Positions 1 to 64,000 of a DNA stretch of 64,000 bases are shown one piece after another. Within the stretch, counting starts at the first letter, position 1. Every line of letters begins with the position of its first letter. The stretch is from the NCBI RefSeq assembly GCF_022458985.1, contig NC_061786.1:19474974-19538973 (forward strand), in the 5' to 3' direction. The notes under the pieces were generated by a model. The model saw only the letters and a program-made list of their open reading frames with translations, was not told the DNA's origin and did not search any database. This stretch comes from Mugil cephalus. Its lineage: Eukaryota; Chordata; Actinopteri; Mugiliformes; Mugilidae. Position numbers and translations under genes: made by a program.

Positions 1-264
1 TCTATTTCGAAATGAATGATCATCTAAAAAATTATGAGTTTTTGCAAAGGTGCAGACAAATAGAGCTCAAGTGAAGGTACGTTAACAGGAATTATCCTGT
101 TAAACGTTTGGAGGGTGCGGTCAAGCTGTTTTCCTCTCTTTCCCAGTCTTTGAGACATTTCACAGACATGAGAGTGGTACCAGTATCATCTCTCTAAAGT
201 GTCATCAGAGAAAGTTTTCCCAAAATGCAGCAAGAGGAGATAATGCAGCGTTGGTAAAAACCAG

Positions 265-440
265 CTCGGCAGTAGCTCAGGAGGCAGAGCAGTCGTCCAA
301 TAACTGAAAGGTTGGTGGTTCAATTCCACCCTATCCCCACCCCAGGTGTATGCTCCATGTAGTTTGAATAATGCATTCAGTTGTAGCATTTAAAATAGGA
401 ATATAAAACCAATACATTATTATTATGATTAAGTTGCGAT
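265..440 (+). mobile_element. tRNA-derived SINE-like sequence
   Basis: A tRNA-like head is visible. A box A match (TAGCTCAGGAGG, 273-284) and a box B match (GGTTCAATTCC, 317-327) are 32 bp apart, edge to edge, as in a polymerase III internal promoter. The D arm (GCTC/GAGC) and the T arm (GGTGG/CCACC) can both pair. The anticodon arm does not fold well and the sequence runs on into an AT-rich tail of ATT repeats, so this is a SINE head rather than a working tRNA gene. It lies in a lgmn intron. The 3' limit is a guess and the SINE family was not identified. Confidence 0.5.
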
Positions 441-1446
441 CATGGGTGGGAAAGTGCAGGTATTAAGTTGAACTAATCCAAACTTTGAGGCCACAACCGA
501 TAGAAGCTCCTCATACAATTGATTGACAAATGATGGTCTGAGTTCCCTGGACATTGGACGCAATTTGGGAAATATACAAGACAAGGGGGTTACCTAGGCA
601 ACCAGAGCTTGAAACGTCCACTGGTGAGCAGCTGTTTGTTTGTCGTCCATTGCTTTGCAGCTGATTGCGTTATAAAGGGCTCATTTAAAGTGCTGCAGGA
701 CTAGACGGCGTAACCAGCGCTGGTGCCACCTGAGCTCTATGAACCACTTTATGAAGCAATGTCTTGCACGTAGTGAGGATTTATGGATCGGTCAGCAGCC
801 ATCCAGTGCCCTAGTAGATCACCGTTCCCATGCCAACCTGGCCGCGTCCAACGTCAAATGCGACAACGCGGTGACATTTCGGTGTAATGTTGAGAGCGCG
901 CTCTCAGACGCTGGATTGAAGGAGAGAAATGTGTCAATTGGATTAGGACCAAGTTTGTCAGGGAAACATGGTAAAGCATGAACTCCCCGACCTGTAGATA
1001 ACAGAAAATAAGATAACAGAAAATAAGGCCATAAGGCTAATGGAATTTCTTTGAGAATTGTGCTTGCAAAGAAAACCTCTGCAGTTACCCAAATGGTTGG
1101 AGATCCCCAGGTAAAACAAACAGGGTTTTACACAACAATGTGACATTTCATTGTTGCCTTTTAATGACTCCTACATGAGTTGCTCAAACTATATTAAGTC
1201 CATTGACAGTTAACTTTCTGTTCTGTTCTGTTCTAAACACCTGGTATCAGATATACAGGAAAAGGAAGTGGTGAACGTAGCAGCATCGGTGTCTTGTTTT
1301 TAACCAGCGGGATATGAACCTGAGTCGTTTGTTTATCAGCAGGTGTGGTTTTACAGTAGAGAGCCCCAGAAAAAAAAAAGAAAAAAAAAGAACCTTCTTC
1401 AACAGAAAGTAAACCACGCCTTGTATTTTTATTTTCTTCATTTCAG

Positions 1447-4400
1447 GAGGACCTGGCTAAAGAAACTTTGCAGAAGCAGTTCAAGATTGTAAAGAGCCAC
1501 ACAAACACCAGCCACGTCCAGCAGTTTGGAAACAAGGTGAGAAAAACAGCGGAGGAGGGAAAGTGTTGAGTAAACGTCCACCATGAACCCAAACGTAAAG
1601 GAAGTGCTGTTTTTATTTTAGGTCCAGATGACAGGCAGTCGTGATGATGCAGCAGTTTAAAGACTGTCCGTTTCCTTCCTCTGTTCTTGCTTTCTCTCTC
1701 TGCAGACCATGGCTCACATGAAAGTCATAGCTTTCCAGGGTAACGGCAAAGACGAGAACGCCGCCCCTCCAATGACCCTGCCGCCAGTCGCCGATCCGGA
1801 TCTGACCCCGAGCCGTGACGTCCCCATGGCCATCCTCAAGAGGAAGCTGATGGCGTCCAACGATATCAGGGAGGCGAGGGGTCTGCTGATGGAGATCAAC
1901 GCCCACCTCAAGGTAAAGAGTCGCCGCCCAAACACGAACCGCACAGGTCGCACGTTTCCCGTGACCTCCCCCAACCTTTGTGCGTTCAGGTGAGGGAGAT
2001 GATGGCTGACAGCATGCACAGGGTGGTCGAGCTGGTGACCGGCAACAAGGTCATCGCCGCGGAGGTCCTGAACGAGAGGGCCGAGCTGTCCCAGCACCAG
2101 TGCTACAAGGCTGCAGTCAACCACTACAAGCACAACTGCTTCAACTGGCACAAGACTGAGGTAGAGTCCGCGCTGCCCCCCTTACAAATACACAACCAGA
2201 GCCGTATGTTAGAGAGAGTATGACAAACCATAGGGCGCCATGTTTGCTACAACGGAGGGAAGATTCTACAGTGTAACCCTATGTTGAAATAAATGTCTTA
2301 TTTTCATCATTAACGGGCCTATAAATGTTATCGACAACCTCTGTTAATATGTAAAAGGCCCTCACTTAGATATCCCAGTGTCTACTTACTTTAAATATCT
2401 AACCATAATAACTTAGTAATAACTGAGGCAAAGGTACGTATCAGTTAAATTTGCCTATCTAGATGGACATAATTTACATGAACACATGGGTTTCACAGCA
2501 TATGTGATTGTAGCTGCTATGTTTCTAAGCCTTTAGTCTAGATAACTAGCTAGCATAAGGCTAGCAAAAGGCTAGCATAAGGGTAGGTTAACTTCAAACT
2601 TCATTTGTCATGTGCCGTTTTTGAGATCAAGGTTCATATGAATGAGCGCTGGGGCATATTTTAACTTTTAATCCAATATTCTGTTGTTGCCACTTCTCTA
2701 TGGATGGACATTGGTTAGATGTATCCAACATGGCGCCCATGAAACACGTGACCAGCTCAGAACCAATCAGCATAGAGGAATAGCTCAGATGCTCCATTCC
2801 TAGTTGGCCAGACTCTCTCTAATAAACGGCTCTGAACATGAAGCGTAAGCTCTGTTTGATGAGTCACAGGTTTGACCAGACTGGTCTGAAACTCACATGT
2901 CGAGTTTGCTCCTAACGTCCTAAAGAAAACGCAAATGTGTTTCACATGCTGTTCATCAGCTGGTGTTAGATTTACTCTATGTTCACTGATCCAGGCAGAC
3001 GAAGCATAAGTTATATTGAGCCACAGAGCTCCTGAGTCCTGAAAGAGAGAAATATTTGTGATTCAAAGATGGAAAAAATATTCCAGGTAAATTTGTTTCT
3101 ATATGTATATATATATGTATATATATGTGTGTGTGTGTTATTATTATTGTTATTATTATTATTCCAAAATCACAAATGCATAGTGTGATTTCTTTGTTGG
3201 AAAATACTTATTAAATTAAATTAAATAAAAATAAAATATAACAAAGAAAATTGGACAGTAATGAATAAAATAAGCAGGAAAATAAACCATTGATGGAAAA
3301 AATAATTCTACTGGACTAAAGCAATACATCTGTAATATTTGTGTTTAATTTATTTATTATTATTTATTTAAATCAAGAATAAAAATCAATCACTGAATAA
3401 GTAAAAAATATAAGAAAAACTAATGACAAAGGATAGTGATCTTCTAGTTGTTAAGATGTATTTGTAAAAATAAACAAGAAAATAAAATAATTTGTTGTTG
3501 GAAAGGATAATTTGATTAAAAAATAATAAAAAACAATTAATAATAGCAAAATAAATTCATAAATAAGATACTGTAAATAAAATATCAAGTGAACAATAGA
3601 TTAAAAATATATCCATAGAAAATGAGAAGCAATAAATTCATATGGAAACAATAGAAAGATAAGAAAAATAAATACATGTTTATTGATCTGTCACCTCAGA
3701 ATTTAAATTTTCATGTTGGTAAAATGGATTTAATATTTGTGTATATGTGTATATGCTAGGTCATCATGAGAACATGAACTCATCAGCCTGGTGAAGGGAA
3801 ATCCTCGATTATTTAATATAATCAAAGTGTTTTCCCAGGTGCTTTTATGCGGCTGTGTGGGTTTATTTAAAGAGAAGTTCCTCTTTCCTCAGGAACTCTT
3901 TGACATTAAAGTCCATCAGAAACAACAAAGAGGGGAAATCATTTAAAAATGTAAAACAGACTCTAGGCGCTATTTTCTGACGCGTGACGCTCTGTTGTGT
4001 TTCAGTTTGAGTACGCTCTGAGACATCTGTACGCTCTGGTGAACCTGTGTGAGAGGAGATACTCTGCAGACAGGTACGGTCCACATCCACACTGAAACCA
4101 GACAGTTTCTGCTGTGACGTTTTCTTTTCATTCAGCTGTCGTCATGTGGTGAGTTTCTGGTTAAATGTGGACTCCAGCTGTTCATGGCTCTGTAATGGTC
4201 AGTAAAGCTAAATACCAGTAGGACCAGCTATATTCTGTAATTTACTACATTTTATTTTATTTTTTTCTAGAACAGAAAAATATAAATTAATCCACTGTTG
4301 AAAATAGTTCCCAGAAAAAAGACATTACCTTTGGGAAAGTTAAACTCATTCATATTTTAAAGGGCATTAACTTTGATCAGGATTAGGTATAGAATGAATG

Positions 4401-5885
4401 AGAAGTTTATTTTGAATATGTAAATAAGGAAAATAAACGTTCGTCAAGAAAATTTAAATAAGACTATTAACCTCCTGAAACCTGAGCTTTAGTTTGGTAT
4501 GAATTTTTAATTTCTCCAAAGTATTTGGGATGAGCAGAACCTAAGAGCTATACAAACTAAGCATCGTATTTGAACAGAAAGTTGGAAAAAATATGTCCCC
4601 ATATGTGGACACGGGGATTATTTCACTGTGAATTATAATAAAGTCACCAATTTGAAACAAAATATAAAACTGAACATGATTTTGCAAAGACAGAATTGCT
4701 AATAATTAAACCCCAATGTCCTCAAATGAGTATTTGCTAATTAGTGCAGTTATAGCTCGTTACTAATGGATGGAATTTGTTACATTTGTGCATCATATTA
4801 AACTAGAAAAGTTAATAAACATAAATAAGTTTCAGCTGTAAAATTTGATGAGGTTTTGTGCATTCTTGCTGCAGGATGAATCCACTGAAATGACCACTGT
4901 CATGTTTTTACACCAACTAGTATGTGGATATGAGGATAAAAGTTAAAATGAAGTTACCACAGTACAACTTAACGTCCCCATATGAGGACGTGGGGTTTCA
5001 GGAGGTTAAAAAAAGCACATAGTTGTAGCAAATAGTAAGGAAAATCAATATTCTTACCATTTATAATTTAAACCATTTATAATTTAATTGACATACTTGA
5101 AAAGGACTGCACATCTTGTCCCTTAATCGTTAAAAGAACATTTAATTTATACATTAAAAGTCCTCCTTCTTTGTATTTAGATAAATTTAAGTGGTACAGA
5201 CCTTTTTTTGTGGATAGATCCTGAACATTGTTGCAGACTAATCACAGCCCCATGACAACAACAAGGCATCGTGGTACCATCTAAGTAATGTAAAAGAAAA
5301 CGTGATCCTCATTGGTCCAGGTCTGATGACATCTATAGTAGAAGTTGTCATCAGTGGACGGGGGGGCTACACAACCCCACACAAAACAAACTGTGATCCA
5401 TGGTGTGTTCTGACTCCTGTCTATCAGAACCCGTATTCATTTTTTCACATAAATGACCCATGGACCACTTTTAATAATACTGGCCGACAAGAACTGAAGT
5501 TTAAGTTTTTTTCTTCTACTTGTCTTCTTAAATCAACTTTGAGGAGAAAATGCTCACTTGCTGCCTTAAATTTGTTTTTCAACTGACAGGAGCCATGATA
5601 ACCACAATAATCAGTGTTATTTACTTGTGCCGGTCATAATGTTATGGCTGAACAGTGAATGTACATGTATTAACATTAGAAATAAGTTAATAATTCATCT
5701 AATGCTTCCATCACTTCCATCTGGTCTTAATTTATTTAACATAAGACTTAATCTTTGGAAGTCATAGATCATCACCTGTTCCTGTATTTAAATTAACTGA
5801 GGTATTTAATAGTAACTGTATATTTGTCGTCCGTTCCTGCAGCATCCAGTTTGCCATGGACTCCGTGTGTTACGGCGGGTACTAG
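1447..5885 (+). CDS. lgmn: legumain (asparaginyl endopeptidase), 3' part, five last coding exons
   Basis: Coding exons are 1447-1536, 1706-1912, 1990-2160, 4006-4073 and 5843-5885 (TAG), encoding the last 192 residues. The first visible residues, [11 protein letters not shown] then [15 protein letters not shown], match the end of the legumain peptidase domain (human [26 protein letters not shown]). Next come the activation peptide and the C-terminal stabilising prodomain, ending in LVNLCERRY and MDSVCYGGY with the family cysteines. The KRKLMASND segment keeps the Asn-Asp at which legumain is known to cleave itself. Legumain is a lysosomal cysteine protease cutting after Asn. The catalytic Cys-His exons, signal peptide and promoter lie left of the window; I saw no further lgmn exon in 1-1446. 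All introns used here are GT-AG. Confidence 0.96.
2197..2834. mobile_element. Non-autonomous DNA transposon (MITE) with about 23-bp terminal inverted repeats
   Basis: The left end CAGAGCCGTATGTTAGAGAG (2197 on) and the reverse complement of the right end at 2812-2834 (CAGAGCCGTTTATTAGAGAG) agree at 18 of 20 positions, and both continue with AGT. The 638-bp body has no coding capacity. It starts 36 bp after a lgmn splice donor. Only a possible 3-bp target duplication (AAC on both sides) is visible, so I do not assign a superfamily. Confidence 0.7.
3095..3165. repeat. TA/TG then ATT microsatellite
   Basis: Alternating TATATG and TG units pass into ATT units inside the long lgmn intron 2161-4005. 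The rest of that intron, about 3165-3770, is AT-rich low-complexity sequence with no recognisable gene. Confidence 0.8.
4472..5005. mobile_element. piggyBac-type MITE with TTAA target duplication
   Basis: A 534-bp element is bounded by TTAA on both sides (4468-4471 and 5006-5009). Its ends are a perfect 12-bp inverted repeat: CCTCCTGAAACC at the left and GGTTTCAGGAGG at the right. Near the right end is a sub-terminal palindrome, CGTCCCCATATGAGGACG, with a related copy near the left at about 4595-4616. TTAA duplication is the hallmark of the piggyBac superfamily. No transposase reading frame exists, so it must have been mobilised in trans. It sits in the last lgmn intron. Confidence 0.85.
5205..5657 (-). 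mobile_element. Tc1/mariner relic
   Basis: The right end reads, on the minus strand, CACTGTTCAGCCATAACATT then ATGACC, the terminal repeat of a very common fish Tc1-like element. Inside, minus-strand stretches resemble its transposase region, for example plus-strand ACCACTTTTAATAATACTGG and GTTCTGACTCCTGTCTATCA. The body is heavily decayed and the left limit is approximate. An open frame across it (5302-5586) is accidental. Confidence 0.65.
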
Positions 5886-6346
5886 AAGAGTTACTACCAA
5901 ACCCTTAAAGCCTCAGATCAAATTCCTTCTCCCGCCGTGGAAACTGCGGAGAAGTCTGAGCTTCTCTTTGCACCGCTTAGGAATCAACGCTGACGTGGTG
6001 CCGACGTTTTTGTTTTATGTACACACACACGCTATAACACTTATTTTGTTTTTAAAACCTGTGTTTTTTGATTTTTACTGAGAATTTTTAAGCCTGTTTT
6101 TACGATGACTTGCACTATCACTGTGAAGACCTTGTGGATGATGTTTTACTGCTTCTGATTTTGGTTTTAGGACATGACATAGACAATTATATTATGGAAT
6201 TAATGCGAATCTCCTTGTGCTCTTAGCTTTATTTGAGGTGGTGAATGCCCGGCATGAATGATTGATTGACATGTAAAGGACATGCCACGAAACGATGAAT
6301 GTTTGTCGAGCCTCGAGAGGCTTTGTTGTTGAGGCAGGTATCTTGA

Positions 6347-6352
6347 AATAAA
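6347..6352 (+). terminator. lgmn: lgmn poly(A) signal
   Basis: AATAAA lies 462 bp after the lgmn stop codon. It ends a 3' UTR of normal length and has a T-rich region just downstream. Confidence 0.75.
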
Positions 6353-6374
6353 ATCTGACAAATCAAAATTGGTG

Positions 6375-7540
6375 TTTTTTATTTTTTTTTGTTCTTTTGT
6401 TTAACAGAAGCTGAAGTTCAGACAGGGATTTTTTTTGATGGTGCCTAAATAATTTTACATATTTTCCTCTGATTGAAAATATAACTGCTCTTTATGAAAA
6501 ACATATAACAAGTATCTTTTCTTTACTTTTTTTTTAAGAAAGATAAAGAAATCACTATAGTTTTATATAAAAATTCTCATGCAAAGAAAATAGTGCAGAA
6601 AGAAGCACAGCTAAGGTTTGCAGGTTGAAAGAACAGAAATTTGGAAAGAATGACCAATTTTCTTTGGGGACCATGAATCTCTCATCTCTCATCTGCTGAT
6701 TCTCACAAACCTTCAGATGAATTTCATTATTATATTTGTTCTAGCCACAAAATGAAGGCCAATAAGATGAGAGATTCATGTTGAAATGTAATAAGATTAC
6801 TGGTTCCCTAAAAGTCCGAATCTAATTTCATTTCTGTTTAAAAAAACAAAAAAAGGTTTGAAAGGTTTAAATGTATTTATTTATTGTACCACATTTTAAT
6901 AATATAACTCTCAGTTGTTCTTTATGATTAATACCTGTGCGGAAAATAGCTGCAAGGGCTGTATAATAAAATGAAAGTGTGACATCTAGTGGTAAAATAT
7001 CAACATACATCTTTAATCAAAATTAGTTTCTATATCGCATTTGTTAACTATAATTTGGACTTATCGTTATTACATATAAAAAAATAACAGTTTGATTATT
7101 TTAAATGAGTATTTTCCCCCCACATCAACAGCAATAAGGCAGTTTTAAAATTAACATAAATGTATAATAAATATTATATTAATAATAATAATTGTCGTTG
7201 TTGTAACTATTAAATAATACGATTTATTTTGTAGTAGCAACGGTATAGTTGCCATAGTTACCCCATTGACCGTGTATATATATGTATTGAGGACGATATC
7301 CCGACATCCCGACCGGTTAGCAGCCTAGCCGCTAGGCTTCCTTCAATATGACTGATGAGAATCTTCAAACTTTTTAAAGAAATATATCAATTTAATAAAA
7401 GAATAAATAAATAACGATGTATTTGGTTCATTTGTTCGATATAAAGGGTGCTGTGATATTTTGTTGTCGAGTAAAAAATAGTTTGAGGGTTTTCGTATAA
7501 TTTTGGACAGGCACATAATTAGCTCCCTAACTGGAGCGAC
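6375..7540. other. Intergenic spacer lgmn-chp1
   Basis: AT-rich sequence with no exon, RNA gene or transposon ends that I can support. The lgmn 3' end points toward the chp1 promoter, so the two genes are head-to-tail. Confidence 0.6.
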
Positions 7541-7550
7541 GCCATACTGG

Positions 7551-7620
7551 TAGGGAGGTACGGAGTACTAGGGAGGTACGAAGGAGTATTAGGGAATACT
7601 AGGGAAGTAGGGAGGTAGAG
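7551..7620. repeat. Short tandem repeat of a TAGGGAGGTA-like unit upstream of chp1
   Basis: Five to six imperfect copies of TAGGGAGGTA-like units (also TAGGGAATAC) lie about 360-430 bp before the chp1 start codon. Confidence 0.65.
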
Positions 7621-7979
7621 TAAAGAGAGCGCTAAGGGAGGCGGCCCAGTAAACCCCACCCACTTTAATAAACAGGAAGATAACCTGACCGAAACACTGG
7701 ATCGAAACCCTCAACATGAAAAGGCAACCGGCCGGAGAAAAACAGTAATAGCACACAGGCTCCCCGCCGAGCTACACCGACAAGAAGACACAAACCGGCT
7801 GTTTGGACTGGACTCCACGCGCCCGTTTTACTTCCTAGCAACGACCACAGCGGACGAAGCTCGCTAACTTAGCCACTTTGCTAACTTTTAACAGTCAGTC
7901 CCGGACAGAGATTATTTCACAGCTGGTGTGGTTGCGCAAGGAGTCAGCTCGTTTTTGACGCCCTTTTTTACTTTTCACC

Positions 7980-10900
7980 ATGGGATCCAGAGCGTCCACG
8001 TTACTCCGAGAAGAGGAAATTGAAGAAATTAAGAAGGAGACCGGCTGTAAGTTAAGCTCCGGCTAATTCCTGCGGTCGGGACACTTGAGCATTAGCTAGC
8101 TTTCTACTATATTTGCAATATGATTTACTGTTGTGACACAACCAAAGTCTGACATTTGTTCAGGGAAATGTCATAATTTCACATACCAAGAGGAAGCTGC
8201 GTTGTGTGTAATTTATTGGCTGCAATGTCACTGGGTGAAGTTTCATCCATTCAGTCTCTAATGACAGATTTAGTGTAATAAGGGTTAGTATTTAGGTGAG
8301 AGGTTGCTCCCTTTGAAGCACTCTGTATAGCTGCTATCTTCTCTTTATCTGGTTGTAAAATCTTTGGTGTCCTCTCTGCAGTCTCCCACAGTCAGATCAC
8401 CCGCCTGTACAGCCGCTTCACCAGCCTGGACAAAGGGGAAAACGGCACTCTAAGGTAAACATTAGTAAACACCAGCCTGAATGTGGTTCTTTTGCAAGTC
8501 AAGAAGATCACAAAGACATGCTGGGACCTAAACGACAACAAGGTCAATTGAAATTCATCTTGTTAAATATTTATGGTATTTACAGGGGCAGAATCGGAGG
8601 CTAGACACACAAGGAGGACTATAAATGGTCCTCACGCTTGCTTGACGGACACAATATAACAGTCCTGCATTAAATCTTAAATTCGTGAAGGTCAGAGCTG
8701 AAAATAACCAAATTGTGTTTTCATTTTAGAGGCTGTGCATTCTTGTATTCTTATTGGATTTGTTTGTTCATGACACGTGTTTCTGTTATTTTGGGAGCCC
8801 TGTTCTAGTCAGTGGACCAAATAACTGAAAGACTTTTGTTGGATCAGCACCTTCCTGATGCCGCTTTATAAAAATAAACATTGTAACGGAGGGATCTAGT
8901 TCAGGACTGATTCCTCAAGCGTGCTGAATCTTTTGGTGTATTTTTTCTGTAACTGCATGATTTAGCCTAAGGATGTTAGTGTGTGTTACTCATTAGGTGT
9001 GAATGAAGTCTGACAAGGAGCTTATTACGTGAGTGAAGTCACAGAATGAGACGAGCGATAGGTGAAGAAATGTGTAATCATTAAGCAACTAAAAACCTAA
9101 GTGTGAACCATGGTTTTGGGAGTGAGGATTCTTCTTGCGCACGTCACTCCATCAAGGGCAGATTAAGAAAAATAAACGCCTTTGTCGCACCATTTCTCAG
9201 AACTCCAGCCTTTGAATGTGCTGTGTTTACACATAATAAGTTATTGGTTCCCCTTGTTCTTTCTCCGGTGCCTTCAGTCACGACACACGCCACGTTTGTT
9301 CTCATTTTTCCTCAGTGTGACATACTTCCTTATCGTTTTAGAGTTGTCACAACAGTGAGGTTTCACGTATATTTAAGCAGGCTAGCTTTCGATCCCAACG
9401 CTGGACAAAGAAACCCTGTCACTGGTCGTTAAATCTCTGAATTTAGTCAATTATTATTTCATGGATTGAGTCAAATTCAATCCAAACAGTCTCAAGCCTC
9501 ATCGCACATCAATCTGAGGCTTGCATTAAATTAGAATAAGTTATAAATAAGTTCTTTCTGCTGCTTGAATATGTTGTATTTGATTGTGTCTCCTGCAGCC
9601 GTGAAGATTTCCAGAGGATTCCAGAGTTGGCCATCAATCCTCTCGGAGACAGAATCATCAACGCATTCTTCCCTGAGGGGTGAGTCGTCCCCGTTATTTG
9701 GTCCGCAGTCTTTTTGGGCATCCTGTTATTCGAGTGTGCGCCGCTGCGGGTTTGAGTCACCACCGCCACATCTGAACCAGCCCGTGATGCTTTTCTGTTG
9801 TGGCTCCTCCGCTCCTTTGTGCCAAAACTGTGTAGAAATAAATCAAGCGGGGCATCGAGCTGCGTATTTGACGAGTGTTTTTTATCAGCCTGGAAGTGAA
9901 AAACCAGATGTCGGTGAATATATCATTAAAATCCCCAAAAAGACAGATGTGTAGGCGGTTTAATTTTAGCCGCGGTGTTTAATGGTTTCCGATGGCTTCT
10001 CGTTTCTCTGGTTTTGGCCTCTTTGCCTCCGAGTGAGAATAGAAGTGGGGAGAATTCAAGACTGTGCAGTGGTGTTAGATTACTACTGGTTTGAGTTTTT
10101 ATTGTGTTGCGCACACTGCTTCGTTTTGAACACAAAAGTCATCCGAGCCAACGTGTTTTCGTCTTTTCTGTTTCACTCCGGTCTTCAGAGAGGACCAGGT
10201 GAACTTCAGAGGCTTCATGCGGACGTTGGCTCACTTCAGGCCGATAGAGGACAACGAGAAGAACAAGAACGCCGCCACCAGCGAGCCGCTCAACAGCAGG
10301 ACAAACAAGCTGCTCTGTGAGTGTGCGGCGCCCGGTCAGGCAGGCGGGCGTGTGCGGGCGGAGCCGCTGACCAGCATCGTGCGCATTCACGGGATTTACT
10401 AACTTGCGTGTGTTTTTGTTTTCCAGTCGCTTTCCGCCTCTATGACCTGGACAGAGATGACAAAATCTCTCGGGATGAGCTGCTGCAGGTGAGTGTGCCG
10501 CTCGGTCACGTATATGTGACGCCGAGTCACAGTAAATCAGACACATGGTTAGTGATTAGGTTTAAACCTTTTTCTTTTCTTTTCTTAGTAAACATTAACC
10601 TATCAGAATATTTGCTGTAGGTTTAACAAGGAGGCTGATGTTGCACAACATGCATTTAAAAGTGCTCTACGGAGAAAAGGACTTCCACGTTGATGAGGAG
10701 ACTTTGCCCTTGTGCTGATAATGACACGATATCTCAGCTTAACTACGGGTTGATATTCCCCAGACAGTCTAATATCCTGTATTTTGACTTCCTCTGGGCT
10801 CCCTCCGTGTTATTTGTTGTCTGTGTGTGTTCATCCTCGGTTTCTGTGACATTGTGTGACCTGTAATAGGCGTAAGCTCCGGGCTCAGTGACTCAGACTG

Positions 10901-11728
10901 ATCCCTTGTTTTGCGCAAAACATCTCTGTGTCACCTGCGTCCTCTGATGTGCCTGGAAAACGAAATCATACGTGACTCAAAGTGCTGTTTATGTGCTTAT
11001 TTTTGTAACCACATATGTCTGCACCGTTATTTATAATCCTACAGTAGCTGTGAGCTAGGAAGGCATCACGACTCTTATATAATCTCGAGTAGCAGCTGTT
11101 TTTCAGACTTTTGCTTCCTTCTCCTCAGGTCTTACGGATGATGGTCGGCGTGAACATTTCAGACGAACAACTCGGCAGCATTGCCGACCGCACCATCCAG
11201 GAGGCCGACACAAACGGAGACAACTCCATTTCCTTCAATGAATTCATCAAGGCAGGTTTTTTTTTTGGTCGTCTTAAACATGCAGCTCCTTTTTTTTTTT
11301 ACCCGTAACCGATGCTATTTGGAGGGTTCTTTTTAATTAAAAGCCCCGACCATGTACCATGACCACGTGCACTTTTAGCCTCAGTGGGACGCAGGCTAGA
11401 GCCAGAACTGGCCTCAGGAAAAGGAGGAAATGTATATCCCAAGGAAAAGGTTTTGCATAGTACTGAGCAGTTTTGCATGTCGCATAGTAGCATGTGAATC
11501 ATTGTCTCGCTGTGAGAGCACAGGATGAAGTCCTGGATTTCACTTTAATTTGTGTGCAATATTTTGTTTAGGACCATTATATTAGAATCCATTAGTTTTC
11601 ACTAGTGTACCTAATAAACAGTCGGCTGAATACGTTGTTTTACGTTTGATTCTAAACCGGTTTTCTTTTCTCAGGTCTTGGAAAAGGTGGACGTGGAACA
11701 GAAAATGAGCATCCGGTTCCTGCACTAA
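7980..11728 (+). CDS. chp1: Calcineurin B homologous protein 1 (calcineurin-like EF-hand protein 1)
   Basis: Seven coding exons: 7980-8046, 8382-8454, 9599-9679, 10189-10316, 10427-10488, 11129-11251 and 11675-11728, giving 195 residues, the same length as mammalian CHP1. The N-terminus MGSRAS is an N-myristoylation signal. EF-hands 1 and 2 are degenerate. EF-hand 3 ([12 protein letters not shown], about 123-134) and EF-hand 4 ([12 protein letters not shown], about 164-175) keep calcium-binding residues at the canonical loop positions. The C-terminus [13 protein letters not shown] is near identical to mammals. CHP1 binds the cytoplasmic tail of Na+/H+ exchangers such as NHE1 and inhibits calcineurin. 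The start ATG follows a GC-rich leader and has a favourable context (CACCATGG). Intron 6 uses a GC donor (AAG|GCAGGT), forced by the frame. Confidence 0.98.
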
Positions 11729-12444
11729 GTTTCTTTTTTCCTCTTTGTCTTCTTTTGAGCTTGAACATGTCATTTGATGTCAGGACACAACCTCATCCAG
11801 ATTCTCAGCAGGCAGCCGTGGCCCTCACCACGAGAACACGCTGTCAGAACAAGCATTCGGTAGATAACACCATAGATCCTGAGTTTCTGCCTCCGCATCG
11901 TAAAACAAAGGGAAAAAGTTGCGTGCCTTGGGATGTTTTATGCAATGTCACTCTGTATTTTTTTTTTTTTTTTTTTTCCCGGTAATGGAACATTATTTAT
12001 TAGAAAACTTTTAGGGCCTCATAGTTGGTGCCTCCGCTGTTCCAACTTTTTTATAGACCATAAAGCTTGTTGCTGTTGCAGTGAGTAAGTTCATCCAAGC
12101 GGTTCCACTGATATTTAACACATGCTACGTCTTTGTCTGTATAACTTATGCAATAGTCCGAAGTGAAACTTGTAACATGTGTGATTCCACTTAAGAAAAA
12201 GTCAGTGTTTTCAGTGTCAGCAGGACCTAATGAATCCTGGTGGCAGAGCGAGTCAGACCAGTCGGCTTTTATGTTTGTCCCCAGAAGAAAAAGCAGGACT
12301 CGCTTCCCAGATGTTTGTGTTTTACTCACTGAAGTGCCACAGCTTTGGTTCTCCATTGTAAGTTATTATCTCGACAGTAAGCAGGAGCCCACTGCTACGT
12401 TTGTGTGAGTCGTTTTTCTTGTACGGATTAACCTCGCCACTGCC

Positions 12445-12987
12445 AATAAACGTAACCCGGCCTCTCTAGGGGCTTATTCATTTACAACTAAAAACGGTGA
12501 AACATACCGTCTCCTCGGCATGAGGCAGTGTAACAGAACACGAACCTTCTCGAGAAGTTTCCCCACTCTCTGCTAGAGCCTTATGAACGCCTGCCTATCA
12601 GGTGCTATCGTGGAAATTGGGTTGTAGACCAGTTACTTTGTAGGTTTAGATCAGCCAAAGATAACCCGCTATGCTTCTATTTATATGATCAGTCCGGTAA
12701 CGAAATATGTTTGTTCATTCATGCACTGTTCACCGTTGAAATCGTCACGGACGAGAATCAAATGTATAAAAATATTGTCTGTACAGGCCAATGGTTATGA
12801 CTTGGAGAGCTGATGTCTGATCCTTTAATCTTTAACGTGAGTTTGTCGAATAATTACACCCTCCAGCAGGAAATACAGCTCAACCATTTTATCAATCATT
12901 ATGTGATTATCAGTGGGATATGATCCACGTGTTATGTGACGTCGGTCTAGGTATTATCAAGTGATTCATGAATTTGATTTAAATAAA
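12445..12987 (+). terminator. chp1: chp1 alternative poly(A) signals
   Basis: AATAAA occurs at 12445-12450 and again at 12982-12987, giving 3' UTRs of about 0.7 or 1.3 kb. The second is followed by T- and GT-rich sequence and looks like the main end. Confidence 0.6.
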
Positions 12988-13009
12988 ATCAGTGCCATGC
13001 TTCATTGTA

Positions 13010-13860
13010 TTTGTGTCATTTATTGGGAGAGTTTTTTGTCTTTTAAATTTTTGCGATTGGGTTTATTGCTTTTAGTAGCAGGTAGTGTCAAGCTGCTGCT
13101 GGATGTAACTTCATGAAAATCATTTACAATTATAGTACAACTATAAACAACTTATTGTTATAAAAAGTCTTTCTAGGAAGAGGTACGTTTAGCCAATGAA
13201 CTATGTGTACAGTGCATGTACCAGTGAAAAGAATAAATTAGAAAATAAATTCATTTGAGTAAGAAATTTGTGTGGGTGGCGCTAACTAGCTAAATCTGTT
13301 TACCTAAAGATTATTCCTCTATCATTTTCTTTTCATCGTTAATTTATTCTTGTTTCTAATACACTGTGGATACGTATGTACATTTCAGTATATATATTTC
13401 TCGAGTTAATGAAATGTAATATCAAAACCAATGAGATTGATACTTAAATTTCGGTTCCTCAAATGTGCTATTTGCCAAAGCCTCTAAGATTCAGTGGTAA
13501 CGTGACAAACTTATATAAGCAAATGAAAAATCACTAAAATCATCATTTTTTTAAACGGCTTTTGAAAGGAATAGATTTAGTTTTGTCACTACATTGTAGT
13601 TTCTGAACACTGCCTGAAAAATAATTTGTTTTCATGTGTTCTCAAGTGATAATTTTGAGTTGTTTCTGAACATAAACTTTTATTGTGATAATAAAGTCTT
13701 TTTTTTATTAACTAATAAACTATGCCCAGATGTTAACTGATTAATAATCCAAAAGCAAATCACAAAAACACTTAAAAGTCACGAAAATTCATTCAGATTT
13801 AGATTGTCGATACAGGCCCTGCATTTGCCACTTGGCGTCTGATCGATGCAAAATCCAGCG
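13010..13860. other. Intergenic spacer chp1-cyrano
   Basis: AT-rich sequence. I see no exon, RNA gene or transposon termini in it. Confidence 0.55.
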
Positions 13861-13889
13861 GCATCGCAAAAAGGACAAACAAAGAAGAA

Positions 13890-14000
13890 GAAGCGCTTCC
13901 GGGGCGGGCCTTATCGCTTATACGCTTTGATTGACAGCCGTCCGGTCCAATCACCGCTTTCTTCCGTTGGTTCATAGTAGCAGGGCGAAAATGGCGTAGA
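13890..14000 (+). promoter_or_regulatory. GC-rich promoter of the cyrano locus
   Basis: A local GC-rich patch in AT-rich surroundings carries a GC box (GGGGCGGG, 13901-13908), an ETS-like CTTCCGG, a CCAAT box (13947-13951) and a YY1-type AAAATGGCG (13988-13996). The last is typical of a position at or just after a transcription start. No long open frame follows, which fits a TATA-less promoter of a non-coding transcript. Confidence 0.6.
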
Positions 14001-15412
14001 GCGCAGGGTGCTCAGAGGAGCAGCAGCGGACGACGGGACCTTCTTCTCTCCTCGTCTGGCGAGTGCACGGTGGGGAGAGAAGGGGGTCCAGAAGGTTTTG
14101 TGGGTTTGTCATTCTTTTTAAATACATCCTCACCTAGGCGGCCCCTCTCAACACAACAAACCGTCCCGTTTGGGAGACCTGAACGTGTGACCGTAGAAGA
14201 AGACCCCCCGTCCCTCCCTCCCTCCCTCGGCTTTTGTTTACCATTGTGTTGAGCTGCGGCTCAAACCACAGAGGAAATATCTCTGCAGTGTCTCCGACCA
14301 ACTCTCACCAAGGTCAGTGCTTCAGCCAGCCTCAGCCCTGCTCTCTGTTTCAGATCTGGTTTCTGGTTTTAAAGGATGCATCGATCTAAGAACTGCACAT
14401 ACATTCGAGTTAGTTGTTTTAAATTTTGTATTTTAGCTGGAGGCTTATTATGTATTAAGTGTGTTTTCCCAAATCACATATAGGTACAGGTTCAGCATCT
14501 TAATGCTACCTGCTGCTACTATATATTTCATATATTTAATAACGTTTATTTTACATGTTTGATATTTTATGCAGTATTTATATATCTTGTGTAGTTTCAT
14601 ACATAAACTCATATATTTTCTTTCAATGATGTGCATCACACATGCGCAATTGCAATTTCATGTGACGTACAGTTACAGTGATCATTAGTATTTGTGAATG
14701 AGATCGTTATATATATGTGTGTGTGTGTTAGTTTTTTACATTTCCTTTATCTTTTTATTTATTTTTATTCCTGTACGTCTATCACTATATAGACACACAA
14801 TATTTATTGCACTAGTATACATACATTGTAGTATGTTTTTCTTTGTTTGTCTTTGTATATGTATTATATATATATTCTTTATATATTCTACCTACCTATA
14901 CTTTTATTTTTGACCCTTTTTGGTGACTAATTCGTCCTGCCTCTGTGTAATAATGCTACTGGATACCTAACTCTCCACTGGATGAATAAATATATCTATT
15001 TATATAGATATATTTAAAGATCTGTCTGTGCTGAGGTTCAGGATTTGTAACGCAACAGTTAAAATAATTAGGAACTCAATCGATAACTTGATTAGCAGTA
15101 AATTATTCAGCAAACTTTTGATTAACGGCTTAAAAAATGTGTATGACATTGAAAAAAGCACATCATAATAATGAGGATGTCTAGAGGAAAACCTTATTTT
15201 CAATTAATGTAAATGTAAAAGCCACTTGTATATGTTCAAATACAAGAAGTTTCTTCTTTTGCACACACACACAAAGCAGGAGGCAGCCATGCAAAGGTTT
15301 TAGGTGCTTGGGCTTTAAACCACTGACCTAACTGAACTCTCAGATCCACTTCTCTAACCATTAACCACAATATTATAGTCCTACATAAACCGCGTGTGAA
15401 TTATTATTCTAG

Positions 15413-15512
15413 GAAGAGACGGAGCCATGAAACCAGCTGAAGCCCACACCGCAGGAATGTCTCCCTTCGGATCTGACCCAGCATCGCCGACATATCACTC
15501 CAGCCCGCGGAG
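15413..15512 (+). ncRNA. cyrano: Candidate cyrano exon 2 containing a short ORF start
   Basis: Flanked by a good acceptor (TTATTATTCTAG) and the donor GTAAAA. It contains an ATG at 15427 opening a 28-codon stretch beginning MKPAEAHTAG and ending YHSSPRR. If spliced to the acceptor at 15615 the frame closes after about 16 more residues, so any product would be about 44 aa. I recognise no homologue and treat this as a non-coding exon with an incidental or translated small ORF. Confidence 0.45.
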
Positions 15513-15796
15513 GTAAAAGACTCGCTGTCAAGATGACCTCTTTCTGGGGCGTCTGTGCACGCGGCCGACCTCCTTCCTGCTGCTGCTGGGACGTCGGCCG
15601 CCTCTCCTCCGCAGCATCCCCTCACGTCCCGGCCTCTTTCTGCCGCCCGATCACCAGTGAGGACGCCTGCCAAGGTTGTTTGGCCGTCTCACTTCCATTA
15701 TGCACACTCTGCCCATGTGTAAATGTAGCCTAAAATTAGTCCGGGTGATGTTCTTGTCAGGCTGCGCGTCAACATCAGTCACTGCCCCTGGAAAAT

Positions 15797-15820
15797 AAAA
15801 AAAAAAAAAAAAAAAAAAAA
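15797..15820. repeat. Poly(A) tract within cyrano
   Basis: A run of about 24 A residues. No retrotransposon body can be recognised just before it, so its origin is unclear. Confidence 0.8.
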
Positions 15821-16888
15821 TAGTAAGGAATCAAGTTATTTTGGTAATGAACAAATTATCTGCTCCCATTTTCTGGGAAGAAAGCAAAGACACACGATAC
15901 TGTAGCAAAGATCAAGGTCTGTGATTTAAATGGGCGTCATCGCGTGCGTTTTCCTCGTTTAATTTCGTTTGCACTACCTCATTGCCATAGCAAGTCCAAC
16001 AGGGTTGAAAAAAGGAGTGCGATCAGCGCAGGTAGCTCAGTGGTTGTCGAGCGCCACAGCAGTTTCGTCATCGTAATTTTCAGTTGTAGACGGTTAATAA
16101 GTGAAGTGAGGTTTGTGGAGATTTAAGTAGGAGCAGCCAACACGCACATGATGTCATTTACCTTCAGCTCAGCCATTTTGGTAGCATCTTTTACCCCGTG
16201 TCCTCATTTCAGGTTTACCGTGCAGACGATTCCCCCAACGATTAATGCTTTAGACTGAAATTTGGCTCCTTTTCTTATTGTATTGTTTTAATGTTTGTCC
16301 ATTCCCACATTCTGGTCCAACGTTGGCTTTACGGTACTTTTTATTTAGGCTTTCACCTTGAATATGTTCCCCTTTCTACCTCATTAGCTGTCATTTATTT
16401 ACATGCAGGTACAGTCATTTGACTAAACAGTAGGTGCACGAGTGGAATGCACCGTAATACAACACACCTGAACTAAATCCTGTTCAGTTTATGTTGAAAC
16501 AGCGTCAGAAAGGTGGTTTTTCTTAACTGTACGGTCACTTTGGAGGATGTAGTTTTTGTTGCTGTTGAGCTGCATTGACTTAAACATGTGTTTTTGTTAT
16601 TGGGGTTAAAATGGGGTTGTCAAAATAATAGAAACACTGTTCAGTAGCTCAACGGTGACATTTTAAACAGGTTTCAGTGCAGGGCTGTTATATTAGAATG
16701 CATTCATTTTCACCGGTGTACCTAATGAACTGGCGAGTGAGTGTAGATGCGGAGCTTTGATTTCTTTTGTGACATGAAATCATAAAAACATTTCTTATTT
16801 CCCAACAAATATGATCAAACCTGTTGTTTTGTCTTGTCCTCACGTTGGGGGGGGGACCCCTGGTTTCTTCTCCTTTCCCACCCTTGTA

Positions 16889-16920
16889 GCCCCCCCCCCC
16901 CCCCAAAAAAAAAAAAAGAA
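16889..16920. repeat. Poly(C)/poly(A) tract upstream of the miR-7 site
   Basis: A run of C followed by a run of A, preceded at about 16846 by a run of G. It lies about 100 bp before the conserved miR-7 element and marks the edge of the low-constraint part of the lncRNA. Homopolymer lengths here are error-prone in any assembly. Confidence 0.8.
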
Positions 16921-16947
16921 AAAGAAAATCGCATTTTACCGGGATTT

Positions 16948-16955
16948 GTGCAATA
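16948..16955 (+). promoter_or_regulatory. miR-25/92-type 8-mer seed match in cyrano
   Basis: GTGCAATA is the full 8-mer match for the AUUGCAC seed of the miR-25/32/92 family. It lies 77 bp upstream of the miR-7 site in the same presumed exon. One 8-mer can occur by chance; its position inside the conserved part is the only support. Confidence 0.3.
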
Positions 16956-17024
16956 TTTGATCTTAACTGTCATGTTGTTGACCAAACTGTATATTGTATA
17001 AACAAGTGACAAGTTGTTTGAAAG

Positions 17025-17048
17025 CAACAAAATCACCAATGTCTTCCA
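17025..17048 (+). promoter_or_regulatory. cyrano: Extensively complementary miR-7 site (TDMD-type) of cyrano
   Basis: CAACAAAATCAC (17025-17036) pairs with miR-7 nucleotides 11-22 without a mismatch. CAAT (17037-17040) faces nucleotides 9-10 as a small internal loop. GTCTTCCA (17041-17048) matches the seed, nucleotides 2-8, with an A opposite nucleotide 1. Full seed plus long 3' pairing with a central loop is the architecture known to trigger degradation of the microRNA rather than slicing. The flank AAGTTGTTTGAAAG before it and TTAAGATATGTATA after it complete the short block I recall as conserved from fish to human. Confidence 0.93.
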
Positions 17049-18736
17049 TTAAGATATGTATAGACTCATGTGCATTAGCTTATTTAGCGGGACTGTGGTG
17101 CCAACATTATAGTAGCCATGCATGACCAGTAGTGACGCTTGCTTCATGGAGAGTAGTGAGATTGATTTTATTTTTATTTTTTTTTCCTTTATAGACTAAG
17201 TCGGGAAGCTCGAAGCTTTTCGTTTCAGTTTAGGTAACGGGTGTCGACTAAACACACCAACACTTAGAGAAACACGGCTTCGTCCCTAAAATCTAATCTG
17301 TGCGACACAATCAGAGTATGCAATTAGAAAATATTGATTCGAGTCGCTTTACGTACGCTCAGTATAAGTATAAGTGCTGTGTTGTATCCATGCACTCTTT
17401 AAGCATTGGCAGGATTAGGTAGGTTAATACACGAGAGCCAAAAACGTCCCACTAAAATGAGCGTGGGGTAGAAAATAAAAATGTTCTGCTGCATCCTGAT
17501 TGGGATGCGACGTAGTGTATTAGAATTCCAGATCTCACCGTGACATTGCTTTGTACATATTTACCTCATAGTTTCGGGATTCGGAGCGTTCTATTTCAAT
17601 CCATAAAATTGTATTTGATTAGAGTTTTAGAAGCAATAACCTACAATAATGCATGAGTTTAGTGCCAGGGTGTTTAAAGTGTTTAAAGGATTCTGTACCG
17701 TGGAAAGGATTTTCTCCGCCTCGCCTCTTTCTATTTTTTACGTTTTGGCCGTTTTACTCGCCGCCACTCGAGAGTCACGCGTTTGGCTTTAAATAACAGC
17801 GGTACACTGGATAAGGTTTACCGTGCGTGAGGACAGTTAGTTGTAGCATCAGTTTCTTTCAGCACCAGAACAATAATCCGAAGCGATCGGTACGTGAGAG
17901 ATGCTTAAAATTGAAATTCTTGTAGCATTTTTACATCCACAAAAAACCCAGCCCTCTCTTCTTCTTTTTTATTTTTTCTTTTCCTCTTGAAATATAAACT
18001 TTTCAGTAACTGTGGCTGCAAAAAGAATCACTGCACGAACTTGACACTTGTTTGAAAAGCACTTTCTCTCTATGTACTGACTTGCATCATCACCATCATC
18101 ATCCTGTCTTGTGTTCTAAAACAAAAAAAAAAAAACACAAACGGAAACCTGTAATGCTCCTTCTGCGGATTTTTATTCACAGTTTTTAAAGCAAGTAGGC
18201 GTCTAGGAACACGGATATACAGTATGGGTTTAAAAAATATGCATGAATTAGCAGAATAACGAATGATTTGTATTGCATGCAATAATCCAACTTTGTAATG
18301 TGAATGCGTGTAATTAGGATATTGAAACGTTCTGTGACAAGATGACGACTTGGGGACAGTTGTTTGACTCGACGGCGAGCGCGTCCGAACGCGGCTCCGC
18401 TGACGCGACCGATCCGCAGACGGAAAAAAGACGAGACGGAGGCTTTTGCTCGAGCTCCCTGTCGTGTCAAACGTGACCGGGGCAGTACAGCCACAGTGCA
18501 GCTGAAAAACACAACCTTTGTTCCCATGAAAAGAAAAGAAAAAAAAACACAACAACCTTAATCTTAGATAAGATTAATGACATTACTTTGTTGATCAACT
18601 TTTTCACTGAGGAGGTGACCTGTGTAGAAACTATGCACTCCAGAGGGAGGAAATGGGCATGCTTATTATGTGTGAGCCTCTTGTCTGGTTTTGTATTAAA
18701 GAAAAAAAAAAAAAAAGTCTGTATCAGAAGTTCAGC

Positions 18737-18742
18737 AATAAA
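18737..18742 (+). terminator. cyrano: cyrano poly(A) signal
   Basis: AATAAA, the last plus-strand signal before the convergent oip5 3' end. The gap between the two predicted ends is only about 220 bp. Confidence 0.5.
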
Positions 18743-19002
18743 ATGCAGCATGGTGCCAATTGGACTTCGGGGTGTTGATGTTTGCTTAAAGTGTGAATGC
18801 TGCCGCAGAATGAATGACTTGACGCACACTGTCAGAATCTTACAGAGCAGCTACAGGTGACTAAATATAAAAAGAGTCTGACAAGAGGAAGTACAGAAGA
18901 CTGTATGCAAAGCAATGAGGCAGGAACACTCGCCTAGCAAAGATAAACAAACACATAAAACTGGACGGGTTTATAAATGAGCTTTTTTTTGAAAAAAATA
19001 AC

Positions 19003-19008
19003 TTTATT
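19003..19008 (-). terminator. oip5: oip5 poly(A) signal
   Basis: AATAAA on the minus strand (TTTATT on plus), 165 bp past the oip5 stop codon and followed by a T-rich stretch on the minus strand. Confidence 0.65.
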
Positions 19009-19172
19009 GACAGCAGAATTTATAGCACACAAATCACAGAACTGAGATAGATGGGAAGAGACTTTGTATTGAGGTCATTTAGTTAATTTATTGTTAATCC
19101 AACTGATATATAAACATACGACGTACATATGACACAGAAGGCGGCAGATTGGATGAAGCCTCCTTTAAAATC

Positions 19173-21245
19173 CTAGAGCTGGATTCCTCTCGAGTTGTAA
19201 CTGCTCAGTTCACTGGTGCTACTGACATCGGCTCCTCTACTCTCAGTGTGCGACATCAGAGCTTCCAACAACGTCTCAAACTGTTGTTTCACCTGCAGTC
19301 GAAAGGAAAGATTATATTTTTTTTTCTGAAACTGAAACATCCAAGTCCTGTCACGTGTTTAACACAAGGTTAACGGCAATGACACTGTGTCCTTTATGCA
19401 GCCTGTACCCAGGTTAATGAGCCCAGATCTCTATTATTGACTTCTTGAAAATGTGTTGCTCTGCCAATGAGCCACTGAGTTTCTTTATTTCATTGTAGCG
19501 AGGCGGACCCATGCCACCTGCAAACCTAAAGTAACCATCTCCATTTTTAGGTCTTTGGCGGCACCTGTGGCAATCAATGGTAACTGCAGGTGTTGTCTCA
19601 CAAAAACTCAAATTTGTAAATGCAAAGATTTCCAAATGCCATTTTGTTTTTCCATTTGAAGACAGATGTGTGCATTAAGATATTTCTTTAAATAAAAATC
19701 TTGTAGTACTTGTTTAAAGGTGCATTATGTAAGAAATGACAGTTTTGACTCTATGACATTGTTCCAGAAATATCTACTGAAGACAGCATGCTAACCAGCT
19801 AGCAACAGCCCATCTCATTATACCACTTTATTCCACATGTGGTCCAGAGAGGGTATTTTTCTTTTATACAGACAGACATTTTAATTCTAACCTTGTGTCA
19901 AACAATGACAATAATAAAAATTTAGCAAACATAGACAGGAAGATATACAGATAAACACACAATGTTTCACAAGTGGTGATGTGTCTGAATATAGTTTTAA
20001 AAGACATTTCTGGATATTAATATAATATTAAGCCATTCATATTTTCCAGTCTCACCTCAATAATGTTTTCTTTGAGAGGCCTCTGATCAAATGAGACCGC
20101 AGATGCTTTTACCATTGAGCTGCTGCCGAGGATGAAGCTGCAGACAAGATTAGGACAAAGAAAAGCTTTATTTATTGATTTGTATACGATTAAGGATGTG
20201 TTTCATCTCGAATATGAACTTTAAAAATCCTTTCATGCACTAGAACAAACTCTCGTAAGGCACTTGTTTATTGTAGCTCCTCCAGACAGCAGTAAACATG
20301 TACACAGGAAGTAAATATGGCTGCTTGCTCGGTGGGAGTGGGAAAGCTTACCAGCGGATGTTTGCCTTGCTGAGGAGAAAAATGGAGCGAACTGCAGCCA
20401 GACGTGATGGAGCTGAGTGAATGACTTTCCCCAATACACAACCGCAGCCACGGCATTTCAGAGAGCTGTATATACTGAGAGTAAACGAGAGCAGTGAAGC
20501 CGAGAGGGAAAGCATTATTTAAACTAGTGACAGTGAAGGATGAGGCGACACATCCAGCAACTTATTTATTATTTCAACGTTTCAAAAGCCAAAACTCACC
20601 AATTAATCATCTCTCCTTTATATCCTGACTTCATTGCATCACTAACAATCACATCCTTTGTTACTCCTAAAGGGCGACAAGCATAAAAGTACTGATTAAC
20701 AATGTTATCCTTGCAATACATTAAAAAGTGTGCCAGGAAGAAATTATTAAAGAAAGAACAAAAATGACATTACAATATCAAAAACAGAATAATATGTTTT
20801 TTTTTTATGTTTTCATAATGTTAATATTTGTGTAAATAAAGGTTTATTAATGTTCTAAAAAGTAGTCATATTTTTTAACCAAAAGTCAGTATGAGCTTTT
20901 TTCCTCACGACACGTAAAGTGAGTTGTCTCCATGGCAACTAAGCAAACGTCGTTCAGCTGGCTGCTGCGTACGTGAAATAACGTAAACCAGGAAGAGCTG
21001 ATTTCTTAAGTCCCCAAAACGCTTTAGAAATAAAAAGTATTCCAACATTGACAGCTGCTTTTAATTCGCTTACTTATACACATGATGGAGCCCAGACAAG
21101 CGACCTCTCCACAGACGCCGAAGGAGTCCGCCAGCACAGCGTTGCACTGCTTACAATGAAGAGTCATCCGCTGCCTGCCTCCTGCTGCTTTGTCCGGATT
21201 TAAATCGTCGTTCCATTTCATTTCAAGTTTTTTCTTTAATTCCAT
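19173..21245 (-). CDS. oip5: Mis18-beta / Opa-interacting protein 5, centromere licensing factor
   Basis: Five minus-strand coding exons: 21245-21074, 20666-20600, 20474-20352, 20137-20056 and 19292-19173 (TAG), 187 residues. The Mis18/Yippee zinc fold shows both CXXC pairs: CKQC at residues 31-34 within HCKQCNAVLADSFGVCGE, and CRGC at 87-90 within LKCRGCGCVLGKVIHSAPSR. The helix FLLSKANIR after it also matches human OIP5. The C-terminal segment VKQQFETLLEALMSH is the predicted coiled coil used for Mis18 assembly. With Mis18-alpha and M18BP1 the protein loads CENP-A at centromeres after mitosis. The start is the first ATG; a short N-terminus compared with human (229 aa) is normal for fish. 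The gene is convergent with cyrano and divergent from nusap1. Confidence 0.95.
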
Positions 21246-21409
21246 GCCCACTGAAACAGTTGTGTTATTTGGCTACGATGTCGAAGTCCGGACTCAAAAG
21301 TCTCCCTCCAGTTTTTTTGATTCTTCTTCTACTTCTTGTTTTGGTTTGCTATGACTGGTAAACGAACTTGCAGGTGCATTAACGCCCCCTACCGGTTTCA
21401 CCCGGTGAC

Positions 21410-21500
21410 TGTGCTGTAGTTTATAAGACATAAGAAATAGTTTATTTATCCCACGTACGGGACGTTTCCTTGTCAAATTGACGCGGAAATAGACAAAAAT
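21410..21500 (-). mobile_element. Possible LINE 3' tail fragment
   Basis: Read on the minus strand the segment has TGGGATAAATAAACTATTTC, resembling the '(T)GGGATCAATAAAGTATCT' 3' tail of fish L2-like retrotransposons. No coding remains are seen. Confidence 0.35.
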
Positions 21501-21925
21501 ATATACAAAACAAACAAACAACTATATCTAATTATTAGGCATCTGGAGTAATATACCCTATAAAGGGTTAGCTTTGCATTTCGAGTTGACAGTATATATT
21601 TTATTTTATTTTATTTTTCTCAGTTATACATTGATAACTTTAGTTTTTTAACGTGTGTGCCACTGTAGCACTTTATTTATTTATTTATTTATTTTACTAC
21701 AGGCTGCAGGTATAACAATGCATTTCATTGTGTGTTATACTATCTTATCTCATCTTATATTTTTAATTAGCAAGTACTACAATAGAACAGTGCAAGTAAT
21801 AATTCCACACAGCACACAAGGGGAAAAATAAATAAATAAAATTGAATCAAATAAAATAAAAATAAGAATAAAAAAAATAAAAATAAGACACCACAACATC
21901 TCCCCTTAAGGAACCAGTCAACTGG

Positions 21926-21996
<71 letters not shown>
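21926..21996. repeat. (TAA)n microsatellite between oip5 and nusap1
   Basis: About 23 uninterrupted TAA/ATA units in the divergent intergenic region, about 240 bp before the nusap1 start codon. Likely to vary in length between individuals. Confidence 0.95.
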
Positions 21997-21997
<1 letters not shown>

Positions 21998-22073
21998 TAT
22001 GCTTTCCCTCCGGATAAATGAAGTAAATGGGCTGAACGTGAACGAAAGAAAAAGAAAATGCATCTAGGCTCTG

Positions 22074-22140
22074 ATTGGCTGTGAGGAATTTCCGGTTACA
22101 CCCAACAACCAATCAGATCGCTCTGCTGCTGTGTTTCGAA
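22074..22140 (+). promoter_or_regulatory. nusap1: nusap1 cell-cycle promoter: two CCAAT boxes and a CHR-like element
   Basis: An inverted CCAAT box (ATTGG, 22074-22078) and a direct one (22109-22113) are 35 bp apart. TTCGAA (22135-22140), a known CHR variant, follows 22 bp later. Paired NF-Y sites followed closely by a CHR just upstream of the start is the usual promoter of G2/M genes controlled by the DREAM/MuvB complex. This fits nusap1, which is expressed in G2/M. The inference rests on motifs only. Confidence 0.5.
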
Positions 22141-22239
22141 TCGGAGGCAGTTTTAACCGTCAGATTGTCGGTGAGAGAAACGAACGTGTGTGTGTTTGCA
22201 GAAGTGTTTTCACAAAACGGGATAAATATTACCACCAAC

Positions 22240-24741
22240 ATGGATCTGGACTCCATGAAATACGCAGAATTGCGAAGCCTCGCGAAGGAGATTGGACTTA
22301 AAGCGAACATGAAGGTAAGGGAATTGTAGTTGTTTTGTTTGCGTGAGATTATTCAGACAGAGTTGAAGCTAAAGGTGGCTAACTGTTTGCTAACGTGTGG
22401 GCGGACTCCATTCAAAAACTGCTTTCATTCAACAGGCCGAAAAACTCATGAAAGCCTTAAAGCAACACTATGAACAAGAAAAGAAGAAAGAGGAAGAAGG
22501 ACAGGTAATGTATTCATGTTGTTTTTGGGATGCAAAAAATCTTAACTCGTATCATGTTTGACTGATAGTCTGACGTCTGCATGTTGTTGTATTTCTGATC
22601 CAGGGACAGGATGATCACGTCCAAGAAGAACAAAGTGCAGCTCAGGATGGTCAAGAGGCAGCTTGCAAGGAAGAAGCTTCCAGCACCAGTGTGTTTGTGA
22701 ACACACGTCGTGGGAAAAACTGTCCTAAGAGAAAGATCTCTGATACTGCAACAGTGACTGAGTGCGATGCCCCAAACGCTGCAGAGGTAATCCATACTAC
22801 CACATACTCAGCACAAATGATCGATGCAATGCTCGGCGTTCAGGACGTTTAAAATGTTGTTTTGGTTCTGTTAGGTTGACGCAGAAATGGATGCATCTAG
22901 TGCACCCTGTGATTCCCGTGCAGCTAAGAAGAGAAAGGTGTCCTCTGCCAAGGATGCTGATCAGACTGAAGCTCAGCCCCAGACCACCGGCAGCAAGGAT
23001 GAAGAGGCCGTGCATGGCAAAACAGGTCGGTATTGTGGTTAAGCTTTCCTTAGCCTGTTGCTCTTAAGAGATTGCTGTCGCGGGATATCCTTATCCCAAT
23101 TAGCATATGAAAAAACATCAATGTCTTCCTTTTGTTTTGTGTAGAAAAGACAACAAAAGCGGCCAAACCTGGTAAAATCCCTCGTTACCAAAAGACCCAG
23201 CAGAAGAAGAAGCCTCTGTTGAAGCCTGTCACTCCGAGTGAGTATTCTTTCTGTTTTTCTTAATAAAAATTAACAGGACCAGGACAAACTAACTCTTAAA
23301 ATCTCTCATGCAGACTTCAAGAAACTTCACGAGGCCCATTTTAACAAGATGGAGTCCATCGATTCCTACGTTCAGCGGAAGACGAAGGTGATGGAGACCT
23401 ACAAAAAATCTGATGTGAAGGTACTTCCTTGGCTGACTTTATCCAGACAGTTCATGCCTGTGAATTATTTTTTTATTTATTTATTTGTTTATATTTTTTT
23501 ATAGAAGCCTTTGGATAAAACTAAACCGCAGCAGGTTGATAGAAAGTCTCAGCTGGTAAGCATCACTGCCTGTTGAACAATTCCAGTATAGTGATCACTT
23601 CCAGAGCACAGAGATCCATGAATGTTTGTCAATTTATTTATTTTTTAATCTCCCCCCAGAAGACAAATCCGACCCGAGCTACCATGTTCAGCCCCATCTC
23701 AGAGAATAAGAACCCAGCCGGAGAAAGACGCAGACACACTCTGCTCTCAGCCAGTAAAACTCTGCCAAACAAACCGTCCGGGAAGGAAGACGTTCCATTC
23801 AGACCGTCTGTGCTTTCCACTCGCAGGATCAATGTTCGGTGAGACGCTCTTTCTTCCTCAGGTCTGAAAATGTTCAGTCCTAAACAATCAACCAAAGCTC
23901 AAAGTGTTTCATTACTTACCTGAGGACTAGTTGATTTTACTTCATAAATTCCCTCTGATCTTAAAGATGAAGTGTAGTATTTAATGATGCTATAACGCCC
24001 CTGATGTTGTGCTCAGGTTCTCTGAAGCTACTTGTGACAACGAGCACAAGAAGTCTTTGGTGAAGACCCCGGCGCGCATGTCGCCCTTCACGGCTTCCAT
24101 CACCCCACAAAAACAGACGGCCACCGGAGGGAAGACCAGCAGCGTCAAGATAGCCCCTTTCTCTGCCACAAAGACTCCAGGTAATTTCACAAGCCTCTTT
24201 TGAATGTCGTGTGTATTGTTCATAGATGTACACAGACTGAGTGGATGATTTTTTTTCTCCTCTTGAAAGGAACTTTTGTTTTTACTGGCAACACGAGCAT
24301 TTCAACAACCCCCGGAACTCAGAAGAAGCCAAACTTTGATCTGAAGGCGAGTCTGTCGCGTCCTCTCGGCTACAAGCCTCACAAAGGTACAAAATGATTC
24401 TCAATTTCATCGTTAAATCGAATATTGTCTGAATAGGATATCAATAGGATTTCTTCTTTATAGGGAAGCTGAAGCCATTTGGAGAAGCTAAAGAAGACAC
24501 CACAAAAAACAAGTCTGTGGTCTCAAATACTCATCAGGAAAGTTACAAGCAACACAAAGTCCAGTCAAGGTACGTCTGAAATAGAAACTTAAACTCTCCC
24601 CTGACTGTACGATCTTACAAGGCGTCTCATGGATGTTCTGGGTCTTATTTCAGGGACGACAGGAGAGCAAAACAAACGGAAGGCCGAAAACAGAAGAAGG
24701 AAAATATGCTCGGGGCAAGAAGAGGCCTCGTCATGATGTAA
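22240..24741 (+). CDS. nusap1: Nucleolar and spindle associated protein 1
   Basis: Twelve coding exons: 22240-22314, 22436-22504, 22604-22786, 22875-23025, 23145-23237, 23314-23420, 23505-23555, 23660-23838, 24017-24180, 24270-24386, 24464-24569 and 24654-24741 (TAA). The frame is continuous for 460 residues. An N-terminal SAP DNA-binding motif (about 3-37, [20 protein letters not shown]) is followed by an acidic then Lys-rich middle (a KKRKV nuclear signal). The basic, Ser/Thr/Pro-rich second half, with repeated TP sites such as KTPARMSPF and SATKTPG, is the microtubule-binding part. The extreme C-terminus has a KEN box (KKENM), the known APC/C-Cdh1 degron of NUSAP1. The protein bundles spindle microtubules around chromosomes. 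It is head-to-head with oip5, as in human. Confidence 0.96.
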
Positions 24742-25013
24742 AAAATACTGCGCTTGTTTTTCTGTAGACTCTTGTACAGCTTGTTGTTCTCGTGTAAATA
24801 TCGTTGTCTGCAGCTGGTCCACTTCTTCCTGCCGTTTCTTTTAGCCAGCTAAAGGAAAGTAGATAAAAACACGCTCTTCTTCTCTCCAGCCGCTTAGATT
24901 TGACTCGTGTATTCATTTGAATTGCTCTGAATTACTTTTTATATTTTTTGGGATGTGTGGAAAGCCTGTGTTGTTTTAAAAAAAATCTTATGCTTTGTTT
25001 TTATATTTGAAGG

Positions 25014-25081
25014 CAGTAAAATATAAGAAGCATTTACCTACAAGATGTCCTCATCCGCTTTCTGTTTTAAAACATTTTATT
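25014..25081. terminator. Convergent poly(A) signals of nusap1 (+) and ndufaf1 (-)
   Basis: A plus-strand AGTAAA variant at 25014-25019 is the likely nusap1 signal. A minus-strand AATAAA (TTTATT on plus) at 25076-25081 is the likely ndufaf1 signal. The two 3' UTRs probably meet or overlap here. The nusap1 signal is the weaker call. Confidence 0.5.
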
Positions 25082-25311
25082 ACTCTTCTTGATTGTTGTT
25101 AAAGATAAATCATCTATATGCCACATGAAAGGTCAGCAATTGTGTGTTGTCGTCTTTAGCAAACCTTGAATTGACCACATCTCATTTCAGCCAGATAAGC
25201 AAAATAAACACTAGCTACATAAACTAGAATCCATATCATCTGTGTCGATTCATGTGACGGTTTAATTGGTTCTCCAATAAAAGTCCAACTGCAGCGTTGT
25301 GCCGGTCGTCC

Positions 25312-26749
25312 TCAAACCTCCGGGTTCCTCTTGTACATCTCGTAGGCAAACTCCTCAGTGTGAGCGTAATCTTTACAGGCCCCGATGAAGTCGATCTCGA
25401 GCTGGAACGGACCGTCCGCTTTGTCTCCCAGGGTGAAACCGATGGTGTTGATCTGTAAATTAGTAGAAAAAGAAATCTTCAGATAAAAGATACACGTCTA
25501 CGAAACGGTGTCATTTTTTTTCCATAGCTTGATTTCTCTGAGCTACCTTGTCCAGCAGCAGAGGATGCTGGTCGTCTTGTACCCTCCCTCGATGTGTGAG
25601 AAAGAATTTGGAGAAAGGTATCTGCAAATGAGTAACACAGTAGTTGAGCTGCTGTTCCTTGAAGAAAATGTGACCAGGTTTTTTTTTTCCAGAGATTTTG
25701 TAGCAGCTCTGAACAGAACTTAAGATAAATCTACAAAGAACTTCTCCATGTTTTTCCCACCTTAACATCTTGCCAGTAGGGCCCCCCTCTGGTGTACAGG
25801 AAGTAATTGTATATGTCGTCGTTCTGGTGAGAGAAGTACGTTTCCGGTGCGATGTTGATCATCCATGGACGGCCATCGCCGCGCACACGCAGGTGAAGGG
25901 TGTTAAAGCTGGTCCAATCAAAGTGTTTTTTTCGATCAAATGAAGCCTAGAACAAAAAGGTTGAATTGTTGTAAAAGTCATCTATTTGCAATGTCAGAAT
26001 GCAAACTCAAGACAGGAGGTTGATCTCTAAAGGCTCCTAAGAAAAAGCTCATTATGAAATCAATCTACCTATAAAAAATCTTCACTGAGGAGAAGTCAGT
26101 AAAGGTTAAAAACGTTCAAGCAATGAAGTCTATTCAATAAATACATTTTAAAATGAGAAATCGATTGAAAGTGAATAAAGTCCCACAAGGATGAGTAAAA
26201 AGCATGAATGGTGAAGTTACCAACCAGTGGTTGCTTTGAGCGCATGGTGCAGTATCCGCTGTAGCGCGTTTCTCCATCTCTTGGCGGCGTAGAGCACAGG
26301 GTCCCGTACAGGAGACAGGTATTATTGTTTTTTCCAAGCTTCAAATAGACTTCACTTTTCCCCCCTATCTCACGATCAGAGGACACCGTCCACTCGTTCA
26401 GGCTCTCCGGACCTCTGAACTCCCACAGCACTCGGTTCTGCTCCAGCATGTGCTCGAGGAGCGGTTTGCCCTCCGGACCCACCCAGCGGTCAAAGAACTC
26501 TTTTTTCAGGAGCATGAAATGTTTCTTTATCCCCTCCAAACCCTTGGAGAAGTCAAAGTTAATCTTCTCCCACGGAGGCTTTTCCCCTCTGGGCTCGCCG
26601 GGACGTCGGTATTTACTCTGGATCACAGATCTACTGGGCACAGTGAGCGGAGGGATGGAGGGGGGGAGCAGCTGCTGCTGGTGGTGGTGGTGGTGGATGG
26701 AGCTCAGCAGCCTCACCGGGCGGAGACGTGTGATGTTGGGCAGGGACAT
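25312..26749 (-). CDS. ndufaf1: NADH dehydrogenase complex I assembly factor 1 (CIA30)
   Basis: Four minus-strand coding exons: 26749-26225, 25946-25761, 25621-25547 and 25452-25312 (TGA), 308 residues against 327 in human. The N-terminus is Arg- and Ser-rich without acidic residues, as in a mitochondrial targeting peptide, and holds a His run (about residues 19-23). The CIA30 domain follows: [24 protein letters not shown] in outline, then [39 protein letters not shown] and [20 protein letters not shown], all close to human. The protein acts in the MCIA complex in the matrix during assembly of complex I. Donor choice for exon 1 (CTG|GTTGGT) is set by frame and alignment length. A non-coding first exon probably ends at 27261 (donor GTAAGT on the minus strand). 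Confidence 0.95.
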
Positions 26750-27260
26750 TTCAGCTCTGATCTGGACGCTTCAGTGCTGGGAAGCAACACACAAGATGAT
26801 AGTGAGCAATCAAGATGACGTTTCTCAGATTTGCAAAGAGATGAACACAAAGGAATGTCATAATGATTATTTACACGCCCTATGTCATTATTTGGTAAAG
26901 GATTATAAAAATTTGAAACGTGTTTTCCTGTTTTATTGATGCTACTTAAATGTATTTCTTGTAGTAAATGAATTGCTGTATTTAGCATTTTAGGTGCAGC
27001 ATGTTTTTGCCAACAAATGGTATAAAACTAAGCTATTTTTACTTCTGAATGGGATTTTCATTATTTCTGGCACCGGTATTGGTGTAATGAATTAATAAAT
27101 AAAGTAATAAGGCACTAGAAAGCATTAGTTGATTAGAGCTTGTATTGAAGTGGTCACACCTTTAGCTAAAGTTGCCATAAATTACAGTCAACTGTTGATA
27201 AATACATTGAAATAGACCGAATAACGCTGCAAAACTAGCTTATAATCCCTTTCTACTTAC

Positions 27261-27886
27261 TCTGAACACGCTGTCGTAGCTAATGCCGGGCGGATACATC
27301 AGCGGACGACCGAGTTTGATACGATTTTAACAACACGTTGAGTATATCTAAGTATTTCTCACTGTTTTTGAAGATAAAACTAAATATAAAATGCTCCTGA
27401 ATGCTCGTGTAGTCGCCCAAGGTTGTCGCGATGCATACGGGGAACTCAGCGGTAGCACACGGGCTGCATTCACAACACGTCGAGTTAAAAACGTAACACA
27501 TCGTGGCCAATGAGACACATGGGAACACGGATTTTGCAACAGTAAAAGGCTTGATCTTGAACGTAGCTTGAGTGCAGCAAAGATTTCAGTTCTGACTGAC
27601 ACATTTGCCGCATTTATATATAGTTCCCTTAACTACTAACACCCTGATGTGTATTCGTTCCGTGTCTAAAACTGTGTGAACACCGTGAATTAAATGACAC
27701 GACATATACAAATATGATTTACATCTCAGCCAGACATAGAAACTAATAATATAAATCGTAGTATCAAATCGGGTACGCATGCTCAGTGCTGCCTTTGTGT
27801 GCCTCGCTTCTCGGCTAGGTGGGCTAGCCTCAAGCAAGCATCAGAAGGCACGAGTGTTACTAGCAGGGTTAGCTGTGTAGCTAATC
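27261..27886. promoter_or_regulatory. Divergent promoter region ndufaf1 / rtf1
   Basis: The likely 5' non-coding exon of ndufaf1 (minus strand, low edge 27261) and the first rtf1 ATG (27887, plus strand) are about 0.6 kb apart and head-to-head. No other gene lies between. Short AT-rich stretches alternate with CpG-bearing ones; I see no TATA box. Confidence 0.5.
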
Positions 27887-38229
<10,343 letters not shown>

Positions 38230-38278
38230 GGGGCCCTCGTCCAGAAAACACATTGCATGTGTAATTGTTTCTGCTGGA

Positions 38279-38336
38279 GAAAGAGAGAGAGAGAGAGAGA
38301 GAGAATGTCTGTGTGTGTGTGTGAGAGAGAGAGAGT
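38279..38336. repeat. (GA)n(GT)n(GA)n microsatellite in the rtf1 3' UTR
   Basis: Three adjoining dinucleotide runs begin about 50 bp after the rtf1 stop codon. Confidence 0.95.
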
Positions 38337-38762
38337 GAATGATTCCTGGAGAATGTGTGTGTGAATGTTCATACGAAAAAACTGTTCATCCCAACAGAGG
38401 AAATACTGATCGATCAAAGACAAAACATTTCCTCAGAGGATGATCTCCATCGGAAGAATCTTGTTCAGATAACTGTTATTTTGTTATTTTTGCATTATCA
38501 CAGACAAACTCGTACACAGAGTTGGGTGTTTTTATGTATTTAACTTTTCTCCCCACTCTTTCGGAGCTTCTGGAGTCCACTCCTTTTTCTTTTTTCTTTT
38601 TTCTTTTTTTTTTTGTTGTTGGGTCTTTTTTTCTCCAAAAAAAAAGGACATCACGTTTGTGGATTATTACCCTGAAAAAGGACACTATCTTAGAAGACAT
38701 TAAGGGATTTTGAAATTACTGGACATCTAATGGAGTTTACCAGCCTGCCCTCATCAAGAATG

Positions 38763-39204
38763 AATAAATGTTGTAAATCTTTTTTCTCCTTATAAATGTA
38801 CAATTATCTGCCCTTGCCCCTGAATTTGAACAGTCTTGTGGTTTTTTTGGCAGAGTGTAGAGGATCATCGTCTCAGACTCTTCCGTGGCGTCGGCCATTA
38901 ATGACAAATGTGAAAGAAGTTCCTTACGTGTCAGCTGGACTTTGATCACTTTTTAAGTCTTTGAAACAACCCAATTTAGAGGAACTCTTTTCTATAAATG
39001 GGCCCGGTCTGGCCTGAACGTGTATAAAAGTATAAAAGCTTCATTTATCTTCTCTCTTGGTTGGTTGTTCATGGGACAGTCTCCTCTGCCCTAAACTCCC
39101 AGAGCAGATTCTACGTGTTATTGATTGTGTCCATAGTCAGTTCCTGTATTGATGTGGCATGCCATGTAAATATGCATTTTCGAGTGAGTGCGGAAAAAAA
39201 TAAA
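38763..39204 (+). terminator. rtf1: rtf1 alternative poly(A) signals
   Basis: AATAAA at 38763-38768 and again at 39199-39204 would give 3' UTRs of about 0.55 and 1.0 kb. The second is followed by a T-rich stretch and TGTGTGTTTTCTG, so it may be the main end. Confidence 0.55.
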
Positions 39205-39639
39205 GAGGCACTGTTTCATAACTTTTTTTGTAAGCTTGTGTGTTTTCTGAACTAAGCACATCACAAGTATGATAAGACACAAATATTGAAATTGCATATA
39301 TTTGTTTGTTTACTTTATTCAGATTAAATTATACTTGAACAGAAACAGAAGGATATTAACTTGGTATTTTATTTAGAAAAGTATTTTTCCCCAGTAAAGA
39401 TGATGCAGTTCTTATAGTATTAAGATGTATTTTGTACAGTGAAGTACATTTAATTATAAAAGTTGCACATAAAAAAAGTCTTTTCCATTTAATGGCAAAC
39501 CAAATATTTTTTTTATTTATTTATTTTATTTTATTTATTTTTTACAGATTTACAGATGCACTAAGTGTTTTTTTTAATCATTAGCAATATACAAGTATAG
39601 AAGCAGGTTGAGAAACTTAATCGGTTTATTTTTGATCAG

Positions 39640-39849
39640 GCGTTTCTGAAGACACTCTGTTGTGGGGTCCTCGCAAGCAGCGCTTCCTGGTCCACGTAAT
39701 GAGAAGATCTCTGATATCCTCTTTGCCAAATAATGTCATTTGACCGTGTTTACCCAAACGGATTTTCTTCGTTCATGTTTGCCAGTTGAACCTGGTCGAT
39801 AGGTCCAGGTGACTGGAGCCATTCTGACAGTTTAACGTCGCCTCAAACG
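39640..39849 (+). promoter_or_regulatory. golga5: golga5 promoter and 5' non-coding exon
   Basis: A CpG-containing stretch ends at the strong donor CAAACG|GTAAGT (exon end 39849). The next acceptor (CATTAG, exon start 40797) lies 8 bp before the golga5 ATG. The transcription start itself cannot be fixed. The spacer 39210-39640 is AT-rich and empty. Confidence 0.55.
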
Positions 39850-40804
39850 GTAAGTGTCAAGATTTAGATGAGTAGCCAGCTAGCCTGTTAGCTTTAGCAG
39901 AGATGGAGTTGGTCCTAACCACACTGTGTTTACTTTAGTTTTGTGGTAACGTTAGCTGCCACTGATACGTGACAGCTGCAGTAGCTGTTTTTCTTCTTCG
40001 TGATATGTGAATAGAAGCAATGTGGTGTTGTAAAAACAACAATTAGAGCTCTGAGTGTATTTAGTATTTGGTTAGCATGCTAGCTCTGCAGGAATGATAC
40101 ATTTACAGGTCGAGTGTTTCAGGCTGCATACAGACACTAGCATAGTTTAAACTAGCTACTGCTCCTGCCAGGGTGCAGTGCCCTGAAGGGTTTATAAACT
40201 AATGTAAAAGAAAATTAAATGCATATTCTGCATGTTTTTGGTCTAGTATCTAATACATACTAATACAAATTCTTGTTTTACATCGGTCAGACTAAACTAA
40301 ACCAAATCATTGTAAGGAGAATTTGTGAGGCCACGAGTAATTTGGTAAAAATATAAACCCAAACTCTGGGGTAAATAGTATATACTTGTAAAATAAAAAA
40401 TCTGTTGTTACTTTGTAATTACAGACCGTTTTGCTTTGCTAATAAGTAATATTACCAAAGCCAGACTGCAAGGTTGCAATGTCTTTTGTTTTATTTATTC
40501 AGGGTGGTTCCCAGGAAAGCAATGATCATGCACTGTGCTCACATATAAAGTAATGAGCGACGTGTAGCGTAGTAATTTGCCTGCTCAGAATTATCCTGAT
40601 GTTCTTCATTATTTAGATACGTCTGAGTTTTGAAAAGAAACACCTTTGAGTATTTTTAGAGTATGGGTCAATGTTTTGTTCTACAAGGGGGGAAATTAGT
40701 TAAAGTACATGTTTAAGATCTTAAAAATTCGTTTAAAAGAACGAACATGTTGTACGTCTGCAGACAGCCCATTTTATTCTCATACTCTGCCATTAGGTTG
40801 CAAG

Positions 40805-43800
40805 ATGTCTTGGCTTACTGACTTGGCTGGGAAAGCTGAACACTTCCTGAATAAAGTGGATCAAGGAGCTGCCACCGCCCTGAGCAAAAACCAGGCCACA
40901 GCATCTTCCTTTTCGTCATCTTACGAAGATGAAGCCACGGTCAAAAGTGACTACATCTCTTCAGGGTACAAGACCGACTCCGCTGTGACTCATCATGCCT
41001 ACACGTCCTCTCGTGATGCACCGGGTTTCATCTCCGCTGCGGCCGGCAACATAAAGAAATCGAATGCAACTCTGCTGGCCGGGACCGCCAACGTGGCCAG
41101 CGCTCCCTCTAGTTCTGGCAGCAGCGCTCCCACCTCTGCCAAGACTTCGTCTGGTTTTGTCAGGCCCAAAAAGAGTGAGCAGGATGTGGACGATGACATG
41201 CTCTTTGACTTTCTGAACAGCTCCGACCCTCCTGTCAGCACCAGGAGGGATTCAAGAAGGGAGCTTGGAAAAGTGGCAAGTCCAGTCGCGGAAGCCCAAA
41301 ATCCAACGCCTCCCCTTTCCACTACTCCCCATACCATCCCCTCAGCCCCCTCTACGCCCCCTTCGACCCGGGGTTTATCCAGGGCCTCCAGCATGAGCTC
41401 GCTGTCTGCTCACAGCAACAAAACATCAGAGGAGACCTCTACTAAAGAACTAAGCCAAGGTATGACCACTGCCACATTGATTGAACTACGTTAATCACAT
41501 ACATATAAGTGCCTGTGTGTGCATTAGATGAGCAAAGGCAATCATATTTCAGTTATAAATGCTTCTCTTTCCCACTACAGACACACCTGAGAGTTCAGAC
41601 TCCGGCTTGGCTGCCCCGCAGGAGTCCAGCAAGCAGGAGCCTCCTCCCCCCACAGAGGAGCCACAGAGCCAGATTCTGTCCAGTCTGCGGCTGGAGAACC
41701 AGCTGCTCCGCAGTGAGGTGGTCTCCCTCAACCAGGAGATGGCCTCAGTCATCCAGAGAGCAAAAGACCTGCAGGATGGTAAGAGAAAAGACAAAACGGA
41801 AACACAACACCTTTGATTTTTATGCCTATCAGTCTGTTTGAAAGATGTTCTTTCGCTCCTGTAGAACTGAACCAGGCCCGCCTGCGTGCAGACAGGTGGA
41901 ACTCGGAGCAGTCCCACACTGACCGGACTTTACGAGAGCTCAGGTTGCACGTCGACGACCTAAACGAAGCCCTCTCGGCCAAAGACGGTCAACTTGCAGT
42001 CCTAAAAATCCGACTTGATGAAGCCGATCAGCTTTTAAAATCCCGGAGTGTCGCATTAGAGGAGATGCAAAGAGAAAAGTCAAGGTAACAATTTGTGACA
42101 ATCTGTTTAAAGTGGAAATGACCATTTTTTTACAAGTTGGATAATAGTTTCCATGTTTGTCTCTAGAATAGTGCAAGACCACTCAGAAGGGAGCAGCGTG
42201 CAGTCCCAAGCTCTTGAAACGATCCAGGAGAGGCTGCGAGAGGCCGAACTGGCTCTCAGGAGGGAACAGGACAGCTACAGACAGATGCAGGTGCACATGA
42301 TGCCATTCATCTTTCTTCACTCACTACAGTTAAGTCTGAGGTGGACACGTGGAAATTACGAGACTCCCTAATTTTCTTTTCTCATGCAGAGTGAGTATGC
42401 AGGCCGCCTCTCCAAATTAGAGGCTGAGAGGCAGACCCTCGCGGAGACGGTGACTGCGACAGAGCGCAGAGCAGCAGAGGAGAAGCTCAGGCTCGACGAC
42501 TACCAACAGCAACTGAAAAGTGCCAAAGCTGCAGCCGAGTCCGCCAAGCAAGAGTTACAAGACTACAAACACAAAGCTTCACGCATCCTCCAAGTAAGGC
42601 CAGTGGAAGGTCTCAAGAAATGTTGCATCAAAACTGTTGCGTTTTCTTCCATTGTGGGGTTCTTTGTGATGTTTTTTTTTTTTTTAGTCTAAAGAAAAGT
42701 TGATCAGCAGCCTGAAGGAGGGATCTGGTCTGGACACTCTAGACGGCGGCGGAGCCGCGGCTCTGGAGCTGGAGGATCTGCGTCATGAAAAGGAGCTGCA
42801 GAGGGAGGAGATCCAAAAACTACAGGGGCAAGTGCAAACACTTAGGACAGAAATCCAGGTGAGGTGCTACAAAAATGACTCAATCACCATGAGTTAAGTC
42901 CGTGGGAAGATTCCAGTGATTCAGCTGTAGTTGTGCTGACTTATCCTACAGGATTTGGAGAGTCAGGCCATGGCAGAGGCCGAAAGTTGGCGGGAGCAGC
43001 AGGTGCACTTAGAAGAACAGCACGCCCTCCAGAGCAGAGCTAAACAGGAGGTGGAGGCAGAGGTGGAGCGCTACAAACATGTAAGGGAGAGTGATCATGC
43101 CTCAAAATAACTGAAGTAAATTGTTAGATTAGAATAATTGTATTATATTATTTTGTTTTTGTTTTTTTGTAGGAGATGCAGTACCTTGAAGATGAGCACC
43201 ATCGAGCCAAAAATACTCTGCAGAGCCGCATCAAAGACAGGGAGGATGAAATCCAAAAACTCAGGAACCAGGTCGGTCACTTCGTCGGTTTATTAGAGAA
43301 AGGGAACAAACCGCCTCCTTTCTCGGTCACGTCTCGTGTGACGTGTGCTTTTGCGTATCTTCCAGCTGACCAACAAGACTCTCAGCAGCAGCAGCCAAAC
43401 AGAGCTGGAGAATCGACTCCACCAGCTGACGGAGACTCTCATCCAGAAGCAGACGATGCTGGAGGCCCTGGGGACGGAGAAGAACTCCCTGGTCTTCCAG
43501 CTGGAGCGTCTGGAGCAGCAGCTGAAGAACGCTCAGGGGGGGCAGAGTGGAGGGCCGGCCATCAACATGAGCGGCGTCGAGGGACCAGGTATGAGCAGCT
43601 CGTAATTAGTTCGTTGATTAGAAATTTTAAGTATTTAACATTGACATTTCTCTTGTCAGGAGCACGACAAAGAAGCACACCTGTGCTCTTCAGTGACCAG
43701 GACAGTCCAGGAATGTACGGCAAAGTACGCAAGGCAGCCAGCACTATAGACCGCTTCAGGTAAACCTTCACCGTTCACTTTTTTTTTGTTATTTTTGTCC

Positions 43801-44099
43801 ATTAATTACATTTTTCCTCTTGAAATACTGTCCACGATGATAAATAGATTCTTTTTTTATCCCTCAGCATAAGACTGGGAATCTTCCTGAGGCGTTACCC
43901 TATGGCCAGAGTTTTTGTTATCCTGTACATGGTAAGTCTTTATTTTAAAAAAAAAAATATTTGTCTCAAAGAGAGATTTGTCATAAAACCTTCTAACTCA
44001 TTCACCAACGTTTTATTCCAGGCGATACTGCACCTGTGGGTGATGATCGTTCTTCTGACTTACACACCAGAGATGCACAGTCGTCCTGATGGAAGATAG
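40805..44099 (+). CDS. golga5: Golgin subfamily A member 5 (golgin-84)
   Basis: Twelve coding exons: 40805-41459, 41581-41778, 41865-42084, 42167-42290, 42390-42593, 42688-42858, 42952-43080, 43173-43271, 43366-43588, 43660-43759, 43868-43931 and 44022-44099 (TAG), 754 residues against 731 in human. The N-terminus MSWLTDLAGKAEHFLNKVDQ is the family signature. A Ser/Thr/Pro-rich region with DDDMLFDFLNSSDP follows, then a long coiled coil (about 230-620). Near the C-terminus IRLGIFLRRYPMARVF precedes a single membrane span, about 715-735, and a short luminal tail. Golgin-84 is a tail-anchored cis-Golgi and rim tether that captures intra-Golgi COPI vesicles and binds Rab1. Introns are all GT-AG. 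Confidence 0.97.
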
Positions 44100-44211
44100 G
44101 CTTCGGTTTCACGGTTGGGTGCTTGAAGATGTTTTTCTATGGCCTTCACTGATTGGAAGCTGCTGGATCATGGGCTCTGGGACCTGCCTGTTTTGCACAT
44201 ATATGCTATGA

Positions 44212-44217
44212 AATAAA
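44212..44217 (+). terminator. golga5: golga5 poly(A) signal
   Basis: AATAAA 113 bp after the stop codon, followed by a T-rich stretch. Confidence 0.7.
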
Positions 44218-44755
44218 GACATTTTCTCTGATTTATCCTTTATTGTTTCCAACCCGGAGACTGATAGTTTTAAAGTAATAACAGAGTGATATAATGTGTT
44301 GGTGGTTTCGTGAGAGGACAGCGGTCAAAAGTGGTTTTATGTCTGTCCTTCTCATCCTCTGCTTTCAGATCTGTTCCGTTGAGAGATTGTATTTAACACT
44401 ATGTATAAAAGAATCTTGTAATAAACAAGTTATGAAACCACATGAACTCGCACTTTTATTAATAAAGCCACAAACCGGTATAGTTTGATAGATTTGACAC
44501 ATAAAAGTCACTTTAACAGTCACAGTATAGATCAGCATGTGAACAGAGTATGTGAGTGAGTAAAAATAGTCTAAACTAATGATTTTGTTTAGTTAACATG
44601 TAAATAAACCATAAGAAACAGAAGAGAAACTGTACAATATAAAATTGCATGTGTATAGAATAGATCATATTCTACAAAAACTTTACAAAGACTTTAATGA
44701 CTAGTTTCTGTATAGTTATATTTTCAACAAGGATATTTCATCTTGCACTATAATC

Positions 44756-44800
44756 CATAGATAGATACTTTATTAATCCCACACTGGCACAATATATATA
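44756..44800 (-). mobile_element. LINE 3' tail fragment
   Basis: On the minus strand the segment reads GTGTGGGATTAATAAAGTAT then CTATCTATGG, the typical fish L2-type LINE 3' tail ending in TATC repeats. Only the tail is visible. Confidence 0.5.
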
Positions 44801-44944
44801 TAAATATATAACCACAAATCTACGCTTGAATATGTAAAATTTCATAATAGCAGTAATGTCATCATTTAAAAATTCTTGCCTTGGCTAAGAAACAGGGCAT
44901 TTTAGACGTTAGTTTTGCCCAATTTTTATTTTCCTTCTATGCAC

Positions 44945-45580
44945 ACCAATCAGGCGTAACATTATGACCAGCTGTATGTCTCCCTTGTGCCTTTATGGGC
45001 CCTCTGAGGGCGTCCTGTGGTGTCTGTTGTTAGTGGGGGTCTTTGGTGAAGATGGTGATGGAGGCGATGCACAAACACAAAGGTCTCCATGTAGGACACG
45101 TCCTAAAAGCAGAGGGAGCATGAAGCAAAGATCAGCTAGTTCTTCCACAAAGCTACAACGGATCATTCCTTTTTTAAAGTCAAACATGCACAGATAATAA
45201 GGCATAAGATTATGACCACCTTCCTGATATTGTGTAGGTCTCTGTCGTGCCTCCAAACCTGGATCTGGTAACAGGATTTTGTTTGTAGGGGGCATTTGGG
45301 ATCATATGGGTTGAGGGGAGGGTCCCCTGTAGATCATCGCACAGATAATTGATACTTGTTTGGGATCTAGTGAATTTGGAGGCCAAGTCAACACCTTGTG
45401 CTGTTCTTCTTGTTTGTTTGTTTGATTTTTTAGTTGTTCTTTAATCGTTTTTGTATGTGCCTGCTTGGGACTGTCATTATCATTGGGTTGGGGTGCCAGA
45501 TCTGGTGTAGGTGGGTGCTACATGTCTAAGTAACATCCACACGAATGAATGCCAGGTCCAAACATTGAAACAGAAGCACT
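44945..45580 (-). mobile_element. Tc1/mariner relic, same family as the trip11 intronic copies
   Basis: On the minus strand 45580-45200 follow the 3' part of the fish Tc1 element: GTGTGGATGTTACTTAGACA, then CTTGGCCTCCAAATTCACTA, then CAATATCAGGAAGGTGGTCA. A further terminal-repeat-like end (CACCAATCAGGCGTAACATT) occurs at about 44945, so two copies may be nested or rearranged. It fills much of the golga5-trip11 spacer. Confidence 0.65.
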
Positions 45581-46168
45581 GTCAGTGGTTTTAATGTTGT
45601 GGTGTACGACTATTTTTTGGAACATTCTAATGGTTCGTGAACGCACCTTGGGTTTGTTGGTCCTCCAGTATCCCACAATGCACCGCGGCATCCATCCGTG
45701 TCCACGTCAAACCTGACGACCGTCGGCCGCCTTCATAATGGCTGCAGTTGAGGTGGCACTTTCGGGTCGCCGTGGTGTTTAGACTGGCGAATATACCACT
45801 CGCACTCATCGCAGGCGACACAAACTCCACCTTAAAGCCGTGTTTTAATTTATTAGCTGCGTGACTTTGATATAATGTCGCTTAACTCGCGTGTCTTGAC
45901 GAATTCCTTCCTCCTTCGAGTCAGCTGTTATTAGCCGGCGGTTCTTTGCTAGTTAAATCAGCCTGGAAAGAGACTTTGCTACGGAACATTAATGTGTGCT
46001 TTTTTAAAGTTAACAGCGTCTCTGTGGTTAAGAGTCTACAGCTAAACTTGATAAGCAAGCTAAGTTTATAATATGTCCAGTCAAAGCTAAGCTACGACCC
46101 CCGCGTCTTCTTCGGCCCTGCTTTGTTTTTGTTTGTTTTTATTTTTTTTTCTTTTGACTCCTGTGGAA

Positions 46169-49100
46169 ATGTCATCGTGGCTCGGAGGAATCGGCTCCGG
46201 CCTCGGCCAGTCTCTGGGCCAGGTCGGCGGGAGCCTGTCCTCCTTCACCGGGCAGATATCAAACTTTACCAAGGACATGCTGCTGGAGGGAGTGGAAGAA
46301 GTCGGAGGTGAGTCTGACAACACCTGGAGGAGCAAGAGACTGCGAGACAAGTCTCAATTATTACACGTGTCTTCCAGGATCCTGAAATATCTGTTCATAT
46401 AAGCAGACTGGAGACTCGTATTAACAGTGAACACTTTGCATTTGCTTAAATTAACTTGTTGGCATCAAAGGAACTGCTAATCTACATCAAGTTGTGGACA
46501 AGCAGCAGCATTTTTGCTCAATTTATTAGGAACAGCTCAAACCTAAAGTTGTAATGCACTAATAATTATCAGCTGGCTGCTAACTGATTATAGGTTTAAT
46601 ATATGAGAAAATATTTAAAAAATGTCTTATTTGTTGACTGAACCACTAGTGAAAACAAACACATTATCATTTAAAAGTCCTGCGTTATGATATTCAGCTT
46701 TATTTTTCCAATAACGGAGAGATATGCATTTTCATTTGAACACTCAAGTTGAATTAACACTTTTCTGATGCTGTTTCCATATAAAACCAAACATTATAAC
46801 ACTTGTGAAGGGAGATTAAGTGCAGGACTGTTCTATTAAAATGCATTTGTATTCACTAGTGTACGTAATGTTTTATCATGTGAGTTTATATTCAATTTAA
46901 TATCAAAAGAGAAGAAGGAAAAAAAGCCAATATTCACATTTGTATGTTTGTTTTTTTGGGTTTTTTTTTTTGCATATTTCCTTAGTTTTTTTTAGTGAAC
47001 TGTCCTGTTTGTTACTGTCCTATACTTGCGTGTACAGTGTGTAGTTTAATTTACTGTGGAGAGAGTTGTATTTTAGGAGACACAGCACATGATGTAGATT
47101 TAAGAAACGATTAAATAAGATGTGCATTTGTTCTTCCCACAATGGGCAAATTCTTATTGTTATTCTAACAGCAGCAGAGACATTAAACAATCAGATGGAC
47201 ACTGCCCATATGTGTATATATGTGTGTGTGTGTGTCTGTATATATTTGAGTAAAATCCCACACTTAATCCCAAAATAGTTTCCTGTCGGGTGTATGGCTT
47301 AATGCCAGAGGAAAAAAAACAAACAAACTTGAAAGTGAAGACGTGTTGTTTGACAAGATGATTTTACAGAACGCACAAAGACACAAGTTACTTAAAGTGA
47401 TAACAATCCTTACGCTGCAACTTATTCCATCTTTAAATGAAACCCGGCTTCTTGTCTTAAAAAGCAAAGTAAAAGTACAAAATGAAAGTTTCCTTGGCTC
47501 AGATGGACGTTGTCTGTCCGCTAGCTGTCACTTCCGTTTCCACAGTTGAAAAGTTTTAGATAACAGTGTGATGACGACAGAGATTAGAGGCAGTGTTTCC
47601 AGTTTTAGGACAGAGTTGCTCGACAATATATTCAAATTCTATTCACCTGAAAACTAAGTGGAACAATAACTGACTTGCTTTGATTACTGCTGCCGTAGTC
47701 TGACCTCTTGACTGTCTTATGAAGTCAGACAAACGCTTCATCACATTTATCCAATAAACTCAAATGTGTCATCCAGTCTAAAGCAAACAGACGGTGAGTG
47801 ATAAAACTCGGGCAGAAAGAGAACTTTGGCCACAGATATCCAACTCACAGCTCCCGTCAGAAAACCAGACGCATGAATCCTTATCACCTCAGGGAGGAGT
47901 TTTAAGGATTTAAAAAGAGACGACTCGAGCTGCAGGGAATCTGACGAATCTGGCCGAGCTTCGTTCAGCTGTTGGATCGTTTGGATCGCGTAGCTCTGAT
48001 AAGATGTCAGCCCCTTCAGCCGAGCGTGTTTGTTTGTCATGTGAGCCGTGTTAGACGGATCTGTGTGCGACCGACAGAGAAGCACTTGAATGTGCAGCGC
48101 GTCGTGGTGAATAAACTACAAAAGCGTTTCTATTTTTTAAGATTCTTGTAAATGCAGATTTTCATAATATTCTATGTGCATTCTTATTTTCTTTAATATT
48201 CACTTATTTCACTCCACTTATTTTTGTAATTCTTGCAAATATTGTGCATATTGTATATTGTGTTTTTCTGTCATATAGTATGTATGGTGTTGAGTGCCTG
48301 TACATTGCTGCTGCAAATGTGAAATTTCCGAGTTTTTGGATGAATAAACTATCTATCTATCTATGGCCTTATATTCTCAATGTGTTGAAGCATGTGCCAG
48401 TGATATTGATTGATTCTGTATTTTTGTGTGTGTTTTGTTTGTATCTACAGATGCTGCCACAGAACTACAGGTTTCCAATTCCAGATTGGCTGAAGTGGAG
48501 ACTGCGTTTTCAACTCAGAAATCTGAGGTTAGATTCTTTTTTTTTTTTTTTTTAAAACAATACTTCTTCCACACCAAAGACTTTCTGACCTGGTTCAGAG
48601 TTCTTATACGTTTGTTGGTCTTATCCAGATTGAAAAATAAATCACAAATGCTCAAATCATATTTCAAAATGTCTTGAGTCAGTCACAAAGCAACGTCATA
48701 AAAAAACAAATTACGAAACCACAACTGCATCACTGATTTTAAGCGTCCATGAAGCTGAAGAGCCCTTGAGGAAGCATCTACAACAATTTACCTCTAATAA
48801 GACCCTGCTCTTTTACAAGGAAATGCAAATCTCCTGCATATTTTTTTTTTTTTTTTTTTTGCCTTTTCATCTGACTCTTGTTTTTTTTGTCGCAGTATGA
48901 GAGGTTGAAAAAGCTTCATGCGGAGCTGGAGGAGAAGCTGGAGGCGTCGGAGATCCAGATAAAACGTCAGACTGCAGAATACAGAACGCTCCTGCAGCAG
49001 AAAGATGTGTGTAAATATATATCTGCACTTTGAGCAAACAGATGTCACATCACAGAGGCAGGAAGGAGAGAAACTGTTTCAGGCACATTGTTGGCTGTTA

Positions 49101-52100
49101 CCTTCAGTTGTGTTATGTAATGACAGGCTGTCATCTCGTCCCAAATTCCTTTACCCACTCATGAATACAACACAGGAGGGGAAACAACTTCGAAAGGGAA
49201 AGAAACTGAAATGTACGAGTCTTAGTGAGACTTTTAAAGCTCCACAGACTTGGAACGAGGTTGAGAGCAACATAAGAGAGTTTGCATCCCGGGCTATTTT
49301 TAAAAAGAACAAAAATTGCTGTCGAAATATGTTTGATCCAATTTAATTTGAGGTATTTTGGCTCATGTGAAGTCTGTATTTATGGAACAGACTGAGATTG
49401 TTTTAGGGTTAGGTTAGAATTAAGGTGGAAATAGGTGTAGTCTTTCATAATTTATTGTATTTTTATAGCTCTTTTTTTAGAAAATCATATCCTGCTGTGA
49501 ATTACGAAATGAAATTGTATTTTAAATGATTTGTAAAAGCATGCAATATAAACTTGGCTTGGATGATAATGCAAAGTTTGTCTTAAGTCATCAGTTTATA
49601 TCAGTAATTGACAAACGAGAGTCATTTTCCATGACATAAGTACATGTAAATAACCAAAGGTTGTGCTTAGTTAGACAAACAGAAGTCCAGTCCAGACTGC
49701 AGACATGAAGCTGAGGTGAACATCGGGTGTGTTTGTATTTGCGCAGGTGGAGATCAGCCACCTTAAAGCTCGGCAGAGCGGACTCCAGGAAGAAGTCCAG
49801 AAGCTGCAGCATTCGGCTCAGTCCGCCTCCGCCGGCGCCGCCGCATTTCTGCCCGTCACCACCGCTTCCTCCGCCACCACCTCCTCCTCCTCCTCCTCCG
49901 CCGCTTCGTTCATGTCGCGCCCCTTGGGGTCCCACCAGGGTTTCCACGGCGACGAGGTCGACCTCAGCGACGTCCTCTGGTCACAGCAGGAGATCAACAG
50001 GCTGTCGACTGAAGTCATGCGCCTGGAGGCCGAGGTGGCACACTGGAGGAGGATGTCTCAGGTAAAAGTCTGATGACACGCTTCTGTTTGATCAGCCATA
50101 ACATTACGACCACTGACAGGAAAAGTAAATAACATCTAGTGACAATAAAATGTTCTGCTGGGAAACTTTAGGACCTGGTATTCATTCGTGTGGATGTTAC
50201 TTAGACATGTAGCACCCACCTAGACCAGACCAGGCACCCCCACCCCATAGCAATGACACTCCACGATGACAGCAGGATGCAGCCTGACACAGACACACGC
50301 AAAAACACTTTAGGAACTAAACTTAACACATGAAGAACGGCACAAGGTGTTGACCTGGCCTCCAAATTCACTAGCTCCCAAACTGATCAAGTGTCTGTTA
50401 ATGCATTTTATGCCTGATATGTTTATCTGATTGGCTCAAAGTACGACAACACAAGTGCTTTAGTGACTAAGATGCAGCTTTAAACTCACTCTCTCTGAAA
50501 CCAAGTAAATAAGATCTTCCTCTTTTTAATTATAGGCCTCAACAGCGACAGGATCTGGTAACGGTGACCAGGGTGAGATTCTCAAACTTCAAAGGACCAT
50601 TAAGGTAATTGGATAATAAAAAAATAACAATGTTCTGTGGTAGAATATAAATATCAGACACTGTGACGCTAAGGCCGTAACCTGGACTATGTCGGATTGT
50701 TTTTCGATCAGGAGCTACGAGACGAGATGAGCCGCGAGGTGGACGAGCACCAGCACGAGCTGGCAGCTGTGCAGGACGCCCAGCGGCAGAAGTTGGCCGA
50801 CGTCACCCGGCGGCACAGAGAAGAGCTGGCAGAGTACGAGGAGAGGATAGAGGAGCTGGAGGAACAGATTCAGAGTGGTAGGCTTCATTTTTTCCACAAG
50901 TTTTTATAGTGTTAATCATAGGTCTTCAACAGGTTACTAAAATAAAAAAGAATGTGTAAGAATATCCTATTCACGTGACTCGATTCATTTCCTCCAGGCG
51001 GTGGTCAAGCCGGTGCCTCTTCAGATTCCTCCAAACTACTTGAACTCCAGAAAACCATGCAGTCCATGCAGGAAGCGGAGGAGCAGCGTGAGAAGCAGCG
51101 TGAGAAGCAGCTGGCCGAGCTGACCGCCAGTCTGGAGGAGGCGCGGAGGACGCAGGCCGCGCTGCAGCTGGAGAAGGATGACGCCCAGGAGGAGAACGCC
51201 GCGCTGCTGCAGAACTACACGCGGCTGCAGGCGTCCGTGGCCGAGCTCCAGACACGAGTCCAGGAGCAGGAGGGGAAGGCTCTGCAGAAAGCCCAGCTCG
51301 ACCACGAGATCCAAACGCTGAGAAATAACCTCACAGGTATATTTACATTTATGCCTCGTTTCTCAACTCCACTTAAAGGGAATAAGTTTCCTGCATGTTA
51401 ACTTATATTTCTACTACTTTCTAGCTGCGGAAAAAGAAATCGAGAGATTGAAAAACCAGTCTGAGGCAAGTATGAACATAAATAATGAGCGTAATAAGCA
51501 TCTGCATCCTATTACATGAACGTATTTTATTTATTTATGGTTTAATGTGGAGGGTTTACTAATTAATTATTCACCTCACTTTTAACTTCAGGCGGAACCA
51601 AAGGAAGAAGTCGAGCATGCAGACATCTTAGAGCTGAACACCATAATTGGGGCGTTGAGACAAGAAAAAGAAGTCCTAGAACAAGAAAAGGTTTGTTTAT
51701 CTGATGCAAAACCCAAAGTATCTGTATTGACTTTATATTTGCAGTTACTGTTACTTATTGTGTTTTCTATTTAAAAATGTCACATTCTGTATATTTCCAA
51801 GTGTAGACTTAATAACAATAAGAGGAAAAACTCTTGTTGGCTCCTGATTTAAACATTTTGTGCGTTCTGATCACAGCTTAATCTGCAGCAAAGACTGGAA
51901 GAGGCAGAAACACAAATAGTTGTGGGTGATGACGCGGAGTCTGACGAGGCACTGGAGCATCTGAAGATGGAGCTGGAGAGAAGAGAAAAGGTCCTGAAAG
52001 CTACTGAGGAGGAACGGGACACTCTCATCTCCGAGCTGGAGGAACTAGACCGGCAAAACCAGGAAGCAACACAGGTCTCACTCACCACGTTTTTTTTTTA

Positions 52101-55100
52101 TCGCACACACCGATCAGCCATAACATTAAAACCCCTGACAGGAGAAGTAAATATCATTGACCGACTCAGTGATTTCAAACCTTTTCCAACTCAGGACCCA
52201 CTTTTAAGTCTCAAACATTTTCGCGGCCCACCTCTGACCCCATAAATAATGGGTGGATAATGGATGAATGAATTGAATACAGGAGAAACATGTTCCACAG
52301 CATCTGTAATATGTTGCAGCAGCATCACTATTAGTTTTCAAGAAGCTGTCCATCAGCACCACACAGATGCTCAGAAATGACAAGCAAGGGACTGTCTGTA
52401 ACAGGCTAATTAGCAAATGATTCATAAATAACGCATTTACACATATAACAATTTCATATGCAATATCAGATCCAAATATCAAAAGAAGTCCATTAAGTAG
52501 ACACGAATAAACACAAACCCGATGTAAAGATGATGTAAATTCTGCTCGGTTCTAGTCAGATGAAAACTTCAATTTAAGCAAAAGTAACAACATCAAAGAA
52601 GCAAAATCTTTGCATATTTCATGCTGCTATGTTGCCATTTTTATTTATATTTCTACTACTATTTTTTTTAATTTTATTTATCTTTATAATTGTATCTATA
52701 CTGTTCACTTGATATCTATATATTATAGTTAATATAGGAAATAATCCAGGACCTGAGTGCATAATTTCGTTCCTTCTTGTGCTTCTGTTGCAAATGACAA
52801 ATAAAAATCCTTGAATTAAGAAATATTACCCTTGAGGGTGGGCTTTAACGACATTTGAGCACTTGTGGCGATGTCCGCAAGCATCACCGAAGTGCTCAAA
52901 TGACGTTTAAGCACACCATGAAGGGTAATATTGCGATTATACAACAATTACCAACAAAATACAGCGTATATTAAAATATATAATTATGTTGATGGTCAGA
53001 ACTACTTGATGCATAATCCTTGAACATCAAATGAAATGATTTGGTGGCCCACTTGCAATACCTTCGTGGCCCACCAGGGGTTGGGAATCACTGCACTCAG
53101 CTTTCTGAAATAACACAAATCTTCTCTTTGGTGAATTACAAATTCCATCACACTCTTTTGTGTGTTGTTAAACTGTTCATGTCATATACTGAGATTTTCC
53201 ACTTGCATGTTCTAAAAGATTGGAGATATCATTGCCTCATATTTTCCTGTTTAGGATCAGATATCATCTCTCCCGCTGTATTAAATGTGGAAGTATGTCA
53301 AAACTTAACAATGTTAACGTTTTTCTTTATGTTTGATGCTATCTTTAGCACATGATCTCAGTGAAGGAGCAGCTCTCTGGGCAGCTCAAAGAGGCCGAGG
53401 CAGAGGTGATGAGAGTGACTTCAGAGCTCAGCACAACCAAGGACCAGAAAAGGGCTCTGGAGCAAGAGCTGGAAAGCCAAAAGGAGAAAATAAGCCAAAG
53501 TGCGTTCACCCTCAACGACCTGCACATGGGAAAAAGCAGTTGGAGCAGACGGTGAAGGAGATGAAAGAAAAACTGGGACATGCGCAGGAGCAGAGCCGGG
53601 ACGCCAGGAGAGAAGTGACGGAGCTGAAGAAGACGCTGCAGGAGAAAGAGGAGCAGTTGTCCGTTGCCAAAGCAGAGTTGGATCGGGGAGGGGAGAGAGA
53701 AACCGAAACGCAAGGAGCCAAAGATGACCTGGCAAGAAGGGAGAGAGAGGTGTCAGACCTCAGGAGGGAATTGGATGAGATGAGGAGCTCTCATGAGAAG
53801 GTGATGTCTGAAGACTATGAGCTGAAGATGGAGAACAGGAGGTTGAAAGTAGAGAGCGAGCAGACTCTGGGTAAAGTCGAAGAACTGAGCGCGCAGCTGA
53901 ATGAAGGCCAGTCTGGTTTTAACAGGATCATAAGGGAGAAGGACACTCGTATTGAAGCTTTAAAGCTGGAGAAGAATCAGATTGAAAGTGAACTGACGCA
54001 AGCGGAGAAGACTCTAGCCGAGCAGGTGAAGCAGTACCAGCAGACCATCGACGAGTTGACCCGAGCTCGGTCCATGAACGCCTCCGCTTTGCAGACCGAG
54101 CACGAACGCGCCATCAAGCTGAACCAGGAGAAGGACATGGAGATCGCTCAGCTGAGGAGAGACATGGAGCAGCTGGCGTCGGACCACCGAGACACAAATG
54201 AGATGCTTTCGATCACAGTGTCGGGGCAGAAGCAGCTCACAGACCTGCTGCAAGAGAAGGACGTCTTCATGGAGACCATAAAACAGAACGCCGCGGAAGT
54301 ACAGACTGAGATGGAGAACAGTATTTCAGTCGTGACCAAGGAGGCTGATGCTCTGAAACAGGCGTTGGAGGACAAGGACAAACAGCTCGGAGGGATGAAG
54401 GAGGAGAACAGCCACTTGAAGGAGGAGATTGATCGGCTCAGGGATCAGCAGAGCAGACCTCAAGCTCTTGCCGAGCCCCGGACTCTGGACATCATCACGG
54501 AGCTGGAGACGGAGATCTCCCAGCTCAAATCCTCCAAGAACGGACTGGAAGAGGAGGTCCAGACTCTGAGGAGGTCCACGGAGGAGCAGCAGGCTTCCCT
54601 CCTCTTGTTGCAGCAGTCTCTGCAGACCCAGCAGAGCGAGCTTGAGCAGGCCCACGCTCGCCACCAGCAGACCACGCTGAACTATGACAGACTCATCCAC
54701 GCCAGGGACGAGGAGATAACCCAACTCCAGCATCAGCTCAATGAGAGCCAGGGCCGAGCCAACTCTCCACCCATGCAGGGAGAGGTCATCCTGCAGGAGG
54801 ACAAGACGCAGTCTCTAAATCAGGAGAACGGTAACGAGAAGCACGACCTGTCTAAGGTGGAAATAGAGAAACTAGTGAGGGGCATCAAGGAGAAAGAGAC
54901 GGAGATCAGCCAGCTGAACGAGAAGAACCTGTCGCTGACCAGGCAGCTGGATCAGCTGGTGGTTTCCCGCGATGAAGTGGGCAAACTCTCCCAGGTGATC
55001 ATGCAGAAGGACCTGGAGATCCAGGCGCTTCATGCCAGAGTCTCAATGGGCGGAGGACACAACCAGGACGTGATATTCTTGCAGCAGCAGCTGCAGGCGT

Positions 55101-58100
55101 ACGCCGTGGAGAGGGAGCAGGTGCTCGCCGTGCTCAACGAGAAGACCCGAGAGAACAGCCAGCTCCGCTCCGACTACCACCGCCTCATGGACATCATGGC
55201 GGGGAAGGAAGCAGCCTTGTTGAAGCTCCAGCAGGAGAACCAGCGCCTCTCCAACATGAGCGATCCTTCAGGAAGCCAAGAGATGTTCAAGGAGACCATC
55301 CAGAACCTGTCTCGAATCATCAGGGAGAAGGACATCGAGATCGACGCGTTGACCCAGAAGTGTCAAACCCTGGTGACGGTGCTGCAGTCCTCGGGAGGAG
55401 AGCCCGGCGCCGGCTCTGGAGGCGTCAGCAGCAACCAGTTTGAGGAGCTGCTGCAGGAGAGGGACACCCTGAAGCAGCAGGTGAAGAAGATGGAGGAGTG
55501 GAAGCAGCAGGTGATCACGACGGTCAAAAACATGCAGCACGAGTCGGCTCAGCTGCAGGAGGAGCTGCTCAAGCTGCAAAGTCAGGTCTCGGCCGACAGC
55601 GACTGCAGCTCCAAGCTGTCGGTGGACTACACCCGACTCATCCAGAGCTACGAGCAAAAGGAGAGGAGGCTGGGTAGTCTGAGTGTGGAGCTCGCGCAGG
55701 TCCAGCAGACCATCACCCAGCTCAGCTCCACCAAAGACGTCCTGCTGGGAAAACTGGATAGCGTGGCGCAGACTCCTGAAGCTGTAGCCGCTCAGTCTAG
55801 TGGCCCCTCTCTCACGGCCGAAGCTCCGAGCCGTTCACCCGCAGTTTCACCTGTAAACGACGAGAAGCCGCAGGAGGAACTTCTGCAGCTGCGAGCGCAG
55901 ATAGCCGAGAAGGAAAACGTAATCAGGACTCTCCAGGAGAACAACCACCGGCTCTCCAACTCGGCATCTGCCTCGGAGACCGAGCAGAGAGGTCAGGCTG
56001 AGGAGGCCCGGCAGCTCCGGGAGCGACTGGACGCCCTGCAGAGGTCCGTGAGGGAGAAAGACCTGCTCATAAAAACCAAAGGGGACCAGCTGGTTCAGGT
56101 CAGCGAGTCTCTGCGTAACCGCGAGAACGACAACGAGGTGCTGAAGCAGGCGGTGACCAACCTCAAAGAACGCGCCCTCATCCTGGAAATGGACGTGAAG
56201 AAGCTGAAGGAGGAGAACGAGCTGGTGGCGGCGCGCTCTCGAGAGAAGGAGTCGGAGTTCAGGGCGCTGCAGGAAACAAACATGCAGGTTTCCCTCCTGC
56301 TCAGAGAGAAGGAGTTCGAGCTGAGCGCGGTGAGCGAGAAGGCTGCGACGGTGGAGAAGATGCTCAAGGACAGAGATCAGGTCGGTTAGAGGTAGAAAAT
56401 ACATCCATCAGTGTCATTTTAGAATGAAAACGTTGATGAAAAAATCGTTTATTATCGGCCCAAAACATGAGTTTTTTCATTTTTAATTTAAAATCGATAT
56501 TAAGACATTCAAAGTCGATATTGTATCAGAAGAAAAAGTATGCCGATATATTGTCATATCGATATTAATTCCCACTCCTAAGACAAACATTATAATGTGT
56601 GAAGTAAAAAAGTGCCTACTCTTCTCTACATAATTTGTAATTTTGTGACTCAGGGTAAATCTGGCGAGCTGAATCAGCTCCTGAACGAAATGAGGTCCAT
56701 GCAAGAGAAAGCCGTGTTGTTCCAGCAGGAGAGGGATCAGGTGATGATGGCGCTCAAGCAGAAACAAATGGAGACCACGGCCGTGCAGACTGAGGTAGGA
56801 GGACAGTGTTCACTCACCGGTAAATCTGACTCTGAATGAAATCCAGCTGTTTGGTTTTTTTAGCCAGACGGTGCTTTTAATTAATTATCCAACCGTCATT
56901 CCCGCTGTGGCCTCACAGCTGCAGCATGTCAGGGACAAAGAGCAGCGCCTCAACTTGGAGCTGGAACGGTTGCGCAATCACCTGTTGGAGATTGAAGATT
57001 CGTACACGAGAGAAGCCCTCGCCGCTGAGGACAGGGAGGCCGAGCTGCGCAGGAGGGTGGCGATGCTGGACGAGAAACTGGCCACGTCCTCGTGTGCCGT
57101 GGAGAACGCCAGGTTAGAATAAAAGGAACCATGTGTGCATGTAATAAAACGAAGTAAGAACTGAGACATTTTAGATGCACCGATCCGCCACAACATTAAA
57201 ACCACTGATAGGAGAAGTAAACATCGTAGACCATCTTGACATAATTCAGTGTTTTGCTGGGAAACTTTTGGACCTGGAATTCACTCATTCATGTGGATGT
57301 TACTTAGACATGACATGACTTAGACACTCCTTGATGACAGCCTGACACACACACAAAAAGAAAACAATTAGAAACAACTAAAAAGAGAAATGAAGAACAT
57401 CTGGCCTCCAAATTCACTACATCCCAAATTAATCAAGTGTCTGTGGGATGATCCACAGAGACCCCTCCACTCAACCCCCACTAACAACATCCTGTTGAAA
57501 GACACCAAGGGCTTTGGAAGCATGTTCAATCCTCAAATTAGGTCGTAATGTTATGCCTGATTGCTCTACATTCCACATTAAACTGATAAAAAAACTGCAC
57601 AAAACTACACTCACATGTCTCATCATAAAAGTTATTTAGTCATGATGATAGAAACCTTCTCCTCTTGTGTCCTGGTGTTTATCTCCTTCCATCTTTGGAA
57701 TTTTGTAACATACGTTTTCTGATAATGACTAGAGAGTTAAGTTGAGTCTCTGATATCAAATAGTGGAGTTTTTGCGTTTCACTGCGAATTAAGTTCAAGA
57801 TTCATTGTAAGAATTTTTTCCAAAGCGCTCAATGAGCAAACTGCACAAAATGTGAATATGTGGTAGAAAGTGATAACGCAAATGCCTACATTTTGAAAAA
57901 AAACTCTCAAATATCTAAAGCTAAGACACTTTTATATCAATGCATCTAAAAAACCCACCACGAGAGCATAAAAAGTGCAATGGAAACATTTTTTTCACAT
58001 TTCCCCGTCACCAGAGCTGTGATGCAGGCGGTCATGTGACCAGTCCATTCGAAGTCCATTTTCTCAAACTAAAGTCTCGCTATGTGACCAGAATTTAAGA

Positions 58101-61100
58101 GAATTATGGGATATCGTGAGGCAAGACTTGACGAGAGTTGCAGCTTATTCACAAATCACCTCTCAATGGAAACATGTGCAAAGCACGACTGTACTATCGC
58201 TGGCCTCTCTCTCTCTCTCTCCAGCCAACAGGCCAGCATGCAGGTGGAGTCTCTGCAGGAGCAGCTGAGCGGGGTGGTGAAGCAGAGGGATGAAGCAATG
58301 GTCCAACTCAGAACCTCCCAGGACCAGGTCAACCAGTATGCAGTGTCGCTCTCCAACCTACAGATGGTGCTAGAGCAATTCCAACAAGGCAAGTGGGCCT
58401 GAGATTATTCTATCCAAGTGTTGTTTTCCAGACGAGTGTGGGCCTGTAGCATTGAAATTACACTGATTGTTTTACTACTAAACAGGTCGTTAGGTAGACT
58501 ATTAAAAATTATTACCTTCCAATTTAACACGGCTTCACTAAATCTGCATTTCATGAAGTTTCTAACAGGTGTTTAAAATAACAGACAATGATTCACCTGG
58601 TGTGGTTTGTGTTTCTATTATTTTGAGGTCCGTATTTTAATTAGTGGGATGTGTGAAGTAACTAGGGGTGGGTGTTAGCAAGGACTTCACGATACGATAC
58701 TTATCACGATACGATACTTATCACGATACTTGAGTCACTATAAGATACATAAGTGCGATGTATAGTTCACTAAGAAATATTAAATGCAGCTTAAAATACA
58801 TAAAGTTGTACATATGTACATCAGATGACCGTGATAATGCATATATATCAATATTAATCCAAATGATCCATTTCCAATTAATCGCGATATTTTGCCATAT
58901 CGATACTTTTCCCGCCCCGAGAAATTACATAAACTCTTCTGTGGTTAATTCATAAAGTTTGGACGCCGTTTCAGCATTGATTTAGTGCAGGACTGTTACT
59001 TTAGAAGTTTTGTCTCTTTTCCCATCAGAAGAGAAAGCCATGTACTCGGCAGAACTTGAAAAGCACAAGAAGGAGAAGGAGGAGTGGAAAAGAAAAGCTC
59101 TGAAGCTGGAAGACCAAGCATCTGCTCTCCAGGTAAAGGCATCAATCAGCGAATCATCAGACGAACCCCATTCACTTTATTTATGTCCCAAATGTGCAAG
59201 GAGGCCAAAAAAAGAGTTATATGATTTGTTACGCGTGCACATTTCGTGACGACATTGCGCAGATGAATGAACACGGGTCGAGATAAACGTTTTCTCTCCG
59301 TCTGTCAGTTGAACCTGGATGAAGCCAACGCCGCTCTGGATTCGGCGTCTCGTCTCACGGATCAGCTCGATCTGAAGGAGGAGCAGTTAGAAGAGCTGAG
59401 GAGACAAGGTGGGCTGTAGTAAAATATCGTTTTAAACTTCCCTGATCTTATGGAAACATCGTTCTATCCATCCTCTGTGCAGTTTGATGAAAAAGAGACA
59501 AAATAATTAAAACAGAAACCCCCTTTACGTCATAGGTTGTAATCTTTTATCTCCCACTCAGCAGTTTTTTCTCTTAGCAGATATGAGCATTACATCACAG
59601 CAAATTCTCAGACTGTTTCTTTTTTTTTTTTTTTTTAAAAACAGCTCCCTGGCTGTTCGCTATTTTTCCAGACCTGATATGAGAGGCTCCATATTTGCTT
59701 TGCTAATCTGTGACTTATAGGAAAATATATACGTTATGTCTATTATTAGGGATCTATTATTAGCTGTGAGAACGCGCAGCTTCACAGCTTCTAGTCTGAG
59801 CCTCTTATTTGAGGCAAACATCTTAAATATATCATATATGTTTATTAGGAAGTAAATAACAATACAACCATGTGGATGAGTGGAAACGTTTTGGTTATAA
59901 TTATGTCATTGTGTTGCTTTCCAAAGCAAGACATTAAGAATTCTTGCTTATTTTCTACAGATTATTAGTTAAACTTGTGGATAATCACTGCTTTACAGTA
60001 TTTTATGTTTCCATACAAACTAATTTGTTCAGGAAACATTGATTTAACTCGTGTCTGGTTTTATTGCAGAAACCTTTGCAAACCTTTTCAAAAAGTTCTC
60101 TGTGTATTTGTTTTTCCTGGAAAGCAGATTTTTTTTTTTTAGCGGTGCATTGAATAATATGTTAATGCAGCTTTTCTCGTGTCTCTGTTTGTCTGCGCTG
60201 CAGTGGATGTGAGGCAGGAGATGCTGGAGGAGGCACAGAGGAAACTGATGAATCTCCTGAACAGCACGGAGGGAAAGATAGACAAGTGAGTTCAGTCTGG
60301 GCTTAAATCTCACTTTCTTTTTTCCAGTTTAATTAGATAAGGGACACTCTACCTGCTATATGTTTTATATTAAACTCGGCTTAGTGCTATTTATAAATAT
60401 ATATTGTTATTATCATTATGCATTCGATATTAAGATGTACAATAATTAACTAATCAATAATACACACATTCAAATATTAATTTCATTTATGAATTATTTC
60501 TAGCATAAACAAACGTATCTGATATGAACATATGTAACTGGTGTGTGAGAGTGTGTGTAATAACATGGGACATATTGTGAATCCATTTGTCCCCTGACTT
60601 CAGATAATTATCTGAGACATGTAAAGTTGTACCTCTGCAGACCCTCCAGACCAGATACAAATGAGATTATGATTATACACAGTCGTGGTTTTCATCTCGC
60701 TCGGTTTCAAGTGGTTTTAGAAAGTCCTCCTGCTGCAAAAATGTGATATCACCTCTGGTTTAAAGCTTTAGTCTCATGTCCAGTCTAAAACACACGTCTG
60801 TAGATTAGATTTTTTTTTTATCAATTGGGATGAAAGAAACGTTCCAGTTTCAGTTCTGCCGTTGGAGAAACCGTTTTCACAGCGAAGTCACAGTCATTAG
60901 GAGCAGAAGTAATCTCCCAGCCGCTGTAACGTTTGAATGAATAAACAGATTCGAGCTCTGGATCCGTCCGCGTCTTTCAGACCTTAAATCACGACGTCGT
61001 GAAACTCGTCTGTCCGTGTTGTTTCGTCTGCAGGGTCCTGATGCGTAACCTGTTCTTGGGATACTTCCACACGCCCAAAACCAAGCGCGCCGACGTCCTG

Positions 61101-62769
61101 AGGCTCATGGGAAGCGTTTTGGGGCTGAGCCGAGAAGACGTGGATCAGGTGAGAGGTTTAAGGATTTAAAACCGTTAATTGTTAATAAGGAAACAGTTCT
61201 TATTAACAGTCTAGAGTCTGAGTTCTGGATATGATAAGTAAATACATGCACGATGAACCAGCAGGCGAACGGATGCCAAAACACAAATAGTTGGTCGTGC
61301 AGCAGCAGCTGTGTTGGATCACATGTGTTTCTGGATAAAAAAGTGAGGAAAAGAGAATTACGGAAATACTTTTATACTTCCTGTCCTCTTAATGCCTCAG
61401 TGTTGTTTTACATCTTAATATGTGTGACTTCATAACGGGTAATTTACCAAAAAATGAATGAGAGCGTGATGAAGCTAAAGAAGTGAGAAACTTTTCGCGT
61501 AGCTTAGCATAAAGACTTAAAACAAAGGGAAACTGTTAGCCCCGCTTGCAAGGGTTTATGTTTTATGGGTAAATCCTGCAAAATTCAACAGGTTTTTATT
61601 GCGTCTCTTTAGTTCAAGGTCCTCATTTCCACTTCTGTTGCTGAAATTAAAAGTTTTCAGGGCTGAAATAAATCTGAGCTCTGGCTCAGTCTTCACAAAA
61701 CAGGAGTTTATGTCAGTTTATGTCAGGGTGGTCACGTTGGCACACTTTCTATTTGTTCCCCTCCTGCAGTTTGGGTTCAGTTTAATGGTTGACTTTATTA
61801 TTTACATATGATCAATGGTCGCCCCGACCGCGAGACAACAGGCCCTTTGTCAGTTTGATTATCTGGATACGCTCGTCCTCCAGAGACCGTCCGAAACTGC
61901 AGAGCTCTTAACGGAGAGTTCCTACCTCCAGCAGCCCCCGAGAATCTTCTCTGAGCTCAGCCCTGAAAGAAAAAGAAGAAAAAAAAAGAACGTATTTTCT
62001 TATCCAGATCTTCTGGCAGGAGCCCTGTGGGACTCCATCCAACGATTCCAAAGTATATTACCCAACTCTCTTACAGGAAAACAGACACAGGGTGAGGGAC
62101 GAATGCGATTACAACTCCTCAGAAGACCCCTTTTTTTTTATTTAATATATTTTCTTGGAGTCCGTTCTACTTTCTTCCCCTCATCTTCTGTTAATGCCGT
62201 TTAAATTTTCCGCTAAACCCGTGCTCCCGGCAGCCAAGTGTCCCACAAAAGTGGCCGACTTTTCACAATCTAACCCTTTTTTTTTTTTTCTTTAACGTGC
62301 AAACATACTCCTTACACGAGGGCCGTCCAGCTGAATCCTGCCAGGGAAAATGATGTTGACGATTAGGGAGTATGAATGACTTCTAGGAGTGTGGGCTGTC
62401 GGCGCGCCTGCACTTCAGCTTAACTGGAACCATTTTCAGAAAACGGCGGCAGGCCGCAAGGAAACCGAAATAAGTTGACCACTGTTTTGAAAAACGGAAG
62501 AAAACCGACGCATGAATATATAATTTACTCCGCTGGCTCTGCTCGTTCCTTTGTTTGGTTAAATGAGGCTTAATGACTTCTCCGTTCGGGTATTTTGTCA
62601 TAGCGCGCGGGCATTTATCTACGGTTTCCTCATCTCTCGTTTGCAGATGCTGGAGGACGACGGCCGGCGCGGTGTTACTGGATGGATGTCGAGCTGGATC
62701 GGAGGCAGGGGAGCACAGAGCGTCCCGAACACTCCGCAGAGACCCACCAGTGGCCAAGGGCTCAACACG
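46169..62769 (+). CDS. trip11: Thyroid receptor-interacting protein 11 / GMAP-210, 3' end outside the window
   Basis: Nineteen coding exons: 46169-46307, 48451-48527, 48896-49006, 49747-50061, 50536-50604, 50712-50877, 50998-51336, 51425-51465, 51592-51690, 51877-52074, 53349-56380, 56654-56794, 56919-57112, 58225-58388, 59029-59132, 59309-59408, 60204-60285, 61034-61148 and 62647-62769. They code for about 1870 residues; human has 1979. The N-terminus [20 protein letters not shown] to about 38 is the curvature-sensing ALPS motif. Nearly all the rest is coiled coil. The GRAB domain ([14 protein letters not shown], about 1800-1830) is near the end and SVPNTPQRP matches human SVPNTPLRP. The last exon, after the donor at 62770, was not found. 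GMAP-210 tethers vesicles at the cis-Golgi and brings IFT20 there. Introns 8 and 14 have GC donors. The 3-kb exon lacks one base near 53531 (see findings). Confidence 0.96.
48150..48365 (+). mobile_element. LINE 3' tail (L2-like) with TATC repeats
   Basis: TTGCTGCTGCAAATGTGAAA, TTTCC, then ATGAATAAACTATCTATCTA form the usual 3' tail of fish L2-like elements. It ends about 85 bp before trip11 exon 2. Body sequence is too short to place further. Confidence 0.5.
49055..49570 (+). mobile_element. Non-LTR retrotransposon 3' end in trip11 intron 3
   Basis: An open stretch ending at about 49346 reads ...[20 protein letters not shown], which is the pattern of the extreme C-terminus of LINE reverse transcriptase proteins ('A..WN.LP..IR'). 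An AT-rich 3' tail follows. The 5' part is absent. Confidence 0.5.
50085..50445 (+). mobile_element. Tc1-derived MITE in trip11 intron 4
   Basis: Starts with GATCAGCCATAACATTACGA, has TTCTGCTGGGAAACTTTAGG and GTGTGGATGTTACTTAGACA, and continues to GGCCTCCAAATTCACTAGCT. Terminal repeat and transposase 3' part are joined directly, so an internal deletion removed most of the gene. The copy at 57176 has the same junction. Confidence 0.7.
52107..52165 (+). mobile_element. Tc1-derived MITE stub
   Basis: GATCAGCCATAACATTAAAA and CAGGAGAAGTAAATATCATT match the left end of the copies at 50085 and 57176, then similarity stops where the next element (52165) begins. This looks like one element cut by the insertion of another. 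Confidence 0.55.
52165..53094. mobile_element. hAT-like non-autonomous DNA element
   Basis: The left end CAGTGATTTCAAACCTTTTC and the right end, reversed (CAGTGATTCCCAACCCCTGG), form an imperfect inverted repeat. Both are followed by 'GGGCCCAC'-type sequence, as in the common 'CAGTGGTTCCCAACC' hAT ends. No 8-bp duplication is convincing. It contains a LINE-like tail (52620-52815) and the palindrome at 52822-52932. Confidence 0.45.
52822..52932. repeat. 111-bp near-perfect palindrome in trip11 intron 10
   Basis: Arms are centred on 52877. AATATTACCCTT (52822-52833) pairs fully with 52921-52932, and CATTTGAGCACTT (52852-52864) pairs fully with 52890-52902. The 18 bp between them match at about 13 positions. 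The loop holds GGCGATG / CATCACC. The transcript could fold into one long hairpin. Confidence 0.85.
56405..56580. mobile_element. Short dispersed repeat with CGATAT motifs
   Basis: Read on the minus strand it begins TAGGAGTGGGAATTAATATC and carries repeated ATCGATA/CGATATT units. It resembles the element at 58670-58920, and both look like the common fish 'AGGGGTGGG...CGAT' MITE. The family was not identified. It lies just after trip11 exon 11. Confidence 0.4.
57176..57565 (+). mobile_element. Tc1-derived MITE in trip11 intron 13
   Basis: GATCCGCCACAACATTAAAA, then GTTTTGCTGGGAAACTTTTG, GTGGATGTTACTTAGACATG, TGGCCTCCAAATTCACTACA, ending near TAATGTTATGCCTGATTG, the opposite terminal repeat. 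It has the same internal deletion as the copy at 50085. The intron beyond it, 57600-58200, is AT-rich with no further gene. Confidence 0.7.
58670..58920. mobile_element. MITE-like repeat with GGGGTGGG ends and CGATAC units
   Basis: AGGGGTGGGTGTTAGCAAGG at the left and, reversed, CGGGGCGGGAAAAGTATCGA at the right resemble inverted ends. Direct repeats of ACGATACGATACTTATC lie inside the left end. Confidence 0.45.
61150..62640. other. Last complete trip11 intron
   Basis: Intron 18, about 1.5 kb. It holds open frames at 61599-61811 and 61815-62204 without recognisable homology, and no transposon ends I can support. Confidence 0.45.
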
Positions 62770-64000
62770 GTGAGGAACAAAGAAGGTCTTGTAAGACACA
62801 AAGAGGACATGGCGCATGTAACGGTGTCCGTGATGTCACGGGTAAATCTAAAAAAAAAATCAAGCTGAAACAAGGGGAATCTGGGCTTCTGGAGGAAATG
62901 TCATCCAAGTCTTTAGTCGTAAAAGACTGAAGAAGCAGATGTTCCCATTAAAACCTGAACTGCACCACCAGTGTTTGAGGAACAGAAGCTTCAACGTGTC
63001 CAGTCACTCTTTCATCGGGTTATCACACGGCATTAGGGTAACTCCACATGAAAGGAGAAGAAGAAGAAGAAGAAGAAGAGAGGCGAACTATTCTCATTAG
63101 TTACTGCAAAAATATTAGTTTTATGGAAGACAGACCTCCCAATCATTTATTTTTTTTTTGTCGTGCAACGCATTTAAAATAAACTGCAAACCTCCTGATG
63201 TTTACGTTGGCGTCGCATGAAGCAGAATAACAAAAGGATTGAATGCTAATGGCGTATTAGCGTGGAAAATAAGCTCTTAGTGCCTGTAAGCGTCTTCATT
63301 ACAGCAGTTTAACTCCAGAGAAAATAAATGTTTAAGATATTTGGTAAGAAAAATTGCTCGCATGTGTTTTTAGCCCCACAGGACTCGGGAGGAATTAAGT
63401 GCCTGGAGAATCAGAGTCCGATCCAACTGTAATTCATCAGCGCTTAGGACGTAAACACTGCGAGCGGCAGATTAGCACGTTGTCTAACTGGAAAAACACT
63501 AATTCTGTTCTGTTGTGCTACTATGAAGCTCTTCACTAGGCGCTACACTGGTTCATACCGAATACCGGTATTTTATTTTCTTTCTTTTGAATTTTTAATA
63601 CGGGCAAACCAGTATATTTGATTAGACGGCGTCCGTAACTCTGTGCCAAGAGACACTGTTTCAGATCGGAAACATTTTCAGCGTAGCGCTGCTAAACACA
63701 CTAAACACACTGAACACACTGCGAGGCGTGTTGAAGATGGAAAGGTCCAAAAAATGAAGAAGCGGCAGAATGAAAGGACTTGTGCCAAAGAAAAGGTGTC
63801 GTGTCGGTTGTTGTCCCTGTTTTAGATGAATCTAAAGCCGTCCCCGAAAAATGTCCCCAATTTTAGCTTTTTATGGATGAGAAAAAAAAAATGTTGCACG
63901 CAGACTAAAGTTATTACGGTAGCGCTGCTATTGGCATTACAGACATAGTAGTTTTTTCTTTTTCTTTTTTCTTTTTTTATCTCTGTGGTGTAAATGTTTC
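62770..64000. other. Partial last trip11 intron
   Basis: It starts with the donor GTGAGG. An (AAG)n run lies at about 63055-63080. I searched for the expected C-terminal residues of TRIP11 (the FVKFLE and LSVHDMKPL region) and did not find them, so the final exon is to the right of the window. Confidence 0.55.

Follow-up and report, generated by a model that had tools for sequence, protein, structure and literature searches.

A 24-nt sequence in the genome of Mugil cephalus raises the question of whether the DNA around it is the gene of the long non-coding RNA cyrano (OIP5-AS1) and, if so, whether this RNA would cause the destruction of miR-7 in this fish. Cyrano is among the few long non-coding RNAs that are recognisable from fish to mammals and is a potent natural trigger of microRNA destruction; its conserved block is ~67 nt long. 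The window, i.e. the whole stretch of 64,000 nucleotides analysed here, lies at C17:19474974-19538973 of the genome that was searched. The name teleost cyrano, given in the initial annotation, is supported by the order and spacing of conserved elements and by the flanking genes, chp1 and a Mis18 family member. Judged by motifs and gene order within the window's own genome, the interval 13.97-18.78 kb is almost certainly the teleost cyrano gene.

The putative miR-7 site has three parts.

17025..17036, forward strand: CAACAAAATCAC, predicted to pair with miR-7 nucleotides 11-22; positions 17023-17024 may add A:U and G:U pairs for nucleotides 24 and 23.
17037..17040, forward strand: CAAT, the four target bases of the internal loop, facing miR-7 nucleotides 9-10.
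17041..17048, forward strand: GTCTTCCA, the 8mer match to the miR-7 seed, flanked by AT and TT.

The 24-mer CAACAAAATCAC-CAAT-GTCTTCCA had been placed at 17025-17048 of the forward strand, which is correct to the single base. Pairing of the complete seed and of nucleotides 11-22 around a 4-versus-2 internal loop had been proposed as well and was reproduced exactly by RNAduplex: miR-7 nucleotides 1-8 form 8 pairs, nucleotides 9-10 face the four target bases CAAT, and nucleotides 11-24 form 14 contiguous pairs (12 Watson-Crick, then G:U and A:U). The duplex energy at the site is -29.5 kcal/mol, with -36.7 for a perfect miR-7 complement, and the next best miR-7 duplexes elsewhere in the window reach -22.2 (forward strand) and -26.0 (reverse strand). 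A scan of both strands with 67 miRNAs yielded 592 seed matches, and more than 8 contiguous 3' pairs were seen only for miR-7 at this site. The 12 bases of CAACAAAATCAC (17025-17036) are perfectly complementary to the miR-338-3p 3' end as well; the shared 3' end is a curiosity. Ordinary miR-338 targeting is not expected here, since the scan gave no miR-338 seed match with 3' pairing at this position. The 3' duplex of miR-7 alone has -17.4 kcal/mol (ViennaRNA), slightly beyond the range of -9.6 to -17.1 quoted in a review, which stems from a different program (PMC10899785). Accessibility is not unusual, the seed part lying at the 48th percentile and 17029-17036 at the 76th. Just upstream, at 16847-16917, a run of 9 G is followed by 15 C and 13 A, and length errors in the assembly are likely there.

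Pairing of the predicted strength might also serve a passive sink, i.e. cyrano would hold miR-7 without destroying it; any high-affinity site can hold Argonaute-miR-7. Against this, the interval contains one 8mer miR-7 site only, so that a sink would need very high RNA levels, and in mammals the same architecture leads to degradation. We give this reading very little weight.

Could intergenic DNA have produced the pattern by coincidence? Taken alone, short seed matches occur frequently: GTCTTCCA was counted 5 times in the window (both strands) with 2.73 expected, which is ordinary. The full pattern is not: with a free 4-base bridge and up to 3 mismatches the site is the single match in the window, and 0 of 100 dinucleotide shuffles contained one. 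The exact 24-mer occurs once in the genome (634,849,253 bases, 24 contigs). Relaxed in the same way, with a free bridge and up to 3 mismatches, the genome-wide search returned 110 places (50 forward, 60 reverse) versus 190 for a reversed-pattern control, so that near-matches of the pattern represent background. Among the matches listed, fewest mismatches first, the miR-7 site is free of mismatches, places with a single mismatch are absent and six carry 2. A chance match is rejected by the shuffles, by the uniqueness in the genome and by this mismatch distribution, and other cyrano elements align in order around the site; coincidence is thus extremely improbable. The exact 24-mer had no match in collections of viral and prokaryote contigs, from which records near the window's own genome were possibly omitted.

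A shorter pattern (8 + 8 bases, bridge of 1-8 bases) was found at 7 places in the genome, with 3 for the reversed control. Four of these places are antisense to miR-7 genes, one is 17025-17048, and the remaining two are on C9 and C19 (L016 and L020, near base 1501), each with an 8mer miR-7 seed match, a 5-base bridge and 8 contiguous 3' pairs. As candidates for further extended miR-7 sites these two are regarded as chance, because of the control count of 3 and because their flanks cannot be aligned: blastn between the two loci (3 kb each) aligned only the 21-base motif. A second cyrano copy, as might derive from the fish genome duplication, was not detected, the 271-bp block 16930-17200 matching only itself in the genome (E up to 0.001).

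Further support for the identity of the interval comes from elements outside the miR-7 site. In a comparison of cyrano from 18 vertebrates, including seven fishes, nine elements were kept in all species but shark (PMC7798263). The eight whose letters are given in the text of that paper were searched for, and 8 of 8 were found in the interval in the published order, among them 6 of 6 lying outside the miR-7 site. These six are as follows (elements after PMC7798263).

13991..13999, forward strand: ATGGCGTAG, the AUGGCG element close to the 5' end, where ATGGCG codes for Met-Ala and TAG follows directly, giving an ORF of two codons.
16947..16955, forward strand: TGTGCAATA, element 2, a miR-25/92 seed match 69 nt 5' of the miR-7 site.
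17057..17063, forward strand: TGTATAG, the conserved Pumilio-like element.
17119..17125, forward strand: WGCATGA, the conserved Rbfox-type element, with the Pumilio-like element 55 nt before it.
18631..18637, forward strand: CTATGCA, a conserved miR-153 seed match, with the polyadenylation signal 97 nt after it.
18735..18742, forward strand: GCAATAAA, the conserved polyadenylation signal and miR-137 seed match, with a GT-rich stretch downstream.

The three gaps of 69, 55 and 97 nt compare with published distances of ~60, ~55 and ~100 (PMC7798263). Several of the elements are weak evidence singly, since they are individually common by chance: among 3000 random sequences of the same length and composition, AUGGCG was present in 47%, WGCATGA in 51%, TGTATAG in 27%, CTATGCA in 25%, GCAATAAA in 14% and TGTGCAATA in 4%. 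Their order was examined in 4.9-kb windows, a size picked to fit the interval, moved in 100-base steps (591 windows per strand). Just one, 13901-18800 on the forward strand, contained all six non-miR-7 elements in order. Four or five in order were present in 47 other windows, all on the forward strand and all overlapping 13901-18800, and no reverse-strand window (591) held more than three. With spacing limits taken from the distances in PMC7798263, yet fixed after the sequence had been seen, the chain TGTGCAATA - TGTATAG - WGCATGA appeared in 0 of 3000 local random sequences and 0 of 300 whole-window random sequences, and the chain CTATGCA - GCAATAAA in 2 of 3000 and 2 of 300, respectively. 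A second forward-strand copy of TGTGCAATA lies at 11553, inside chp1.

Additional WGCATGA motifs bring their number in the interval to 3 (17119, 17650, 18240; expected 0.73), a count reached by 4% of 500 random sequences, which is a modest enrichment; consensus Pumilio sites number 1 (expected 0.40) and are not enriched. Compared with the TISU consensus, the context of the 5' ATG matches at 9 of 12 positions, with the core ATGGCG kept, and so falls short of the full 12-base match; this context does not count among the nine elements and is hence no defining feature of cyrano. A dispersed repeat of 60 nt, perhaps a transposon remnant, occurs within a chp1 intron (11570-11629) and again 284 nt before the miR-7 site (16681-16740); the two copies are 78% alike.

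The position of the site on the forward strand between chp1 and oip5, as read in the initial annotation, was upheld, with chp1 upstream and an oip5-like gene of the Mis18 family downstream.

8381..11728, forward strand: six 3' coding exons of chp1; the joined exons match an EF-hand pair with 3.3e-17.
19173..21245, reverse strand: oip5-like Mis18 gene with five coding exons, convergent with cyrano; its 187-aa product matches Yippee-Mis18 (PF03226) with E 1.7e-23.

The ORF 11093-11308, which holds one of the chp1 exons, has its best PDB match in CHP1 (2ct9, calcium-binding protein p22, E 1.9e-18), with CHP2 at 1.1e-12. For the oip5-like product, the PDB hits include 'Kinetochore protein mis18' (1.3e-07) and 'Protein Mis18-alpha' (1.9e-06); a chain named OIP5 or Mis18-beta was absent from this match list, and PF03226 covers both Mis18 and Yippee proteins. 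We presume the gene at 19173-21245 to be oip5 from its position and its sequence. Its last intron contains an 86-aa open frame (19414-19674, reverse strand). Beyond it, Pfam matches were obtained for NUSAP (PF16006, 1.7e-15), CIA30 (4e-12), Plus-3 (5.2e-12) and Golgin_A5 (9.5e-32), the CIA30 match representing the NDUFAF1 family and Plus-3 occurring as in RTF1. In human, the gene order is CHP1, OIP5-AS1, OIP5, NUSAP1, NDUFAF1, RTF1. The literature search returned no paper naming OIP5-AS1, CHP1 and NUSAP1 together.

Towards the ends of the window some other features were seen. The region 40700-63000 contains the Golgin_A5 gene, followed by a long coiled-coil-like gene whose 1023-aa open frame (53318-56389) has no Pfam match; presumably it resembles TRIP11 in sequence. 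At 271-332 an Rfam tRNA match with 30.3 bits (E 0.027) barely exceeds the gathering threshold of 29 and is possibly a pseudogene or a SINE head. The stretch 1661-2223 looks coding, with a sub-threshold legumain prodomain match at 1819-2223 (22.9 bits, cut-off 25.2), and is perhaps the end of lgmn.

How far would the RNA extend? Limits of 13.9-18.8 kb had been suggested for the transcript, and these agree with the mini-ORF at one end and the polyadenylation signal at the other.

13970..18775, forward strand: putative cyrano transcription unit, unspliced, from the 5' mini-ORF region to just beyond the polyadenylation signal; limits approximate.
14307..14318, forward strand: possible exon 1 donor ACCAAG/GTCAGT, last exon base 14312; the best-scoring donor in the stretch scored.

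CpG observed/expected is promoter-like at the 5' end, with 1.21 for 13801-14000 and 0.95 for 13901-14100 compared with 0.69 for the window. The longest forward-strand ATG ORF in the unspliced interval encodes 71 aa, and Pfam (E up to 0.01) gave no match for 8 ORFs, a subset of those in the region (six on the forward and two on the reverse strand). The donor was scored with a crude consensus matrix and is put forward as a candidate; an exon model is not claimed, since several acceptors have similar crude splice scores. Downstream, 260 bases separate the cyrano polyadenylation signal from the AATAAA of the oip5-like gene (reverse strand, 19003-19008) within 18742-19008, so that the 3' ends of the two convergent genes probably do not overlap.

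Conservation of the block might be due chiefly to RNA folding or to the binding of Pumilio and Rbfox proteins, and pairing with miR-7 would then come second. According to PMC8250186, human cyrano was suggested by Jones et al. 2020 to form a cloverleaf, and Pumilio-like and Rbfox elements are present in the interval. However, the re-analysis in PMC8250186 could not assert a conserved structure, and here the local fold of 241 nt is ordinary (z +0.33), 122 of 200 shuffles folding at least as well, which led us to reject a special RNA structure at the site. No Rfam family was found in 13900-18900 (E up to 1). We regard such a primary role of structure or protein binding as hardly likely.

A trigger site requires its cognate miRNA. 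The first 22 nt of miR-7 are present in 4 exact copies in the genome; one mismatch added no further place, and the reversed control gave 0. All 4 are recognised as mir-7 precursors by Rfam and score 77.9, 76.4, 66.2 and 64.1 bits, above the gathering score of 51.8. The copies L011, L012 and L013 continue with TT and L010 with TG; nucleotides 23 and 24 could accordingly pair with the site for three of the four.

In mammals, the ZSWIM8-CUL3 ubiquitin ligase is recruited to Argonaute-miR-7 by an architecture of this kind, and ZSWIM8 together with AGO2-miR-7-CYRANO has been studied by cryo-EM and biochemistry (PMC13083262). Altering the length of the bridge decreased ZSWIM8 binding; the flanking RNA contributes, although its own sequence is not needed, and ~25 nt per side are enough (PMC13083262). 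The Cyrano site is described in a review as having a strong seed, 14 contiguous nt of 3' pairing and miR-7 positions 9-10 unpaired, and most of the activity is lost when the 8mer seed is weakened (PMC10899785). The site in Mugil shows these features of a degradation trigger: an 8mer seed match, unpaired miR-7 positions 9-10, long 3' pairing and the cognate miRNA encoded in the same genome. According to this model, Argonaute loaded with miR-7 would bind the site via the seed. Beyond the 4-by-2 internal loop, pairing would run along nearly all of the 3' part of miR-7, and this extended pairing is expected to block slicing and to draw the miR-7 3' end from the PAZ pocket. ZSWIM8-CUL3 would recognise the resulting form of Argonaute-miR-7, Argonaute would be degraded and miR-7 lost, i.e. 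target-directed microRNA degradation would take place. It is probable, in our judgement, that the interval is cyrano and that 17025-17048 is the trigger site degrading miR-7 in this fish; transcription of cyrano and degradation of miR-7 in Mugil are what we infer from these letters.

The working of the site is less settled in fish than in mouse, in view of mutant and deletion results from zebrafish. Zebrafish with mutant cyrano survive and are fertile, two deletion alleles being without overt phenotype (PMC6347452). Deletion of ~280 bp including the site led to higher levels of the cyrano RNA that remained, in embryos as well as in adult tissues except brain, a rise which, according to the authors, is not shown by mouse (PMC6633201). 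Such a rise would be expected if the fish site acted mainly on the RNA itself, miR-7 lowering cyrano with little loss of miR-7; seed matches for miR-25/92, miR-153 and miR-137 are likewise present in the interval here. Yet the pairing follows the mammalian degradation trigger in its layout, neither the loop nor the 3' part being disrupted, and far exceeds what a repression site needs, and transcriptional up-regulation is offered by the zebrafish authors as another cause of the rise (PMC6633201). We consider a site of mainly repressive action unlikely. A further proposal, which we advance tentatively and hold to be improbable, is that the teleost site works both ways: it would destroy miR-7, and miR-7, together with the miR-25/92 match 69 nt upstream, would restrain cyrano, a feedback that mammals would have lost or retained in weaker form. 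If true, it would explain why the remaining RNA is over-expressed in zebrafish without the block.

As for the identity of the interval, the annotation is accurate and concerns an orthologue of an RNA that is already known, as is its mechanism; teleost cyrano has been described before. The fish site leaves knowledge of the mechanism unchanged and adds one more species in which the behaviour of the site can be compared between fish and mammals. From elements recognised purely by their letters a usable annotation rule can be derived, consisting of a 5' ATGGCG mini-ORF, TGTGCAATA, the miR-7 site, TGTATAG, WGCATGA, CTATGCA and GCAATAAA, with oip5 adjacent.

Circular CDR1as binds miR-7 as well, through many ordinary sites; here there is one extended site. 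The libra/NREP (miR-29) and HSUR1 (miR-27) triggers have seed pairing, an unpaired bridge and extended 3' pairing in common with the miR-7 site, and differ in the miRNA addressed and in that the 3' pairing of the miR-7 site is long (14 contiguous nt). Their sequences are not known to be related to it. The closest likeness is to vertebrate cyrano / OIP5-AS1, which shares the miR-7 site, the order of the eight elements and, approximately, the three spacings (PMC7798263), along with the 5' ORF, which has two codons here and 2-3 codons in the published comparison, the polyadenylation signal, oip5 on one side and the lack of a large ORF. Differences exist: for cyrano a perfect TISU match is reported, compared with 9 of 12 positions here, and the unspliced interval has 1 consensus Pumilio site and 3 WGCATGA motifs versus 18-species means of 3.2 and 9.8 (PMC7798263). 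The upstream neighbour of zebrafish cyrano is tmem39b (PMC6347452), whereas in Mugil it is chp1.
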